Shown here piece after piece: positions 1-64,000 of a stretch of DNA of 64,000 nucleotides. The translations under genes and the position numbers were made by a program. Position 1 is the stretch's first letter, and each line of letters begins with the position of its first letter. The notes under the pieces were generated by a model, which worked only from the letters and a program-made list of their open reading frames with translations, did no database searches and had not been told where the DNA came from. Origin of the DNA: Holophagae bacterium (GTDB lineage: Bacteria > Acidobacteriota > Holophagae > Acanthopleuribacterales > Acanthopleuribacteraceae); contig JAJCXM010000008.1 of assembly GCA_029263455.1 (NCBI GenBank), positions 806,001-870,000 on the forward strand, in the 5' to 3' direction.

Positions 1-493
1 GTGGAACCGACTCAAGCAATAAGTTTGGTGCACTCTTTGCCGCCAGTTGGGCTAATTTTTGAAGATGTAAAGGCACGTCACTGGCATTGACGTGTTTAAG
101 GGCTAACCCGACCACGTGGCCGGCTTCGTCTAGCATGTTCGCTTTGATTAATATTTCGGTGATTTTGAGCTCTGCCATCAATGGAAATCGTTTTCGAAGT
201 TTTTCGACACAGTCATGCCAGCAGAGGAACGCACGGCGCGCGTCTTGTTTTGATATGTACCTGCGCAACAGTCTGCTGGCCGTTTGGAATCCCAGCTCAA
301 CGTCTTTTTGTTTTTTTGCCAAATTCCAATGTGCTTCGAGGATATCGAATTCGCAATCTGCTTTGGCAACTGCTTTACACAGCAGTTCATAGGCTTGTGC
401 GTCTCGACCCGTGCGTGTCAATTCTTCTATCTGTTCAAGGAACTCCTGTGTAGTTTGAGGAGTACTCTGCGTAAGGCGTGAAAAAAGATTCAT
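1..493 (-). CDS. hypothetical helical protein, N-terminal part (runs off the left edge)
   Basis: An uninterrupted minus-strand frame opens at the ATG at 493-491 and continues past the window edge, so only the first 164 residues are visible. The start MNLFSRLTQSTPQTTQEF follows a purine-rich GGGGGGA about 5 bases upstream. The visible part has no signal peptide and is rich in Ala, Leu, Lys and Glu, with a helix-turn-helix spacing that looks like TPR or TPR-like repeats (for example AQAYELLCKAVAKADCEF). No catalytic motif is seen. It is divergent from the large gene at 776 and shares the intergenic region with it. The TPR-like reading is only by composition; the family is not recognised. Confidence 0.65.
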   Translation of the reverse strand, partial: MNLFSRLTQSTPQTTQEFLEQIEELTRTGRDAQAYELLCKAVAKADCEFDILEAHWNLAKKQKDVELGFQTASRLLRRYISKQDARRAFLCWHDCVEKLRKRFPLMAELKITEILIKANMLDEAGHVVGLALKHVNASDVPLHLQKLAQLAAKSAPNLLLESVP

Positions 494-560
494 CAAATCC
501 CCCCGGACTTGGTTATTTATTAACTAATAACGATTTGTAGCGAAAAAAGCGAACATTCCG

Positions 561-621
561 TGACCTGGCTCATGTCAAAGGCATTTTGACCAATAGAGAT
601 TGCTCTACGTGATCTAGGTCA
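561..621. promoter_or_regulatory. two TGA-N6-TCA half-site pairs, CRP/FNR-like
   Basis: TGACCTGGCTCA (561-572) and TGATCTAGGTCA (610-621) are two dyads, both preceded by CG and followed by TG, spaced 49 bp start to start. They lie in the divergent region between the left-edge gene and the giant secreted protein. The geometry matches the CRP/FNR family core TGA-N6-TCA. A further dyad, GTCAAA-N5-TTTGAC (574-590), sits between them. Which regulator binds is not known. Confidence 0.4.
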
Positions 622-775
622 TGTAATCGGGCTTTAGGCATCTCAATCGACGACAGTCTTTGAGTAGATGTTCTCAGTTGGTTACTTGATATTAAGCACC
701 ACTCACTATGGTGCTGCAAGGAATGAATGGATACCGTTAATCATAAATACAAATGATCAGCATAGGAGCCTATTC

Positions 776-3700
776 ATGTCGAGCATTAGATTCCATTATC
801 TATTGGTACTTATTACGGTAACAGTCCAATGCAAAGCTCAATCATTCACAAGAGTTACGGATGCGGGTCCATTGGTGAATCGCAATCGTGTCTCGATCGG
901 TTGCAGTTGGGGTGACGTCAATAACGACGGTTGGATGGACTTGTTTTCTGTCGATCGACCAACCTCGTCGTTGTACATCAATCGTGGAGACGGTACCTTT
1001 GAAGAGGTGACGGATGGTCATTTGGTAACTTTTGCAGGCTTTCAAAATAGCGCCATCTGGGGTGACTACAACAACGACGGTTACAACGATCTCTACGTGA
1101 ATCAACTGGGACCCGGCACGCCCATCCCTGCAGGGCAACCACTCAATCCACGTGTCAATTTCTTGTACCGCAATATTGGGCCGCCCACCTACGAGCTTGT
1201 CAGAGACAGTGCAGGTGTGCTCGAGGACTCACTCAATATGACTTGGACCAGTGAATGGGCGGACTTAGACAATGACGGTGATATCGATCTATTGGTTCCT
1301 GGCGATCAACGAGACTTGGACTTTTACTTTGAGAATTTGGGTGACGGCACTTTCAGTAGGAACGAGAGTCTGCCTTTCCTAATTGCAGGCTCGTTTAGCG
1401 CCGCCGCCAATATGATCGATATGGATACCGACGGTGATTTGGATGTCCTGGTCGTCAATTTTCAAAGAGTCAATAATGAACTGTACCGAAATCTACTTTC
1501 CGAATCCGGAGAGTTGGCTTTTGAGTCCGTTAACGCTAACGCAAGCGATATTGTTGCCGACCGCGACGAGGACCTATCGCCCAGCTGGGGCGATTATGAC
1601 AATGACGGCGATCTTGATGCCTTCCTATGTGTTTGGAGCAACAGAGACAATGAGCTGTATCGCAATGATGGCGACCTAGTTTTCACAGATGTCGTCGACG
1701 ATGTGGTTGTTAATGACGCGGGTTGGTCATTGGGCAATGCATGGCTTGACTACGATAATGATGGCGACCTTGACCTATTCGTTCCCGACACGCAAGGTGC
1801 AGATCGTATGTACAGAAATGACGGTCAAGGTCACTTTGAACGAGTGCCTGCCTCCGAATTAGGCGACCTAGCCATATCGCCCGGCTTTGCAGGTGGTTGC
1901 GCCGTTGCCGACTACGACAATGACGGTGATTTAGATATTTATGTGCCTACCTCTGATGTGGCTAATTCACTCTTTCGCAATGAGAACGACAACCAAAACC
2001 ACTGGCTAAACATTAACTGTCGAGGGTCCGATTCCAATAGGACTGCGATCGGAGCACGCGTAACTGTGTCTACAGTTATCCAAGGACAATCGTTACAACA
2101 GATGAGATATGTGTTGGGCGGGCCAACGGGTGACCGCGGACAAAGTAGCCAGCGACTCCATTTCGGATTGGGAGATGCTGCAGAGACACGAACAATCACG
2201 GCTTATTGGCCATCGGGACGCATCCAACACGAGTATGGGGTTAAGAGTAATCAGTTCATTCAGTGGGTAGAAGGTACGCCTCTGCGATCGGTGGCCGAGC
2301 CTCTGAGTCGTTTGCTATACGCGTGGCTTTCCAATAACGCCCAGTTCTCAAGTTTATTGATTGTCAATAATCCTAACGCGAGTGCCGCTGACTTGATTCT
2401 CACTGCCCGTCGCGGCAATGGCGACATCGCGTCTACTGAACGCAGCGTTCAGGCGGGTGGCTTTTTACGTGCGTCCATTGCGGAACTCTTTCCCACACTT
2501 GGTGATGGCAGTGGCGTGACCGTACTGGTAGAAAGTGAAAACTTAGGCCTTAAGGGACGCTGGGTCACCAATAACCTTGCCGCTGGATCTGGACAGTCCC
2601 CTTCGCAAGGCGTGGCTGTGGATGTGAGCGCAGATTCCACGGATGATGAACGTTTTGGAGAGCAAATCCTGTATGGATTCTTGCCCGTCTCTGAGGGCTT
2701 GACCTCAGCGCCAGTAGTGGTAAACACAGGCGATAGCCCCATCGATGTCAGTCTTGAATTCATCAACGAAGCTGGCGAGACCGTTTTGCTCGACGAGACG
2801 ACACTCGTCCAGTTAGCGCCATTGAGGCCCTTTGCGGTGGTCGCCAATACTTTGCTGCCGCCAGAGTCAGGCGATGTCATGATGATCGCGCGCTCAGATT
2901 CCGGAAAACTGACCGGTTGTTCGTTTGTCTTCAATCATTTGGCCGAACCAGCCATAGGAAATGTGTCTTCTTTACGCGAAGCCGCAGCCACAAGAACCCT
3001 TATCTATCCTTGGTTGTCTAGTAACAATCAATTTGAAAGCATTCTCATTGCCAATAATTTGGGCACTGACCCCGTGGAGGTGACGCTCACGGCTAGACGA
3101 GCTGAAGGTGACGCTGTGGTGGCGACGAGAACGATTGCAGGCCGCGGGTTTCTTAAAGAACTTGCCAGTGATCTGTTTCCAGAACTTGGCTCAGGCTCTG
3201 GTTTTTCGGTCGTGTTAGAGAGTCAATCCAATCAGGTTCGCGGTCGTTGGGTGACCAATAATTTACAGGCTCCGTCGGGCCGATCACCGTCACAAGGCGT
3301 GGCGGTAGCCATAGAAGAGGTCGCCAATTCAAGGATTGGGGAAACCCTATTATTCGGATTCATGCCGGTCACCTCTGGGCTCACTTCCGCTCCCGTGGTG
3401 GTCAATATGGGCGAGCAGGCGACCGACGTCGCCCTGTACGTCTACAATCAGGAAGGTGCTCTTATTGCCGCTGATTTTGATTCGCTACAAGGCTTGCAAC
3501 CGCTTCGACCCTTTGCGGCAGTCATCAATCAAATTGTTGAAACAGACGAAGATGTCATGGTCATTGCGCAATCAAGTGATGGCTCTCTATTAACTGGCGT
3601 TGGCTTTGTATTCAATCAGTTTTCTGAACCAGCTATAGGCAATGTATCAGGCATTTCGTTCTCGGCCCCTGTTGCGGTAGGTGATATTGATGATCTGACT

Positions 3701-4780
3701 GTCCTCGATCAGGCCGATCAAGGCGATGCTTCCGACCTATTGGTGAGTTTCGCGCCTGACGAGAGCGAACTGGGAATTTTGGAGTACCGCGTCTTTTTTG
3801 CGCCGACAGATCAATTAATCCAACTAAACGAGGCAAGAAACTTACCCGCTGAACGCTATATGTCACGCAATCCAACGGGTGCAACGCAGTCATTCTCAAT
3901 GGACGCGAACCTGCTAGATGCCTTCGGACAGCCACTAACCCAAGACGTCAGTGTCCGTGTCTACGCCTTGTCTGTCGCCAACCAAGTGGACGCGCATATT
4001 GATCGTTTGGCGGTCTCGGATCCAATTACAGCCAGTATCATGTCAACGCCAGTGACCATCACCTATATCTCTAATGAAGGTGTCATGGTGGCGGATGGTA
4101 CGCACAAGGTACTAATTGATGCGGTGCATCGGACCGCCCCAGGAAACGGTTGGATTGTGCCACCGTTGGCGCAAATGACACCCGTCGAAGTGGGACAAGC
4201 TCCCTACGATAACGTCGATGTCATTATGGTCACCCACAATCATGGTGACCATTATTCGCCAACTGCCATTGGCAATTACTTGGCGGCTAACCCTAATACG
4301 AAGTTATTGGCTCCGCCGCAAGTTCGTCAAAACTTTACAGGCTCACCTCAAGTCTTGACACCAACCCCTGCTCTTGGGCAAAGCGAAACCGTTGAAGTCA
4401 ATGGAATGACCATCGAAGTGCTGCACGCGCGTCACTTCAATATATTCGGTAACGATTTTTCGGGTGTCGAGAACTATGTCTATTTGGTTCATATGGGTGG
4501 CAAGAAGTTAATGCACTTTGGCGATGTGGATATGGTGCCAGACAATATTTCGGTCTTTGGACTTGCCAGTCAGGATATCGATTTGATTGTCATTCCCACC
4601 TTTTCAACCTTGGTTAGCGCCATACAGCGCGACACGATTTCCATGTGGATTAATCCGCGTCAGATTGTGGCCGCTCACTTGCTAAGTGGGTCGATAGACT
4701 CAATCATGGCCAGCGTATTGAACTTCTATCCCGATGCCTGGATATTTACTATTCCCTTTGAACAACTGATATTCGAATGA
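776..4780 (+). CDS. secreted FG-GAP/ASPIC-UnbV protein with C-terminal metallo-beta-lactamase fold
   Basis: 1334 residues. The ATG at 776 is chosen over an upstream in-frame start (668) because AGGAG lies 7 bases before it and a signal peptide follows (MSSIRFHYLLVLITVTVQC). Residues about 25-420 hold FG-GAP/VCBS repeats with calcium-loop motifs such as DYDNDGDLD. An ASPIC/UnbV domain follows (GARVTV, GQSSQRLHFGLG, WPSGRIQ). Next come two tandem copies of a beta module of about 220 residues (YAWLSNNAQFSSLLIVNN and YPWLSSNNQFESILIANN), then a fibronectin-like stretch. The last 240 residues are an MBL fold of the UlaG/lactamase_B_2 kind with H1154-x-H1156-x-D1158-H1159 (THNHGDH), a later HARHFN and HFGDVD. 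It is probably secreted or surface exposed, with a hydrolase unit at the end of a long beta stalk. Substrate unknown. Confidence 0.85.
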   Translation: MSSIRFHYLLVLITVTVQCKAQSFTRVTDAGPLVNRNRVSIGCSWGDVNNDGWMDLFSVDRPTSSLYINRGDGTFEEVTDGHLVTFAGFQNSAIWGDYNNDGYNDLYVNQLGPGTPIPAGQPLNPRVNFLYRNIGPPTYELVRDSAGVLEDSLNMTWTSEWADLDNDGDIDLLVPGDQRDLDFYFENLGDGTFSRNESLPFLIAGSFSAAANMIDMDTDGDLDVLVVNFQRVNNELYRNLLSESGELAFESVNANASDIVADRDEDLSPSWGDYDNDGDLDAFLCVWSNRDNELYRNDGDLVFTDVVDDVVVNDAGWSLGNAWLDYDNDGDLDLFVPDTQGADRMYRNDGQGHFERVPASELGDLAISPGFAGGCAVADYDNDGDLDIYVPTSDVANSLFRNENDNQNHWLNINCRGSDSNRTAIGARVTVSTVIQGQSLQQMRYVLGGPTGDRGQSSQRLHFGLGDAAETRTITAYWPSGRIQHEYGVKSNQFIQWVEGTPLRSVAEPLSRLLYAWLSNNAQFSSLLIVNNPNASAADLILTARRGNGDIASTERSVQAGGFLRASIAELFPTLGDGSGVTVLVESENLGLKGRWVTNNLAAGSGQSPSQGVAVDVSADSTDDERFGEQILYGFLPVSEGLTSAPVVVNTGDSPIDVSLEFINEAGETVLLDETTLVQLAPLRPFAVVANTLLPPESGDVMMIARSDSGKLTGCSFVFNHLAEPAIGNVSSLREAAATRTLIYPWLSSNNQFESILIANNLGTDPVEVTLTARRAEGDAVVATRTIAGRGFLKELASDLFPELGSGSGFSVVLESQSNQVRGRWVTNNLQAPSGRSPSQGVAVAIEEVANSRIGETLLFGFMPVTSGLTSAPVVVNMGEQATDVALYVYNQEGALIAADFDSLQGLQPLRPFAAVINQIVETDEDVMVIAQSSDGSLLTGVGFVFNQFSEPAIGNVSGISFSAPVAVGDIDDLTVLDQADQGDASDLLVSFAPDESELGILEYRVFFAPTDQLIQLNEARNLPAERYMSRNPTGATQSFSMDANLLDAFGQPLTQDVSVRVYALSVANQVDAHIDRLAVSDPITASIMSTPVTITYISNEGVMVADGTHKVLIDAVHRTAPGNGWIVPPLAQMTPVEVGQAPYDNVDVIMVTHNHGDHYSPTAIGNYLAANPNTKLLAPPQVRQNFTGSPQVLTPTPALGQSETVEVNGMTIEVLHARHFNIFGNDFSGVENYVYLVHMGGKKLMHFGDVDMVPDNISVFGLASQDIDLIVIPTFSTLVSAIQRDTISMWINPRQIVAAHLLSGSIDSIMASVLNFYPDAWIFTIPFEQLIFE

Positions 4781-4798
4781 TCGTCTCCAACATGATAG

Positions 4799-4839
4799 CC
4801 TTGAACCTTGCGGCCAATCGATCGCCACAAGGTTCAAGG
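4799..4839 (+). promoter_or_regulatory. long hairpin masking the ribosome site of the thioredoxin-like gene
   Basis: CCTTGAACCTTG (4799-4810) and CAAGGTTCAAGG (4828-4839) are perfect 12-bp arms; GGC/GCC (4812-4814/4824-4826) extend the stem inside. The right arm overlaps the AAGGAG ribosome site (4836-4841) of the start at 4847. No T tract follows, so a simple intrinsic terminator is less likely than a translational control element, although it could also protect the 3' end of the preceding mRNA. Confidence 0.6.
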
Positions 4840-4846
4840 AGTGCTG

Positions 4847-5323
4847 ATGAGAAATCGTAAATGGACAACCTGGCTTTTGACGGGGCTACTTGTTGTGGCG
4901 GCTTACTTCATCAACGTTGAAGTGCAAAGTTATCTTGGAAAAAAGGCTTTGGAGAAGACGGGATTGATATCTGTTTCTCTGGCGGAAGCTATTGCCACAT
5001 CTGAGCAATCACCGATTCTTGTGGATGTCTCAGCTATTTGGTGCCCTAGTTGTAGGCGTTTGGATGAGGTTATTTTCTCTGATGATTTAATCAAACACGA
5101 ATTGAGCCACTGGAAGTTCGTGCGTTTGGAATACGAGAGTGCCGAAGGTGAAGCCTTCTTAGAAGCTCAGAGGGCTACCGGGTTCCCCAATCTATTTGCG
5201 CTTTCTCCTGAGGGAGAAGTTGTACGTCATTTACAGGTGACCTATTTAGTAAATGAGATGTTTGATCAATTGAAGGACGTAAGAGAATCGTTAGAGCTTA
5301 AACAAAAAGTTGCCTTGAACTAA
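4847..5323 (+). CDS. membrane-anchored thioredoxin-like protein (CPSC)
   Basis: 158 residues from the ATG at 4847, which follows AAGGAG at 4836-4841; an in-frame start at 4808 lies inside the hairpin and has no ribosome site. One N-terminal membrane segment (WLLTGLLVVAAYFINV) is followed by a thioredoxin fold: VDVSAIWCPSCRRLDEVIF with C66 and C69, and the cis-Pro region GFPNLFALS. The order matches DsbD-C-terminal/DUF255-like thioredoxins that act outside the inner membrane as a reductant or thiol transfer protein. It lies 66 bases after the giant secreted protein and may be co-transcribed. The exact partner is not known. Confidence 0.8.
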   Translation: MRNRKWTTWLLTGLLVVAAYFINVEVQSYLGKKALEKTGLISVSLAEAIATSEQSPILVDVSAIWCPSCRRLDEVIFSDDLIKHELSHWKFVRLEYESAEGEAFLEAQRATGFPNLFALSPEGEVVRHLQVTYLVNEMFDQLKDVRESLELKQKVALN

Positions 5324-5511
5324 CTGGCGGAAGGTTCTTTTGGTGCACTGTATTGGTTGTTAAGGGCACTTGTCGTCGATTCCGTGTATCTATTTAAACA
5401 ATGTCTGTATGGCTGGGGACGCGGCGACCCGGGGATGAAAATAGGTGCGTTGCCGTTGCTTGAAAGCGACGTTTTCACTACGTGATCCCAGTCCCGGCTT
5501 ATGTTATTCTG

Positions 5512-5534
5512 GCCTCCATTCGCGCTTTGGAGGC
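5512..5534 (+). promoter_or_regulatory. hairpin masking the ribosome site of the dioxygenase operon
   Basis: GCCTCCA (5512-5518) and TGGAGGC (5528-5534) form a perfect 7-bp stem with a 9-base loop. The right arm contains the GGAGG ribosome site (5529-5533) for the GTG start at 5539, so the stem would hide it. Confidence 0.5.
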
Positions 5535-5538
5535 TTAA

Positions 5539-6438
5539 GTGTCATCAGGATCCATAGTTACGGGCGTATTGGCGCCACATCCACCCCATCTCATATATGC
5601 CGAGAACCCTGAACAAAACGAGCCCCAAGCTGAATGCGGTTGGGAAGGCTTACGATGGGGCTATGAGCGCTTGAGACGTAATCTGTCGAAGAAAGATTTT
5701 GACGTTTTAGTGGTCTATTCACCACATTGGGCGACCATGGTCGGAACCCATTTTTTGGGTGTGCCTCACTTTAAATCAGTGTCTGTTGATCCTATTTTTC
5801 CTAACTTGTTTCGCTTTCATTATGAGTTAGATGTGGATGTCGAACTTTCTCAAGCGATTCACGATGAAGCCGCGAGCCAAGGCATGGTCACTAAAATGAT
5901 GACTAACCCTGATTTTCGAGTGGATTATGGAACCATCATCTCGTGTCACTTGAGCCATCCAGCTTGGGACAAACCGATCGTCGCCATTTCCTCGAACCGA
6001 GCCGCTCGCATGTTCAATAACGACTACATGCAAGTGAACGCCATTAAATTAGGTCAGGCCACCCGAAAGGCCATTGAGAAGAGCGGCAAACGCGCCATTT
6101 TGTTGGCAAGCAATTCATTGTCGCATCGACATTTCGTGACTGAACCGCCCCTGCCTGAAGACATGAGCAAAGAACATATCAGCCACCACGGACAATATTT
6201 GTGGGATATGAGGATGTTAGAGCTCATGCGCGCTGGCCGCAGCAAAGAGATGCTTGATATTCTGCCTGATTTTACCGAGCAAACGGTGGCGGAAACCGAT
6301 TCGGGCGCTTTGAGCTGGCTGATGTCGGCCATGGACTATCCAGATTATGCGGCCGAAGTACATGCTTATGGCACGGTCATCGGAACCGGCAATGCCGTTG
6401 TTGAATGGGACGCTCAGTCGCAAGGAGTCACACCATGA
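5539..6438 (+). CDS. class III extradiol dioxygenase, catalytic subunit (LigB/AmnB-like)
   Basis: 299 residues from a GTG start with GGAGG 6 bases upstream. The protein begins with the LigB-superfamily signature VLAPHPPHLIYAENP (His14) and carries a second metal-ligand region, VVYSPHWATMVG (His about 63). AETDSGALSWLM near residue 254 occupies the position of the Glu ligand of AmnB, the catalytic beta subunit of 2-aminophenol 1,6-dioxygenase. The length of about 300 fits that family. The expected reaction is ring cleavage of a catechol or aminophenol with Fe(II) and O2. The stop overlaps the next start in ATGA, so translation is coupled to the partner subunit. The substrate cannot be read from the sequence. 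Confidence 0.82.
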   Translation: MSSGSIVTGVLAPHPPHLIYAENPEQNEPQAECGWEGLRWGYERLRRNLSKKDFDVLVVYSPHWATMVGTHFLGVPHFKSVSVDPIFPNLFRFHYELDVDVELSQAIHDEAASQGMVTKMMTNPDFRVDYGTIISCHLSHPAWDKPIVAISSNRAARMFNNDYMQVNAIKLGQATRKAIEKSGKRAILLASNSLSHRHFVTEPPLPEDMSKEHISHHGQYLWDMRMLELMRAGRSKEMLDILPDFTEQTVAETDSGALSWLMSAMDYPDYAAEVHAYGTVIGTGNAVVEWDAQSQGVTP

Positions 6439-7412
6439 GTCATGTTGCTGGCGGTTGGCTAGTTCCTGGTATGCCACATCCCTTGATGTGTCCTGAACGC
6501 AACGCAGGATGGAATAAGATTCGCCAGGCTTTTGATCAAGCACGAAAAGAGATCGAGCAGTCCGACGCGGATTTGCTGGTTATTTATTCAACCTTTTGGC
6601 CAAGCATCATAGGACATCAAATCCAAGCGTTGGCTGAACCAAAATGGACCCATGTTGATGAGGAATGGCATGAATTGGGCTCGATCGACTACGAGTTTAA
6701 GATAGATGCGCACTTCGCAGAGTCGATTCGCGCTGCTTGTCAAAAACGCGGTCTCCACGCGCGTACGGTGGCTTATCAAGGGTTCCCAATTGATACAGGC
6801 AGCATCGTCGCCTTGAAGTTACTTAATCCTGACAACAAGATACCCGCCGTCATTTTGTCGAGTAATGTCTATTCAGATCGCGCGGAAACGATTGTTTTCG
6901 GGAAAGCGTGTCATGACGCGGTCAAGGAAGAAGGTCGCAAGGCTGTCGGCATCGCGGTTTCAGCATTGTCTAATCGATTATTTACGGAAATCGTCGCTGA
7001 TGATCAAGACCACATTCATTCATTGAAAGATGATGAATGGAATCAGAAGTATCTTGAATTTCTTAACTTGGGTCGGTTAGAGGACGTGAGCCAGCTTTCG
7101 CGACAATTCCACCGCGAGGCACGTGTACACAAAGTAAGTAACTTCAAGCCGTTTTGGTGGCTTTCCGCCTTCATGGGACAGCACAACCGTTATCAGGGAA
7201 AAACACTAGCGTACGAGCCTATCTATGGGACAGGGGCAGCGGTGGTCGGGCTTTGGCCCGCCGAATCTGCGGCAAGAGATCTTGAGTACGACGAAAACGA
7301 TCCAGAACAGTACGAAGGTGATCGCAATGTTTTGAGTTCCAGTCAACAGAACTCCGATTTTGGGGGCCCGGACGTCGCCGACGGTTATCCAAATGGCAAG
7401 GACGGTATTTGA
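6435..7412 (+). CDS. LigB-superfamily dioxygenase, probable non-catalytic alpha subunit (AmnA-like)
   Basis: 325 residues from the ATG at 6435, which sits in an ATGA overlap with the catalytic subunit and has AAGGAG 8 bases upstream. The fold parallels the preceding protein (VAGGWLVPGMPHPLMCPERN, then DADLLVIYSTFWPSIIG), but the first-sphere ligands are not preserved: YSPHW in the catalytic subunit is YSTFW here and the N-terminal PHPPH is reduced to MPHP. This matches the known arrangement of aminophenol dioxygenases, where the alpha subunit lacks metal. A polar tail (about residues 285-325, rich in Asp, Glu, Asn and Ser) goes beyond the domain. Its stop overlaps the next start in TGATG. Confidence 0.75.
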   Translation: MSHVAGGWLVPGMPHPLMCPERNAGWNKIRQAFDQARKEIEQSDADLLVIYSTFWPSIIGHQIQALAEPKWTHVDEEWHELGSIDYEFKIDAHFAESIRAACQKRGLHARTVAYQGFPIDTGSIVALKLLNPDNKIPAVILSSNVYSDRAETIVFGKACHDAVKEEGRKAVGIAVSALSNRLFTEIVADDQDHIHSLKDDEWNQKYLEFLNLGRLEDVSQLSRQFHREARVHKVSNFKPFWWLSAFMGQHNRYQGKTLAYEPIYGTGAAVVGLWPAESAARDLEYDENDPEQYEGDRNVLSSSQQNSDFGGPDVADGYPNGKDGI

Positions 7413-8509
7413 TGGCTGTAAACGACGTTTCTGATCTTTACCCTCATTCGCCATTTGGAGAGCAAATAGAAAATATTCCCACCGGCCGAGATGTGGAATG
7501 GGAGCCATTAGTTGACTACCGTCGCAATGGTGTCAGCGAAAACACCATCCACGGCGCAGTAGCCTGGTATAGCGGCGACACTTGCATCCATTCATTTGGT
7601 GGCAATGTCCTTTGTTATGGCCGCAGCATGATGAAACTCTTGTATTTAAAGGTATTTGCCGATGATCTCAAGGATGTAACTACTTGGCATCAGAAAGCGA
7701 TTAGTGTAGCGAGTCACAATGGTACGGCCCAGCACGTTGATGCGGCACAGTCACTTTTGAGTGAAGGGGAGTGGGGTCTAATGCAGACGCCGCTGGACAT
7801 TCCACTGGTTCAATTTGGGCGGCAAGTACGTCGACCACGACGCTGGTATAACAATTCGTCAGGTCACCATGCAGCGATTCTAAAAGGATGTCGTATTCGA
7901 GGTTGGAACCGCTCTGGCTATACATTGCCTTCGCATCCCGTATTTAAGGCTTATTTGAATGTGGTGAGAAGTTACCTTGGGTCTGAATGGAAACCTTTAC
8001 GGGTTGCTCGCGACGGCGATGGGTTACCTACGTTATCGATGACGGTCAATGAATTGGGCCGCTGTTATGCGGGAATAGCGCGTCAACGCGATGACGATTG
8101 GATCTGGGAGTCAATGGTCCGCGAACCAGACTTGGTGGGCGGCTATAACCGACTCGATACCACCATTATCAAGTCATGTGCGGGCAAGGTTATCGCCAAA
8201 GAAGGCGCCGACGGACTGTTGGGTCTTGCCGTGGATCATCCTGATTTCCCTGATGGTCTAGGCATCGTTATCAAAATTGCTCATGGCTGGAACCCACAAG
8301 CTACTTGGTATATTGCTCGAGGTATTCTTGGTGTTCTGGGACACGAACTTCGAAATCCGTACCCGCTCCAACGCCAAAAAGCTTTCTTGGTGCCCGGTAT
8401 CGTACCTCCAAATTTAGTGCCCAAACTAGAGAAGATTCCTACATGGGATGAATGGGACCCTGACCGTGACCGCTGGTATTTTGATCCGAAAGATATCGAC
8501 ATCGATTAA
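7412..8509 (+). CDS. asparaginase II-like protein (Rhizobium AnsA type) with altered metal ligands
   Basis: 365 residues from ATG 7412, which shares its A with the TGA of the previous gene; AAGGA lies 9 bases upstream. The family is shown by IHGAVAWYSGD, RSMMK, ASHNG, NNSSGHHAAILKG, GYTLPSHPV and a Gly-rich C-terminal half. As recalled for the Rhizobium etli type II enzymes, a Ser-x-x-Lys pair is catalytic and Cys, Lys, Cys bind zinc. Here Ser72 and Lys75 are kept, but the zinc ligands appear as Ser149, His152 and Asp203 (the usual NCSGKH is NSSGHH; the usual DGC is DGD). It is therefore probably an amidohydrolase-like enzyme with a changed metal site or a changed substrate. Coupling to the ring-cleavage genes suggests a shared nitrogen-containing aromatic substrate; that is inference. 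Confidence 0.75.
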   Translation: MAVNDVSDLYPHSPFGEQIENIPTGRDVEWEPLVDYRRNGVSENTIHGAVAWYSGDTCIHSFGGNVLCYGRSMMKLLYLKVFADDLKDVTTWHQKAISVASHNGTAQHVDAAQSLLSEGEWGLMQTPLDIPLVQFGRQVRRPRRWYNNSSGHHAAILKGCRIRGWNRSGYTLPSHPVFKAYLNVVRSYLGSEWKPLRVARDGDGLPTLSMTVNELGRCYAGIARQRDDDWIWESMVREPDLVGGYNRLDTTIIKSCAGKVIAKEGADGLLGLAVDHPDFPDGLGIVIKIAHGWNPQATWYIARGILGVLGHELRNPYPLQRQKAFLVPGIVPPNLVPKLEKIPTWDEWDPDRDRWYFDPKDIDID

Positions 8510-8572
8510 AGTAAAACCGCTTAGCCAACGATTCTCTATGTAGAGGTGCACCAAGGACTAAAGGAGTCGTGC

Positions 8573-9232
8573 ATGTGGGTTTTGCTGTGTATTTTCGTTT
8601 GGCCGTTTGATGAAGGTGAAACCGATGCTCGCGCAGTTCTTGCCGCCATGGGACGAACCTATCGGTCACTGCAGTCCTATCACGACAAAGGTAAAGTGGA
8701 GATTAAGGGAAGTGAGAGCCTTAAGGTTACCTTCCTAATCAAATACGAATCGCCCAATAAGCTACGCGTCGAATGGGTGGCGCCTGGTTCTTTTGAAGGC
8801 GCGCGTGTGCTTGTTCGTCGAGGTGCCGTTGTAACAGACGGTACACAAACCCTTTGGTATGATTCGCGGCGTGACAACCAAGAGAGTGATCAATCGTTGT
8901 CAAGTGCCATTGAGCTGTCGACAGGTGATTCATTTGGGAGTAGCCAAACAATTCCTAGTCTTCTGATGAAAGACATTGGTGGCTTCAACTTATTGGACCT
9001 GGTGGATGCGAAGATTGATTCCCAAGTTACGGTCGACGACAAGAACATCTATGTCATTCAAGGCAAGCACGCAGATGGAATAACTCCGTACGTGTTGTGG
9101 ATCGGTGTAGACGATCATTTGTTATATCGCGTCGAACACTCATTGGCCGTAGAAACCCATGAGTACATCGTCATCAACCAAGCAATCGATCCAGATTCGT
9201 TTCAGCCGCAAGGCGCCAAGTCCAAGAACTAG
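8573..9232 (+). CDS. LolA-like/DUF2092-type periplasmic protein
   Basis: 219 residues from ATG 8573, preferred because AAGGAG (8561-8566) precedes it and it opens directly into a short signal peptide (MWVLLCIFVWPF). The rest has the alternating beta pattern of LolA/LppX/DUF2092 proteins: an early YRSLQSYHDKGKVEI strand, KVTFLIKYESPNKLRVEW, then TLWYDSRRDN and LLYRVEH near the end. Such proteins bind lipids or lipoproteins in the periplasm. It follows the dioxygenase operon by 63 bases. Its stop overlaps that of the convergent sugar dehydrogenase gene in CTAG. Confidence 0.65.
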   Translation: MWVLLCIFVWPFDEGETDARAVLAAMGRTYRSLQSYHDKGKVEIKGSESLKVTFLIKYESPNKLRVEWVAPGSFEGARVLVRRGAVVTDGTQTLWYDSRRDNQESDQSLSSAIELSTGDSFGSSQTIPSLLMKDIGGFNLLDLVDAKIDSQVTVDDKNIYVIQGKHADGITPYVLWIGVDDHLLYRVEHSLAVETHEYIVINQAIDPDSFQPQGAKSKN

Positions 9233-10995
9233 TTAGCCAAATGCCATTGAAGCTTTAGGATACGGCCGCTAAACGAACATACTAGGATCTCGCCGTTGGG
9301 ATCCTCCGCAAACGAGGCCAGACTGTTAGGGGCAATTTGAGCGATTTGGCTACGCGTAGTCTCGCCGTTTTCGGCCAAATGCAGTGCCCATATTCGACCG
9401 CTAATAAAATCACCAAATATGTATCTTCCCGCTAAAGATGGCACCTGCGACCCACGATACACGAATCCACCCGTGACCGAGCGGTCACCCTGACTGCGGT
9501 CGTAGCTGTAGACAGGCAGTGTTATGCCGTCGAGGGAGCAATTTACAGGCTCGAAACAGGCATAGGCTTCACTTATGTTCCATCCTAAGTTGTCGCCGAT
9601 TGAAACCAGATTGATTTCTTCAAATCGATCTTGTCCAACGTCTGCGACCCACAAGTTCGGACTGTCACTTGCCCGATCAAAACTGATCCGCCATGGATTC
9701 CTTACGCCGTAAGCAAAGATTTCGAATCTGCTGCCGTCGTCCAGAGGCAAGAACGGGTTGTCGGATGGAATGCCGTAGGGCAGTTCGGGATCGGGCTTAT
9801 CGATGTCAATCCTGAGAATGGAACCCAAAAGAGTGGTTCGGTTTTGGCCATGTCCAAAAGGATCGCCGCCGCTGCCGCCATCACCCAGTGCGATGTAGAG
9901 ATAACCGTCGGGCCCAAAAACGATTTGACCACCATTGTGGTTAGAGAAGGGTTGATCTACTTCTAACAATACTTCCTGGGTACCGCTGTCCACGGATCCC
10001 TCGAGTTCGCGGAAACGCGCGATGATGCTGCGTCGCGGCCCGTTATTCTCGCTGACATAATTAACAAATATTTGCCCATTCGATGCGAAATTTGGATGCA
10101 GGGCTAAACCTAAGAGACCCATTTCACCTTGATGAGTGACCCTGCTGGATAGATTCAAATAGGAACTTGAACTCGATTGTTCAGTGAGATCAACTCGGCG
10201 TATGTCACCATTCTGTTGAGCAACATAAGCGAGATTTGGAAGGCCGGCCGCGAATTGGACGTCGATGGGCGCATCAAAAGTAGCGTTTTCGAAATAGTCG
10301 ACCAATTCGTATGTCACCGAAGCGATTGGCGGGGCGTAGGCCGCCACCGGGTTTGACCAAAGCAAGCGGTTGCCGTGGTCACCACTTAGCCCGATAACAA
10401 CGACGGGTTGATCGGCAACAATGTCAACGATCGATCCCGGATTGACGCCGTCAATCACATGTAGAGTCTTCGCTAGTGGGGCAAGAGCCGAAGAGATTTG
10501 TCGCTGCATTACGATGTCGCCATGATCATTAAATTCACGCAGTAATAGGGGGGTTGAGTGGGCGCCAAGATTTAGGATTGCTATGCCATCCCAATTGGCC
10601 GTGTTATCCCCCACAATCATGCGCCAAGCCTGGACTGGATGCGATGTTGCCTGAACTAGTGCTGCCGGACCACCACTCTTGGCTTGGTAGGCAAGATAAA
10701 CTTGGCAATCACCCTCTTGGGAGACGCTTAGGTGGGATAGGTTTTCGGCCGCCAATTGGGGCTGCAAGATTCGTTGGGTTTCAAAGGGGGCCAAAACATA
10801 AGCCAATTGCTTGATTTCTTGTCCAGCTGGGTCGTAAAGGTTCACTGAAAGACTTGTTTCTGTCTCGCCAGGATTACTTAGGATAAGTTGTGAGGTGAAT
10901 AGACCATCACTGGCGGGCACATGTGTTACCCAGTTTTGAGACAGTGCTTGGCTGGCTACCAAGAGGCAAAAGGTCGCTAGGCTAATTAAGTTCAT
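9229..10995 (-). CDS. secreted glucose/sorbosone dehydrogenase-like protein with N-terminal beta module
   Basis: 588 residues with a signal peptide (MNLISLATFCLLVASQALSQ). Residues about 21-230 form the recurring beta module of this window (WVTHVPASDGLFTSQLILSN, then NWDGIAILNLGAHS). Residues about 235-585 form a six-bladed GSDH propeller, the family of soluble PQQ-dependent aldose dehydrogenases: HQGEMGLLGLALHPNF (candidate catalytic His), NHNGGQIVFGPDGYLYIALGDGG, YGVRNPWRISFD and the terminal DPNGEILVCSFSGRILKL. It probably oxidises sugars or other alcohols or aldehydes in the periplasm or outside. The start overlaps the stop of the upstream gene in ATGA, so the two form an operon. Confidence 0.85.
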   Translation of the reverse strand: MNLISLATFCLLVASQALSQNWVTHVPASDGLFTSQLILSNPGETETSLSVNLYDPAGQEIKQLAYVLAPFETQRILQPQLAAENLSHLSVSQEGDCQVYLAYQAKSGGPAALVQATSHPVQAWRMIVGDNTANWDGIAILNLGAHSTPLLLREFNDHGDIVMQRQISSALAPLAKTLHVIDGVNPGSIVDIVADQPVVVIGLSGDHGNRLLWSNPVAAYAPPIASVTYELVDYFENATFDAPIDVQFAAGLPNLAYVAQQNGDIRRVDLTEQSSSSSYLNLSSRVTHQGEMGLLGLALHPNFASNGQIFVNYVSENNGPRRSIIARFRELEGSVDSGTQEVLLEVDQPFSNHNGGQIVFGPDGYLYIALGDGGSGGDPFGHGQNRTTLLGSILRIDIDKPDPELPYGIPSDNPFLPLDDGSRFEIFAYGVRNPWRISFDRASDSPNLWVADVGQDRFEEINLVSIGDNLGWNISEAYACFEPVNCSLDGITLPVYSYDRSQGDRSVTGGFVYRGSQVPSLAGRYIFGDFISGRIWALHLAENGETTRSQIAQIAPNSLASFAEDPNGEILVCSFSGRILKLQWHLAN

Positions 10996-12020
10996 GGATC
11001 CAACGGGAATACCGTCGATGTTCGGCCGGTAAGTTCTTGAGCAACGTAGAATAACTGCTGGATAAGGGTCTGGGTGGCATCGGCATCGGGGGATTTGTCG
11101 TTCAGATCAAAATCACTGTAGAAAACGGCGTTTCCTTTGCCTGCCTCGATCAGTTCGGCCGAGTAAAAACGCATATCACAGCAAGGGTCCTTGATGCCTG
11201 TGACGCGGAAGTTAATGAAACTCGCGTTCATCCAATCAGCGATGGGGTCGTTGTCTGTAGGCAAAGCTGCAGAAACACCCTGAAATTCAATCATGCCATT
11301 TGAAACGATCACGGTTTCGGTGATTGGAGCAAAGCCGCCAGATATTTGAACAAGCAAACGGTCACTCCAAACACTCGCAGGCGCAAACGATGTAAGCCGA
11401 GACTGTGTCTCATCATTGATGCCACCTAAAACGGTGGGAGCCAATCTCCCTGTTGATTGGATTTCAACTTGTTGTGCGTCCTGTAAAAATTCGGGAGCTA
11501 GGGTAAGTGTCACTTTGGATCCTGTGGCCATGGACTCCGAGATAGATATTTGGCGGATCACTTTACCTTCTGAGTCGATAGCAGACGCCGAGACAACAGC
11601 TGACGTCGCGCCGACGTTTAACAAAGCTATGCCAACCCAGGCGTTGTGGTCCTGGTCAACGAAATAGCGAAAGACAGTCCCTACAGGTGCAGGAAGAGGG
11701 ACAGTAACTTGGTTGGCGTATAGTTGGCCTTGATAGCGAACGCTTACGTCCAAAAGTGACGTTGATGTCTCGAAGTAGAGGGAACCTGAAAGGTCTCCAA
11801 TTTCGTAGCTTGGCACAACGATCTGGTTTCCTGCAGCAACATCAATCTGCCTAACTATTTGTCCTTTGTCAAAGAAGGTTATGCTGGCTTCGTTGCCGGA
11901 ATGATTGGCCAAGATGAGGTCGGACTGGAAGCTACGGGAAGCCCCAACCAGATGTGGGATCCATCCTTCGTTTGCAGTGCTGGATAACGAGAGCAACAGA
12001 AAAAGCATGAGCCGTATCAT
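10992..12020 (-). CDS. secreted beta-module protein, function unknown
   Basis: 342 residues from the ATG ending at 12020, preferred over an in-frame TTG five codons upstream because a GAGAGGTGA ribosome site precedes it and a signal peptide follows (MIRLMLFLLLSLSSTANEG). The body is the same module as the N terminus of the downstream dehydrogenase: WIPHLVGASRSFQSDLILAN, later WVGIALLNVGATS. The C-terminal 100 residues are distinct, with a paired Cys (DPCCDMRFY) and no recognised family. It overlaps the dehydrogenase by 4 bases, so the two are probably exported as partners. Confidence 0.7.
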   Translation of the reverse strand: MIRLMLFLLLSLSSTANEGWIPHLVGASRSFQSDLILANHSGNEASITFFDKGQIVRQIDVAAGNQIVVPSYEIGDLSGSLYFETSTSLLDVSVRYQGQLYANQVTVPLPAPVGTVFRYFVDQDHNAWVGIALLNVGATSAVVSASAIDSEGKVIRQISISESMATGSKVTLTLAPEFLQDAQQVEIQSTGRLAPTVLGGINDETQSRLTSFAPASVWSDRLLVQISGGFAPITETVIVSNGMIEFQGVSAALPTDNDPIADWMNASFINFRVTGIKDPCCDMRFYSAELIEAGKGNAVFYSDFDLNDKSPDADATQTLIQQLFYVAQELTGRTSTVFPLDP

Positions 12021-12267
12021 ATGATCACCTCTCAAGTGGCCGCCTTCTTAGGCAAATCACTTGATCTAAACCTTGTTATCGACATTGTAGCATTTTCCGT
12101 ACCAGTCACTGTGGCCGAGCATTCTTAGCCGGGACGTGTTTTCTGGATAGCCGTTGTCCCTTCTACATTGGCTTGGTCGGGCTATACTGACCGATATTTG
12201 TGTATGGCCATGTCACGGCCCTTGATCGGTTAGGACCGTGACTCTTGGTCAATGATGAGGCATATGG

Positions 12268-13794
12268 TTGACGAATGAAGCGCTTGTTTTTCTGATAGGA
12301 ATGAATGAAGAGAAGACATTGGACGGTCATCCGCTTTTGGCTAACCTTTTGTGGTCGAACATAAAGGAGACGATCTCTTTTCATGACTGTTTGGATGGCA
12401 GAATAGCTCATCGTAATTACATCATTAGATGGAGCCGAGCGCAGGGCGCGCCGGAAGCGCACGTCTTTTGGCAATCACTTGTAAGTAGCAAGAAATACCG
12501 TTCGATGCGGATCGTGGGAGAGATGCCTCGTTTTGCAAGGGAGCTACCGGCTGGTAGTTTTCGTACGGAATTAATGGCAGTCATTAAGAATCGATCGATA
12601 TTAAGAAAACTACGTGTTGAATCCAACACCAAATCGGCCGCATACATTAATGCCGATGGCGGGCAAGTGGCTCAACTTTTATGGCAAACCTGGACAATGG
12701 CTGAATCGCAAAAGCAGATACAACATTTGATCGTGAAACCCATCATGTGTGACGACATTGCTTACTTGGCGTTACTTCAGTCGCTTCGAGCAGTGACAAA
12801 CAAAGTACTGCCTTACAAGAAGGCCTTTCACAAGTGGCTAGGCATGGCGAGTCAGGACCTGATTGCTTGCCCGCCGGAAACGACGACTAACTTTGGTCGT
12901 TCTACACCGACATCTGAGGCACTCAATCAAATATTTAATAACCTGTCGAAATTGATGAATGCACTTTTTAGACCTGTCGTTGATGACGTGGATGTCGAGT
13001 GTCTACATGATTTTCGAATAGCGTTGCGACGTACGCGAACGCTGTTGAGAGTAAGCGCTCATTTGTGGCCAAACGCAATAGAGGTGCAACGTCAGTTCGC
13101 AAATATAGGAAGTATTACTGGGCATGTGCGTGACTTAGATGTCTACGTAGATAAGATAGATACGCTTGCTGTCCGTTTTGATCTAATCACAGCATCAAGA
13201 ATCAATATGGTTCGGCAATTGCTCGTTCGGCGGCGTGTGGCTGCGCAGCGCAAACTAGTCGAAAATCTTCATGCTCACCATGTGTCCGCTTTCTTAAACG
13301 ATTGGGTAATGCAATTAACGAGTGGTGACGAAAATTCGTCCGGGCTATTAGATCGAGCTATCAGCGAGAACGCTTCTTTATGGATAGAAAAAGCTTACGG
13401 GCATGTTCGGGTCCGTTCAAGATCGTTAGGCAAAGCCAGTCCCTTGGCGAACTTTCACGACTTACGGCTGCGTGCCAAGCGCCTGCGCTATTTGTTGGAG
13501 TCATTTGAACAAATATGGCGAAGGCCAGCGATTGTGGCGGCTTTGCGGCAGCTCAAACAGATGCTCAAAGTGTTTGGCGATCTCAATGATGTTTGTACGC
13601 AGCGAGAAAACCTTGAAGCAGACAGCAAGTCGATGATCGCGAGTCCAGACGGGCATTTGCTGGTAATGGCCGTGGGTCACCTAGATGCTTTTTTACTCAA
13701 ACGACAACTTCGGCTTTGTCGTCAATCCGTCATTGAAAGCAAGGTTCTGGCTGGAAAAGAATTTCGCCGTCTCATAAGAAACGCCATCAGTTAA
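12268..13794 (+). CDS. CHAD-domain protein with an eroded CYTH-like N terminus
   Basis: 508 residues. The TTG at 12268 is preferred to the ATG at 12301 because GAGG lies 7 bases upstream and the extra residues (MTNEALVFLIG) fit the first CYTH strand. Residues 1-200 resemble CYTH triphosphatases in layout (ELPAGSFRTELMAVIKNRS, RKLRVESNT, YINADGGQ), but the N-terminal ExExK motif is absent, so catalysis is unlikely. Residues about 215-500 are a CHAD domain with its His and basic helices: LHDFRIALRRTRTLLR, GHVRDLDVYVD, FHDLRLRAKRLRYLLESF, LKVFGDLNDVC. CHAD domains bind polyphosphate and target polyphosphate granules. A GTCACGG/CCGTGAC dyad lies in the leader near 12212-12242. The ParA gene follows after 82 bases. 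Confidence 0.85.
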   Translation: MTNEALVFLIGMNEEKTLDGHPLLANLLWSNIKETISFHDCLDGRIAHRNYIIRWSRAQGAPEAHVFWQSLVSSKKYRSMRIVGEMPRFARELPAGSFRTELMAVIKNRSILRKLRVESNTKSAAYINADGGQVAQLLWQTWTMAESQKQIQHLIVKPIMCDDIAYLALLQSLRAVTNKVLPYKKAFHKWLGMASQDLIACPPETTTNFGRSTPTSEALNQIFNNLSKLMNALFRPVVDDVDVECLHDFRIALRRTRTLLRVSAHLWPNAIEVQRQFANIGSITGHVRDLDVYVDKIDTLAVRFDLITASRINMVRQLLVRRRVAAQRKLVENLHAHHVSAFLNDWVMQLTSGDENSSGLLDRAISENASLWIEKAYGHVRVRSRSLGKASPLANFHDLRLRAKRLRYLLESFEQIWRRPAIVAALRQLKQMLKVFGDLNDVCTQRENLEADSKSMIASPDGHLLVMAVGHLDAFLLKRQLRLCRQSVIESKVLAGKEFRRLIRNAIS

Positions 13795-13876
13795 AGTCTC
13801 CCCGTTGGCAGCGCTTGACTTTACATCTGGTGTACCTGCTTTTAGACTGACGCAACATCAACGAGGCGGATTCAAC

Positions 13877-14599
13877 GTGATTTTGGCTGTTTATAACTTG
13901 AAAGGTGGCGTAGGAAAGACAACCTCGATTGTCAATCTTGCCTATGTATCTGCTTGTCGGGGCGCACGCACTTTGGTTTGGGACCTGGATCCACAAGCTG
14001 CCAGCACCTATTACTTACGAACTAAAGCCAAACTGAAGAAGGGCACTAAATCGTTGCTTAAGAAGAAGGGTGCGCTGGCCGAGGTGCGTGAAACCGTGTT
14101 TGAGCAACTATTTGTGATTCCAGCTGATTTTTCCACCCGTAAGTTGGACGCTCAATTAGACGGAGGCCGTCACTTCAAACCGGCCCTGAAGCATTTGAGC
14201 AAGTCGTTTGATGTGATCTTGCTGGATTGTGCTCCGGCAGCTGGATCGGCCATTCAAACGTTGCTCCCGCTTGTGGACGGCTTAGTTGTTCCGCTCATCC
14301 CAACGGTGCTTTCGCTTCGCAGTTATCAACAGATGTGCGACAAATTGATGGCTGACGTGAATCAAGTCATGCCGTTTTTTAACTTACTTGATCGACGGAA
14401 GAATTTGCACCGCATGATCTCTGAAGAGGCTCGCCTTAAGGACAGCAACTTTCTGGAGACCATCGTTCCAAGCGCTTCCGAAATCGAAAAGATGGGTATA
14501 GAGCAAGCTCCGCTAGGCAGTTTTGCACCACGCACACGCTTGGGCGATTGCTATGAACAGCTGTGGGATGAAGTATTAGAGCGACTTAGAAGAACATAG
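13877..14599 (+). CDS. ParA/Soj-family P-loop ATPase
   Basis: 240 residues from the GTG at 13877, chosen because the conserved first strand begins there (VILAVYNLKGGVGKTT) and GAGGCGG lies upstream; the frame is open to 13805, but that extension has no family match. The deviant Walker A motif carries the signature Lys9 and P-loop Lys14; WDLDPQAAST is the A' region and FDVILLDCAPAAG the Walker B. ParA ATPases position plasmids, chromosomes or protein cargo by nucleotide-dependent DNA binding. No ParB or centromere-like site was seen beside it, and the upstream neighbour is the CHAD protein, so a protein or granule cargo is the more likely role. That is inference. Confidence 0.85.
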   Translation: MILAVYNLKGGVGKTTSIVNLAYVSACRGARTLVWDLDPQAASTYYLRTKAKLKKGTKSLLKKKGALAEVRETVFEQLFVIPADFSTRKLDAQLDGGRHFKPALKHLSKSFDVILLDCAPAAGSAIQTLLPLVDGLVVPLIPTVLSLRSYQQMCDKLMADVNQVMPFFNLLDRRKNLHRMISEEARLKDSNFLETIVPSASEIEKMGIEQAPLGSFAPRTRLGDCYEQLWDEVLERLRRT

Positions 14600-14674
14600 C
14601 CCATTTTGCTGAAACAGGATGCTCAACCTCGCGTATGATCATGCAATTGGTTGAATTACAAAGGAGATCCTTTT

Positions 14675-16768
14675 ATGTCTAGAATTCGCATTATCTGCGT
14701 AGCCATTCTTGTGGCCATGCCGATATTCTCGCAGCAGCCTGAATCATCCGAAACGGATAAAGTAGATGAAGAAATCACCGTCATGGGTGAAACACAAGTT
14801 GAACCTCCGGTGAGAGGAGCGATTGCGACCAAATTGGATGTTCCCATCAAGAACACGCCAGCAAGCGTGAGTGTTGTTACCAGCAAACTGATTAGACGTC
14901 AGGATGGAGAAGTTCTAGGCGACGCCTTGAGAAACATAAGTGGCGTCAACGTTCAGAACGGATCAGGCGTGTATGATTTCTTTTTGATACGAGGATTCGA
15001 TTCTTTATCGAACGGACTTGTCTTGACCGATGGCACGCTAGAACCTGAAGTCACCTTTTATAATCTCTACAATGTGGATCGTGTTGAAGTTCTCAAAGGA
15101 CCGGGCGCCTTTTTGTACGGCGGCAACCCTTTATCTGGCACGGTCAACATCATGCGTAAGAAACCTCAATTCGATAATTTTGGTAAGGCAGGAGTCAGTT
15201 ACGGTAGCTTCAATCAGTGGCGTGGAACGATCGACTACGGCGTTTCAAACCGCGATAAAGGCATCGCCTTCAGACTTAATGGTATGTGGCGCGAATCCGA
15301 TGGTTACCGAGATGACAAGGCCAACGAAACGGGCGCTATCAACCCCTCATTCACTTATAAAGTGAACGACCGCCATAGCTTGACCTTTGATGCCGAATAC
15401 GTGGATTTGAAGTATCGATCAGATGCCGGGCTGCCACTCTTGAACAATCAGATACCTGATGTTCCCCGTGAACGCTCCTATCAATCGCCATTTGATATTT
15501 CAGATCAAAACGTCAATCGATATCAGTTGGAGTGGCGTTACGACGTTAACCCCAATGTGACCATTATTGATCGCGCTTATCACACCGAACTAGACTGGTT
15601 GTCCGCAGGAACATTGTTTATCGGCGTGTTCCCCTCGCAAACATCGCTCAATGATGTATACCGTGTGCTGACTAGGCTTGACGATAAGCAAAAGTTCAGC
15701 GGTAACCAGTTGGAAGTTAAAGTGGACTTCACCACCGGCATCGTTGGCCACCAGCTCTTAGCCGGTGTCGAATACATTCAACAACGCGATTTATTTGATC
15801 TCAACGTGGGTTATTTACCCAATGTCGATCTTTACAATCCAGTCGAAACGGCAGGGCAGGACTTTATCCCGTTGCCAGGACAACATCAGACCGGTGACAC
15901 GCAGGCGGACGTGATTGCCCCGTATGTCATTGACCATCTGACATTGGGCCCCAAGTGTCACGTCTTCCTTGGTGCTCGCTATGACACGATTAACTTTGAT
16001 GACAACAATACCGGATTCGAGTCTGAATTCCAGAAATTGAGTCCCATGTTCGGATTCTTATGGAGTGCAACAGAGGATCAAAGTGTATATGGAAATTATG
16101 GTCAAGCCTTTGCCCCTCCTTCATCACTTGTCGTAGCTCAGGATCGCAAACCTGAAGAGAGTGAACAAGTAGAAATCGGCTGGAAAAAACAATGGTTGGG
16201 TGGTCGTCTCAATTCGACATTTGCCGTCTTTGACTTAGAGAAGCAGAACATTGCTATTCCTGACCCTAACGGTGTTACCAAGCAAACGGGCACTCAGCAA
16301 TCTCGCGGCGCGGAAGTAGAGATCGCGGCTAACTTAGAGAACCGTGTCCATGCCTATTTCTCATATGCATACACAGACGCCGAGCTCACTGAATTCACGG
16401 AATCATTATTCTTCCTGATCGACGGACAGCCTTTCTTACAGGTACTTGACCATACAGGAAACACACCTGCCTTTGCGCCCGATCAGTTAGTTAATTTGTG
16501 GGTTGGTAAGGACTTCGATTCTGGATTGGGCGTTGCTGGCGGCGTTAGATACGTAGGAGCCCAATACATTGACGAAGACAATGCTTATGAAATAGGCAAC
16601 GCGTTGACCGTTGATGCAGCTGTTTCTTACACAACTAAGAAATGGCGCGTGTCGGCCAATCTCAAGAACCTAACCGACGAAGAGTACGAAACCAGCGGCT
16701 TCGGTGGCACCTCCGTTATTCCTGGCGATTCGATGTCCATCGTTGGAAAATTCGAAATTAATTTCTAG
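14675..16768 (+). CDS. TonB-dependent outer-membrane receptor, siderophore type
   Basis: 697 residues from ATG 14675 with AAAGGAG about 8 bases upstream and a signal peptide ending near IFSQQ. A TonB-box-like stretch (DEEITVMGE) precedes the plug domain: NTPASVSVVTSKLI, GDALRNISGVN, FLIRGFD, RVEVLKGPGAFLYGGNPLSG, NIMRKKP. The rest is a 22-strand barrel with typical aromatic strand ends, closing with the terminal Phe used by the BAM complex (KFEINF). The plug wording is closest to ferric-siderophore receptors. No siderophore synthesis or TonB/ExbBD gene lies nearby; it stands alone after the ParA gene. Confidence 0.92.
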   Translation: MSRIRIICVAILVAMPIFSQQPESSETDKVDEEITVMGETQVEPPVRGAIATKLDVPIKNTPASVSVVTSKLIRRQDGEVLGDALRNISGVNVQNGSGVYDFFLIRGFDSLSNGLVLTDGTLEPEVTFYNLYNVDRVEVLKGPGAFLYGGNPLSGTVNIMRKKPQFDNFGKAGVSYGSFNQWRGTIDYGVSNRDKGIAFRLNGMWRESDGYRDDKANETGAINPSFTYKVNDRHSLTFDAEYVDLKYRSDAGLPLLNNQIPDVPRERSYQSPFDISDQNVNRYQLEWRYDVNPNVTIIDRAYHTELDWLSAGTLFIGVFPSQTSLNDVYRVLTRLDDKQKFSGNQLEVKVDFTTGIVGHQLLAGVEYIQQRDLFDLNVGYLPNVDLYNPVETAGQDFIPLPGQHQTGDTQADVIAPYVIDHLTLGPKCHVFLGARYDTINFDDNNTGFESEFQKLSPMFGFLWSATEDQSVYGNYGQAFAPPSSLVVAQDRKPEESEQVEIGWKKQWLGGRLNSTFAVFDLEKQNIAIPDPNGVTKQTGTQQSRGAEVEIAANLENRVHAYFSYAYTDAELTEFTESLFFLIDGQPFLQVLDHTGNTPAFAPDQLVNLWVGKDFDSGLGVAGGVRYVGAQYIDEDNAYEIGNALTVDAAVSYTTKKWRVSANLKNLTDEEYETSGFGGTSVIPGDSMSIVGKFEINF

Positions 16769-16775
16769 CAACTGA

Positions 16776-16803
16776 GCCCAAGTTCGTGTTCGCGAACTTG
16801 GGC
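16776..16803. terminator. bidirectional hairpin between convergent genes
   Basis: GCCCAAGTTCG (16776-16786) and CGAACTTGGGC (16793-16803) form an 11-bp perfect stem with a 6-base loop just after the TonB receptor stop and before the response regulator stop. T tracts are weak on both sides. Confidence 0.6.
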
Positions 16804-16815
16804 GATTTGCTGGTA

Positions 16816-17490
16816 TTAGACTTCACGGCGCCAATATTTATTGATGGCCTCTGCTTTAGAGTTGATTTCTAGCTTTCGATAGATATTGCGGACGTGGTGT
16901 CGAACGGTGTCGACGGCGATGAACAAGCGATCTGCCACTTCTTGGTAGGAGAGTCCATCTACGAGTGCTTTTAGGACGTCAAACTCACGATCAGTGAGGT
17001 GTTTATGGGTTTTACGGCGCGTTTTTGGAAAGAGTCGCGAAAGCACTTTACGCGCAATGCGCGGGCTTAACGGCGCACCTTTTTGTTCGATTAAAGCGAT
17101 TGCCGATCGTATTTCTGCCAAAGGCGTGTTCTTTAGCAAATAGCCACAGGCACCGGCACAAAGCGAATCAAAAATGCGATCGTGATCTTCAAAAATCGTT
17201 AACATGATCACATCGGTTTGCGGAAATTGTTCTCTTACAATGCCAATACCTTCGATGCCACTAACGCCTGGCAATTCGATATCCATGAGAATCACTTCAG
17301 GGAAGTCCTGGATGTCACATTGCGACATGAGTGCTTCGACCGAGTCTACGGCAGTTGGGCAGCGGAAATGACGACCTAGGTAGTCATGGAGCACGCGCCT
17401 GTATGCGTCGTTATCTTCAACGATCGCGACATGGCAGAATTGGGTCAACGCCTGCTGACTGTGACTTAAAGCGCGGTTGTTAGCGTTCAT
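16816..17490 (-). CDS. NarL/LuxR-family response regulator
   Basis: 224 residues. The receiver domain starts near residue 19 (HVAIVEDNDAYRRVL) with the phosphoacceptor Asp in VILMDIELPGVSG, the switch Thr in IMLTIFEDHD and Lys in GYLLKNTPL. The C-terminal 65 residues are a LuxR-type helix-turn-helix: LTDREFDVLKALVDGLSYQE, VAVDTVRHHVRNIYRKLEI region. It lies immediately downstream of the large propeller histidine kinase on the same strand and is its likely partner. The 91-base gap is filled with hairpin-forming 16-bp repeats. Confidence 0.93.
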   Translation of the reverse strand: MNANNRALSHSQQALTQFCHVAIVEDNDAYRRVLHDYLGRHFRCPTAVDSVEALMSQCDIQDFPEVILMDIELPGVSGIEGIGIVREQFPQTDVIMLTIFEDHDRIFDSLCAGACGYLLKNTPLAEIRSAIALIEQKGAPLSPRIARKVLSRLFPKTRRKTHKHLTDREFDVLKALVDGLSYQEVADRLFIAVDTVRHHVRNIYRKLEINSKAEAINKYWRREV

Positions 17491-17526
17491 GGGACACCTG
17501 CAAAAAGGGGACTGTTATTATCGACC

Positions 17527-17596
17527 ACCGCTATTGGCGGCCACCGCTATTAGCGGCCACTGCTCTCAGCAGCCACTGCTCTCAGCGGCCACTGCC
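17527..17596 (-). repeat. four 16-bp tandem repeats that each form a hairpin
   Basis: On the plus strand the units are ACCGCTATTGGCGGCC, ACCGCTATTAGCGGCC, ACTGCTCTCAGCAGCC and ACTGCTCTCAGCGGCC, followed by a partial unit. Each unit folds on itself (CCGCTA-T-TAGCGG in one, CTGCT-CTC-AGCAG in another), with paired changes in both arms between units. The array starts in the last codons of the histidine kinase and fills much of the gap before the response regulator. Confidence 0.8.
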
Positions 17597-20500
17597 TGTT
17601 TTGATAGCCAAAAGAGAATCACGCAGTCGGTTAAAGTTCTTGGGGATCCAACCCCCGTTGATCGTTGAATTTGCCATGTTGTAGCAGACCCTCCAAGTTC
17701 GCCGTATGAGCCCGGGTCGAAGTGGAAGGGGTACTTGAATTTGAACTCTGACACCATTCTCGTTTGTGATTTGAGCGTTTCCATCTAATATGTGTGCGCG
17801 CCACTTCATATTCTTGATTCCATTTCCTGAATCCAGTTCAGATTCTCGCAGTCCAGTGCCGTTATCGTGGATGGAGAGCACAAGTGTTTGCGACCGTCGC
17901 TGCATATGGATTTTAATGATGCTGGCACCGGAATGTTTAAGGCTATTTGAAATGGCTTCTTTAAAAATCAAAAAGAGATTCTGTTTTGTATTGGGCGGTA
18001 CTTTGAGTTCCATATCGAGGTCTTGACAGCTAAAGCGACAGTCAATATTGGTCAAGATACTGTCCGTGCTGGCTTTCATGCGCGCCAAGAGATCAGTCAG
18101 TGAGTCGTAACGACTATCCATTGACCAAACCAAATCGCGCATGCTGCCTACTAAATTGCGGCTACTCTCTTCTATGTGAGAAAGGTAGCTTCCATCTTGA
18201 TCATGTCCTTCGCGAACCATATTGGCCATCACGGAAATGTTGGTTAAGGCTGCGCCAACATCATCGTGAAGGTCTCTCGCTATTCGCGTCCTTAAACGTT
18301 CGATACGCAACAGACCTTGAACGCGTCGTCGATAGCTATAGGCTAGCAGGCAAATAAAGAGCATCACTGCAATTAGACGCACCCAAGCCTTTTGCCACCA
18401 AAATGGCAGGATCGTAATTCGCACGTTCGCTGTCTTGGAACTCCAGACCCCGTCGCGATTTGTACCTTTGACTTGAAACACATAGTGGCCTGGCGACAGG
18501 TTTGTGTATGTGGCCCGTCTGTTTTGTGCATCGGTCAAAATCCATTGATCGTTGTAACCAGTGAGCCGATAAGCGTATTCATTTTTGGCGGGGTCGACGA
18601 AATCCAAAGCGGAAAAGCTGAGCGAAAACATATTCTGTTTAGGACTTAGTTTCAGATTCTTGACCAAAGGAATGGGTTTTGGTAACGGTGAACTTGCTTC
18701 GAATCGTTGAAGCAGAACGTGCTGATTGGCTAACAAGAGGTCGGTTACATAAATGGGTGGCTCAAATTCACTGGTTTCAATGTGGTCGGGATCGAAAACA
18801 CTGATGCCCTGGATGCCACCAAAATACATAAGCCCATCTGAGCCTTGGCAATAGGATGCAAAATTGAATTCGTCGCCCTGTAAGCCATCGTGAAAGTCGT
18901 AGGTTTCAAAGAGACCACTTTCCAGCTCAAAGACCGCCAACCCACGATTAGTACTCATCCATAATCTGTGATTACGATCTTCTAAGATGCCGTAAATGAC
19001 ATCATTAGGCAGACCCTGATCGGTTGTCCAATGCTGAAATGTACCTGTTGCCACATCCATTAAGTTAAGGCCGTAGCTGGTTCCCACCCAAAGCCTACCA
19101 AGCTGATCTTCAGACATGCATAAGACGACATCGTGACTGATGCTTGCAGGGTCCGTAGGACTATTTCGGAATCGAGAAAACTGGCCTTCACCTTCATAGC
19201 GGCACAATCCGCTGCCATTGGTGCCCACCCAGACAGTCTCGTGTTTGTCGACAAAGATCGAAAAAATGCGGTCGTCGCTTAAGGACGATGAATGATTGAC
19301 ATCAAAGCGAAACCGTTCAAATTCCTGGGTACTCAAATCATAGCGATTGAGACCCTTACCATTGGTTCCAATCCATAAATTACCCTGTCTATCTGGGGCG
19401 ATGATTGATATTTGATCGCCACTGATGCTTTTTGGGTTGTCGGGGTCATGAAGATAGCTACGGAAATTCTTGGTACGGCGATCGAATCGTTGCAGCCCGG
19501 CCTTTGTTGTGCCAATCCAAATAAAACCATGCTTGTCTTCGGCTAGGGCGAAAATATCTTCTTGGGCTAGGCTGTTGGGATCGCTCGCGACCGGTAGATA
19601 ATGCTCAAATTTTTGCTTCTTTGATGACCAATGGTTCAGTCCGCCACCTTTACTACCAATCCACAGATCGCCAAGACTGTCTTCAATGATGGGAAAGACC
19701 ATGTTGGAAGTAAGGGAATTTGCTGAATCTGGGTCGTGTTGCACGAGGTGAAACGGCTGAGCGCCACCATCTAGGCGATTGACCCCGCCTCCTTCTGTGC
19801 CAACCCAAATATTTCCCGACCCGTCCTCAAAAGCGGAATAGATGAGGTCTGAAGATAGACAGTTCTTGTGGGTAGCGCGCTTTTGATGTTTTAGAAATGT
19901 CTGGCGATCTAGGTCTAGTTCGTTGAGCCCTCCGCCGTCCGTACCAATCCAAACTCTTGATTTCGTGTCCTTGTAAATGACGGTCACGTCTTGGTGACTT
20001 AGGCTTTTTGAGTCAGGCCGATTGAAAGGATAGCGGCTGAATTTGCCGTTACGGAAATAATTGAGTCCGCCGCCCGAGGTGCCGACCCAAAGGCCAGTCT
20101 CATCCTTTTCTATGGCATAGACTTGATTGTGGCTAAGACTAGTGACATCGTCTGGGTTGTGTCGATAGTGTGTAAAACCCTCACATTCAGGGTCGAAACG
20201 ATTGAGTCCATCTTTCGTGCCCACCCACACGATCCCTTTTTGGTCGACCTCGATGGCGCGTACATGATCACTACTCAAACTGAAACGATCATTGGCATCA
20301 TGTATATAGGAACTCAGGTGGCGACTGGCAATATGCAGTCTTACCAGCCCGGCAGCGTGCGTGCCAACCCACAGATTGCCTGCGCGATCAATTGCCATGG
20401 AACGAACAGTATTGAGACCTGCGCAATTAGTGCCGTCCGGATCGTATAGTTGATGATCGAAGCCTTCACTTTCAGCGATAAATCGACCTACGCCGCCGCC

Positions 20501-20821
20501 CCAGGTGCCCACCCAAAGTGTGCCTGTTTGATCAACAAGTAAACAGGTGATTCGATTATCGGCAATTGAAAGAGGGTCTTTTGCATGATGGCGGAAATAA
20601 GTGAACTCGTAACCGTCATAGCGATTGAGCCCATCCTCGGTGCCAAACCATAGGAATCCCAAATGATCTTGCTCAATCGCCAATACGCTGTTTTGAGTTA
20701 ACCCGTCCTCCAGTGTAAAGGATTGGAAACGAACGTTCTTCGCCGCAAGCGTGGCGTTGGATGCAAATAACCATCCGGCCGCGCTGACACAACAGAAAAT
20801 AACTGTGTGCAGTAGCTGCAT
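17582..20821 (-). CDS. propeller-type sensor histidine kinase (Reg_prop, Y_Y_Y, HisKA_3)
   Basis: 1079 residues from the ATG ending at 20821, preferred over an upstream in-frame start because GGGGAG precedes it and a signal peptide follows (MQLLHTVIFCCVSAAGWLF). About 14 Reg_prop blades are readable (WFGTEDGLNRYDG, WVGTSGGGLNYF, WIGTNGKGLNRY and others), enough for two seven-bladed propellers. A Y_Y_Y domain (YAYRLTGYNDQWI), one membrane helix and a NarX-type kinase core follow: ARDLHDDVGAALTN with the phosphoacceptor His, SNSLKHSG (N box) and DNGTGLRE (G1). About 45 residues extend past the ATPase domain and run into the tandem repeats. Such sensors detect sugars or glycans in Bacteroidetes; the ligand here is not known. 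Confidence 0.92.
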   Translation of the reverse strand: MQLLHTVIFCCVSAAGWLFASNATLAAKNVRFQSFTLEDGLTQNSVLAIEQDHLGFLWFGTEDGLNRYDGYEFTYFRHHAKDPLSIADNRITCLLVDQTGTLWVGTWGGGVGRFIAESEGFDHQLYDPDGTNCAGLNTVRSMAIDRAGNLWVGTHAAGLVRLHIASRHLSSYIHDANDRFSLSSDHVRAIEVDQKGIVWVGTKDGLNRFDPECEGFTHYRHNPDDVTSLSHNQVYAIEKDETGLWVGTSGGGLNYFRNGKFSRYPFNRPDSKSLSHQDVTVIYKDTKSRVWIGTDGGGLNELDLDRQTFLKHQKRATHKNCLSSDLIYSAFEDGSGNIWVGTEGGGVNRLDGGAQPFHLVQHDPDSANSLTSNMVFPIIEDSLGDLWIGSKGGGLNHWSSKKQKFEHYLPVASDPNSLAQEDIFALAEDKHGFIWIGTTKAGLQRFDRRTKNFRSYLHDPDNPKSISGDQISIIAPDRQGNLWIGTNGKGLNRYDLSTQEFERFRFDVNHSSSLSDDRIFSIFVDKHETVWVGTNGSGLCRYEGEGQFSRFRNSPTDPASISHDVVLCMSEDQLGRLWVGTSYGLNLMDVATGTFQHWTTDQGLPNDVIYGILEDRNHRLWMSTNRGLAVFELESGLFETYDFHDGLQGDEFNFASYCQGSDGLMYFGGIQGISVFDPDHIETSEFEPPIYVTDLLLANQHVLLQRFEASSPLPKPIPLVKNLKLSPKQNMFSLSFSALDFVDPAKNEYAYRLTGYNDQWILTDAQNRRATYTNLSPGHYVFQVKGTNRDGVWSSKTANVRITILPFWWQKAWVRLIAVMLFICLLAYSYRRRVQGLLRIERLRTRIARDLHDDVGAALTNISVMANMVREGHDQDGSYLSHIEESSRNLVGSMRDLVWSMDSRYDSLTDLLARMKASTDSILTNIDCRFSCQDLDMELKVPPNTKQNLFLIFKEAISNSLKHSGASIIKIHMQRRSQTLVLSIHDNGTGLRESELDSGNGIKNMKWRAHILDGNAQITNENGVRVQIQVPLPLRPGLIRRTWRVCYNMANSTINGGWIPKNFNRLRDSLLAIKTGSGR

Positions 20822-21297
20822 GAACTCCCCACCCGCTCTAATCCCTAAAACCCCGACGAATAAGCGTGAATGTAAAAGTTTTGCAAACTTGGAGCAAGAA
20901 TGCCAGTACATTTGTCACGCTCGCGAGCTTTTCTTGCATCGCATGATCATGCGGTTGTGCTGGTTTGCGCGCAAAGGCTACACTAAAGTTTTGTGCTTCA
21001 TCATGACGGACTGGGACCTGTGTGAAAACGGCATGATCATGCGGTTGATTCAATAACTGCGACAGCATAATCTCGCTGTAACCGAAGTCCTAGAAAAAAT
21101 AGACAACCTCATCTGGAAGTTGTTTGCTCGCGTTTACAGATCGGGCCCAGAGTCCGTTCAGTGACAACGAGATGTGTTGCGTATCTTTGATGGACAAGCA
21201 GTGAAGGCTGCTCAAGGGGAAGTTTGAACCTGTTGTGACCTCACAAATTCTCCAAGTCGGTTGATGTTCTTTAACGAGGAAAGTGGAGGAAAAGATT
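20822..21297. promoter_or_regulatory. divergent promoter region with two copies of a 17-bp palindromic site
   Basis: GCATGATCATGCGGTTG occurs at 20941-20957 and again, identical and in the same orientation, at 21031-21047, exactly 90 bp apart. Its first 12 bases are a perfect palindrome (14 bp at the first copy). The region separates the histidine kinase (leftward) from the M4 metalloprotease (rightward). A sequence-specific regulator acting on one or both genes is likely; the neighbouring response regulator is a candidate. Confidence 0.6.
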
Positions 21298-23487
21298 ATG
21301 AAAGAACTATTCAGAATGCGGCCGCAGCGTTGGATCACCTATATGTTGATCCCGTTATTGGCGAGTTTCGCCTTGGCTGGCGACTTGGTAGAACTAAGAG
21401 GTAAGAAACTAAATATTACGGACGGCGATTCGCGCACAGCCGATCGTTTAGTAGAGAGTTTGGGGCTCTCGGACTCATACGATCTGCAGATCATGAAGGA
21501 CGTGCTCGAAGCTGACGGTAACTTACATCGGCGCTACCGACAGCGTTTTCAAGGAGTTCCCATTTGGGGCGAACAAATTGTCGTCTCAACTGATAAGAAC
21601 GGAGCCGTTCTTAGTCTCCATGGCCGCATGGTGCAAGGTCTCGAACGCGATCTTGAAGACGTAACTCGTGGTATTGCCATGACCGAGTCCAAAGCGTTGG
21701 CATACGCGAAAGACATCCATCTCTATGACAACGCCGAAGCTGAGAAAAGGGTTTGGACTTTTGAGAGTGAAAGTTCGGAGTTGGTGATTTACCCTCATTT
21801 AGACAGCGCAAGAGTTGCCTATGCGGTGAGCTTCTTTGCCGATATCGAAGAGGGTGGCCTGCCAACGAGACCCACTTACATCATGGACGCTCGAACGGGT
21901 GAGATCCTGTTCTTCTTTGATAATTTGATGACCGCTGACGGAACAGGTCCGGGCGGAAACCAGAAAACCGGCATTTACCATTACGGCACCGATTTTGGAC
22001 CACTTCAGGTGAGTTCTAGTGGTGGCAATTGCACCATGAACAATTCAAGCGTCAAGTCGGTCAACTTGAATCACGGTACAAGTGGCAGTAGCGCCTTTAG
22101 TTTCTCGTGTTATGAAAACACCTTTAAGCAAATCAATGGCGCTTACAGCCCTATCAATGACGCTCACTTTTTTGGTGGTGTCATTTTTGGTATGTACAGT
22201 GACTGGTACAATACCGCTCCGCTATCCTTCCAGCTCACCATGCGCGTTCATTACAGTAGCAATTATGAAAATGCATTCTGGAATGGCACTTCCATGACCT
22301 TCGGAGACGGAGCAACCACCTTCTATCCATTGGTTAGCTTGGATGTTTCGGCCCACGAGGTCAGTCACGGATTTACTGAGCAAAACTCGAATCTTACTTA
22401 TTCCGGCCAGTCGGGCGGTATAAATGAAGCCTTTTCCGATATGGCAGGCGAAGCGGCTCAATATTACATGACGGGTTCCAGCGACTACCTGGTTGGAGCG
22501 GAAATCATGAAGTCAGGTACCGCTTTACGCATCATGTACGATCCGCCACAAGACGGCAGCTCAATTGGTTGCGCCAATGACTATACCTCTGGCATGGATG
22601 TCCATCACAGCAGTGGCGTATTCAACAAGGCTTATTACACGTTGGCGACGACCTCTGGTTGGAACCCGCGCAAAGCATTTGATGTCTTCGTACGTGCAAA
22701 CCAAAACTATTGGACCCCTAGCACTAATTACCAAGCGGGAGCGGACGCTGTGGTTGATGCGGCATCGGACTTGGGATACGACACGACCGATGTGGCAGCT
22801 GCCTTTGCGGCGGTCTGCATCACTGTCGATGGCGGAACCGGCGGTGGCGGCATCACCGATCTGGACAATGGCGATTCAGTCACCTTTAGTGCAGCATCAC
22901 AGGCTTGGAACCATTTCCGAGTCACTTTACCGGCTGGCGCCAGCAATCTTGTTGTGACCACATCTGGTTCCAACGGTGATGCCGATCTCTATACTCGGGC
23001 CGGACAACAACCAACTACCAGCAGCTATTCATGCCGCTCAATTAGTAGCAATAGCAACGAATCTTGTACCCATGCCAGCCCAACGGCAGGGGAGTGGTAC
23101 ATCGGTGTTTACGCCTACTCTTCCTTCTCTAACCTGACGGTTACCGTGTCATGGACTGAGCCAGGCGGTGGCGGCGGTGGAGACTGCGGATCCGGAATGA
23201 ATGAATACACGGGCTCACTTTCTGGTGCAGGCGATTCCGACGTTCATCCAAATGGAACCTACTTCTACTGGAATGGCGGCTCATTGAGTGCACATCTTGA
23301 AGGCCCTGCCGGAACTGACTTTGACCTTTACCTGTATCGCTGGAATGGCAGTTGGCGTGAAGTAGCCAACGGCACCTCGGCTAGCTCGGTAGAGAACATC
23401 AACTATTCAGCCTCTGCAGGCTATTACTACTACCGGGTTAAATCCTACTCGGGAAGTGGTGCTTATCAGCTCTGTAGCAACAATTAA
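21298..23487 (+). CDS. secreted M4 (thermolysin/vibriolysin-type) metalloprotease with two C-terminal PPC-like domains
   Basis: 729 residues from ATG 21298 with GGAGGA 7 bases upstream; a signal peptide ends near residue 27. An FTP/PepSY propeptide follows (about 30-200: SDSYDLQIMKDVLEADGNLH, TRPTYIMDARTGEILFF). The M4 catalytic domain carries HEVSH (353-357) and the third zinc ligand Glu377 in GGINEAFSDM, 20 residues on as in thermolysin, plus HHSSGVFNKAYY. Two beta domains of pre-peptidase C-terminal type close the protein, linked by Gly-rich spacers; they are normally removed or used for substrate binding. It is a broad-range extracellular protease. It is divergent from the sensor kinase and has its own terminator. 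Confidence 0.95.
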   Translation: MKELFRMRPQRWITYMLIPLLASFALAGDLVELRGKKLNITDGDSRTADRLVESLGLSDSYDLQIMKDVLEADGNLHRRYRQRFQGVPIWGEQIVVSTDKNGAVLSLHGRMVQGLERDLEDVTRGIAMTESKALAYAKDIHLYDNAEAEKRVWTFESESSELVIYPHLDSARVAYAVSFFADIEEGGLPTRPTYIMDARTGEILFFFDNLMTADGTGPGGNQKTGIYHYGTDFGPLQVSSSGGNCTMNNSSVKSVNLNHGTSGSSAFSFSCYENTFKQINGAYSPINDAHFFGGVIFGMYSDWYNTAPLSFQLTMRVHYSSNYENAFWNGTSMTFGDGATTFYPLVSLDVSAHEVSHGFTEQNSNLTYSGQSGGINEAFSDMAGEAAQYYMTGSSDYLVGAEIMKSGTALRIMYDPPQDGSSIGCANDYTSGMDVHHSSGVFNKAYYTLATTSGWNPRKAFDVFVRANQNYWTPSTNYQAGADAVVDAASDLGYDTTDVAAAFAAVCITVDGGTGGGGITDLDNGDSVTFSAASQAWNHFRVTLPAGASNLVVTTSGSNGDADLYTRAGQQPTTSSYSCRSISSNSNESCTHASPTAGEWYIGVYAYSSFSNLTVTVSWTEPGGGGGGDCGSGMNEYTGSLSGAGDSDVHPNGTYFYWNGGSLSAHLEGPAGTDFDLYLYRWNGSWREVANGTSASSVENINYSASAGYYYYRVKSYSGSGAYQLCSNN

Positions 23488-23501
23488 TCTCTCATTATCC
23501 A

Positions 23502-23534
23502 GGGGGTCTGGCTTCGGCCAGGCCCCTATATTTT
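23502..23534 (+). terminator. intrinsic terminator after the metalloprotease
   Basis: GGGGGTCTGGC and GCCAGGCCCC pair around a UUCG tetraloop (23513-23516), giving a stem of about 10 bp with a G-U pair, followed by ATATTTT. Confidence 0.85.
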
Positions 23535-23596
23535 GCGATTCGAAAATGACCGATAGGTGAATTGACGAATCGCTTTTGAATGTCTATCCTGACGAC

Positions 23597-24058
23597 ATGA
23601 TCTTACAGACCTTGCGCCAGCTCTTTTCTTCGGATAGCTCAAGCAAAAATAACGAAATCGATCTTTCAGTCGCCACCGCTGTATTGCTGTTGGAAGCTGC
23701 GACATACGACGATGAATTCGTCGCCAGCGAACGAGAGGAAATAGCCAAAATCCTTAGTAAACGATTCGATTTGAGCGAGTCTCAGGTTGTTGAACTCATC
23801 GAAACTGCGCGCGGTCATCGCCAAGATAATGCTGACTTTTTCCATTACACACGTCAGATTGCCGAACACAACACGCCCGACCAGAGGTTTCAGTTCTTGG
23901 TCGAGGTTTTTCGTGTTGTATTGGCGGACGATGTCGTTACCCACGAAGAGGACATGTTTACCCGAAAACTTGTCAATCTGTTACGCCTTGATCGAACGAC
24001 CTGGATTAAGGCGCGTGATGAAGCGCAGCGGCTCAAGACGCTAGAGAAGAGTCAATGA
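23597..24058 (+). CDS. TerB-like protein (tellurite-resistance fold)
   Basis: 153 residues from ATG 23597; a TTG seven codons upstream (23576) is an alternative and neither has a strong ribosome site. The protein is all helical and matches the TerB/TerB-like family: ATAVLLLEAATYDDEFVASE (metal-binding acidic loop), REEIAKILSKRFDLSESQ, and ADDVVTHEEDMFTRKLVNLL near the end. TerB proteins bind calcium or other metals and act in stress responses. No other ter gene is near. It sits between the protease terminator and a small membrane protein. Confidence 0.75.
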   Translation: MILQTLRQLFSSDSSSKNNEIDLSVATAVLLLEAATYDDEFVASEREEIAKILSKRFDLSESQVVELIETARGHRQDNADFFHYTRQIAEHNTPDQRFQFLVEVFRVVLADDVVTHEEDMFTRKLVNLLRLDRTTWIKARDEAQRLKTLEKSQ

Positions 24059-24130
24059 AACGGTGGCGGCAAGAGCGCCGGTTTTGGCGAGATCAGGATT
24101 GAATCCTTGTGGCCGCTATGAGGTCTTCAG

Positions 24131-24421
24131 TTGCTGAAAATATTTGCCGGCTTTGCATTGGCTATTGTGGCCATACTTGCATTGAAGGCGCTGAACAAGA
24201 ACTCTGATCGCCGCAATATCAGAGCGAGACTCGAACAGATCTGTGAAGGAAATGTTGCTTGCAATAAAGCGCTCAATAGCTATTTAGACCCATGTTTTGA
24301 TCAGGTTTATAGGCGTAGTGGTCGCGTGCGTAGCACAGGCTTAAACATCGGTGCGATTATCCTGTGTATCAATTCGCAAGCCGGTGAAAGCATCATCGTG
24401 GTTGATCAGAGGGAATGGTAA
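24131..24421 (+). CDS. small membrane-anchored Cys-rich hypothetical protein
   Basis: 96 residues from a TTG start with GAGG 7 bases upstream; no ATG is available in this frame before the membrane segment. The N terminus is one hydrophobic helix (LKIFAGFALAIVAILALKAL). The soluble part has four Cys (ICEGNVACNKAL, LDPCFDQV, ILCIN), which could form two disulfides outside the inner membrane. Family not recognised. The coding call rests on the open frame, the clean membrane helix and the position after the TerB gene. Confidence 0.5.
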   Translation: MLKIFAGFALAIVAILALKALNKNSDRRNIRARLEQICEGNVACNKALNSYLDPCFDQVYRRSGRVRSTGLNIGAIILCINSQAGESIIVVDQREW

Positions 24422-24907
24422 ATGGAAGAGGCCGCTTTTCTCTGCATAACTATGGCGTAATTCCAAAAGTGATTAGGTCAAGATTTTTTCAGTAAACCAC
24501 TTCAATTAGGAATATTCAGGGGCGTTGTGGACGATTGGGAAAGCCATTGCGGAATTTGCTTGGTCCCCCAAGAACAGGGTCGGAGACTGAGATGGGGACC
24601 AATTTTGAGCTGGCAAAGACGCCTATCAATCAACTTTTTCTAAAAAGTTATTGCTAAATGTGGTTTTAATGGACTTTCCCTAAGCTTCATCTTATACTTT
24701 CAGCTGTGAGTTGGGTCGATAGCGGCCCGATCGCTGGCTCTAATCTGCAATTCAAGATTCGTGTTTCCAAAAAGAGAATCCAGGGTTTGCGCTCTGGGAG
24801 TAACAATTTGAAGCGAGTTCTGAGTGTCTTAGTGTCCTGCGTCTTCCCTACTCCCGCTCGCGCATTAAGATCGCAGCAGCGATCGCAAATTATGGAGAAT
24901 CTTGAAT
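24422..24907. other. 486-base non-coding leader region before the RRM gene
   Basis: No gene is seen here. It holds a 9-bp inverted repeat, TTGGTCCCC (24560-24568) and GGGGACCAA (24594-24602), a near-perfect dyad AACTTTTT-CT-AAAAAGTT (24632-24649), the promoter given separately, and about 200 bases of likely untranslated leader. One open frame (24706-24963) runs through it but does not look coding. Confidence 0.5.
24670..24698 (+). promoter_or_regulatory. candidate sigma-70 promoter for the RRM gene
   Basis: TGGACT (24670-24675) and TATACT (24693-24698) are 17 bp apart, a good match to the vegetative consensus. Transcription from about 24705 would give a leader of about 200 bases, as is common for cold-induced RNA-binding protein genes. 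Confidence 0.45.
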
Positions 24908-25171
24908 ATGAAGAAGTTATTTGTTGGCAACTTGCCGTTTACCGTTCACAGCGACCAAATTGAAGCTCTGTTTCAACAACACGGCGAAGTTTTGTCTGTC
25001 AACCTGATCAACGATCGTGAAACGGGCCGTCCCCGTGGATTCGGTTTCGTTGAAATGGAAGCAGATGCTGCGCAAAAAGCAATCCAACAACTTGACGGTG
25101 TGATGTTTGAAGGTCGTAACCTTCGCGTAAGCGAAGCCTTGGAACGTCGTCCGCAACGCAACCGTTGGTAA
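24908..25171 (+). CDS. single-RRM RNA-binding protein
   Basis: 87 residues from ATG 24908 with GGAG 10 bases upstream. The whole protein is one RNA recognition motif: RNP2 LFVGNLPF at residues 4-11 and RNP1 RGFGFVEM near residue 42-49, followed by EGRNLRVSEALERRPQRNRW with a short basic tail. Such small RRM proteins (Rbp type in cyanobacteria and other bacteria) bind single-stranded RNA and are often cold induced. It is monocistronic: a promoter with a long leader precedes it and a strong terminator follows. Confidence 0.93.
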   Translation: MKKLFVGNLPFTVHSDQIEALFQQHGEVLSVNLINDRETGRPRGFGFVEMEADAAQKAIQQLDGVMFEGRNLRVSEALERRPQRNRW

Positions 25172-25195
25172 GCCAACATTACAATTTATGAAAGA

Positions 25196-25221
25196 GGCCC
25201 CGAGCAATCGGGGCCTTTTTT
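25196..25221 (+). terminator. strong intrinsic terminator after the RRM gene
   Basis: GGCCCCGA-GCAA-TCGGGGCC, an 8-bp perfect stem with a tetraloop, followed by six T residues. Confidence 0.95.
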
Positions 25222-25246
25222 GTTTTCTAGCTTAACGAGGTCTATG

Positions 25247-28200
25247 TCACTCGAATATTTCGAGTAAAGGTTGACCGACTGCTGGTTCTAAGTCGCCTGA
25301 CCAATTAAATGGCGGGTTGAGTCCAAAGTCGCCTTTATGTCTATAGCTAGTCAATCGGTAGAGTGGATTCTCGACTTCAAATTCGGAAAGCGGAACGGCA
25401 AGCGTCAGTACGTTGTCTCTAATCACGACTCGTGCAGCGCTATTTACTCGTGAAATGCTCCCGCGTGCCCGACTTACGATAAGTTGCCAGCCCGAAATGG
25501 GGCTGTATTCCAACGAATACCAGCGATCGGTATTTTGATATAGATCAAAAGGGAAGTTGGGGTGGGGGTCAAAGTTATTGATTTCATTGCGGTCGGCGTC
25601 AAACACGAACCCGAACTGATAATAGTTCTCGGGATCGTTTAAGGGGATCGACCCTCGGGTCACATTACTTACTACCAAATATTCGGCCGTTTCTGGTATT
25701 GGCGACGAGGGCTCGGCACAGACCACCAGCCCTAGATCAGTCATGCCGCAGGATCTGCGTTTGAATCGATCGGCAAGTCGAGTTATGTTTTTCTTAATGG
25801 CGTGAACATAATCAATTTCGACATCATAATCGGGCACGCCTACGTCACCAACTGAGTTTATGGAGCTGATGCCTACCAGAGGAAAGAACGATTGGCCTGT
25901 TATGGCTTCGGCAATGCTGCTCGGTCCTTCTTCTGGGCACATAGCTTGAATGATGTCAGGATGATCGGCGTCACTGCCGGCCCGAACATCTACGTCGAAG
26001 GAATCTGTATGAATCTGCGAGGTGGATTGGCGCCACGAATCGACCTCGATCGTGGCCATTCGGGCGTCAGTCTCGGCTTCTGGCGTACTAATAAAGACAC
26101 ACACGTCTACTTTTCCGCCGGGCGGGATTTTGCCATCTGCTGGTTGAAAGAAGAGGCTTGGGTGGTCACTGTAAACGGCAAAGTTAATTTCAACGTCGAT
26201 TCTCGGGTTCTCGATAGTGAATGTCTCGATCTTTTGCGCGTCTGGAAAGCATTGGCGGCTAAAGAACATGTGGGACAGCGCCTCTTCGTTTGGAAAATCC
26301 AAAAAAGGATCGTCAATTGGCGGACAGGGCGCACCTTCACCGAATCGCGTCAAGAAACCGTGGCTATTAAAGTGTAGAGGGCCATCAACGAAGTCGATCG
26401 GGCCAATTAAATCGCCCATTTCGTTGGTCAGTCCGGTTATGTCGCCATCGTCAACCACTAAATGATCGAGTAAAGTCTGTGTGAAGTAGCTAATCGGCTG
26501 GTCACCAAATATGCCGCGTGGACCATAGGCTGACTCGTCAGTTAGGCTGGCGCCGATGCCGGCAAAGTCAGAGAGATGGGCATCAGAATCGCTGATTAGT
26601 CGTTCGTTCAGGTCGCTAAGGATGGTCTCCGAACTACAGGTCTGTAGGATGACGCGCACCTTACAGGCAAATGACTCTTCCAAACACATCCTAGAAGCCG
26701 TCAAACCCAAAGTTAATGCTGGGGTCTGTGCACTCGTATGACACTCCATCAACATGGTCCCTGTAAAAGAGTTATCTGTGTCGATGGAATGATGAGCGGC
26801 CACGTAAATGATCAGAGTGGGTTCTTTTCCTTCCAGTCGTAGCTGGCGCATTTGCTTGTTGTACTGTTCAAATTGCTGCTTATAGATATTGGTCCCGTCA
26901 ATGAGCAGTGATTGATGATGCTCAGCCGTATATAAGTCGTAGTCAACGAAAGCTACTTGGCCAGCTGGAATTGACGATTCAAACAGTTTGAGCATGTTTG
27001 AGGCGTTGGCGTAGAAACGAGGCTCAATGCCGCCGTTAACGACAATCGCGAACGTATCCTCATTGGTCTTCTTTGAAAAATAGAATGACGATGCTTTGGT
27101 TGTATCTTTAAGGTCAACTGGTTGGACAACCTCAGGTGACCAATTGGGCGCAGTTAAAGGTGTGGTTTGTTGGTTTGCGTAGGCCGACGACTCTTTCTCC
27201 CAAATAAGCAAAGGACCCTGATCAAACCACAATGGCGAATAATTGAGACTGAGCGTGCTGTTAGTTGACCAGGAACTGATGGCGCCAGTCTGGGCACCGA
27301 CAAAATGGTAGGTAATTGGTTTGCCAAAATCGGCATTGAAGTCTTTGTCCTGTAATAAGACCCAAACAGCCTCCTGGAAAACGCGACTGTTCTGTCCATA
27401 AGCGATTTCGTCTCGAAGTGTAAATAGAGTGCCAGCTGGTATGGGCTGCATCGTGCAGACCAACAGGTCGGATTCTGCAACATCTACTGACGAAAAGGCA
27501 TCTTCTCGTTTGATGGCGTAAGAAGTAGTAGGGTCAATCAACGCAGCTTGTACATTTGTGAATGGGACCCGAATCCATGTCGACTCATAAAGGATTTCTA
27601 AGTAGAGCAAACCGGACGGTAAATCCAAGATTTCGAATCGTCCAGCTGTGTCCGATGTTGATGTGGCAATAACGTGATCTCGGCTGTGACCGCCATGAGG
27701 AAAGGGATCGAGAATGCGGATGGACAGTCCACTGACCTCGGACTCGATAGGCACAAAAGGTGTTACAAATCCAGATACGCGGTTTCCGCTTATGTCGACC
27801 GGAATTGCAAATCGAGATTGATCGATCGTTTCTCGTAAATCGAGCGTGGAAACAGGGTTGGCCCAAAGGTAGTTTGGTCCAGCCTGTGGAGGGCTTCCTC
27901 GTAGTCCCAAAACCAAAACCGGCGTACTAGAAGTTATTTCGATAAAGGCAGCATTTTCGTCGAACAGACCGTCAGCTGGACCGCCCAAAACCAATAGCGA
28001 CTTGGCCAGAGGTTCTAACGCTCTTACGCCAAAAACGGTCTTTAAAGTCTGTCCATCTTGACCTATCAGTGACACAGCCACATCGGTTTTGAGTGGTCCG
28101 CCATTAATGATCGCGATGCCGTCGAAAATCTCTGTCCATTGTCCTGATGTCAATCGCCAATGTTGGGAGAACTGGTCACTTTCCCAACTGATCGCCGGCG

Positions 28201-29191
28201 AACTCAGTCCCGAGACGGCGCGATAACGCATACCAAAAACTACATTTGGCGACGTGTTGAGTACCTCAACATGCGACAGTCCACCCACCGCTGGCCAGAT
28301 TGACTGAGGTTGGAGAGCTAAAGTCGCCTGCCCGTTGATCGAACTGGTGAACTGTCCAACAACTTGGCCACGAGCATCGTAAGCATTGAGCTGGAAGGTC
28401 CGGACGGAGTTGGTCGTGTTAACGGCCAATATTTCACTTTGGAATCCGCCATTCGGAGAAGTGATATGGGGCAACCAACGTTGCAGGCCCTCGACGGTGG
28501 GAAGCAAATCGTTCTGCCAAAGATAGCCGACTTCGGAACCAGGGGGTGTTCCCTGCAAGGCAATAAATGCGACGTCACCATCTGATTGCAATCGAAACCG
28601 CTCGCCAGCAGAACGGTCGAAGGGGCCACCTTGAGGGCCGCCGAGCACAAATAATGTCTTGGCATTGGCGGCCAGCGATTGCGAAATCATGATCTGGTTG
28701 GTTGTTTGTCCCTGGCGGTTGATCTGAGACAAGGTGACGGATGTTGGGCTAGTGCTCGTATTGACAATGGCTATCCCGTCAAAGACGTTTTGCCAATCTC
28801 CTGCAAAGAACCGGACCTCGCGATTCGAGCCTGTTGTTTGAATCGTGGCTGGACTACCTCGACCAGAGGCGACCCGGTAGTCAACTGAAAAAGTCAGATC
28901 GGCGTCGCTAGACACAATGCGCGCGTGACTAGCGCTTGATCCTAAATAGTCAGATACATTCATAAGGACGGTTTGCTGGCCAGCGACCTGTCCAGTGACT
29001 TGAGGAAGAGGCAATCCGTCAATTTGGTAGGGTTGTATCACGTAGGATCGGTCACTACCCCCGTCGTTTACGATTCTCAGTTCGGAAACAAAACCGCCAT
29101 TGGATGATGTTAAATGAACGAGCCACCGTGACTGAGCGAATAGTGGATGCACGACGAATGTGATGATCAAGGCTAGGCCGATTCTTTTCAT
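25247..29191 (-). CDS. large secreted protein: two beta modules, probable caspase-like peptidase domain, Ig-like domain
   Basis: 1314 residues from the ATG ending at 29191, which has GAGG upstream and a signal peptide (MKRIGLALIITFVVHPLFAQ). Residues about 22-230 and 235-455 are two copies of the recurring module: WLVHLTSSNGGFVSELRIVN with FDGIAIVN, and WLPHITSPNGGFQSEILAVN with FDGIAIING. A carboxypeptidase-regulatory-like beta unit follows. Around residues 705-900 the pattern FAIVVNGGIEPRFYANASN, then LIIYVAAHHS, then VILQTCSSE fits a clan CD (caspase/gingipain) fold, with candidate His near 800 and Cys near 852. An ASPM/Hydin-like Ig domain (FTIENPRIDVEIN) and an unassigned C terminus end the protein. 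The peptidase reading is by pattern only. Confidence 0.7.
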   Translation of the reverse strand: MKRIGLALIITFVVHPLFAQSRWLVHLTSSNGGFVSELRIVNDGGSDRSYVIQPYQIDGLPLPQVTGQVAGQQTVLMNVSDYLGSSASHARIVSSDADLTFSVDYRVASGRGSPATIQTTGSNREVRFFAGDWQNVFDGIAIVNTSTSPTSVTLSQINRQGQTTNQIMISQSLAANAKTLFVLGGPQGGPFDRSAGERFRLQSDGDVAFIALQGTPPGSEVGYLWQNDLLPTVEGLQRWLPHITSPNGGFQSEILAVNTTNSVRTFQLNAYDARGQVVGQFTSSINGQATLALQPQSIWPAVGGLSHVEVLNTSPNVVFGMRYRAVSGLSSPAISWESDQFSQHWRLTSGQWTEIFDGIAIINGGPLKTDVAVSLIGQDGQTLKTVFGVRALEPLAKSLLVLGGPADGLFDENAAFIEITSSTPVLVLGLRGSPPQAGPNYLWANPVSTLDLRETIDQSRFAIPVDISGNRVSGFVTPFVPIESEVSGLSIRILDPFPHGGHSRDHVIATSTSDTAGRFEILDLPSGLLYLEILYESTWIRVPFTNVQAALIDPTTSYAIKREDAFSSVDVAESDLLVCTMQPIPAGTLFTLRDEIAYGQNSRVFQEAVWVLLQDKDFNADFGKPITYHFVGAQTGAISSWSTNSTLSLNYSPLWFDQGPLLIWEKESSAYANQQTTPLTAPNWSPEVVQPVDLKDTTKASSFYFSKKTNEDTFAIVVNGGIEPRFYANASNMLKLFESSIPAGQVAFVDYDLYTAEHHQSLLIDGTNIYKQQFEQYNKQMRQLRLEGKEPTLIIYVAAHHSIDTDNSFTGTMLMECHTSAQTPALTLGLTASRMCLEESFACKVRVILQTCSSETILSDLNERLISDSDAHLSDFAGIGASLTDESAYGPRGIFGDQPISYFTQTLLDHLVVDDGDITGLTNEMGDLIGPIDFVDGPLHFNSHGFLTRFGEGAPCPPIDDPFLDFPNEEALSHMFFSRQCFPDAQKIETFTIENPRIDVEINFAVYSDHPSLFFQPADGKIPPGGKVDVCVFISTPEAETDARMATIEVDSWRQSTSQIHTDSFDVDVRAGSDADHPDIIQAMCPEEGPSSIAEAITGQSFFPLVGISSINSVGDVGVPDYDVEIDYVHAIKKNITRLADRFKRRSCGMTDLGLVVCAEPSSPIPETAEYLVVSNVTRGSIPLNDPENYYQFGFVFDADRNEINNFDPHPNFPFDLYQNTDRWYSLEYSPISGWQLIVSRARGSISRVNSAARVVIRDNVLTLAVPLSEFEVENPLYRLTSYRHKGDFGLNPPFNWSGDLEPAVGQPLLEIFE

Positions 29192-29562
29192 GATGTACCT
29201 CATCCGGATTGATAGCATATGTCTAACCTACACAGCAAAAGGAGACGGCGCCTCTGATCTCTTCTGACTTCTTCTGACTTTTTTCTAAGTGATTGTTTTT
29301 AAACCGGATAGGAGCTGCTGTCTACGCAGCAGACAGAACATTTACGGTACCTAAGAGACAAACTCCCAATAGCTCGGCTTAGCGATATTGGGCTGGGAAC
29401 ATGCAATTTGTGGGAAGTCGTTATTTTGCAAATAGCTACTTTGAGGGGTTGGCGGGTCTCATCCAGAGGGTCTATGTAACAATTTAAGACACCGTATTTT
29501 GATCTAGTTGGATCGAAGAACGCGCCCTTTATGTACCTTCAGCCTCTTGAACAAAATGCTGT
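29192..29562. other. 371-base intergenic region
   Basis: No gene is seen between two minus-strand genes. The only pattern is a short direct repeat of CTTCTGACTT near 29258-29285 in a pyrimidine-rich patch; it probably contains the promoter for the large secreted protein. Confidence 0.4.
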
Positions 29563-30360
29563 TTATGGCTGAGTCAGACCGACGATAATCGACGTCATCG
29601 ATAGCGAGCTATGGACCTGTCGATTTAGAATCTGCTTGCTGTCTTTTGATTCGATCAGAGCCAAACAATAGAGTAGGGGAATATAGTGCTCGGGCGTGGG
29701 AATAGCTAATTGAGCGTGCGGTCCCATTCGATCGTAGTTAATAAGCGTTTCGTGGTTATTGGCGAGGACATTAGTGACCATAAACTCATCGGCCTCTAAG
29801 GCCCAATCGGCGGGTGTTTGATCACGAAAACTAAATAGGCGTAGATTGTGGACCATATTGCCACTTGCAAGAACAAGCACACCCTGATGTCGTAGCGGAG
29901 CCAATTTCTTGGCAAGCTGATAGTGATAGCTACCTGGTTTGTGCGTATCGATGCTTAATTGAACCACCGGAATGTTTGCCTTTGGGTACATAGCCTTCAG
30001 GACGCTCCATGTGCCGTGGTCGAGTCCACGTTTTTCATCCAGTTGCGCTTCTACGTCCTTTAGTAAGTCGACAACATGTTGGGCAAGAGCCGGGTCGCCA
30101 GGAGCTGGATACTGTACGTCGAATAGAGCTTGGGGAAAGCCGAAGAAATCATGAATTGTAGAAGGCTTGTCGGTCGAGGTTACCCATACACCGTCGGTTT
30201 CCCAATGTGCGGAAATGCACAGGATCGACTCAGGCGTGGGAATCTGTTGTGCCAAATCTTCCCAACTAAGGTGAAACGAGTTGCGCTCAATGGCATTCAT
30301 CGGGTTGCCGTGGCCCAAGAATAAGCAGGGCATCGGTATTTTATCGGAATCAATAGTCAT
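29563..30360 (-). CDS. ygiD: DODA-type extradiol dioxygenase (YgiD family)
   Basis: 265 residues. The family is clear from PCLFLGHGNPMNAIERN, ILCISAHWETDGVWV, IHDFFGFPQALFDVQYPAPG, RGLDHGTWSVLKAMYP and VLASGNMVHNLRLF. In YgiD-type enzymes the zinc or iron is bound by the His of GHGNP, SAHWE and the later His. They cleave DOPA or related catechols at the 4,5 bond. Length and motif order match Escherichia coli YgiD. It is distant from the other LigB-superfamily genes at 5.5 kb, and no pathway neighbours are visible. Confidence 0.92.
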   Translation of the reverse strand: MTIDSDKIPMPCLFLGHGNPMNAIERNSFHLSWEDLAQQIPTPESILCISAHWETDGVWVTSTDKPSTIHDFFGFPQALFDVQYPAPGDPALAQHVVDLLKDVEAQLDEKRGLDHGTWSVLKAMYPKANIPVVQLSIDTHKPGSYHYQLAKKLAPLRHQGVLVLASGNMVHNLRLFSFRDQTPADWALEADEFMVTNVLANNHETLINYDRMGPHAQLAIPTPEHYIPLLYCLALIESKDSKQILNRQVHSSLSMTSIIVGLTQP

Positions 30361-30514
30361 CTTGGCAGCCTGTTTGGGCTTGAATCTGAAAGTTAGATAA
30401 TCCTAGTCTCAATACACCATGCAACGCAAACTGAATGCGGGCCACATTATTTTAGGCAACGAATCGTGAGCGGGCTCACTTCGAAAAGACTGTTGTTAGC
30501 CATAATATATCGAC

Positions 30515-32524
30515 ATGCGCCCATTCGTTTGGTTTCAATTCAGTCTAGCTAGCCTTTGTGTCTTCGCTCAGCCCGCTATGTCCTTGTATGGTAACTATCA
30601 AACTGTTGGGATCACGATTGAGATCTCGGCGTCCGACGATCCAAACGGGAATGCGACATCCGACGTTCGCGTGCGTAACTTAGCTGGCGCTTTTGCCGAT
30701 GCTTTTATGCTGACACGGGTCTCGACGACTCGCTTCGTCGGCAGCCTGTTTGGGCTACAAGCCGGCCAAACCTACGAAGTTGAAGTCGTATTTAACGATG
30801 CGGATCTCGACCCGATCGATGGTGTTTCCTTAATCGATCAGGTTTCGACACGGGCCGAATTTGAGATGCCTAATTTCAGTCGCAGCCTTCAAGTTAGTCC
30901 AGCCGGAAGTGGCAGTGAATGTTCGGCAGCCAATCCATGTAGTTTCCAAGAGGCGTTGACTCAAGTACAGGCGGGTGAAGAGATTCTACTCACAGACGGT
31001 GTCTATTTTACGGGCGATCATGCATTGCCAAGGTCTGGTATTCCCGGTCAGCGTATCGCCATTCGTGCCGCTCCTGGAGCTGCGCCAATTTTGGATGGTG
31101 CCCACGATCTGGTCTTCTCTTGGACAGCCGCAGGTTCAGGTACGTATACAACTATACTCCCCGTGGCAGGCCCGCACTTGGTGCTGGCTAATGGTCAAAG
31201 GCTCTACCCATACCAATCTCTTGCTGATCTGGAGAATCAAATTTGGGGACTGGCCGGATTTTATGCCGCAGGAACCAACCTCACCGTCAAGTTGGATGGG
31301 GGTGCATATCCAAACCTAGCCAACATGGTTGTGGCCCAATACAATTCAGCCATCTTCGCTGGCCAAAGCTATTGGATTATTGATGGAATTGGCTTTCGAC
31401 ATTACGGCGGAGGTTCTTATGCCAAAGCTATCTACTTGGATGGCGGCTCAAATAACGTCATCCAAAACTGCGTCTTTGCCATCAATGATGCAGGCATCGG
31501 GCTCAAGCGTGAATCTCATCAGAACCTTATCCAAGACAACGAGTTTTATGACACCGTGTTTTTGTGGCCCTGGGACGCCGTCAAGGCGGGCAGTCAACTG
31601 GAAAGCGGCGGAGTGGTTGTCTATGACCCCATGAGCGGACGTGGAAATGTGATTCGCCGCAACCAATTCCATGACTTCTTTGATGGCTTTCAATCCTGTC
31701 CTGGCTCCGATAACGGGTCTTTTACCAACGAAATGGATATACACGACAACGAGGTCTATCGGGTCGGCGACGACGGACTTTCCGCCGATGGCGTGTGCAG
31801 CAATGTTCGTATCTGGAACAATAGCTTTCATGATGTGCTGGTGGGTATTTCGTTAGCGCCGATCCTCGAGGGTCCGGTCTATGCCGTCAGAAACCTTGTT
31901 TATAAAACGGGAGCAGGAGACAATAACTACACCGGTTACCCATTCAAGTTCAATGTGGGGTCTCAGCCGACTTCTGGAATGATGTATCTGTTTCACAACA
32001 CGTCAGACGCTTTCTATCCTGGTCAGCATGGTTTTGACATCAAATCACCCGGTACTTGGCAAGGCATTGTGTCGCGCAACAATATCTGGATTGGAACCGA
32101 TTATGGCTTGCGTAATAGCAATCTAAGTCAACAGCTAGATATGGACTTTGATTTACTCTGGAACGCTGGTTTGAATCACATCGTGAGATGGGGGGCTACT
32201 AATTACAACACTTTGGCTGATTTTCAACTAGGGACAGGTCAAAACACAAACGGATTGGAGTTGGACCCTGGCTTTTCTGATCGAAACAATGCTGACTATC
32301 AACTTACGGGAACGAGCTTGGCCATAGACCAAGGCGTTTTGATTCCAGGCATCAACGATCATTTCTCTGCTGGCGCACCCGATTTGGGTGCATTTGAGTT
32401 TGCTGCTATGTCCTATTCGGCTTGGCGTCTCGGATTTGGTGACATCGGGTACATGAACTCCTATGATCTTAATGGCGACGATTTCGTGGATATCCGAGAC
32501 TTTATTGTGCAATTTGGTCCCTAA
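30515..32524 (+). CDS. secreted right-handed beta-helix protein with dockerin-like C terminus
   Basis: 669 residues with a signal peptide (MRPFVWFQFSLASLCVFAQP). After an N-terminal beta domain, the core begins VSPAGSGSECSAANPCSFQEAL, typical of pectate-lyase-like and PL6-like parallel beta-helix proteins; the following rungs are rich in N, G and short hydrophobics (NNVIQNCVFAINDAGIGL, NVIRRNQFHDFFDGFQ). It may bind or cleave a polysaccharide, but catalytic residues were not identified. The last 20 residues, SYDLNGDDFVDIRDFIVQFG, form a dockerin-type EF-hand. No ribosome site precedes the ATG; CATAAT/TAATAT 8-14 bases upstream looks like a -10 element, so the mRNA may be leaderless. Confidence 0.75.
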   Translation: MRPFVWFQFSLASLCVFAQPAMSLYGNYQTVGITIEISASDDPNGNATSDVRVRNLAGAFADAFMLTRVSTTRFVGSLFGLQAGQTYEVEVVFNDADLDPIDGVSLIDQVSTRAEFEMPNFSRSLQVSPAGSGSECSAANPCSFQEALTQVQAGEEILLTDGVYFTGDHALPRSGIPGQRIAIRAAPGAAPILDGAHDLVFSWTAAGSGTYTTILPVAGPHLVLANGQRLYPYQSLADLENQIWGLAGFYAAGTNLTVKLDGGAYPNLANMVVAQYNSAIFAGQSYWIIDGIGFRHYGGGSYAKAIYLDGGSNNVIQNCVFAINDAGIGLKRESHQNLIQDNEFYDTVFLWPWDAVKAGSQLESGGVVVYDPMSGRGNVIRRNQFHDFFDGFQSCPGSDNGSFTNEMDIHDNEVYRVGDDGLSADGVCSNVRIWNNSFHDVLVGISLAPILEGPVYAVRNLVYKTGAGDNNYTGYPFKFNVGSQPTSGMMYLFHNTSDAFYPGQHGFDIKSPGTWQGIVSRNNIWIGTDYGLRNSNLSQQLDMDFDLLWNAGLNHIVRWGATNYNTLADFQLGTGQNTNGLELDPGFSDRNNADYQLTGTSLAIDQGVLIPGINDHFSAGAPDLGAFEFAAMSYSAWRLGFGDIGYMNSYDLNGDDFVDIRDFIVQFGP

Positions 32525-32671
32525 TATACGTTGTCTTTGACGATGGCGGGAAAATCGTGCCTGCGGTGCAAGCCATGATTTGACGTCCATTCTTGTGGAT
32601 ATTTGGGCTTGAGTACTTTTTTCTTCTGCGACTCAGGCGCTAGAATAATAGTGTTCCAAAAAGGAACGAGC

Positions 32672-35287
32672 ATGTTGAGACCAGGTGAATCAATAGAACA
32701 TTTCTCGGTTACTCATTCATTGGGTAGAGGAGGGATGGGTGAAGTGTACGCGGCTCGCGATACGCGCCTTGGGCGCAGTGTAGCCCTCAAAGTCATTCAC
32801 AGGAACCGCACCCAATCGCCTGATTGGAAAGCACGATTTCTTCGGGAAGCACGAATCCTTTCAAGTTTGGACCATCCCCATATTTGCCGTGTCTTTGAAT
32901 ACCTTGAGCGTGAAGAATCTGATTTATTGGTCTTAGAACTGATAAAAGGCCAATCCTTGGGTAGTCTGTGTCGAGACAATAAGCTCAAGCTCAAACAAGC
33001 TTTTGCGATAGCGAAACAGGTATCTAGTGCGTTAGCCACAGCCCATGAACGGGGCATCGTGCATAGGGACATGAAGCCCGACAATATTATGGTTAGCGAT
33101 CGCGGTTCCGTGAAAGTCTTGGATTTTGGGATCTCGCGTACTTCGGAGCAGGAGCCAGAAGCCGGTCCTAATCTAAAAGAAACGGGACCTGCTTATTGTG
33201 AGTCCATGACCATAACTGGCCAGATGATGGGAACACCAGCCTACATGAGTCCGGAGCAGGCTAATGGCGATTTCTTGACCACGGCCAGCGATATCTTCTC
33301 TTTGGGATTGATTTTCCACGAACTTTTTACGGGTGAACGCGCCTGGAAAAGCGAAGATAATTTGGCGGATCTGGTCGAAAAGCGGCAAAGGGGTGAAGTG
33401 GACGCTGTTCTAGGATTGTCCGCCGACTTAACGCAATTAATCGAGTCCATGAAGGCGAAAGATACGAGTCAGCGACCGACTGCTTCGGAGGCTCTGCGCC
33501 AACTCGAACTTATCGAATCAAAGCCAGCACGTCGCGTTCGGTACCTTCTCCGTACAGCCGCCATTGGCCTACTTAGCATCTTTGCTTTCGGTGCGGCGCT
33601 ACTAGCTTGGAAGCTAAATACGGAAGTTAAACGCGCTAACCGGGAAGCTGAAACGGCTCACGAGATCTCCTATTTCATGCGCGACATTTTTCGGTTTGCC
33701 TCACCTAACCGCAATATTGATCGTGCTATGACAGCCAAAGAAATGCTTGATATTGGATCAAAGCAAATCACTGAAACGCTGCCAAACGATCCTATTGCTC
33801 GCGCTCGATTGATGGTGAATATCGGAACGGTCTATAGATTGCTGGGTGATTACGATAGAGCCGACGAATTGCTGCGTAATGCTTTGTCTATTCATCAACG
33901 AGATCTGGGGGTTCAGGATCCTGAAACGGCCGATGTTTTGTTCCAGCTTGGTATGACGGCTAAAGCAAAGAGGTCATTCCTTGAGTCAGAGAAGTATTTT
34001 GTTGCTTATCTAGCATTTTGTGAAAGCAATCTCGCCAAGGCAGATGTGAGGACGATTAGTGCATTATCTAGTTTGGCGGATCTTAATCACGACCTGAATA
34101 GAGATGAAACCGCGATGGCCCTAGTTGAAAGAGCTGAATCAATCATTGCGATGGTTACAAGTGACGAACGAATTAGTACACGTTTTGCTGACTCACTTTG
34201 TAATTTAGCTATGGTTCGCTCTTATCACGTGAATTATGAAAAATCGATTGCATTGCTTGAGCATGCCCTGAGCATAAATAAATCGCTACCGCAGGTAGAT
34301 TTAGTGGCTAGATCAATCTATCTGAGTGAACTGGCGCGTATCCATTACGAATTGGGTCAATTTGATCGTGCCTTTGAACTCTACGATGCTTCAACTGGCT
34401 TAAAAGAAAAGACATTAGGAACACAGCACATCGAATCGCTTGTTGAACAGTTGCGTATTGCGTTGCTGTTAAAACAAGCTGGCCGTTACCAAGAAAGCAT
34501 GCAGCGCTTCAAGCACACCTTGCAACTCTTAGAAGATACAGGCCGCTTGGAATCAGAGACATACACAAAAGGGCTGATGAATCTGAGTACTACTTATCGT
34601 GCTCTGGGTACCTACGATGAAGCTGAGCGCATCCTTCTCGGCATATTAGCCAACCCCGTCAGAATGGGTCATTTGGGCAACCAAACGCATATCGTCAAAG
34701 GTAATTTGGCCAATATCTACAGTGAGAATGGTCGTCTAGAAGATGCCGAAACGATGTACGGCGAGATATGGAAAACCATTAGCGACGAACCAGCCTCCGT
34801 AGAACGAGCGTTGAACCGTAACAACTTGGCCGAGGTGTACCGCAGGACAGGACGATACAAGGAAGCTTTGGACCTTTACCAGGACGCGCTAAGTGAGACA
34901 CAAGCACTTTTGGGTGATGATCATTATTTGGCGGGTGAGATGCGACGCGGAATAGCTATTTCCCTATATCGGCTAAATGATATTCCAGCGGCTCTGGAGC
35001 ATGCCGATCGAGCGCTAGAGATTCAGGAGCAATCACTTGGTCTAAGACATGCCATGACATTAGATTGTCGGTTGCTCAAAATGGAACTTCAAATCAGCCA
35101 AGATCCTAGCCTTGAGTTCGAAGACGATTTTGCACAAATACTGCAACATTTGGACATGCTGGGTGCCGAAGTTGTCCAAGTGAATCAATCCATCGAATCA
35201 CTAGCCTCGTTGCTCTCGCAACATGGACATGATGAGCGATCTAAGCAATTGAGACAGATTGCCGCTAAAGCTGTTGCTAGTCTTTAG
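32672..35287 (+). CDS. Ser/Thr protein kinase with C-terminal TPR repeats
   Basis: 871 residues from ATG 32672, selected because AAGGA lies 7 bases upstream and the kinase domain begins at once (FSVTHSLGRGGMGEVYAARD). Lys40 in VALK, His131-Arg132-Asp133 in HRDMKPDN and Asp151-Phe-Gly are intact, so the kinase should be active; APE is present as SPEQ. A membrane helix follows near residue 290-315 (TAAIGLLSIFAFGAALLAW), then about 500 residues of TPR repeats of the kinesin-light-chain type (DYDRADELLRNALSIHQRDLG, RYQESMQRFKHTLQLL). This is the Acidobacteriota/Planctomycetota layout with kinase inside and TPRs outside. Its stop overlaps that of the next gene on the opposite strand. Confidence 0.95.
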   Translation: MLRPGESIEHFSVTHSLGRGGMGEVYAARDTRLGRSVALKVIHRNRTQSPDWKARFLREARILSSLDHPHICRVFEYLEREESDLLVLELIKGQSLGSLCRDNKLKLKQAFAIAKQVSSALATAHERGIVHRDMKPDNIMVSDRGSVKVLDFGISRTSEQEPEAGPNLKETGPAYCESMTITGQMMGTPAYMSPEQANGDFLTTASDIFSLGLIFHELFTGERAWKSEDNLADLVEKRQRGEVDAVLGLSADLTQLIESMKAKDTSQRPTASEALRQLELIESKPARRVRYLLRTAAIGLLSIFAFGAALLAWKLNTEVKRANREAETAHEISYFMRDIFRFASPNRNIDRAMTAKEMLDIGSKQITETLPNDPIARARLMVNIGTVYRLLGDYDRADELLRNALSIHQRDLGVQDPETADVLFQLGMTAKAKRSFLESEKYFVAYLAFCESNLAKADVRTISALSSLADLNHDLNRDETAMALVERAESIIAMVTSDERISTRFADSLCNLAMVRSYHVNYEKSIALLEHALSINKSLPQVDLVARSIYLSELARIHYELGQFDRAFELYDASTGLKEKTLGTQHIESLVEQLRIALLLKQAGRYQESMQRFKHTLQLLEDTGRLESETYTKGLMNLSTTYRALGTYDEAERILLGILANPVRMGHLGNQTHIVKGNLANIYSENGRLEDAETMYGEIWKTISDEPASVERALNRNNLAEVYRRTGRYKEALDLYQDALSETQALLGDDHYLAGEMRRGIAISLYRLNDIPAALEHADRALEIQEQSLGLRHAMTLDCRLLKMELQISQDPSLEFEDDFAQILQHLDMLGAEVVQVNQSIESLASLLSQHGHDERSKQLRQIAAKAVASL

Positions 35288-35816
35288 GTTTATTGGCTTT
35301 GATTATTGCTCGAAATTTCCCATCCTTAATCGATGAATCCCCGCGTTTAAACGAGAATGTCCCGCGGATCTCTTTGCCGTTATCCGATTCGATGACAATC
35401 TCGGCGCCCGTAAGCAGCATATGTTTCGCTTTAGTCAAACTTTCAAGGACCTCCTTTTCCATTTCCGTTTCCGATTGGGTATTGAGTCCGACTACCAGGA
35501 AAATTGATGATCCCATGGGTGTCATGCTGGCTTCATAGGTTCCTGGTCCTGCATAGTCTCTGATACTGAGCTCTAATGACTGTCGAACAACTTTAGTTTC
35601 GTAACTGCCTTCAGACTTGCTGCCAGATATTTTGAGTATATTTTCTCTAATCCTGGCGCGCGCTGAAAACGCTTGCCATTCAACCCCATTGAGCAACATG
35701 GTGAGTTCGCCACGGTCCTTATCCTTTCGGTTCTTTTCTTTTGGCTTATCGTCTTGGGCACAACTGGTCAAAGCGAAGAGCAAACTAAGCAAAGCGATTG
35801 GTGTTGTCACTGACAT
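35277..35816 (-). CDS. putative lipoprotein, function unknown
   Basis: 179 residues. A signal peptide ends in a lipobox, ALTSC, followed by a highly charged spacer (DDKPKEKNRKDKDRG). The mature part is a beta-rich domain of about 140 residues (LTMLLNGVEWQAFSARARI, LELSIRDYAGPGTYEAS, EIRGTFSFKRGD) resembling the DUF6252-type lipoproteins in layout. It is probably bound to the outer or inner membrane. The 3' end overlaps the kinase gene by 11 bases, with no terminator between the convergent genes. Confidence 0.6.
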   Translation of the reverse strand: MSVTTPIALLSLLFALTSCAQDDKPKEKNRKDKDRGELTMLLNGVEWQAFSARARIRENILKISGSKSEGSYETKVVRQSLELSIRDYAGPGTYEASMTPMGSSIFLVVGLNTQSETEMEKEVLESLTKAKHMLLTGAEIVIESDNGKEIRGTFSFKRGDSSIKDGKFRAIIKANKPKD

Positions 35817-35975
35817 AATTCATAGCCTCCCGAATCGCTAAGTATTACATGGCCTGGATTTCGACGCGGCAAAATAGGACTACGCGATAATGTCAGCTGG
35901 ATAAATGTTTAGGCCTTTCGTTTAGTAGAGAGTCGGTCGCAATGGTTAAGCTTATTTGGGACGCCGAGATCATTG

Positions 35976-36800
35976 CTAGAATTCAGTGTGTTTGACGTAG
36001 CGCATGCTTGTGATGAGTTTCCCGTTGCCTAGCAAACGATAATCCCAGCCAAGGAAATAGGGAGCTGATTGTGAGATGTAGAATCTGCAAAGAATCGAGC
36101 GTTCGGGGTTCGTCAATTGAACCTCCCATACCTGGTGGTCGACGCCAGATGTGTCTTTGAAGATAGTCTTGCCCTTTACATAAATCGCTGGTTCTACTTG
36201 AGTCGAGTCTTGATAACGGAACCCGCGGTAGCGGAATTGAAGCCCGTCTCGTAATTCAAGCCGCGGTAGATAGAAGGGAAGCGCTGCGAAGTCTAGGAAT
36301 TTGACCTGCGTATCCATTTTTTTCGTTTTTGATTCGCCATCTTCTTGGATGTCTACCTGAACAACTTGGTCCGGCTTGAATTGCACCCATTGGTGAGAGC
36401 CCATCCATGTTCTTTCGCCCGGTTGTCCTGCAAATCGGGAGACGATTTGATGGTTATCCTGCAGAACGATGAGGTAGTCGATGGCTGGCGCGCCATCTGC
36501 AACGTGGGCGTTGGATACGGAACTCCATTGAATCCAGAACGCCGGTTTGCTGTGGAAGAAGACTTTAAAGACATCCAGATTCATGGTGGTGTCTACATAT
36601 TTACCAGAAGCCAACGAACCGTCAGGAAAACGGGCTTCGTATTGCACTCGTATGTCGGTGGAATCTAGTTTACGAAGATTCAAGTCTCCAGCTTGGTAAA
36701 GAGGCCATGATTCCATGTCGGCGAATGCCTCGATATCCTGTGCGCCTTCGTCACAGCAAAGTGCAAAGCCAAAGCTTAGTAATATGGTTAATAGTTTCAT
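35976..36800 (-). CDS. secreted or lipoprotein-like hypothetical protein
   Basis: 274 residues from an ATG with GGAAGGTG just upstream. The N terminus MKLLTILLSFGFALCCDEG is a signal peptide with possible lipidation at Cys16 or Cys17. The rest is a beta-rich domain of about 240 residues (DIRVQYEARFPDGSLASGKY, GLQFRYRGFRY, SILCRFYISQSAPYFLGW) that recalls periplasmic DUF3108-like proteins, but a firm family is not claimed. It is divergent from the CadC-like regulator at 36929 and shares its promoter region. Confidence 0.55.
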   Translation of the reverse strand: MKLLTILLSFGFALCCDEGAQDIEAFADMESWPLYQAGDLNLRKLDSTDIRVQYEARFPDGSLASGKYVDTTMNLDVFKVFFHSKPAFWIQWSSVSNAHVADGAPAIDYLIVLQDNHQIVSRFAGQPGERTWMGSHQWVQFKPDQVVQVDIQEDGESKTKKMDTQVKFLDFAALPFYLPRLELRDGLQFRYRGFRYQDSTQVEPAIYVKGKTIFKDTSGVDHQVWEVQLTNPERSILCRFYISQSAPYFLGWDYRLLGNGKLITSMRYVKHTEF

Positions 36801-36928
36801 CGTTCACCTTCCATTGGTTGTGTTATCGACATCATGGTTGCCGAAAGACATTTCGTTCAATCGACGGCTGGTGAATTATGTGTGAACTATCGCTGAACTC
36901 GTCAGGCTCAAAGCCGTAGACTTAATAC

Positions 36929-38320
36929 ATGTGGAAAAAACGACCGAACTTGGTGGCGTTCGACAGTTTTGTACTCGATCCCGAGTCACGAGAAATCTAT
37001 CGCCTAGGTAAAAAGATAGATCTGCAAGCGAAGCCGTTCCTGTTGTTGATGGCACTCGCGCGCCGGCCCGGCCACGTCATAACGCGCCAAGCATTGCAGT
37101 TGGAGTTGTGGGGTGAATCAGCGGTAGATGCACGTTCGGGCTTGAACACCGCGGTGAGAAAAGTCCGCGAAGCTCTGGCTGACAATGCCGACCAACCTCG
37201 ATACATCGAGACGATCCCGCGCTTGGGCTATCGATTCATGAGTACTGTGCGAGTTCACAAGAAGGCGAGGTCACCTCGCTTCCTAAGCCAGGACGTCAAA
37301 CGAGCAGCTTGGGTAGCTATGCTTGTATGCTTGATCCTAGTTGTCGCGGCATTGACAATGACCGCTGATAAGCAGCTTCACGCCGATTCGTCTGCTTCTC
37401 GCATGGGCCAATATCTTTTGGAAAAGCATGACATACCAAGCTTGGAGCGCGCAGTCGATTATTTTCAGCTAGCCATTCAACACAATAATGCTTCGCATCA
37501 GGACTGGCTCGGTTTAGCGCGCTGTCGATATCAATTGTCATGGCAAAAACGTGATCCTGTCGAAGCGGATTCTGCTTTTCAAGCGGCGAATCGAGTACTT
37601 GACATTGATCCCACGAATGCTTTCGCCTTGCTCTTGGCGAGTGAATATCGATTCTATTTCTTGCGCCAAGAATGGCCACTTAATTTGGAAGATGTGCTTG
37701 ATTATGGGGGCAACGACCCTGAGATTGTTAATCGTGTTGCCAATTTGTGTGCGCTTAGCGGACAAGACACGCGCGCCATTGACCTAAAAAAACGGGTCAC
37801 TTCTATGGATCCTGGCGCATATGCCGTAAACGCTGAATTAGGCTATTACCTGTATAAAGTAAATCGCTATTCGGAGGCCATTGAGGCATGTCGCGAAGCA
37901 TTGCAACTTGAGCCACAATACGTGCCGGCAAGATTTGTTCTTGTTCGTTCACTTTTTGCTAGTCATGCCCTTGAGGAAGCCAAATCAGAAGCGTCACCCT
38001 TAATGTCGTCTTTTGGCTGCGACGAAGCAGAGTTGGCGATTTTTCGAGATGCTGAGCCAGGTAACGTATTGGACATGGTTTATGCGGCACAGTTGCGGTT
38101 CTTGTTAGGCCAGGATCATGGGGTGCCAGCAACCCGGCTGGCGGCTGTTTATGCACAGAACGGCGATGCTCAGGCCGCTATGCAGCAGTTAATACTCGCT
38201 TTTGACAAAAGCGAACCTCATTTGATCTATGCCTTTAGCGATCCCGATTTTGCGCCTTTGATAGGTTTGAATTCCTTTCAACAACTGAAGGAGCGCTTCT
38301 ACTCTGGTTTGGAAAGCTAA
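36929..38320 (+). CDS. CadC/ToxR-like membrane transcription regulator with periplasmic TPRs
   Basis: 463 residues. Residues 1-105 form an OmpR/PhoB-type winged helix: VAFDSFVLDPESREIYR, KIDLQAKPFLLLMALARRPG, RQALQLELWG, NTAVRKVREALADN and the wing YIETIPRLGYRFM. One membrane helix follows (AAWVAMLVCLILVVAALTM, about residues 127-147). The periplasmic part holds TPR-like helices (FQLAIQHNNASHQDWLGLAR, RYSEAIEACREALQLEPQYV). It is a one-component regulator that binds DNA from the membrane and senses an outside signal. No ribosome site is evident at the ATG. Confidence 0.9.
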   Translation: MWKKRPNLVAFDSFVLDPESREIYRLGKKIDLQAKPFLLLMALARRPGHVITRQALQLELWGESAVDARSGLNTAVRKVREALADNADQPRYIETIPRLGYRFMSTVRVHKKARSPRFLSQDVKRAAWVAMLVCLILVVAALTMTADKQLHADSSASRMGQYLLEKHDIPSLERAVDYFQLAIQHNNASHQDWLGLARCRYQLSWQKRDPVEADSAFQAANRVLDIDPTNAFALLLASEYRFYFLRQEWPLNLEDVLDYGGNDPEIVNRVANLCALSGQDTRAIDLKKRVTSMDPGAYAVNAELGYYLYKVNRYSEAIEACREALQLEPQYVPARFVLVRSLFASHALEEAKSEASPLMSSFGCDEAELAIFRDAEPGNVLDMVYAAQLRFLLGQDHGVPATRLAAVYAQNGDAQAAMQQLILAFDKSEPHLIYAFSDPDFAPLIGLNSFQQLKERFYSGLES

Positions 38321-38420
38321 CCTAAACCAATGTTGTTAAAAGAATGGCCAAGCGGGGTTACTTGGTCATTCACTAGTCGAACACCGTACAATATAGTCAA
38401 CAATTGAGTTGGGAGGAAGT

Positions 38421-39455
38421 TTGGCTTTTGAAGCGGCGGTTTTGTTACTAATCATCTTTCAATGCTGCATTTTTGTCACATTTCTGATTATTGAACCCAA
38501 TCGTCGGACGCTTGCTAACCGCTTCTTGGCGGCTCTTTTAACTGTGCTTGCGGCTCACATGAGCCTAAATCTTTTGGGCCCGATGTATGAGCAGTGGGTC
38601 AATGATACGGGCTCAGTTGATTTTCGACGCTCGCTTGCCTTTGCCTACGGTCCGCTCTTCTACTTTTACCTTAAAGCTTTGATCATACGTGGATTCAAAG
38701 TTGTGGGTATGGTCTGGCTGCATTTAGTTGCGCCAGTCGCTGTATGTGGAATGTCTTTTGTGTACGACATTCCTGTTGGGGTCATGGCGCCAGCCATATT
38801 TATTTCCGTCGGGCTCTACTTAGGGTCTGGAATCATGCTGGTTCGATATTACCATCGCGTGCTTTTCCAGCATTACAGCCAGGCTGATAGCGTCATGTTG
38901 CGTTGGGTCTATATCACGGTGAGTTTGCTGTTAATTGTTTTTGTATTGGACGTGTCGCAGTTCTTCACTTCATCAAGTCTCATCTCCGAAATGGTGTTTT
39001 TGACGTTACTAGTCTTTGTTAGCGCTTTCGTGTTCCAGGCCATGAAGCATCCTTTAACCTTCGCTGGAATTAGTGGCCGCGAGGAAGATCTGAGTGACGT
39101 CATACCTGCTAGTTTCGATATCGATGTACAGGAAAAATTGACTCAGCTTATGCGTGAACAACAACCCTATTTGGACGCCAACCTCACCTTATCTGATTTG
39201 GCTAGCCAGGTGAACTTGTCTGCCCGTGAGCTGTCGCGTTTCATAAACAATCAGATCGGTTGTAATTTTCCCGAATACATCAACGGTTTCCGAATTGAAG
39301 AAGCAAAAAGGCGATTGAAGGAAGAACGAGAAACGGTCCTGGAGACATTATACGCCGTGGGATTCAACTCGAAATCCTCGTTCAATACGCTTTTCAAACG
39401 CAAGACTGGACTGACGCCTAGCCAGTTTAAAGAGCAAGAAAAATCAGGAGCCTGA
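38421..39455 (+). CDS. AraC-family regulator with N-terminal multi-membrane sensor
   Basis: 344 residues from the TTG at 38421, which has GGGAGGA directly upstream; an upstream in-frame TTG (38409) lies before this site. Residues 1-205 form about seven hydrophobic segments (AAVLLLIIFQCCIFVTFLII, LLLIVFVLDVSQFFTSS), a 7TM-type sensor. The C-terminal 100 residues are an AraC DNA-binding domain: TLSDLASQVNLSARELSRFIN, FPEYINGFRIEEAKRRL, LYAVGFNSKSSFNTLFKRKTG. It lies upstream of the thiol-redox gene at 39623. A pair of 15-bp direct repeats 20 bp apart, typical of AraC-type sites, lies between the two genes. Confidence 0.92.
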   Translation: MAFEAAVLLLIIFQCCIFVTFLIIEPNRRTLANRFLAALLTVLAAHMSLNLLGPMYEQWVNDTGSVDFRRSLAFAYGPLFYFYLKALIIRGFKVVGMVWLHLVAPVAVCGMSFVYDIPVGVMAPAIFISVGLYLGSGIMLVRYYHRVLFQHYSQADSVMLRWVYITVSLLLIVFVLDVSQFFTSSSLISEMVFLTLLVFVSAFVFQAMKHPLTFAGISGREEDLSDVIPASFDIDVQEKLTQLMREQQPYLDANLTLSDLASQVNLSARELSRFINNQIGCNFPEYINGFRIEEAKRRLKEERETVLETLYAVGFNSKSSFNTLFKRKTGLTPSQFKEQEKSGA

Positions 39456-39478
39456 TTTAGCGATCACGCGCAAATTAG

Positions 39479-39513
39479 GCGTTCGGAATCATGCTAATGC
39501 GTTCGGATTCATG
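39479..39513 (+). promoter_or_regulatory. pair of 15-bp direct repeats, probable AraC-type operator
   Basis: GCGTTCGGAATCATG (39479-39493) and GCGTTCGGATTCATG (39499-39513) differ by one base and are 20 bp apart, close to two helical turns. They lie right after the membrane AraC regulator and 110 bp before the thiol-redox gene. Confidence 0.7.
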
Positions 39514-39622
39514 GATATTTGGTTCTGATTTACGTATACGAACGACAGCATCACTCGTTGATGGCTAAGTTATGGACCACAAGGTAGCGGTGCCTAACCG
39601 CTTCATTTTTTTTGGAGGTCCC

Positions 39623-40708
39623 ATGTCAATGAGAATTCTTTTTATGTCTTTCGTGTTTATGGCGACGGGCATTTTGTATGCGGCACAGAATGTCGTCATT
39701 AAGGTGACGGCAAATGAGGCCGACATCGAAATTACCGAGTACGATTTTAAATCGGCGAATTACCAACCATTCCTGAAGAAATCTGTCACTATGGAACAGG
39801 TCCTCTTGGATAAAAAGTTCGTTGAACCGCGCGTCATGCGCTTATCGGTCAATGATGAGTCTCAGGGGCGACTATTTGTTGATGGGCCAGGTTTGATTCA
39901 TATCGAGGTTTCCGACGACGGCAAAACCAAAGTGTCAGGTTGTGTCGGCCGCGAGAAACTAGACAAATTCAACAATCTTGTGGGCGAATGGCAACAAAAG
40001 TTTGAGCCGCTCAAAGTCCAAGCAGAAGCACTGTTGGACAAGGGCGCATTTGACGAAATTAAAAGGGTAAGAGCGCAAGCAGACGATATGTTGATTGAGT
40101 TTTTTGCAGTGATGGAAACCGCGTTAATGGATATGGGTTCCTCGTCTGCTGCATTTGTGGCTTTACAGTATCTGGATGTCTACAAACAATCAGACATGTT
40201 CAAAATGGTTCTGGAGAACAACCGTTCCAACTACCCTAACGCGGGCATCACGACACGATTAGCTGAGATTATTGAACGCGCATCAATCCTGGCTCCGGGC
40301 CGCCGTCTCGATAACATCACCTTAGCCAATGCGGCTGGCAAAAACGTTTCCTTGAAGGACTACAAGAGCAAACTTGTGTTGGTCGATTTTTGGGCTTCAT
40401 GGTGTCCGAACTGTCGCATCGAATTCCCAAATTTGCAGGCGCTGTATAAGCAATACAACGATCGTGGTTTTGAGATCCTGGGCGTGACGTCCAAAGACAG
40501 TGAATCAGCTTGGCGACGTATCCTAAAACAAGCCGACATGCCTTGGGCCAACGTTTTTGATGCCAGTGGTGATGTCTTTGATCACCTATCCATTACCCAG
40601 TTGCCTGCAAACGTCCTGATCGACGAACAGGGCATCATCATCAAGTCTCATCTGACGACGGAGGAGTTAGGTCGTTATTTAGCAGATAAATACGACCATA
40701 TCAGATGA
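39623..40708 (+). CDS. periplasmic TlpA/ResA-like thioredoxin with N-terminal DUF4369-like region
   Basis: 361 residues from ATG 39623, 5 bases after GGAGGT and leading into a signal peptide (MRILFMSFVFMATGILYAA); earlier in-frame starts at 39572 lack a ribosome site. Residues 30-200 are a DUF4369-like domain with a helical stretch (GEWQQKFEPLKVQAEALLDK). The C-terminal 140 residues are a TlpA/ResA thioredoxin: RRLDNITLANAAGKNVSLKD, VLVDFWASWCPNCRIEFPNL with the redox Cys pair, and the later cis-Pro QLPANVLID. It probably reduces disulfides on secreted proteins. It is probably controlled by the AraC-type regulator upstream. Confidence 0.88.
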   Translation: MSMRILFMSFVFMATGILYAAQNVVIKVTANEADIEITEYDFKSANYQPFLKKSVTMEQVLLDKKFVEPRVMRLSVNDESQGRLFVDGPGLIHIEVSDDGKTKVSGCVGREKLDKFNNLVGEWQQKFEPLKVQAEALLDKGAFDEIKRVRAQADDMLIEFFAVMETALMDMGSSSAAFVALQYLDVYKQSDMFKMVLENNRSNYPNAGITTRLAEIIERASILAPGRRLDNITLANAAGKNVSLKDYKSKLVLVDFWASWCPNCRIEFPNLQALYKQYNDRGFEILGVTSKDSESAWRRILKQADMPWANVFDASGDVFDHLSITQLPANVLIDEQGIIIKSHLTTEELGRYLADKYDHIR

Positions 40709-40749
40709 CCTGCGAAGGTTATTCCGCAACCCAGGTCGTCGACTAATGT

Positions 40750-40790
40750 GTGCGGGTGTCGTCAGTATAAATGCGACTGCGACACCGCAC
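40750..40790. terminator. hairpin after the TlpA-like gene
   Basis: GTGCGGGTGTCG (40750-40761) pairs with CGACACCGCAC (40780-40790), with one bulged G, forming about 11 bp. No T tract follows, so it may be factor-assisted termination or 3'-end protection. Confidence 0.35.
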
Positions 40791-40923
40791 TACTCCAATA
40801 ATTGGCAATCTCAACAAACATGTTCGAAATGAATGGGTCAGTGTTCAACGGTGCAATAGCATAGAATGAATAGCAGTTACCCATTCATCCAGTGGGCATT
40901 TCCATTTCACGTTGGAGAGAGCT

Positions 40924-42216
40924 ATGACTGACTCGTCGCTTGAAGCCTATCGGCAAACTGTACGTTCGCTAAGCGACCGAGTTGTTGAAGCGCAACGGCC
41001 CATTCGCATACTTGATGCCATAAAGTGGGATTCAAGCGTCCAAGAACAATTCTTCAATTCAGGATTCAAGGAACAACCCAAAGTCGATCAAACCTATTAC
41101 CAATCGCGAGAATTAGGCTTCGATCTCACGGCTAAACGTGAACAGTTCTATGAGATTGCTCGTGATGCCCAGCGCCAACTCGGACAGTTCAATCCCATAT
41201 GCATTATCTTGCGTCGTATTTGTCGGGAATATCGGGTTGTTCTGAGGATGCTTGAATCGAGAGGCACATCTGAGTTCTCCCTCCTTAGCCAGGAACTTTA
41301 TGGCTCCGCTGGCGATGCGCTTCATCCTGGCGATCCTACCCTGGCAGATCTTGGCTCGCTCATGATTGATACGCTTGATAATCTGGACAAATCTGAGCTA
41401 GCCAAAGGGGAAGTCAAGAATATTAATGGCGAGCAAGCTGCTGCTATTTTGCAAGAACGTCTCAGCAATCACTTTAAGGACAGCGAGTTACCTATTCGCG
41501 TGGTCATCAGTGATGGCATCGTGGCTGATGCCGCAGCAGGCTCCGACTATCTGAAAATTCGCAAAGAGGGCCAATTTAATTTGCGCGACCTGCGTCTTCT
41601 TGAGATTCATGAGGGTTGGGTGCATCTGGGTACGACAATCAATGGTCTAAGCCAGCCCTACTGCACTTTTTTGGGTAAGGGACCGCCCTCGTCCACGGTC
41701 ACCCAGGAAGGGCTTGCCATGTTGATGGAGGTGATTGGTTTTGCGTCACACCCGGGTCGGTTGAGACGTCTAACTAACCGAATCCAAGGTATCAATATGG
41801 CGGAACAGGGTGCAACTTTTCTGGATGTATTCGAATATTTTCGTGAACAGGGTTTCTCGGATGAGGACAGCTACAAGAATACGGTGCGCGTGTACCGTGG
41901 TAGTACACCAACAATGGGTCCATTCACTAAAGATATCTCATATTCGAAGGGCTTCATTTTGATCTATAACTTCATCCGTTTGGCAGTGAAACGCGGCTTA
42001 CTCGAACGTATCCCGCTCTTGTTTTGCGGCAAAACGACCTTAGAGGATATTAAGGTTCTGGCCAATTTGGTTGATGAAGGCCTGGTGGTGCCACCTAAAT
42101 TCTTGCCACCGCAGTTCTCCGATATTTCGGCGCTGGCCGCATGGATGTGTTATTCCAATTTCCTAAACAAACTGAACCTTAAACAAATCGAAGCCGACTA
42201 CGCCAGTATCTTGTAG
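40924..42216 (+). CDS. DUF1704 (QEGLA-motif) metallopeptidase-like protein
   Basis: 430 residues from ATG 40924, after GGAGAG. The family is clear from LLEIHEGWVHLGTTINGLSQ, carrying a zinc-type HExxxH motif, and from the QEGLA signature TQEGLAMLMEVIGFAS. The domain is described as a flavohemoglobin expression-modulating QEGLA family, and its eukaryotic relatives (KIAA0895/MATCAP) are tyrosine carboxypeptidases of tubulin; bacterial substrates are unknown. Length fits the family. It is monocistronic by spacing, with 215 bases before it and 223 after. Confidence 0.9.
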   Translation: MTDSSLEAYRQTVRSLSDRVVEAQRPIRILDAIKWDSSVQEQFFNSGFKEQPKVDQTYYQSRELGFDLTAKREQFYEIARDAQRQLGQFNPICIILRRICREYRVVLRMLESRGTSEFSLLSQELYGSAGDALHPGDPTLADLGSLMIDTLDNLDKSELAKGEVKNINGEQAAAILQERLSNHFKDSELPIRVVISDGIVADAAAGSDYLKIRKEGQFNLRDLRLLEIHEGWVHLGTTINGLSQPYCTFLGKGPPSSTVTQEGLAMLMEVIGFASHPGRLRRLTNRIQGINMAEQGATFLDVFEYFREQGFSDEDSYKNTVRVYRGSTPTMGPFTKDISYSKGFILIYNFIRLAVKRGLLERIPLLFCGKTTLEDIKVLANLVDEGLVVPPKFLPPQFSDISALAAWMCYSNFLNKLNLKQIEADYASIL

Positions 42217-42439
42217 GGATGTCAGCACATCGCTTTTCTTGAGAGCTTTAGTTCGCTTGACGTGTTCTAGAAATAGAGAATTTGATCCGATTTCACCTGT
42301 TTGACTAAGCAGACCAGTGGCTTGAAATCATCTTTGTTCCAGTCGACAAGGGTGTAATAGAAAGGGACCAAGCTTAAGAAGTATTAGAGTTTTTCCGATG
42401 ATGAAGGTACATACATTCATTCCAGGAAAATCTATCTAA

Positions 42440-44869
42440 ATGTCTATTGAACCAACGCTTACAGACCCTAGCTCTGTTCCAGAACCCCACGAAAACCTCT
42501 CCTATCCCAAGAGAATAGGCAATTACCGTATTCTCAACGTCTTGGGTTCAGGCGGTATGGGTGATGTTTATCTCGCCCAACAGGCAGGACCGTTGCAACG
42601 ACAGGTTGCGTTAAAGATTATCCGCATGGGGCGTGAGTCTAAGGACGTGCTGACCCGTTTTGAGACTGAACGCCGAGCGTTGGCCTTGATGAATCACCCT
42701 TTTATTGCGCAAATATATGAGGCTGGTGCGACAGAGGATGCACGACCTTATTTCGTGATGGAGTTAGTGGAAGGGCAACCGATTACCGAGTTTTGTAAAC
42801 TCAATAATTTGGCTTTGGAAGATCGACTTTGGCTGTTTAGAAGAGTTTGCGAAGCCGTGCACTACGCGCACCAACGCGGCATCATTCACCGCGACCTAAA
42901 ACCTGGAAACATCCTTGTTTGCCAAGGAAAAGATGGCTTTGCGATTCCCAAAGTAATCGATTTTGGCGTCGCTAAAGCGATGGGCCAACTAAGCGAAGAT
43001 TTGAGTCTACAAACCTTGCCTGAACGTGTTGTGGGTACGCTCTACTACATGAGTCCTGAGCAAATGGAGGGGGTCGATGATATAGACATACGCACCGACG
43101 TATATGCGCTGGGTGTTTTGTTATACGAATTACTCGTGGGTCAGCTCCCTTTCGATCTGCCAAAGCAAGGAAATTTGTTGGCCGCCCACAAACTATTAGA
43201 ATCGTTACCCCAGCGTCCAAGTGATCGTATTGCCTCACTTGAAACGGGAGATGCAGTTTCTGATATTTCAGATCCGAAGGCGATGGCTCGCGCGTTACGT
43301 GGTGACTTGGATTGGATCACCATGAAGGCTTTGGATCGCAATCGTGATCGCCGATATGGATCTGTATTGGAATTCGAGACGGATATTCGACAATTCATGC
43401 AGCAACGTCCTGTATCGGCGAGACCTCCTAAGTCGAGCTATCGATTGTGGAAGTGGGTGCAACGTCACCGCTTGATGGCTATTTCTGGTGCCGTTGTATT
43501 GATATCGCTAAGCGGAGGTTTTGTCGCCTCCTCGGTCGCCTATTCAAAAGCAGAGACAGAACGCCAGCGCGCCATAGCTAGTGAAACGGCAGCCGTATCT
43601 GCCTTAGAGCGCACCAAACGAATGGAAGAACGCGCCAGTGCCGTGAATCAATTCTTGATCGACATGATTGGAGAATCCAACCCGGAAGATGGAAATCGTG
43701 ATGTCAAAGTACTTGATGTGTTGACGGCAGCTGAAGAGAGCCTTAAGAACGACCCCTCTTGGACGGTCGACGAGCGCGCATCACTGGAAGAAGCCCTTGG
43801 AAAGACGTTTCTAGGTTTGGGTGAGTTGGATCGATCGGTCGCACATTTAACATCGTGCATGGAGCAATTGGGCGATGACGTCATCGACCAGCGTCAAAAA
43901 TTGAGGGTCAAAGCCACGTTAGGACGTGCTCTTTTTGAATTAGGCAAGTTTGAAGAAGGTGTTGTACATCTGAACGATGTTATTGATCCTAAGAATGTTG
44001 ATTTGCAGCTTGACCCTGACAGTAAATCCAAGGCCCACAACAACTTAAGTTATTACTACATGACAAAGGGCGACTTTGACCAAGCCGAACGCCACCTACG
44101 CCAATCACGAGACTATTCGCTACTAACCCATGATGAGCGTCATTTGGACGTGATCACGACCGAAGCGAACTTAGGTTACTTGCTTGTTCAAAAACGTGAT
44201 TTCGTTAGTGCCGAGCCCATCGTTAGGCGTGTGCTCGAAGTGTATCGGCAGGATCGTGGGAACAGCGATCCGGCAACCATGACACAAATCAACAATCTTG
44301 GTGCCATTCTCGGTCACCTTGGCCGACACGATGAAGCACTTAATCTAGTGGAAGAGGCCTATGAACTCCAGCTACGGCACCTTGGTGAAAACCATCCCAA
44401 CACGTTGGGTACGATCAATAACTATGTGACGCAATTGGGAAAACTTGATCGCTACAGTGAGGCGCTGCCTTTGCAGACTAAATTGGTGGCATCGGCTGAG
44501 AAACTTTTTGGACTTGCTCATCCCAATACGATTACGGCCCAGATCAATTTGGCTCAGATCCAGATAGGACTTAAGCTTGCCGAAGAAGCCTTGTCGACAT
44601 TGGACCGTGCAGAACCCAACCTGTCAGAAGTGTTTCCTGAGAATCACTACCGTTTTTCCGACTTAGAACTATATCGAGCGAAAGCTCATTCGGCCAATGG
44701 CAATCACGAGAAGGCCGTTGAGCTATACGCAAAATTGGTCGAGACTTCACTTGCAGCCGAATTGCCGGAAGAGATTCACAATGGCTATGTGTCTGCGTAT
44801 GTAGAAGAATTAACTCAATTGGGGCGTAGCGACGAGGCCACGAACGTTCGTGAACGTTTCCAGTTTTAA
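42440..44869 (+). CDS. Ser/Thr protein kinase with C-terminal TPR repeats
   Basis: 809 residues. The kinase domain starts near residue 30 (IGNYRILNVLGSGGMGDVYLA), with VALKII (catalytic Lys), IIHRDLKPGN near residue 150, DFGVAKAM and MSPEQ, all intact. A membrane helix lies near residue 350 (LMAISGAVVLISLSGGFVA). The rest is TPR repeats of the kinesin-light-chain type (GELDRSVAHLTSCMEQLG, RHDEALNLVEEAYELQLRHLG). It is paralogous to the kinase at 32672 in layout but has a different N-terminal lead-in. It converges on the DUF423 gene with 3 bases between stops. No strong ribosome site precedes the ATG. Confidence 0.95.
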   Translation: MSIEPTLTDPSSVPEPHENLSYPKRIGNYRILNVLGSGGMGDVYLAQQAGPLQRQVALKIIRMGRESKDVLTRFETERRALALMNHPFIAQIYEAGATEDARPYFVMELVEGQPITEFCKLNNLALEDRLWLFRRVCEAVHYAHQRGIIHRDLKPGNILVCQGKDGFAIPKVIDFGVAKAMGQLSEDLSLQTLPERVVGTLYYMSPEQMEGVDDIDIRTDVYALGVLLYELLVGQLPFDLPKQGNLLAAHKLLESLPQRPSDRIASLETGDAVSDISDPKAMARALRGDLDWITMKALDRNRDRRYGSVLEFETDIRQFMQQRPVSARPPKSSYRLWKWVQRHRLMAISGAVVLISLSGGFVASSVAYSKAETERQRAIASETAAVSALERTKRMEERASAVNQFLIDMIGESNPEDGNRDVKVLDVLTAAEESLKNDPSWTVDERASLEEALGKTFLGLGELDRSVAHLTSCMEQLGDDVIDQRQKLRVKATLGRALFELGKFEEGVVHLNDVIDPKNVDLQLDPDSKSKAHNNLSYYYMTKGDFDQAERHLRQSRDYSLLTHDERHLDVITTEANLGYLLVQKRDFVSAEPIVRRVLEVYRQDRGNSDPATMTQINNLGAILGHLGRHDEALNLVEEAYELQLRHLGENHPNTLGTINNYVTQLGKLDRYSEALPLQTKLVASAEKLFGLAHPNTITAQINLAQIQIGLKLAEEALSTLDRAEPNLSEVFPENHYRFSDLELYRAKAHSANGNHEKAVELYAKLVETSLAAELPEEIHNGYVSAYVEELTQLGRSDEATNVRERFQF

Positions 44870-44872
44870 GTA

Positions 44873-45226
44873 TTAGGCTTCGTTTTTTGAGAATGCCAGA
44901 GTCGCCCAACCCGCTAGAAACAAGGCACCGCCAATAGGCGTAATAGCACCGAGCCAACTGGTATTGGTCAATGCCAAAAGATAGAGTGAACCGCTGAAAA
45001 TGATGATCCCACTTAGGAAAAACCAATAGGGAAGTGCGCGTCCTTGTTTTGACTGCGGAATCCAAAGCGCGAGACCGTGGATCAAGTGATATTGGGTCGC
45101 GGTGATCCAAATTTGGCGAGTGTCGTTTAACTCCAACGTGGGTGCAAGCGCATGGGCACCAAAGGCACCGAGCGCCACGCCCAAGAACATGACGATACTG
45201 GCCAATCTCATTTTATCTGAACTCAT
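44873..45226 (-). CDS. DUF423 family membrane protein
   Basis: 117 residues with four hydrophobic segments: LASIVMFLGVALGAFGAHAL, YHLIHGLALWIPQ, YWFFLSGIIIFSGSLYLLAL and IGGALFLAGWATLAF. The GAFGAHAL and SLYLL motifs and the length fit DUF423/YgdD, a small inner-membrane family of unknown function. It is the last gene of a minus-strand run and starts 8 bases after the RDD gene, so the two are probably co-transcribed. Confidence 0.88.
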   Translation of the reverse strand: MSSDKMRLASIVMFLGVALGAFGAHALAPTLELNDTRQIWITATQYHLIHGLALWIPQSKQGRALPYWFFLSGIIIFSGSLYLLALTNTSWLGAITPIGGALFLAGWATLAFSKNEA

Positions 45227-45234
45227 AATGTGGC

Positions 45235-45816
45235 TTATGGCGCGTCAGTCGGCGTTGGCGGAGTAGGCAAGGGCGGCAAATCGCTAGCTGGCGAGGGTGC
45301 CGAGGGGATTGCTGGTGCGGTCACGGCGGCTTTGGGCGCGTCGACCACAGTTGTGTCAGCCAAAAGGTCACCTATTCGTTTGCCTTGTGCATCGGTCATT
45401 ACTTTATAAAGTTCTACACAGACAACCACAAAACCTAGTAAAGAAACGATCGGTGCGATGATCCAGCCAATGGCAGGAATCAAGCCAAAGATCATGGAAA
45501 CACCAGCAGGAGTGACAAAGGGAAGATTACGCTTGAACGACAATTCATAAGTACAGTTGGCACCATTAGCTTGAATTGCCTTGATCCCCATAATCTTCTT
45601 GCCTAACGAGGCTCCTTGTAAATCATTGATGGGGAGCGCATCGCGTAAGCCTATATAACCAAGGTAAATAACGATTCCTAGTAATTTGAACAAGATACCC
45701 ACGACGGGGATCAATCCCAAAATGACATAAAAAGGAATGAAAATAATTGCGGCAAGAATGAAGTCAAGAATGACAGCTATGATACGTTTTCCGTTGTCGG
45801 CTCGTGTGTGGCTCAT
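45235..45816 (-). CDS. RDD family membrane protein
   Basis: 193 residues. The RDD signature is present: Arg in NGKRIIAVILDFILAA, with the Asp residues in LDF and the following helix, and LGYIGLRDALP in the second helix, followed by GASLGKKIMGIKAI. Three to four membrane helices and a Pro/Ala-rich C-terminal tail of about 35 residues are seen. RDD proteins include Na+/H+ antiporter-like members, but most are of unknown function. Upstream are the omega-amidase and aminotransferase genes. Confidence 0.88.
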   Translation of the reverse strand: MSHTRADNGKRIIAVILDFILAAIIFIPFYVILGLIPVVGILFKLLGIVIYLGYIGLRDALPINDLQGASLGKKIMGIKAIQANGANCTYELSFKRNLPFVTPAGVSMIFGLIPAIGWIIAPIVSLLGFVVVCVELYKVMTDAQGKRIGDLLADTTVVDAPKAAVTAPAIPSAPSPASDLPPLPTPPTPTDAP

Positions 45817-45918
45817 GGAACCTCCCTGGTGGCAGACTAACCTAAGTTTTGATAGTCACAAGCATAGCGAAAACAAGTGCTTTCGGCAATTCTTACTAGA
45901 ACCTTGTCGGCTAGAAAT

Positions 45919-46665
45919 TCAGGACATGTCACGTAGAAAAGGTAATCGTGAGCGGAGTTGCGTGACAGATTCGTAATCTATGTCGCAAAGATGGACGCCT
46001 TCATCGGAGCCCGCATCTAGAACAACCTCACCCGATGGTGCGACCACCATCGAGTCTCCTTGATACCTTAATCCGTTTTCGTCGGATCCAATTCGATTGA
46101 CACCAATGGCGTAGGCTTGGTTTTCGATAGCTCGCGCAATCAATAACTGCTGCCAATGGGTACGCCGCGTCTGGGGCCAACTGGCGATATAAATTAGGGC
46201 TCCGGTGGCTGTGGCTACTTCGCGAGCAAGCTCCGGAAATCGAAGATCGTAACAGATCATTGGCGTAATTGGGAATTGACCAACCTTGGCGGTGACCATC
46301 TGCTCTCCCGCGGTGTAATAACGATCTTCTCCAGCGTAGGCAAAAAGTTTACGTTTGGCGTATCGAGCTGTTTCCTTGCCTTTTGGAGAAATAAGGACGG
46401 CGCAGTTTTGTTGTCGGGGCTGATTGTGAGCGGGGACACCACCTAAGACCCAGGCCGATTTAGATTTTGCCAGCGTAATCATGGCTGCAATAGCTCGAGG
46501 TTCGGCCTCCCAGGCCCGATCGTTCATCGTGAAACCTACGGGCCAAAGCTCCGGTAGAACGTAAAGATCAGCACGTTCACTGGCATTTACAAGTGCCTTT
46601 AAATTGGCACAATTTTCGTCAACCTCTTCCCACACGATATCCATTTGCACGAGTCCTACACGCAT
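45919..46665 (-). CDS. carbon-nitrogen hydrolase, omega-amidase type (Nit2/YafV)
   Basis: 248 residues. The nitrilase catalytic triad is readable: Glu in LYVLPELWPVGF, Lys in RYAKRKLFAYAGED and Cys in PMICYDLRFPELAR. The sequence style matches YafV/Nit2 omega-amidases, which hydrolyse alpha-ketoglutaramate or alpha-ketosuccinamate. The start overlaps the stop of the upstream aminotransferase by one base. Together they form the glutamine transaminase and omega-amidase pair, where the transaminase makes the keto-amide that this enzyme removes, pulling transamination forward. Confidence 0.9.
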   Translation of the reverse strand: MRVGLVQMDIVWEEVDENCANLKALVNASERADLYVLPELWPVGFTMNDRAWEAEPRAIAAMITLAKSKSAWVLGGVPAHNQPRQQNCAVLISPKGKETARYAKRKLFAYAGEDRYYTAGEQMVTAKVGQFPITPMICYDLRFPELAREVATATGALIYIASWPQTRRTHWQQLLIARAIENQAYAIGVNRIGSDENGLRYQGDSMVVAPSGEVVLDAGSDEGVHLCDIDYESVTQLRSRLPFLRDMS

Positions 46666-47831
46666 TAAAGATCCTTTATCTTTTGAAGTTGTTGTAAGCC
46701 TTTTTCAATGGTAGATGTTTTTTTGGCAAAACAAAAACGGATATAGTTTTTGGGTGCCGTTTGGGTGTCCCGATAAAAAACACTTACAGGGATTGTTGCG
46801 ACGCGGACTTCGGACTCAATCAGTTTGCGTACAAACGAAATATCGTCAAGTTTGGTGAGCTTCGAGATGTCTGCCAAAATGAAAAACGTCCCTTGAGGTC
46901 GAAGTACGTTAAAACCTAACTCTTCAAGCTGATTACACATAAGCGTACGTTTGCGTTTGAGGCGTTGGATCATGGCAGGCAGAAGGGTATCGATACGCTC
47001 GATTCCCCGTGCAATGCCCAGCTGCAACGGCGTCGAAACGGCGAAGGCAATGTATTGATGCAAACGACGCATGGCCTCCGTTGCCGCCACTGGGGCCAAC
47101 GCATAGCCAATCTTCCAGCCAGTGAGCGCAAACGTCTTTGCACTTGAGGAGATGATAATCGTACGCTCGGACATTCCTTCTAATGAAGCAATGGATATGT
47201 GCTCTGTGTGAAAGACCAGGTATTCGTAAACTTCGTCTGTGATCGCTATACAATTGAATTCGAGGCATAGATCTCTTATGTCCGACAACTCATGCTGCGT
47301 GAAGACACGGCTACTTGGGTTGTGCGGCGTATTGATAATGATTGCGCGCGTCCTCGGGCTAAAAGCAGACCTCAGTTCCTGTAGCTCAAAATGGAAGCTG
47401 GGCGGGTGCAATCGCACCGGGACCGGTATTCCTCCGTTCATTTCTATGATCGGGTTGTAGGTATCGTAGGTAGGCTCAAAGACGATAACTTCGTCGCCCG
47501 GATTGACGATGGCAGTCAACGCAGCGTACATAGCTTGGGTAGCGCCATTAAAAATAGATATTTGGGAATCGGCGTCGTAGTCAAGGTTGATTTGTTTGTA
47601 CTTTTCGGCCAGAGCTTGTCGGATTTGCGGCGTTCCTGCCAGCGGCGCATATTGGTTATGGCCTTCCGAAATTGCGGCACATGCGGCGTCCTTGACCATG
47701 CGAGGCCCGTCGAAATCAGGGAACCCCTGGCCAAAATTGACGCACTTGTTTTCCAGGGCAAGACGTCCGATTGTGGCAAATATGCTGGGCTCGTAAGGTC
47801 GCAGCTTTTCAGCCATCCAATTTAGGCTCAT
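46665..47831 (-). CDS. class I aminotransferase, glutamine/methionine type (YbdL-like)
   Basis: 388 residues from an ATG with AAAGGA upstream. Fold type I PLP aminotransferase motifs: NKCVNFGQGFPDFDGPRMV, NGATQAMYAALTAI, NTPHNPSSRVF, ITDEVYEYLVF and the PLP Lys in SSSAKTFALTGWKIGYA. The N-terminal FGQGFPDFDGP is typical of the YbdL/kynurenine aminotransferase-glutamine transaminase K group, which accepts methionine, glutamine and aromatic amino acids. The fused reading with the downstream omega-amidase supports glutamine as amino donor, for example in methionine salvage. Confidence 0.92.
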   Translation of the reverse strand: MSLNWMAEKLRPYEPSIFATIGRLALENKCVNFGQGFPDFDGPRMVKDAACAAISEGHNQYAPLAGTPQIRQALAEKYKQINLDYDADSQISIFNGATQAMYAALTAIVNPGDEVIVFEPTYDTYNPIIEMNGGIPVPVRLHPPSFHFELQELRSAFSPRTRAIIINTPHNPSSRVFTQHELSDIRDLCLEFNCIAITDEVYEYLVFHTEHISIASLEGMSERTIIISSSAKTFALTGWKIGYALAPVAATEAMRRLHQYIAFAVSTPLQLGIARGIERIDTLLPAMIQRLKRKRTLMCNQLEELGFNVLRPQGTFFILADISKLTKLDDISFVRKLIESEVRVATIPVSVFYRDTQTAPKNYIRFCFAKKTSTIEKGLQQLQKIKDL

Positions 47832-47853
47832 AAATTATCCTTTAAAAACGGAA

Positions 47854-49605
47854 TTATTCAGGCGATAACGACTCCATACCTGCCAGAAGACTTCTGTCAC
47901 CCAAGTTACCTATTAACTGGAAACCAACCAATGCTGCTGAGCCTGACGTTTGCCGTAAACTGATATGACTCGATTCGGGAGGTAATACTTGACCATTAAA
48001 GAACGAAAGGTCCGTCGCCAACTTCTTTTGCCTTGCCGTCATTTGCACGGTCGTTGTCGATAGGACATGTCCCGACTCGGCAAAGACGGTTGTTTCAAGA
48101 TTAATTGTTTCCGCTGAGCGATTAACCACCGCGAAACCAGTCCAGCTCTGGTCATCGGACCAGACGATGGGGAACACAACTTCTCGGTGCGCTTCCTTGG
48201 CTGACTGGAATCCGGCCAGGAACTGGTCTGAACGATCGCCAAATAAAACATATCCAGCCAACAATCTCGTTCCTTTGATAATGACCCAGTCAGTATCGGC
48301 TGGAATGACAAGGCCTTTGTCGGGTGTGCTGATGGTTTCTGGTAACGAACCAGCGCCTGCTTGAAAAAGAACGGTCACTTTCTCGAGTGGGTCCAATGTA
48401 AATGGCTGCTGAGACGTTTGTGCGCCTTGGTCGTTATAGGTGAAGAACTCAACTTGGTTGCTAATTTCAGAGGCGTTGACAGCCACTAAACCTGTCCAGA
48501 AAACGCCAAGGTTCTTGGCAATATGAGCATAGGTGAGTTCTTGAGATAGCTTGTGGTCTAAAGGCAATGTAACCGACTGACGAGCCGTATGTTTGCGAAA
48601 CTGTTCTAAGCCAGCGATGCTATTGGAATACTGGCTATCGTCACAATAGCCCCAACTTAATCCCGGCGGCAGACCCGTCGGGTAAGTCTCTTGATTAAAG
48701 TGCGTGATTCCAGACTGTTGGCCGCTGATATTCAGGTCCTGCTGAAAATTGTAACCGCGAAACCAAATGGAATCGCTGTCAGTGCTACCCGTTACGTAGA
48801 GCTGGGTATCGAACTGTTCCAGCCGCAAGGCAATGTGGGGAACAATGAGTTCATGTGACTGCTTTGAAAAAGGCGAAAGGTCGAGCTCTTGACGGTCCTG
48901 GCTTACATTAAGCGCATAGCCACCTAATAATCCTAAGCCGTCGATATGCACCCAGCCGGATTGACCACTAGCCGTGATGGTTGTTTTTTGGTACGCGGCT
49001 AAAGTTGTGCTGCCTAGTTCCAAGCGCGTGCCGTCGTCCGTCACTTGGTAAGCCACGAAACTACCGCCATTTGGGCCGGCCAGAAGTGAGAACTGCCCGT
49101 TTTCTCGTATTAGAGAACTAAAATGTTGCGTAGCTGTCGATGGCCCGATTTCAACGGTGGCTGATTTTGATTGGCCCAAACCGTTTACCGGTGGATTACC
49201 TAATAGGTAGGCGGCGTTGGAAGATTCATCCGTGATTTCTATTGAATGACTGCCAATGGATAAGGCTGTAAAAAATAACCTCATGCTTCGTTTGCCGTGG
49301 CCTTCGAGTCCAGGCTTAGGTTTACCTTCGACCCAACGTACGACTCGTTCGTTTTCGTCAACAGACCACGCTGGTTGGATAAAGAACTCGAAATCACTGG
49401 CGAGTGATTGTACGCGCTCGAATTGCAATCCCTCACCGTAAGTGACCGCCATGTCTAAAACCACAAGCGCCTGATCACTGTGAAGACGAACATCAACGAT
49501 AACGGTGTCGCCGATGGCCACAGTCTGTTTTGCGGGCGCTATATGAATGTCCGCGGCAAAGAGCCACAGACTTGTGGCGATTATCGGTATCACGGCTACT
49601 CCCAT
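47854..49605 (-). CDS. secreted protein with N-terminal cohesin-like domain and beta modules
   Basis: 583 residues; it overlaps the 3' end of guaA by 10 bases. A signal peptide opens it (MGVAVIPIIATSLWLFA). Residues 18-150 read like a cohesin: IHIAPAKQTVAIGDTVIVDV, LVVLDMAVTYGEGLQFERV, then a late SIEITD strand. The remaining 430 residues belong to the recurring module family: HIALRLEQFDTQLYVTG, WTGLVAVNASEISNQVEF and SWTGFAVVNRSAETINLETT. The genes on both sides are housekeeping, so it is a secreted gene inserted into a metabolic run. It could hold dockerin-bearing partners at the cell surface; that is inference. Confidence 0.65.
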   Translation of the reverse strand: MGVAVIPIIATSLWLFAADIHIAPAKQTVAIGDTVIVDVRLHSDQALVVLDMAVTYGEGLQFERVQSLASDFEFFIQPAWSVDENERVVRWVEGKPKPGLEGHGKRSMRLFFTALSIGSHSIEITDESSNAAYLLGNPPVNGLGQSKSATVEIGPSTATQHFSSLIRENGQFSLLAGPNGGSFVAYQVTDDGTRLELGSTTLAAYQKTTITASGQSGWVHIDGLGLLGGYALNVSQDRQELDLSPFSKQSHELIVPHIALRLEQFDTQLYVTGSTDSDSIWFRGYNFQQDLNISGQQSGITHFNQETYPTGLPPGLSWGYCDDSQYSNSIAGLEQFRKHTARQSVTLPLDHKLSQELTYAHIAKNLGVFWTGLVAVNASEISNQVEFFTYNDQGAQTSQQPFTLDPLEKVTVLFQAGAGSLPETISTPDKGLVIPADTDWVIIKGTRLLAGYVLFGDRSDQFLAGFQSAKEAHREVVFPIVWSDDQSWTGFAVVNRSAETINLETTVFAESGHVLSTTTVQMTARQKKLATDLSFFNGQVLPPESSHISLRQTSGSAALVGFQLIGNLGDRSLLAGMESLSPE

Positions 49606-51140
49606 TCAATGGTTCCCGGTGGCTTTGAGGTGATGTCGTACACAACACGATTAATACCGGCTACTTCGTTCACGATTCGCGTACTCACTTCCGCAAGGAA
49701 TTCGTGAGGTAAACGCGACCAATCAGCCGTCATAAAGTCATTAGTGGAAACCGAGCGCAAGGCGCACACACGTTCGTAGGTGCGGTTGTCACCCATGATG
49801 CCGACTGTTTTGACGGGTAATAAGACCGCAAAGGCTTGCGATACATGATCGTAAAGTTGATGGCTACGCAGCATCTCAATAAATATATCGTCAGCTTCTT
49901 GCAGGACGCGTACTGACTCTCTGTCGATGGCGCCAAGAATTCGAACCGCCAATCCCGGGCCCGGAAACGGATGGCGGCTCACTAGCGGATCAGGCAATCC
50001 TAATATGCGACCCACCTGGCGGACTTCGTCTTTGAAGAGGTCACGCAACGGCTCCAATAGCTTCATGTTCATTTTGTCTGGCAAGCCACCTACATTGTGA
50101 TGGCTCTTAATCGTCTGGGCGGGGCCATGGTGGGTGGCACTTTCAATCACATCAGGGTAAAGGGTGCCTTGTGCCAGAAATTCAGGATGATTTAGCTTTG
50201 AGGCTTCGCGATCAAATACCTCTATAAAGGTGCGGCCAATGATTTTGCGTTTTTCTTCTGGGTCATCCACATCTTTGAGCTGACCTAAGAAATCGTTGGA
50301 CGCATCTACGGCGATGAGGTTAATGCCTATCCCTGATCGGAAGGTGGTCACCACCTCATTCATCTCGTCTTTTCGCATCATCCCATGATCTACAAAGACG
50401 CATGTCAGTTGATCGCCGATAGCGCGATGGATCAGCACGGCGGCGACCGACGAGTCAACACCGCCACTCAGTCCCAGTAGAACACCCGAGTCGCCCACCT
50501 TTTCGCGAATGGCATTGACAGAATCTTCAATAAAATCGAACATTTTCCAAGATGCACGGCAGCTACACATCTTAAAAACAAAATTACTAAGCATTTGAGC
50601 GCCATGCTCTGTGTGTGAGACTTCTGGATGGAATTGGATGGCCAGAATGGGTCGATCTCTATGGGCCATGGCCGTGATTGGCGCATTGTCACTTGAGCCA
50701 ATAGCTCTAAAGCCGGAGGGAGGTTCAAGCAGACGATCACCGTGGCTCATCCATACTTTCTGATTGAGATTGAGGCCCTCAAAAAAGACATGCGATGTGG
50801 ACTCAAGTTTAAGGGTTGCGGGTCCATATTCGCGATCTTCTGACGCTTCAACACGACCACCCAAGACATGACAAATGAGCTGCATCCCATAACAAATGCC
50901 TAAGATAGGCTTGTTGAGATTGAAGATGTCGGGGTCAATTTGAGGCGCTCCTGATGCAAACACACTTTGCGGACCGCCCGAGAGAATAATGCCTTTGATG
51001 TCGCTGCGATCCAGATCCGCTGCCTTCGTGTCAAAAGGTATGATCTCGCTGTAAACAGACATGTCGCGAATTCGGCGCGCAATCAACTTCGTATACTGCG
51101 AGCCATAGTCCAAAATCACGATCTTTTCGCTCACCTGCAT
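49596..51140 (-). CDS. guaA: GMP synthase (glutamine-hydrolysing)
   Basis: 514 residues. The class I amidotransferase domain carries GICYGMQLICHVLGG with the catalytic Cys and the His of FHPEVSHTEHG; the ATP pyrophosphatase domain has LSGGVDSSVAAVLIHRAIG (PP-loop) and FVDHGMMRK; the C-terminal dimerisation domain has HPFPGPGLAVRILG and ends KPPGTIEWE as usual. It makes GMP from XMP, ATP and glutamine in purine synthesis. Length is typical. The 3' end overlaps the next gene by 10 bases. guaB is not in the window. Confidence 0.98.
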   Translation of the reverse strand: MQVSEKIVILDYGSQYTKLIARRIRDMSVYSEIIPFDTKAADLDRSDIKGIILSGGPQSVFASGAPQIDPDIFNLNKPILGICYGMQLICHVLGGRVEASEDREYGPATLKLESTSHVFFEGLNLNQKVWMSHGDRLLEPPSGFRAIGSSDNAPITAMAHRDRPILAIQFHPEVSHTEHGAQMLSNFVFKMCSCRASWKMFDFIEDSVNAIREKVGDSGVLLGLSGGVDSSVAAVLIHRAIGDQLTCVFVDHGMMRKDEMNEVVTTFRSGIGINLIAVDASNDFLGQLKDVDDPEEKRKIIGRTFIEVFDREASKLNHPEFLAQGTLYPDVIESATHHGPAQTIKSHHNVGGLPDKMNMKLLEPLRDLFKDEVRQVGRILGLPDPLVSRHPFPGPGLAVRILGAIDRESVRVLQEADDIFIEMLRSHQLYDHVSQAFAVLLPVKTVGIMGDNRTYERVCALRSVSTNDFMTADWSRLPHEFLAEVSTRIVNEVAGINRVVYDITSKPPGTIEWE

Positions 51141-51253
51141 GGGCTTACCTCAATGGCTATCAGATCGCGCCATTATAGCGGGGAAAGCCGGATCAGGGCA
51201 TCAATGGCTACAGTTGGTGCTCAATTTTTTGATGACGGCAAGCTACATCGGCA

Positions 51254-52429
51254 CTATCGACCGCGAAGGTGTTCGTCGATCGCCTTTAGCTGGCGCTCAA
51301 ATTTGAGTAGATCGATTACGTGCCAATTGTGGCCCCAGTTAACTTGAGCTTGGGTTCGCGTCGAACGAAAAAAGCCAGCGAAGACTGACGAAGAATAACC
51401 AGCGTTCAAGGTGATCGCCGTCGGACTGAATTGTCCGTTGTTTTGATTGATCCAAACAGCATCGTTTCCTATGTTGCCTAACAGCAAATCGTTGCTGCCG
51501 TCACGGTTTATGTCGAGGACTTGCAATGAGAGCGTCCTGATCGAAGGGAATACTTGGTTGGACTCCGTGAAAGAACCAGAGCCATCGTTAGAATAGACCA
51601 AGGTCATCGCGCCGTTGATGTCTCCGTCCTGACCGATAACGACATCCAAACTTCCGTCTCCGTTCAAGTCACCCAATGCGACAGCCGTTGAGTTGTCACT
51701 GGCTCCTAGCGTTGGACCAGCGGTAAAAATGCCTGTACCATCGTTGATCCAGATCTGATTGGGCTGTCCATCGTTCGCTACCACAGCATCTAGACTACCG
51801 TTGCCGTCCAAATCGCCCAAAGCTACCGAGAAACTGGTGTTGGAACCTAAGCTCTGGCCACTATCCGATACGACACCGGTTTGATCGTTGATCCACACAC
51901 GATTGCTCTCCAAGGAACCGTTAGCTTCGAACACATCCGCAAAACCATCGCCATTCAAGTCGGCTACAGCGATTGATCGCGTGTTGTTAAACCCAAATGT
52001 GCTGTTGGGCGCGATGAATAAACCGGTCCCATCGTTTAGAAACACCTGATTCTCGCCACTGGATTGCGCCACTTTTGTGGCCAAAAGCAAGTCAAGCGTT
52101 CCGTCTTGATCCATATCTGCTAAGGCGATGGATGTGGCGTCAGGCAGGCCCGCACCAAACCCGGATACGCGGGTGAAAGTACCTAGACCGTCGTTGTGGT
52201 AGACATAACAGGCGCCATTGTTAGCTACCGCTACGTCCAAAATACCGTTACCACTTAGATCACCTACTGCAACAGCCCAAGAGACAGAGTCTCCTAGATC
52301 CACGCTTGGGCCATACATCATGCCGTCCCATTCAAAAAAGTGGTTCTTATCGAATGGGTCCGAAATCCATACATCGTAATCCTGTGCTTGCAGAAAGCCG
52401 CAAACCAATACAAGGGCAAAGGATGTCAT
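51254..52429 (-). CDS. secreted FG-GAP/VCBS repeat protein
   Basis: 391 residues with a signal peptide (MTSFALVLVCGFLQA) and a strong GGGAGGTAAG ribosome site. The body is a chain of about seven FG-GAP/VCBS repeats, one beta-propeller, with calcium loops such as GDLNGDGSLDVVIGQDGDIN and DLDGNGSLDAVVANDGQPNQ. This resembles the N-terminal part of the giant protein at 776, without the ASPIC or hydrolase domains. It is probably a surface or secreted binding protein. It sits between mutY and guaA on the same strand, in a run of otherwise metabolic genes. Confidence 0.85.
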   Translation of the reverse strand: MTSFALVLVCGFLQAQDYDVWISDPFDKNHFFEWDGMMYGPSVDLGDSVSWAVAVGDLSGNGILDVAVANNGACYVYHNDGLGTFTRVSGFGAGLPDATSIALADMDQDGTLDLLLATKVAQSSGENQVFLNDGTGLFIAPNSTFGFNNTRSIAVADLNGDGFADVFEANGSLESNRVWINDQTGVVSDSGQSLGSNTSFSVALGDLDGNGSLDAVVANDGQPNQIWINDGTGIFTAGPTLGASDNSTAVALGDLNGDGSLDVVIGQDGDINGAMTLVYSNDGSGSFTESNQVFPSIRTLSLQVLDINRDGSNDLLLGNIGNDAVWINQNNGQFSPTAITLNAGYSSSVFAGFFRSTRTQAQVNWGHNWHVIDLLKFERQLKAIDEHLRGR

Positions 52430-52522
52430 CTTACCTCCCGTCCAGTAAATAACGTATCAAGCAAGATCCAGTTTCAACTTGGGCCAAAAAACGCTTAGCA
52501 AGAACGATCAATCACAGGTATT

Positions 52523-53545
52523 TCAAGCATAAATGGCGTCAATATTGGCAATAGCCATGAGTTTATGAAATGTTTTTGTGAAGGCTAAATCATGTACTTG
52601 GCAGGGGTCGATCCACTTGGTCTGCAAATAGAAACAGACATCTTCGTTCTCCCCTTCGTCAGCCAACTTAGCCTCAAAAAGGAGATATTCGGCGTCGATA
52701 TGGCTGAATCGGTGTTTGACCCTGCCGATCAGTTTCTCTTTTGCCATCCCCTTAAACTTGGAAATTTCCGGGAGTTCCCATAATCGACCTAATAATCCTG
52801 GCGGCCGTTGCGCAATGAGTAACGATTCGCCTCGGCGGACTAAAGCCACCTCAATGGAACGTTGTGTCACTTTGACGGCCTTACTTTTTTTAGGTCTGAG
52901 ATGAGGATCATCACCGGCTTCAAATGTTTTGCAGAACTGGTTGACAGGGCATTCACCACAGCCTGGGTTACGACTTGTACAAAGCGTGGCCCCCAATTCC
53001 ATCATCGCCTGGTTGTGATCGCCAGGACGCGATTGGGAAAGAAGGGCGGAGGCACGTAGCTGAATCTTGGCTTTGGTCTGGGACTGTCTTACATCATCGT
53101 CGATTGCATCGACCCTAGCTAAGACACGAGATACGTTGCCATCGACGCATGCCACAGGTTCTTGAAACGCAATGCTTGCAACCGCAGCACTTGTGTATGG
53201 CCCGATCCCGGGCAATTGCTGCAAAAGGTGAGCTTGTTGAGGAAATTGACCTTGATGGTATTCAACGACGTGTTCGCAGGCGGCTTTCAAGAGTTTAGCT
53301 CTGCGGTAATAACCTAAGCCTTGCCACTGGTTCAATACTTCATCAATATTTGTAGCCGCGAGCGCCGCTATGTCGGGAAAGCGGTCGATAAATCGGTGGT
53401 AGTAATCGATGACGGTGCTTACTTGGGTTTGTTGGAGCATGTACTCGGAGACAAGGATTTTGTAGGGGTCTGCTGTTGTTCGCCAAGGCAGCGCGCGCTT
53501 GTTTTTGTCGTACCAAGCAAGTAGCGCGATCGAAAAGTTACTCAT
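52523..53545 (-). CDS. mutY: A/G-specific adenine glycosylase
   Basis: 340 residues. The helix-hairpin-helix is LPGIGPYTSAAVASIAF, the catalytic Asp lies in VDGNVSRVLARV and the catalytic Glu in SEYMLQQTQVSTV. The 4Fe-4S cluster is set by C-x6-C-x2-C-x5-C (LCTSRNPGCGECPVNQFC). The C-terminal NUDIX-like MutT domain that reads 8-oxoG follows (VALVRRGESLLIAQRPPG, GRLWELPEI). It removes adenine paired with 8-oxoguanine. It is the first gene of the minus-strand run; upstream lies repeat-rich DNA. Confidence 0.97.
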   Translation of the reverse strand: MSNFSIALLAWYDKNKRALPWRTTADPYKILVSEYMLQQTQVSTVIDYYHRFIDRFPDIAALAATNIDEVLNQWQGLGYYRRAKLLKAACEHVVEYHQGQFPQQAHLLQQLPGIGPYTSAAVASIAFQEPVACVDGNVSRVLARVDAIDDDVRQSQTKAKIQLRASALLSQSRPGDHNQAMMELGATLCTSRNPGCGECPVNQFCKTFEAGDDPHLRPKKSKAVKVTQRSIEVALVRRGESLLIAQRPPGLLGRLWELPEISKFKGMAKEKLIGRVKHRFSHIDAEYLLFEAKLADEGENEDVCFYLQTKWIDPCQVHDLAFTKTFHKLMAIANIDAIYA

Positions 53546-53751
53546 GGCCGGGTATCATAGCAAGCGTTCGTGAATTTGATCGAATTCTAAAACGCGCTCC
53601 AGTAACATCTGCGTACTCATTTCCTTTCGCACGCCAGTTAGACGTTTAATTCGCATAAGGTTCGATTTGAAACCTGTACTTCGGCCTATTTCGACGTCCG
53701 TTTCCCATTTTGAAGTGAAGGAGATCGGCTTCCTGCTGCCTTCGGCTGATA

Positions 53752-53891
53752 GAGGCTGTCGCATAACTCGCTTCAAGGCTCAAGAATGTGAGTTTGGCTT
53801 CCAGCCAGAGGTTATAATCCGTTTATAATCAGGCAAATACAATAAATAGGATAGTCTAACCTCAAATTATTAAGACTCATGAGACAGCCTC
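53752..53891. mobile_element. MITE-like element, copy A, with 5-bp target duplication
   Basis: Ends are GAGGCTGTCGCAT and, on the other strand, GAGGCTGTCTCAT, giving near-perfect terminal inverted repeats around 140 bp with no coding capacity. It is flanked by TGATA on both sides (53747-53751 and 53892-53896). The interior matches copy B (for example AATCC-TTT-ATTCAGG-AAATAC and CAAATTATTA). The termini resemble those of IS elements, so mobilisation by a transposase elsewhere in the genome is likely. Confidence 0.85.
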
Positions 53892-53978
53892 TGATAAGTG
53901 AAGTCACCTCTGATTTTGGACAGACCATCGCCATGACCCTCGCCGCATAAACTTCATCAAATGACAGGTAGCTGGCTC

Positions 53979-54046
53979 GCCGTAAAGCTCTAGAATGCGG
54001 GCCTGCCCTTAGATGGCTGTTACACACAGCCCTGGCGAGAGTTGAA
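53979..54046. repeat. degenerate dispersed repeat, copy 1
   Basis: This stretch and 56762-56825 share GCC-TTAAA-like beginnings, GGCC-CCCT, ATGGCT-TTAC and AGAGTTGAA endings across about 65 bases. Both lie in decayed DNA near a MITE copy, so they are probably remnants of one mobile or dispersed element. Confidence 0.5.
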
Positions 54047-54111
54047 AGGAACGCAGAGAATGATCATCGCCTGTCGCGACAAGCCCGGATAGAAGGGTCC
54101 CAAGACAAGCT

Positions 54112-54966
54112 TCAAGCTTTTTTAGGCTGAACCATTGCGATTAAGGGTTCACAAACCATAGTGAATCCCACGCCAAATAGCGCGGACAGAAAAAACATAA
54201 GTGTCGTTTCCAAGTTATTGAGCCGGGCGTTTTCAAGGGTCAATTCTATTCCCAAATTCTCGGCGATGGCGCGATCTCCACCGATCGCCAATGGCACAGA
54301 CTGCCCATATCGATCATCGCCTTCCCAAATCATCTGGGTTCCGGCAAAACTCGAAATATGATTGGCTTGCGGCGTGGCACGCTTTACGTCCCACTCTGGT
54401 GGTAAATTCACGAAAACTTCCACATTGGTCGAAGCTTTGCCCGCCAACAATCCGATCTTTATCGCCCTAGTCGAAAGGGATCTCGGTGATAGCGCGTGAC
54501 CCGTTTGAATATTGAGATGCCCATACGTCTCTCGAAAAAGTTTCTGATCCATGTGTAAACAAAAATCACCCTCTCGACACTTCTCAACCAAGGTGCTCAA
54601 TTCCCGTTTTGAACTCGGGACAACGATGGATGATGGATTGAAATTGAAGCGCAGCGTCATGGAGGTTACTTGGTTGATCTTTTGAATGCGTTGATCTCGG
54701 TCGAGGACGTCATCAAAGAGGTCTATTTCCATTAGAATATTGTCCGCATCACGCATAGAGAAAGTAGCCCGGCAAAGAACTCGTTCAGCTTTTGATGCGG
54801 CATCCATGCGCACAAATGCGGTGGTTTGAAGGGAGGTAACGTCGTCAACACCACCGAAGATACCGCCCGAAATCGAGTCAATCAAGAAATAGGAAGCGAA
54901 TGTCACCACGAGCCCTACGAAGATACGATGAGTCGTCCAATTCCGAAGCAGACGCCAAAATTTCAT
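54112..54966 (-). CDS. membrane protein of unknown function, two membrane helices
   Basis: 284 residues from the ATG ending at 54966, preferred over a start 34 codons upstream because the latter lies in the decayed RES region and the chosen ATG opens just before the first membrane helix (IFVGLVVTFASYFLIDSI). A soluble part of about 210 residues follows (MRDADNILMEIDLFDDVLDR, VEVFVNLPPEWDVKRATPQ), then a second helix near the end (LMFFLSALFGVGFTMVCEPL). Likely topology: both ends inside, main domain outside. No family is recognised. It lies between mobile DNA and the RES remnant. Confidence 0.6.
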   Translation of the reverse strand: MKFWRLLRNWTTHRIFVGLVVTFASYFLIDSISGGIFGGVDDVTSLQTTAFVRMDAASKAERVLCRATFSMRDADNILMEIDLFDDVLDRDQRIQKINQVTSMTLRFNFNPSSIVVPSSKRELSTLVEKCREGDFCLHMDQKLFRETYGHLNIQTGHALSPRSLSTRAIKIGLLAGKASTNVEVFVNLPPEWDVKRATPQANHISSFAGTQMIWEGDDRYGQSVPLAIGGDRAIAENLGIELTLENARLNNLETTLMFFLSALFGVGFTMVCEPLIAMVQPKKA

Positions 54967-55108
54967 ACACCGATCCCTACCGTCGAAGCGGCAACTGTAC
55001 CACGGCCTCGATCCCAATTTCTGGTTTGCAAATGGATAGGCCAAAGACACGCGTTGGCTCGTCCTCAATTGTATTCAAGAGTTGGCTCATCCCTTCATGT
55101 TTCCCTAA

Positions 55109-55420
55109 ATATGGTTGCACCTGGGCCCGACCCAAATTCCAGAAGATTATTTGTTGTTTCGATTCCATATTCCCGACGACGTCAGTTCGGAATCGATTGA
55201 CGAGGACAAATTGATCGAAGACTGGCGTGGCTTCCCTGCACCCTCGGAACTACGAGACCTGGGTACGGATTGGCTGCAAAGCCGTCGTTCAGCACTTTTG
55301 GTGGTTCCTTCGGCTGTCAATTCGATCGAAAGAAACATCCTCGTCAACCCCATGCATAGTGACGGATCTCGCATTACCCTGATAAGAGCATCCGCATACA
55401 AATATGATTCCAGGTTATAG
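55109..55420 (+). pseudogene. decayed RES-domain toxin (C-terminal half)
   Basis: The C-terminal half of a RES toxin is readable: IPEDYLLFRFHIPDD, then DWRGFPAPSELRDLGTDW and SALLVVPSAVNSIERNILVNP, matching the family pattern of a WR-xP-xP stretch, LGD-W and the VPSA-x(5)-N-x-L-NP block. The N-terminal half, with the GGRWN motif and NAD-binding region, is missing or frameshifted: the frame is closed by TAA at 55106-55108. RES toxins degrade NAD and pair with Xre antitoxins; no intact antitoxin is seen next to it. It is probably a dead toxin gene. Confidence 0.7.
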
Positions 55421-55579
55421 GGCGGTTAGGTTTGACGGCGACACGAAATCTAAGACTTTTTGTGCAATGGCATCTTCTGAATGGTTAAATCGCCGGCTTG
55501 GATCAATCCCAATCACAGGGTTCACATTGCCATCCGGATACACATCGTTGACAGCCGATAAAAATCTTTTTCCCGGCAT
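55415..55579 (-). CDS. possible small ORF coupled to the amidohydrolase
   Basis: 54 codons opening in a TGATG overlap with the amidohydrolase stop (ATG 55579-55577). It reads MPGKRFLSAVNDVYPDGN, then a mixed helix EDAIAQKVLDF. No family is recognised. It could be a short coupled protein or the start of a gene broken by the adjacent decayed region. The overlap is the main support. Confidence 0.3.
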   Translation of the reverse strand: MPGKRFLSAVNDVYPDGNVNPVIGIDPSRRFNHSEDAIAQKVLDFVSPSNLTAL

Positions 55580-56526
55580 CAACGAACGGATGTGTGATCG
55601 CTATTTATTTGCTCAGTTGTCAGCCTTAGGAAGCGGGCGGCATTGTCGTAGTAGATCGCTCTTTTCTGTTTTTCCGTCAAGAAATCCGCAGTTTCGATAC
55701 CTTGGATCGCAAGCACAAAGGCATCCGGCCACACCATTTGATCGGATCCAAACATAATGCGGTCGGCGAATCCTGCATCAATCAATGCGCGCAGATAGCT
55801 ATGAAACTCGGCTCTCGGGATCGCCCAGTTTATGACGGCGACATCGACATAGACTTGAGGATATATGGTGAGAATGGCCTTGGTTTCTTGAAGAAACGGG
55901 TAGCCGCCGTGCATGAGGTACATGCGTAACTTTGGGTAGCGCACCAACACATCCTCAACCAGTAGAGGATTGCCTAAACGCGCCCTGAATTTGGGGCAAC
56001 AACCGTATGGCGTGCCGGCATCGCCAAGGCCGGTGTGCAGTGCCACCGGAATATCAAACTCAACGGCGATACGCCAATATGGGTCCATTTCAGAGGCCTC
56101 GGGCGATAAACCGAGGTATTGTAATCCAAGTTCACCTAATAAGGAGATCTCACCCTCCTTGATCAGTTTTTTAAGTGCATCCGCTGTTGGAAGAGGATCA
56201 CGTGGTCCTGTGTACGCGCCTCCGATCAATGACAATGGTGCGGATGCTCGCCATTGAGTTACATGTTCAAGCGGGCCACTTATAATGGCGCGCACAATGC
56301 CAACGCGCTCCATTTCCTTAAGCATCCCCAGTCGTGCTTCTTCGTCCGAAGTGAAACTGGGGATGACGCCCGTTATTTCGTTGGCTGGCGCCGGTTTGCC
56401 GTATTCGTCGAATCCAAATGCATGCATGTGCATATCAATGATGGGCCGTTGCGATAAGACAGCAGAACACCAAACGATGGACGATAACAAAAGAAGCCGT
56501 GCAATGAGATTTGGTTTTCGCATCAT
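55579..56526 (-). CDS. secreted amidohydrolase (Amidohydro_2 family)
   Basis: 315 residues with a signal peptide (MRKPNLIARLLLLSSIVWC). The TIM-barrel metal site begins with IIDMHMHAFGFD (HxH after strand 1); IPVALHTGLGD and MYLMHGGYPFLQETKAIL supply further His, and DRIMFGSDQMVWPD the late Asp. This is the ACMSD/Amidohydro_2 type, acting on lactones or decarboxylating ring-cleavage products. Export is unusual for the family but found in Acidobacteriota. The neighbours are a decayed toxin and repeat DNA, so no pathway can be inferred. Confidence 0.88.
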   Translation of the reverse strand: MMRKPNLIARLLLLSSIVWCSAVLSQRPIIDMHMHAFGFDEYGKPAPANEITGVIPSFTSDEEARLGMLKEMERVGIVRAIISGPLEHVTQWRASAPLSLIGGAYTGPRDPLPTADALKKLIKEGEISLLGELGLQYLGLSPEASEMDPYWRIAVEFDIPVALHTGLGDAGTPYGCCPKFRARLGNPLLVEDVLVRYPKLRMYLMHGGYPFLQETKAILTIYPQVYVDVAVINWAIPRAEFHSYLRALIDAGFADRIMFGSDQMVWPDAFVLAIQGIETADFLTEKQKRAIYYDNAARFLRLTTEQINSDHTSVR

Positions 56527-56761
56527 TCTCTCCTAACTTCATCCAATAAAGAGCAAAGTCCCCGACTTGTGTCGGGATCATAACCCAAATTCCTGGGTAG
56601 GCCTGTAATGCAAACGTAAATCAGAGTTTTGGGGCTCTGGCCCGCGTACGACCTTATAGTCCCAATAGATTCGTAGTTATTTTGGTATCTTCTGTCTCAT
56701 CGACGCGTTTGTTGCGGCCGTCAGCAGTAAGGACGCGAGGAAGTTGATAATGTACTGAATC

Positions 56762-56825
56762 GCCTTAAATCGCCGGAAGGCGGGGCCACCCTCACATGGC
56801 TATTACCCACCCGACCAGAGTTGAA
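56762..56825. repeat. degenerate dispersed repeat, copy 2
   Basis: Partner of 53979-54046: it shares the GCC-TTAAA start, the central ATGGCT-TTAC and the AGAGTTGAA end, with scattered substitutions and a 2-base gap. Confidence 0.5.
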
Positions 56826-57402
56826 TTGGTTGATTGAAGCCGGCCGATTGCAAACCATAACGAGCAAACCTGTCTCGACTATGGACTCAGAACCCAAGAC
56901 CAAATCCTGCATCATCCATTCCGTAAATTCGGTTATAGATTGCATTTCAAGTGACCTGTCGCCATTCAGTTTTCTTCGTAAGCTGATCGCCGCACGCAAG
57001 AAATTAGATGGCCACCTGTAGTTCTTATCAGGGGTTCACACAAGTTTTCCGATAAATCTCACTAGTTTCCCTAGCACGCTAGCGCGACAGGATATAGCCC
57101 CGACCGTGAGGTCGGGTAAGGTCACAAAAACGGGGCGCCACATCCCGCCTCAATAATTTCAACCGAGAAACCGCAGTTTAACAAATATATCAAAATATTT
57201 AATGCCAACAATTTGCGGCAAAATCGAATCAAAAATTAACGTCCCAACCTTCTGCCGCCTCTGTGAGGCTCAAACCACGGTGATCGTCGCCGATTCAAGC
57301 AGCAAGCTTCACCAATTTGAGCCCGTGCTTGCTCGGCGCGAAGAACCACTAGTCAAGATGACGGTTCCACAATCTATGGTCCGATGTGGCACAGGTGTTC
57401 CC

Positions 57403-57581
57403 GAGGCTGTCGCATAACTCGCTTCAAAGCTAAAGAATGTGAGTCTGGCTTCCTTGGCGCGGCGTAACGAGTGAAGCCGGCTAGTCGGAGGTTGTAATCC
57501 TTTTGTATTCAGGTAAATACGATAAACAAGGCAGCCGTCCTAGCCGTTACGTCAAATTATTAGGACTTATGCGGCAGCCTC
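57403..57581. mobile_element. MITE-like element, copy B
   Basis: It begins GAGGCTGTCGCATAA and ends TTATGCGGCAGCCTC, terminal inverted repeats of 15 bp with one mismatch. Length is 179 bp, with no coding capacity. Flanks TTCCC and GTCCC keep a four-base match, as expected from an aged target duplication. The interior is homologous to copy A but longer by about 40 bp. Confidence 0.85.
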
Positions 57582-57788
57582 GTCCCGCCTTTGGGCTCAA
57601 GATTTTAGTATCAAAGATTAATGGTCTGTTATCTTTAGTGGCGAATATGACGTGAATGTAGACATGGACAAAACTTTGAATTTGCCAACGAGCTCAGAAG
57701 CGCGGAGCGGCTTGGCTTCGCATTTTGTATGACACTAAGAAATTGCGGATTCCGTTGTCTATAATCACACGAAAACACTTCCAGTATC

Positions 57789-59267
57789 TCAGGGACAATT
57801 CCCCTCGGCAAGGTTGGTTGGTAACGCCTCAGCCTGCCGGATCAGACTTGAAATCGTTCCTGTAAACATCACGGCATGAATGGGGTAAAGCATGACCCAG
57901 TAAACCCAGCCCATGAATCCCTTGGGCGCGAAATAGGCCCATTGCTCCACCCTGGTGCCCCCGTTTTCAGGGATTAAACGGTACTCCAGCCAGGCCTTGC
58001 CAGGTAATTTCATTTCGGCCTTTAACCGAATCGATTTTGGTTCAACCAAATGCTCGACTCGCCAGAAATCTAGGGCGTCGCCAACCCTTAAATTCAGTTG
58101 GTCGCGTCGGCCGCGGCGTAGTCCAACACCACCCACAAGTCGATCCACTAAGCCTCGCAGCGCCCATGCCCAGTTCATGAATGGCCAACCATTATCGCCT
58201 CCCAGACCGCAAATTTGTCGAAACACATCGACTTGTGAACATGAGGTCACGAGACTGCGGCGGTCCACAAAAACGCCCTCCCGGTCAACCACAGTCGGCG
58301 ATGGCTCTTTGCTCTCTGGCCCAACTGCATCGAACCAGGTACTTTCTCGCGCGGGTTGTTTGAATGCACCGATCACGGCTTCGCGGTAGGACTTGGGATG
58401 AATCTCAGGGAACAGGCGTCGCGCGTCGTCGTTCAGGCAGGTCGCCTCGTTCTTTAGACCTTCAATCAAGGGTCTAGCAATCAATCCGGTTACAGGCGTC
58501 ACCAGGTGAACCCAATAGGACGAGAGTCGTGGCGTCAACACAGGAACAGGCAAGAGCCAGCGTTTGAGGCCCCTCAGTTCGGCGTACTGACGCATCATAT
58601 CGCCATAACTGACGACGTTGGCACCGATTTCGATGATCCGATCATAGGGCTCATCGGGTCGGATCCCGGCCATTAGGTAGCTCAAGACGTCGGCAATCGA
58701 GATCGGCTGGGTCTTGGTATAGACCCATCGCGGGCAAATCATGACCGGAACACGTTCCGTTAAGTACCGCACCAGTTCAAACGACAAGCTTCCGGATCCA
58801 ACGATCACGCCAGCACGAAATTCGGTCACCGGTACGCCAGCAATCCGGAGCGCTTGGCCGGTCTCGTGCCGCGACTTAAGGTGAGGCGACAGATTGGCCT
58901 GTGGGTCGCCTAGTCCCCCCAGATAAATGATCTGTTTCACACCCGCCTTAACTGCAGCCCTTGAGAAATTCTGGGCAGCTTGGTGATCTCGCGCGTCAAA
59001 ACCCGGTCCGCCCGCCATCGAGTGGATGAGGTAATAGGCGACGTCTATGTCGTGCATGGCGGTCGTCAGGGACTGAGGCCGCAACACGTCGCCCTCAGCA
59101 ATGGTCACCCGTCCTGACCATTCCATTCGTTGGCCGCGCTGCCAGTCCCTGACGAGGCAGCGCACCGTGAAGCCTTGACCCAACAGTCGCTTGACCAGCC
59201 GGCCACCAACGTATCCGGTCGCTCCGGTAACCAACACGCGAATTGGCGATTTCCTATTCATGTCCAA
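57789..59267 (-). CDS. NAD(P)-binding SDR/epimerase with C-terminal DUF2867 domain
   Basis: 492 residues; the TTG at 59267 is favoured because AGGAGG lies 7 bases before it, while the ATG two codons later would be 13 bases away. The Rossmann start is VLVTGATGYVGGRLVKRLL, followed by VRCLVRDWQRG, VAYYLIHSM and KQIIYLGGLGD, as in the YbjT-like extended SDR group. The C-terminal 150 residues are a DUF2867-like domain (VGDALDFWRVEHLVEPKSI, AWLEYRLIPENGGTRVEQ). Such proteins are often encoded with photolyase or CIA30 genes; here a CIA30 gene lies divergently upstream. GC looks higher than in the flanks. Confidence 0.88.
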   Translation of the reverse strand: MDMNRKSPIRVLVTGATGYVGGRLVKRLLGQGFTVRCLVRDWQRGQRMEWSGRVTIAEGDVLRPQSLTTAMHDIDVAYYLIHSMAGGPGFDARDHQAAQNFSRAAVKAGVKQIIYLGGLGDPQANLSPHLKSRHETGQALRIAGVPVTEFRAGVIVGSGSLSFELVRYLTERVPVMICPRWVYTKTQPISIADVLSYLMAGIRPDEPYDRIIEIGANVVSYGDMMRQYAELRGLKRWLLPVPVLTPRLSSYWVHLVTPVTGLIARPLIEGLKNEATCLNDDARRLFPEIHPKSYREAVIGAFKQPARESTWFDAVGPESKEPSPTVVDREGVFVDRRSLVTSCSQVDVFRQICGLGGDNGWPFMNWAWALRGLVDRLVGGVGLRRGRRDQLNLRVGDALDFWRVEHLVEPKSIRLKAEMKLPGKAWLEYRLIPENGGTRVEQWAYFAPKGFMGWVYWVMLYPIHAVMFTGTISSLIRQAEALPTNLAEGNCP

Positions 59268-59577
59268 ACGAAGACCTCCTCAGGTTGCCTGCTAAGTTTG
59301 ATTGTTTGTCCATGTTTTGTCAAGATTTGTTTTTGAAGGTCAAGATGGTCTTCTGTCGCAAAAACATGTTATCTAGCCTGGGATTAGAACATTACTTGAC
59401 TAATTTGTTGACGGCAAGTGCCACAATTAAACAAATAGACAAAACTTGGACATTTATTAAACGTATAGATCTTGTGTGCTCACATAATTCGATTGCGAAT
59501 GGGTGGATGTGCGGCGCACAGGACGGAGATCGGGTGCTTGGATGTTCCTGGTCGATCGAATTTATGGGAGGTTTTGA
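59268..59577. promoter_or_regulatory. divergent promoter region with a 15-bp inverted repeat
   Basis: TGTCCATGTTTTGTC (59307-59321) and GACAAAACTTGGACA (59438-59452) are inverted copies with one mismatch, one near each divergent gene. The 11-base core TTTGTCCATGT (59305-59315) also occurs reversed at 57662-57672. A shared regulator of the SDR and CIA30 genes is likely, perhaps of the MerR type; that is inference. Confidence 0.45.
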
Positions 59578-60105
59578 ATGATGACGGTACTGAAGGCAAT
59601 GGTGTTGATCGTGAACCCGTCCCTAATTGAGTTTCCTGGCAACGAAGCCAACCTTTGGCAGATCGTCAACGATGGTGTGATGGGCGGCTTGTCCCGAGGG
59701 ACTTGGACAACACATGCCCAACACGCCGAGTTCAAGGGTCTTTTATCTCTGGAGAACAACGGGGGCTTTTCCTCAGTACGGCGGATGCCGCAGGACTTGG
59801 ACACCGCCCGCGCGCTGGGATTCGTGTTACGGGTCAAGGGAGACGGCCGAACTTATCAATTCCGATTGCGAACGAACGATGGATTCGACGGCATCGCCTA
59901 TCGCGCCCAGTTCAAAACCCAGCCCAACCATTGGATCGAAATTTACTTGCCGATCGCGGTATTTAAGCCCGTGTATCGCGGTCGAGTCCAAGCCAACGCG
60001 CCGCCCCTCCAGCCCAACGCGATCCGCCAATTAGGTTTCCTGATTGCCGGCAAACAGGCCGGCCCATTCTCTCTGCAAGTCGCCTCCATCGACATCCGTC
60101 GCTGA
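59578..60105 (+). CDS. CIA30-family protein
   Basis: 175 residues from ATG 59578 with GGGAGG 6 bases upstream. The family is shown by LWQIVNDGVMGGLSRGTW, FKGLLSLENNGGFSSVR and WIEIYLPIAVFKPVYRGR. CIA30 (complex I intermediate-associated 30) folds are beta-sandwiches; bacterial members are often encoded with or fused to SDR proteins like the divergent neighbour. A short hydrophobic start is present but a signal peptide is not certain. The molecular role in bacteria is unclear. Confidence 0.88.
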   Translation: MMTVLKAMVLIVNPSLIEFPGNEANLWQIVNDGVMGGLSRGTWTTHAQHAEFKGLLSLENNGGFSSVRRMPQDLDTARALGFVLRVKGDGRTYQFRLRTNDGFDGIAYRAQFKTQPNHWIEIYLPIAVFKPVYRGRVQANAPPLQPNAIRQLGFLIAGKQAGPFSLQVASIDIRR

Positions 60106-60686
60106 CCCTGGCTCTTTTTGATTTCGTGAGGTTACAAAAAGTCCTGAGCCCCTTTGGGCGGCACACCAAGCCTCAAAAATGTGTGTGTTTGGCTTCTACG
60201 GCGCGGCCGTTCGACAGGGGTACATTTCTCGTGATACATAATCCATTCGCGGTCATGATCTCAAAAATGGGTGACAGACTAAGCTCACGACAACATGTCC
60301 CCATAAACCTCCTTCGTGTGTGAAATCGACGGACTTCGGGATCAGGTTATAGTTGGGAAAAATTAAATTGAAGGTGACCGTCAAGTCAGAGGTAAGGCAT
60401 CAAGAAAGGTTGATAGACTTGCTTCACGACAACATGCCCCCATAAATTTCTCCCTCCTGGAGCAAAACAGACGTGGAACGCAATTGGGTACTTAGATCGG
60501 GTATCACTGTTAACGATCTAAGTACGTTGCTCCTGATGATCAAGTGCTGCAGTCATGATTCTGGGTGACACTAATCATCAATCCCAGCGCGGGTTGCCGA
60601 AAGAAGGGTTGTCCGATAATGACCCCTGCGCAACGATTGGACGCTGAGGTGGTAAGTTGCGCGCCCGTCCAGCTATTGAACCTATT
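60106..60686. repeat. 581-base intergenic block with a 35-bp direct repeat
   Basis: No gene is seen. Two related direct repeats begin GACAGACT (60272-60309) and GATAGACT (60412-60446) and share ACGACAACATG followed by CCCCATAAA. They look like remnants of IS ends or of a dispersed repeat. Confidence 0.45.
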
Positions 60687-61478
60687 TCAATAGGGATGAC
60701 TGAAGGCGTTGTGGGTCCAGGTGATCCAGTAACCTTCGGAAGCGCCACCACTGACATCACTCAGGGTAAAGCGAACCACGTATTTGCCTGGAATGTCTGG
60801 CTGGATCGTGAGCGCCTTACACTGCTTACGCCCTAGAAATGGGGCCTGCATCCATTGGCACTGAGTGACGAGTGTGAGGCTCGTACTCCCCGCCGGCTTA
60901 GAAATCTCTTCCATGCGGTAAACGGTTGGTTGTGGGTTCAGATAAGGCGTCAATCCGACACCGACTCGCATGTAGCGTGCACGGTTGGTAACGACGTTGG
61001 TAAATGTAGGTGAACCGGCTGGCCCGTAAGTCACAAAGTCGTCGGCCGTTACGATCACCGGATTGTCGCGGTAGAAGTAGTAGAGGCGCTCGCCGGTGTT
61101 TTGATAATTGCGCGTGTCCCGCAGCACTACTTTGACGATGATGACCGCAGAATTCGAGCTGCCCGACATCGTGGCGGTGATCGCGTTGGCCGTTTGTATT
61201 TGAGCTAAGCCCAATTTCACGGTGGTACCTGCATAACTGCAGAACGTTTGAGGAATGCCAGCTCCAATTCTGGGATTGAAAATGATGTTTCGGTCGCCAG
61301 ACAACAAGGCGTTCATGCGAACTGGCGCGGATTTGCTTGCCCAGCTCTGATTCGTAGGACCCAGCGTAAATCCAGCCATCGTGTTGACACTCAAAGCTAA
61401 CAACCCCAAGGAAAGCAACCACCTAGGGAAGTGACTCAGGGTACCTGAATAAAACTGTGGTTTGTCAGCAGATCGCAT
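60687..61478 (-). CDS. secreted hypothetical protein
   Basis: 263 residues from the ATG ending at 61478, which follows AAGGAG by 6 bases and opens a signal peptide (RWLLSLGLLALSVNTMAGF); an upstream in-frame start adds 37 residues with no ribosome site. The mature part is beta rich (GDRNIIFNPRIGAGI, SAVIIVKVVLRDTRNYQ, KYVVRFTLSDVSGGASEG), with Cys pairs FCSYAG and QCQWMQ/KQCKAL. No family was recognised. It stands alone. Confidence 0.6.
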   Translation of the reverse strand: MRSADKPQFYSGTLSHFPRWLLSLGLLALSVNTMAGFTLGPTNQSWASKSAPVRMNALLSGDRNIIFNPRIGAGIPQTFCSYAGTTVKLGLAQIQTANAITATMSGSSNSAVIIVKVVLRDTRNYQNTGERLYYFYRDNPVIVTADDFVTYGPAGSPTFTNVVTNRARYMRVGVGLTPYLNPQPTVYRMEEISKPAGSTSLTLVTQCQWMQAPFLGRKQCKALTIQPDIPGKYVVRFTLSDVSGGASEGYWITWTHNAFSHPY

Positions 61479-61984
61479 GGGGGTCTCCTTCTTGGCAATA
61501 TTCCAGCAATACGACTGGAGATAGGTGTTTGGATCACTGGGTTGGTGCGCCGATCGTCCCTTGCCCTCAATCAGGCGCGGGGCTAGCACCCCTGATACAG
61601 GTCAGTAACCTGGTGGATGAGCCTTGAACCCAAGGGCAGACTGAAGCTGTTGTGCAGCGGCCAAACACAGCTCATCGTCGTGCATGGGACGATGAGCTGT
61701 ACAAATTGAGGTGTTTTGTCTTTAAGACCTACCGGTACCGCGACGGAGGGCAAACCTAACTAATTTTATCGGGACAGGACGTGTGTAAGTCAGTTTACAA
61801 AAGGTACACGGTAGATGGCAGATTAATTTCGATCGGCGGATAAGGACGCCACGGCCGACGTTGGACAAACTTTCACCAACACACAAATTCCACTACAAGT
61901 ACCTCGGTAGGTGATACGGCAAATATGTTTTCCAAGTTGTGAATATCGATCTCATCGGGCGTTATCGGGCTTTGACTGATCGTG
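61479..61984. other. 506-base intergenic block with a long hairpin
   Basis: No gene is seen. ACAGCTCATCGTC (61667-61679) and GACGATGAGCTGT (61688-61700) form a 13-bp perfect stem with an 8-base loop. Neither strand has a T tract right after it. Confidence 0.45.
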
Positions 61985-62455
61985 CTATTTCAGTGCGTCG
62001 CCGCGCGCACAAGAGAAGGCGCCTTTGACAAGCACAACAGCGCTGTCCTCTTTAGTACTTTCTTGAGTTTTAAACTCGAAATGTCCTTCTACCCGATCGC
62101 CGAAGGCGGTAAACACCACATGGCCTTCCGTATGAAAGGAATACATCTCACGACCCTCTCCTGAAATGATGAAGGATCCCCCCAAGGTGTCCTTGACCCC
62201 TCGGTAGTGAAATTTGACGGGGAACCTGCCCGTTGTCGGAGTAAATTCCTTGGAGAAAAAGAGGTTGGCCGAAAATCCGCTACCATGTTCTTTGCGATAA
62301 GCACGAGGCGTCACCAATCGCAGGATCCAAACCTTACCCATGTCATTGAAACTGATCGAACTCGAGACCTCGTAGCGGCCCGTATGAGCGCCCTGCACTT
62401 CGAACCAATTGCTGTCGCCACCCGCAAGCCCTATGAACATCAACACCCAAAACAC
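61985..62455 (-). CDS. small secreted hypothetical protein
   Basis: 156 residues from a GTG start with GGAGGATTACC as ribosome site (7-base spacing). A short signal peptide (MFWVLMFIGLAGG) is followed by a beta-sandwich-like domain (GRYEVSSSISFNDMGKVW, GSFIISGEGREMYSFHTEGH, VEGHFEFKTQEST). One Cys near the end. Family not recognised. Confidence 0.55.
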   Translation of the reverse strand: MFWVLMFIGLAGGDSNWFEVQGAHTGRYEVSSSISFNDMGKVWILRLVTPRAYRKEHGSGFSANLFFSKEFTPTTGRFPVKFHYRGVKDTLGGSFIISGEGREMYSFHTEGHVVFTAFGDRVEGHFEFKTQESTKEDSAVVLVKGAFSCARGDALK

Positions 62456-63097
62456 GGTAATCCTCCTTCACGCTCCAAACACGATGGACCATACAATTCT
62501 AGAGGCCGCAGGCGCTCGCTGTCCAATGCTCGGTTCTACGGCAAAGTGAGTTCGATCAATGGGCACTTCTCGTAAATAGATTCGAACAAGCCATATCCAA
62601 GTGTGTTGTGAACCCTGAAGGTGCAGCCAATGACGAGCTCTTTCAGTTTTGAAATATCTTGAGATCCTGTCCATCCTGTCTGAGAGACTTTTGGACAGGA
62701 TTAACATGATGGTCAGGATGTTTTTTTGACGAGGTTGTTGCAGCGCCTCGACGGCTTAGGTGCGGACTTCAGGTACAGTGATTTCAACGAATTAAAGCAA
62801 CTTCAAGCGTTTGACAAAGATGTCGGACCCTTGCGATGTGATATCCGGTTGTCGGTCAATTGAGCCGGCATGGTACGGCAAGAAACCGATAAAAAGCGGT
62901 GGCAAGCCACGTGCAATCCAAATCGGAAGCTGAATGGTCTTCCTAGCCGGCCTGGTGCTCGGTGGTACACTTTTACACGATCACTGCGGTTCATCTTTGC
63001 GTTGTCAAACGCACTGCCAACATCACCTTCAAACACAAATTTGGAATCTATGCTTCCGTATTTGTGTTTGCCTATTGATCTCATTTGAGGAGGCCAT
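62456..63097. repeat. 642-base intergenic block with ATCCTGTC-type repeat
   Basis: No gene is supported. At 62663-62720 the sequence ATCCTGTC, ATCCTGTC, GACAGGAT, CAGGATG can fold in alternative stems and ends in seven T residues. It resembles a dispersed repeat of the AGGATTAACAGGATG type found in many genomes, and on the plus strand could act as a terminator. The short frames here look non-coding. Confidence 0.45.
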
Positions 63098-63862
63098 GTG
63101 CGAATTTTCATGATCATGCTACTAAGTGCGGCTGCGTTCGGCCAGGACGCAAAACAATTAATAGATCAGATGATTGACGTTTCTGGGGGCCAAGAGCTCT
63201 TGTACCAGTTGAAGGACGTTGAATATCGCTACACCTATCAAAATGCCAAGACGGGCAAAAAAGACGTATCCCTTGAACGCTATATCTTTGACGGTGAGCT
63301 CTCTTGGGCCCGTTTCGATGAACAAAATAACGCCCTTGCCCAGGTTCCTGGCCAGTTGGTGCAAGGCTTTGATGGTGCCAAGGCGTGGGCCACTATTGAT
63401 GGTGAGGCGCAGTCAGATCCACAAATCCTGAAAATGGCCGATTTCCTGCGCAAAACCAACTACTACTGGTTTGCAATGATGTTTAAGCTCGCCGATCCAG
63501 GAATGACCTATAAATACAACGGTGAACGAAACTTGGAAGGCATTCCCTACCAAATCGTAGAAGTGGGCTTCGAAGTCGGCGTTGGTGACGTGCAAGATAC
63601 CTATGTTCTCTACATCAATCCCTACACACACCTTGTCGATCAATTTCTGTTTACCGTTTTAGATTTTGGACGGAAGGACCCGCTTTTAATGCGTGTCCAG
63701 TACGGGCATGTTGACGGATTAATGTTACCAGTGGTACGTCGCTATATTGCTGCCGATTGGGAAGGCACGCCTCAGGGCGACGATTGGACATTGGAAATCA
63801 TGCAAGACATCAAGTTCAACCAGAATTTGGATCGCGCTGCGTTTTCACCTACTGCTAACTAG
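63098..63862 (+). CDS. periplasmic LolA-like/DUF6503-type protein
   Basis: 254 residues from a GTG start preceded by GAGGAGG; an ATG two bases earlier is out of frame. A short signal peptide (MRIFMIMLLSAAAFG) is followed by a LolA-like beta domain with early ISGGQELLYQLKDVEYRYTY-type strands, LVQGFDGAKAWATIDGEAQ and DTYVLYINPYTHLVDQFLF. Such proteins bind lipids or lipoproteins in the periplasm. Its stop overlaps the next gene's stop in CTAG. A second LolA-like gene lies at 8573. Confidence 0.65.
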   Translation: MRIFMIMLLSAAAFGQDAKQLIDQMIDVSGGQELLYQLKDVEYRYTYQNAKTGKKDVSLERYIFDGELSWARFDEQNNALAQVPGQLVQGFDGAKAWATIDGEAQSDPQILKMADFLRKTNYYWFAMMFKLADPGMTYKYNGERNLEGIPYQIVEVGFEVGVGDVQDTYVLYINPYTHLVDQFLFTVLDFGRKDPLLMRVQYGHVDGLMLPVVRRYIAADWEGTPQGDDWTLEIMQDIKFNQNLDRAAFSPTAN

Positions 63863-64000
63863 TTGCCTTCGCGCAGGTTGTGGCTGTCTTCTGAGGTTAA
63901 GTCCAAGCCATAGATTGACTTGATGCGATCGATAGCTTCCTGTGTCTGCTCGTTGAAAGGTGATTTCCCTTCAAATGAATGCAAAACAATGCCTTCAATC
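63859..64000 (-). CDS. hypothetical protein, C-terminal end (runs off the right edge)
   Basis: About 46 codons are visible before the TAG at 63861-63859, with the frame open to the window edge: IEGIVLHSFEGKSPFNEQ, then DRIKSIYGLDLTSED. Too little is present to name a family. The stop overlaps that of the convergent LolA-like gene. Confidence 0.55.
   Translation of the reverse strand, partial: IEGIVLHSFEGKSPFNEQTQEAIDRIKSIYGLDLTSEDSHNLREGN

Follow-up and report, generated by a model that had tools for sequence, protein, structure and literature searches.

An ASRAH-related beta-sandwich dyad expanded in Acanthopleuribacteraceae and joined to unrelated exported proteins

The recurring unit of about 205-210 residues encoded in the window (the whole 64,000-nucleotide stretch of Holophagae bacterium DNA that was analysed) is a real domain, and a distant member of the ASRT/DUF5719 ("ASRAH") superfamily (ASRT, Anabaena sensory rhodopsin transducer), not of the PF07100 sub-family. 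Since the unit is an internal duplication with ASRT-related lobes, multiplied across the family Acanthopleuribacteraceae, it constitutes a large expansion of secreted ASRAH dyads specific to this lineage. Its probable role is that of a general-purpose tag by which secreted enzymes bind. With this, a domain that none of the tested libraries covers, and that about 60 proteins carry in this genome alone, has a fold and a superfamily. The modules and neighbouring domains in the window were:

2300..3682, plus strand: two divergent tandem modules of the 668-4780 protein (residues 545-1005, four lobes)
4058..4672, plus strand: metallo-beta-lactamase-fold domain of the 668-4780 protein (residues 1131-1335; PF12706 2e-11, PF13483 7.5e-11)
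9274..10272, minus strand: glucose/sorbosone dehydrogenase (GSDH) domain of the 9229-10995 protein (residues 242-574; PF07995, Pfam 1.1e-42)
10330..10947, minus strand: module (ASRAH dyad) of the 9229-10995 protein (residues 17-222; own-genome HMM 7e-63)
10995..11369, minus strand: C-terminal domain (about 125 residues) of the 10992-12035 protein, belonging to no known family
11370..11978, minus strand: divergent module of the 10992-12035 protein (residues 20-222; HMM 2e-43; BLASTP against the 9229 unit 5e-7)
27839..28492, minus strand: module copy 2 of the 25247-29218 protein (residues 243-460; HMM 3e-64)
28493..29140, minus strand: module copy 1 of the 25247-29218 protein (residues 27-242; HMM 6e-66)
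47857..48549, minus strand: two divergent lobes at the C-terminus of the 47854-49605 protein (residues 353-583)

The preliminary description had proposed an N-terminal unit shared by two neighbouring proteins, and both carry it with the motifs reported: WVTH, FTSQLILSN and WDGIAILN in 9229-10995, where the module directly follows a signal peptide (about residues 1-19), and WIPH, FQSDLILAN and WVGIALLN in 10992-12035. The two genes overlap by 4 bases, and the pair is kept in a same-genus genome (L166), in which the 10992 orthologue adjoins the GSDH orthologue and its C-terminal domain is 42% identical; this domain had no match in Pfam or NCBIfam. The further copies were likewise confirmed. The 25247-29218 protein harbours two modules in tandem, that is four lobes, with the motifs FDGIAIVN and FDGIAIIN (BLASTP with 9229: E=2e-19 for copy 2, 8e-15 for copy 1). 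The copies of the 668-4780 and 47854-49605 proteins are divergent, their whole-protein HMM scores being assembled from weak pieces (1e-16 and 1e-15, respectively). Lobe by lobe, hhalign gave 95.0% for the first lobes and 95.5% for the second lobes of 668-4780, while the lobes of 47854-49605 (motifs WTGLVAVN and WTGFAVVN) scored 97.9% against lobe 2 and 96.4% against lobe 1, with reversed controls at or below 0.4% throughout. A possible third, weaker lobe lies at residues 248-350 of 47854-49605. The giant ORF can begin at 668, with 776 as an alternative start further in; its modules follow the FG-GAP/ASPIC repeats and precede the metallo-beta-lactamase domain. As to the partners initially named, the sugar dehydrogenase (PF07995) and the metallo-beta-lactamase fold (PF12706) were recovered, whereas the caspase-like and cohesin-like units found no match in Pfam, NCBIfam or PDB sequences. 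A sister protein does bear a peptidase C25.

An HMM built from 29 own-genome units, the window units among its seeds, found the module in about 63 proteins of the same genome (counted from the genome stretches surrounding the profile matches; 88 matches at E<=0.1), 25 of them with full-strength copies; the single 9229 unit as query already reached 52 genome places at E<=1. The module, placed mostly right behind the signal peptide or at the very C-terminal end, was N-terminal in 26 proteins, C-terminal in 29, solo in 4 and internal in 4, and most of these proteins have signal-peptide-like starts. The partners are of about 20 kinds: enzymes (penicillin amidase, astacin, S41, S8, M4, M12B, C25, beta-lactamase, GSDH, alpha/beta hydrolase, Cu monooxygenase), and repeats and others (Vps10/BNR, Kelch, PD40, PQQ, LRR, PKD, FG-GAP, DUF3160, DM13). 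The fusion to GSDH occurs in two other genomes of the family too, and GSDH is found elsewhere without the module. All 7 genomes of the Acanthopleuribacteraceae, an animal-associated acidobacterial family, gave between 37 and 67 matches each, that is dozens of copies per genome, and profile searches of about 25 genomes of another family in the class gave none. The module, which is found across the family, in some of the class and thinly scattered over the phylum, is therefore not organism-specific as had been claimed.

The secretion role proposed with it is also unlikely, because the module can sit at either terminus or stand alone, and because GSDH paralogues of the same genome keep signal-peptide-like starts without it. 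The last observation and the absence of the module from the other family also argue against a more specific version, a recognition domain for type II secretion, which we regard as highly improbable even though the genome encodes GspD and most carriers look exported; no single domain is known to act as a universal type II secretion signal. A type IX sorting domain was rejected because of the module position (26 proteins with it at the N-terminus) and the near-absence of tail matches: PF18962 (Por_Secre_tail) gave one borderline match genome-wide, outside the module matches.

No Pfam or NCBIfam model scored over threshold on the unit, and PDB sequence profiles did not match it. The closest named sequence family is DUF5719 (PF18986), whose gathering cut-off was reached neither by any module protein scanned nor elsewhere in the own genome (best 24.1 against 26.2 bits), with recurrent sub-threshold matches of 12-19 bits on module proteins; at loci above the DUF5719 cut-off the unit HMM matched too, down to 2e-27. 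The DUF5719-type repeats of relatives read WxFAEGxT, and the module WIPHxT...FDGIAxVN. PF07100 (ASRT) had no match in the own genome, and was rejected as the identity proper since its signature SHEshChhN, with the ligand-contacting His and Cys, is missing from the module. Soli_cterm (TIGR03437), a C-terminal domain model of about 225 positions from other acidobacteria and thus similar in length, was discarded as well, with zero matches in the own genome and none on module proteins. Profile-profile comparison gave probabilities of 97-98% for ASRT-DUF5719, 94-97% for DUF5719-lobes, 77-93% for ASRT-lobes and 98% for lobe 1-lobe 2 (column-shuffled controls <=6.4%, reversed <=12%). The 77-93% was reached with the deeper profiles; 21-sequence seed profiles gave a direct ASRT-lobe probability of 16-21%, so the link between ASRT and the module rests mainly on DUF5719 intermediates. 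The expanded lobe profiles held some DUF5719-type rows, and a rerun with rows mainly from genomes of the family left the conclusion unchanged at somewhat lower probabilities. The Pfam family DUF5719 is thereby tied to the ASRT superfamily. The fold is no orphan.

The AF2 model of the 9229 unit (pLDDT 92.9, pTM 0.88) has eight strands per lobe; the module is an internal duplication of two homologous lobes, each predicted to form an eight-stranded beta-sandwich. The best domain-scale Foldseek match in the PDB was 1NC7 (TM1070; probability 1.00, TMt 0.72, rmsd 2.8 A), with an E-value of only 5.6e-3 despite the high probability and TM-score. A second AF2 model, made for the 668-4780 unit and of low confidence, also matched 1NC7 and 2II7 at probability 1.00. 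The preliminary description is supported in that a single all-beta fold is conserved across many exported proteins of this lineage, whose other domains vary widely. Lectin or complement-like top rows (6T1D, 5MHO and others; TM below 0.3, rmsd above 13 A) were rejected because a domain-scale superposition was obtained only with 1NC7. A viral structure library returned weak whole-chain matches only, which were uninformative.

The module shares with ASRT/ASRAH proteins (PF07100; TM1070, 1NC7; Anabaena ASRT, 2II7) the eight-stranded sandwich per lobe, the Asn ending strand 2, the dyad or tetrad arrangement and extracellular versions fused to enzymes. It differs in being a secreted dyad of two diverged lobes without the pocket His and Cys, and in its dozens of paralogues per genome. 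The Asn is near-invariant in both lobes (N25 in 56/62, N126 in 61/62), and that of lobe 2 aligns with the ASRT Asn (IFDGMALVN against SHETACILN). The Trp that marks the start of strand 1 in the superfamily may be shared too: W is the commonest residue at position 6 (27/62, otherwise mostly I, M or Y) and at position 108 (23/62, F in 21/62), without being dominant. In place of the ASRT signature, lobe 2 has (F/W)DGxAxxN and lobe 1 has FxTxxxLxN. The pocket His and Cys become Phe/Trp and Ala in lobe 2, so that the module may bind another ligand or may have lost the pocket. Other near-invariant polar residues are His9 (62/62), Lys160 (61/62) and Asp120 (57/62), together with Arg188.

These polar residues, combined with the ligand binding predicted for the superfamily, speak more for a binding module than for a passive stalk. 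A purely structural role without a specific ligand, as a spacer, an aid to folding or a shield against proteases like those formed by PKD, Big or Fn3 domains, would suit an all-beta, tandem, terminal unit that is found together with PKD, Big and FG-GAP repeats and often outpaces the joined enzyme in divergence (39% against 60% identity, 54% against 69%), though not in L049/L104 (78-82% against 72%); we consider it unlikely, given the unusual polar conservation, the solo copies and the ligand pocket of the fold family.

In 2009, ASRAH domains were predicted to bind sugars as dyads or tetrads, on the basis of gene context and of a ligand seen in the 1NC7 pocket, and the extracellular versions described were only an amidase-linked and an actinobacterial family (De Souza, Iyer, Aravind; PMC2739507). 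We give a slight preference to the reading that the module is a secreted ASRAH dyad acting like a carbohydrate-binding module and retaining its partner enzymes on glycan. Each genome of the family has several dozen copies of the dyad, fused to unrelated exported enzymes and repeat domains, mostly where the mature protein starts or at the far C-terminal end. The partner would be exported by Sec and might then cross the outer membrane through type II secretion. The dyad would bind a glycan, which could be the envelope or exopolysaccharide of the cell itself or a polymer from a host or the environment, and would thereby hold the enzyme at its place of use. Beta-sandwich carbohydrate-binding modules would be a functional analogy (terminal, separately folding units on secreted enzymes), with a topology distinct from ASRAH (PMC2739507). 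Few partners here are glycan-active enzymes and most are not glycosidases, unlike those of classical carbohydrate-binding modules, and the sugar binding of the superfamily is itself a prediction, which counts against the reading. Since the pocket residues are replaced, binding of a glycan or other small molecule, the nature of that ligand and the retention of the enzyme are what we infer for the module.

Surface anchoring, put forward in the preliminary description, in which the dyad docks on a common cell-surface protein or self-assembles and so displays its partner, is possible but not likely. It would account for the same module type at the termini of very different partners; the near-invariant polar residues could make a shared protein contact, the solo-module protein kept between two genomes of the genus (L059/L109) could be a lattice subunit, and TM1070/ASRT form tetramers (PMC2739507). 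Yet no recurring anchor-like motif was seen, placement at either terminus excludes a classical C-terminal sorting signal, type IX tails are nearly absent, and the identity of about 25-30% between paralogous modules is low for a single shared docking partner.

The many paralogous modules on many enzymes make a clean test case for the 2009 prediction of sugar binding by extracellular ASRAH domains, and a binding or display tag, if true, would explain how a broad range of proteases, acylases and oxidoreductases stays attached to a surface. A lineage-wide universal binding tag holding a large part of the secretome to one glycan class or to the own surface layer is a rather doubtful extension. Its scope would be cellulosome-like, with a fold for which such use has not been described, and N-terminal and C-terminal sub-lineages of the module.

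Module-bearing proteins of the window are encoded by the following genes, of which the first two are neighbours overlapping by 4 bases and encoding exported proteins:

9229-10995, minus strand, module protein
10992-12035, minus strand, module protein
25247-29218, minus strand, protein with tandem modules
47854-49605, minus strand, protein with a divergent module
668-4780, plus strand, exported protein with two divergent tandem modules

The mature N-termini of the 9229-10995 and 10992-12035 proteins both bear the module, a dyad of about 205 residues made up of two beta-sandwich lobes, and the motifs quoted for them in the preliminary description are present letter for letter. The two proteins match each other at E=5e-7 (BLASTP), and the 9229 module matches the tandem copies of 25247-29218 at E=2e-19 and 8e-15. 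The modules of 668-4780 and 47854-49605 are too divergent to give convincing BLAST scores; the variants claimed there were confirmed by the unit HMM (whole-protein scores 1e-16 and 1e-15, respectively) and by profile-profile comparison of their lobes (95-98% match, reversed controls below 1%). In the 668-4780 protein, four ASRAH-type lobes occur together with FG-GAP/ASPIC repeats and a domain of the metallo-beta-lactamase fold.

The fold and kinship of the module are well supported. Its two halves are homologous (95-98%, hhalign), and the AlphaFold2 model, a confident one (pLDDT 92.9, pTM 0.88), has eight strands in each half. The sole domain-scale PDB match among the matches listed was Thermotoga TM1070 (1NC7; probability 1.00, TM up to 0.72, rmsd 2.8 A, 7% identity). 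The 668-4780 module, compared separately through a low-confidence model built from three sequences, matched 1NC7 and Anabaena ASRT (2II7) with probability 1.00. The ASRAH superfamily is defined by these two proteins, TM1070 and ASRT. De Souza, Iyer and Aravind proposed that it binds sugars, that its extracellular members form dyads or tetrads, and that it has two hallmarks, a Trp starting strand 1 and an Asn, nearly invariant, ending strand 2 (PMC2739507). In both lobes of the module this Asn is almost invariant and Trp is the most frequent residue at the strand-1 positions; SHETACILN of ASRT aligns with IFDGMALVN of lobe 2.

DUF5719 (PF18986) is the bridge between ASRT (PF07100) and the module (profiles: ASRT-DUF5719 97-98%, DUF5719-lobe 94-97%). 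The direct ASRT-lobe comparison was weaker: 77-79% with profiles mainly limited to family genomes, and 16-21% with seed profiles (shuffled controls at most 6.4%). Of 149 genomes examined in the phylum, 20 have DUF5719 members above cut-off, and at these loci the unit HMM gives matches as strong as 2e-27. The two Pfam families themselves look homologous, sharing a WxxAEG / ILN pattern (loci L150-L164 and L173-L178), and sub-threshold ASRT matches lie in proteins with DUF5719-type repeats (L177, L178). The module belongs to the ASRAH superfamily, yet to neither named family, because the ASRT pocket residues are replaced by others and no module protein here reaches the PF18986 cut-off. It is a real variant of the domain that no library model covers. 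Among the open-access papers searched, none was found that links the ASRAH domain to these bacteria.

The 6.2-Mb genome has 52 places matching the single 9229 module (E<=1) and 88 matching a 21-sequence profile (E<=0.1). The window and 56 genome stretches around matches encode 63 module proteins at E<1e-11, 25 of them with full-strength copies. In 26 the module lies near the N-terminus, usually directly behind the signal peptide; in 29 it forms the extreme C-terminus (tails of 0-19 residues), in four it is internal and in four it stands alone. Partners assigned by Pfam include enzymes (GSDH, penicillin amidase, astacin, S41, S8, M4, reprolysin-like M12B, C25, serine beta-lactamase, alpha/beta hydrolase, Cu-dependent monooxygenase, metallo-beta-lactamase), repeats and propellers (PQQ, Kelch, PD40, Vps10-BNR propellers, LRR, FG-GAP/ASPIC, PKD, Big), DUF3160 and DM13. 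A crude signal-peptide rule was positive for 48 of the 63, compared with 88 of 191 further ORFs in the vicinity (minimum length 250 aa), many of them spurious.

GSDH carries the module in this genome, a same-genus genome and a third genome of the family; other GSDH copies, of which this genome has one, lack it and have a signal-peptide-like start. Export therefore does not require the module, which is an accessory. The genome encodes a type II secretin (GspD, above cut-off), and type IX sorting does not look to be in use; a search for terms in the genome paper on the family turned up nothing on secretion systems, adhesion or surface proteins. The proteins L059, L065 and L109 consist of signal peptide and module and nothing else; L059 and L109 are orthologues from two genomes of the genus, and so not a truncated gene. 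His9 (62/62 modules), Lys160 (61/62), Asp120 (57/62) and Arg188 (51/62) are near-invariant. These polar residues, the stand-alone copies, the tandem doubling and a placement that is terminal but indifferent to side are more in keeping with a binding module than with a cleaved sorting tag or inert spacer. Going by the analogy of carbohydrate-binding modules and by the superfamily prediction, a glycan would be the most likely ligand, a reasoned guess at function.

An orthologue-based scan identified Acanthopleuribacter pedis, Sulfidibacter corallicola and several MAGs as relatives, which places the window in Acanthopleuribacteraceae. The expansion is striking and family-wide, with 37-67 profile matches per genome (E<=1e-3) in 7 of 7 genomes of the family. 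In a second family of the class, nine genomes have 13-38 weaker matches each, and the profile search found none in 25 genomes of a third, probably Holophagaceae-like, family. Phylum-wide, 32 of 297 genomes have a match at 1e-6, mostly weak, with full-strength copies beyond Acanthopleuribacteraceae in at least three (G048, G196, G223).

On a quick tree of 62 strong modules, many of whose branches are weak, N-terminal and C-terminal modules form mostly separate sets (5 position changes, 20.8 expected with shuffled labels), and well-supported branches require at least two switches. The module often diverges more quickly than the attached enzyme (GSDH proteins, 39% for the module vs 60% for the enzyme; penicillin amidase proteins, 54% vs 69%), with exceptions (L049/L104, 78-82% vs 72%).

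The 10992-9229 gene pair is conserved in a same-genus genome, where alone an orthologue (42%) of the C-terminal domain of the 10992 protein (about 125 aa, window 10995-11369) was found; this domain matched no known family. Other module proteins of about 350 aa adjoining module-bearing genes (L053, L122) have unrelated C-terminal domains. For the caspase-like unit proposed for the middle of the 25247 protein (window 26300-27340), searches of Pfam, NCBIfam and PDB sequences gave no match; the region contains AAHHS and QTCSS stretches. A sister module protein (L071) carries a peptidase C25. Two adjacent paralogous genes lie at window 5539-7412 (26% identity, E=7e-29), followed by an overlapping third ORF at 7409-8509.
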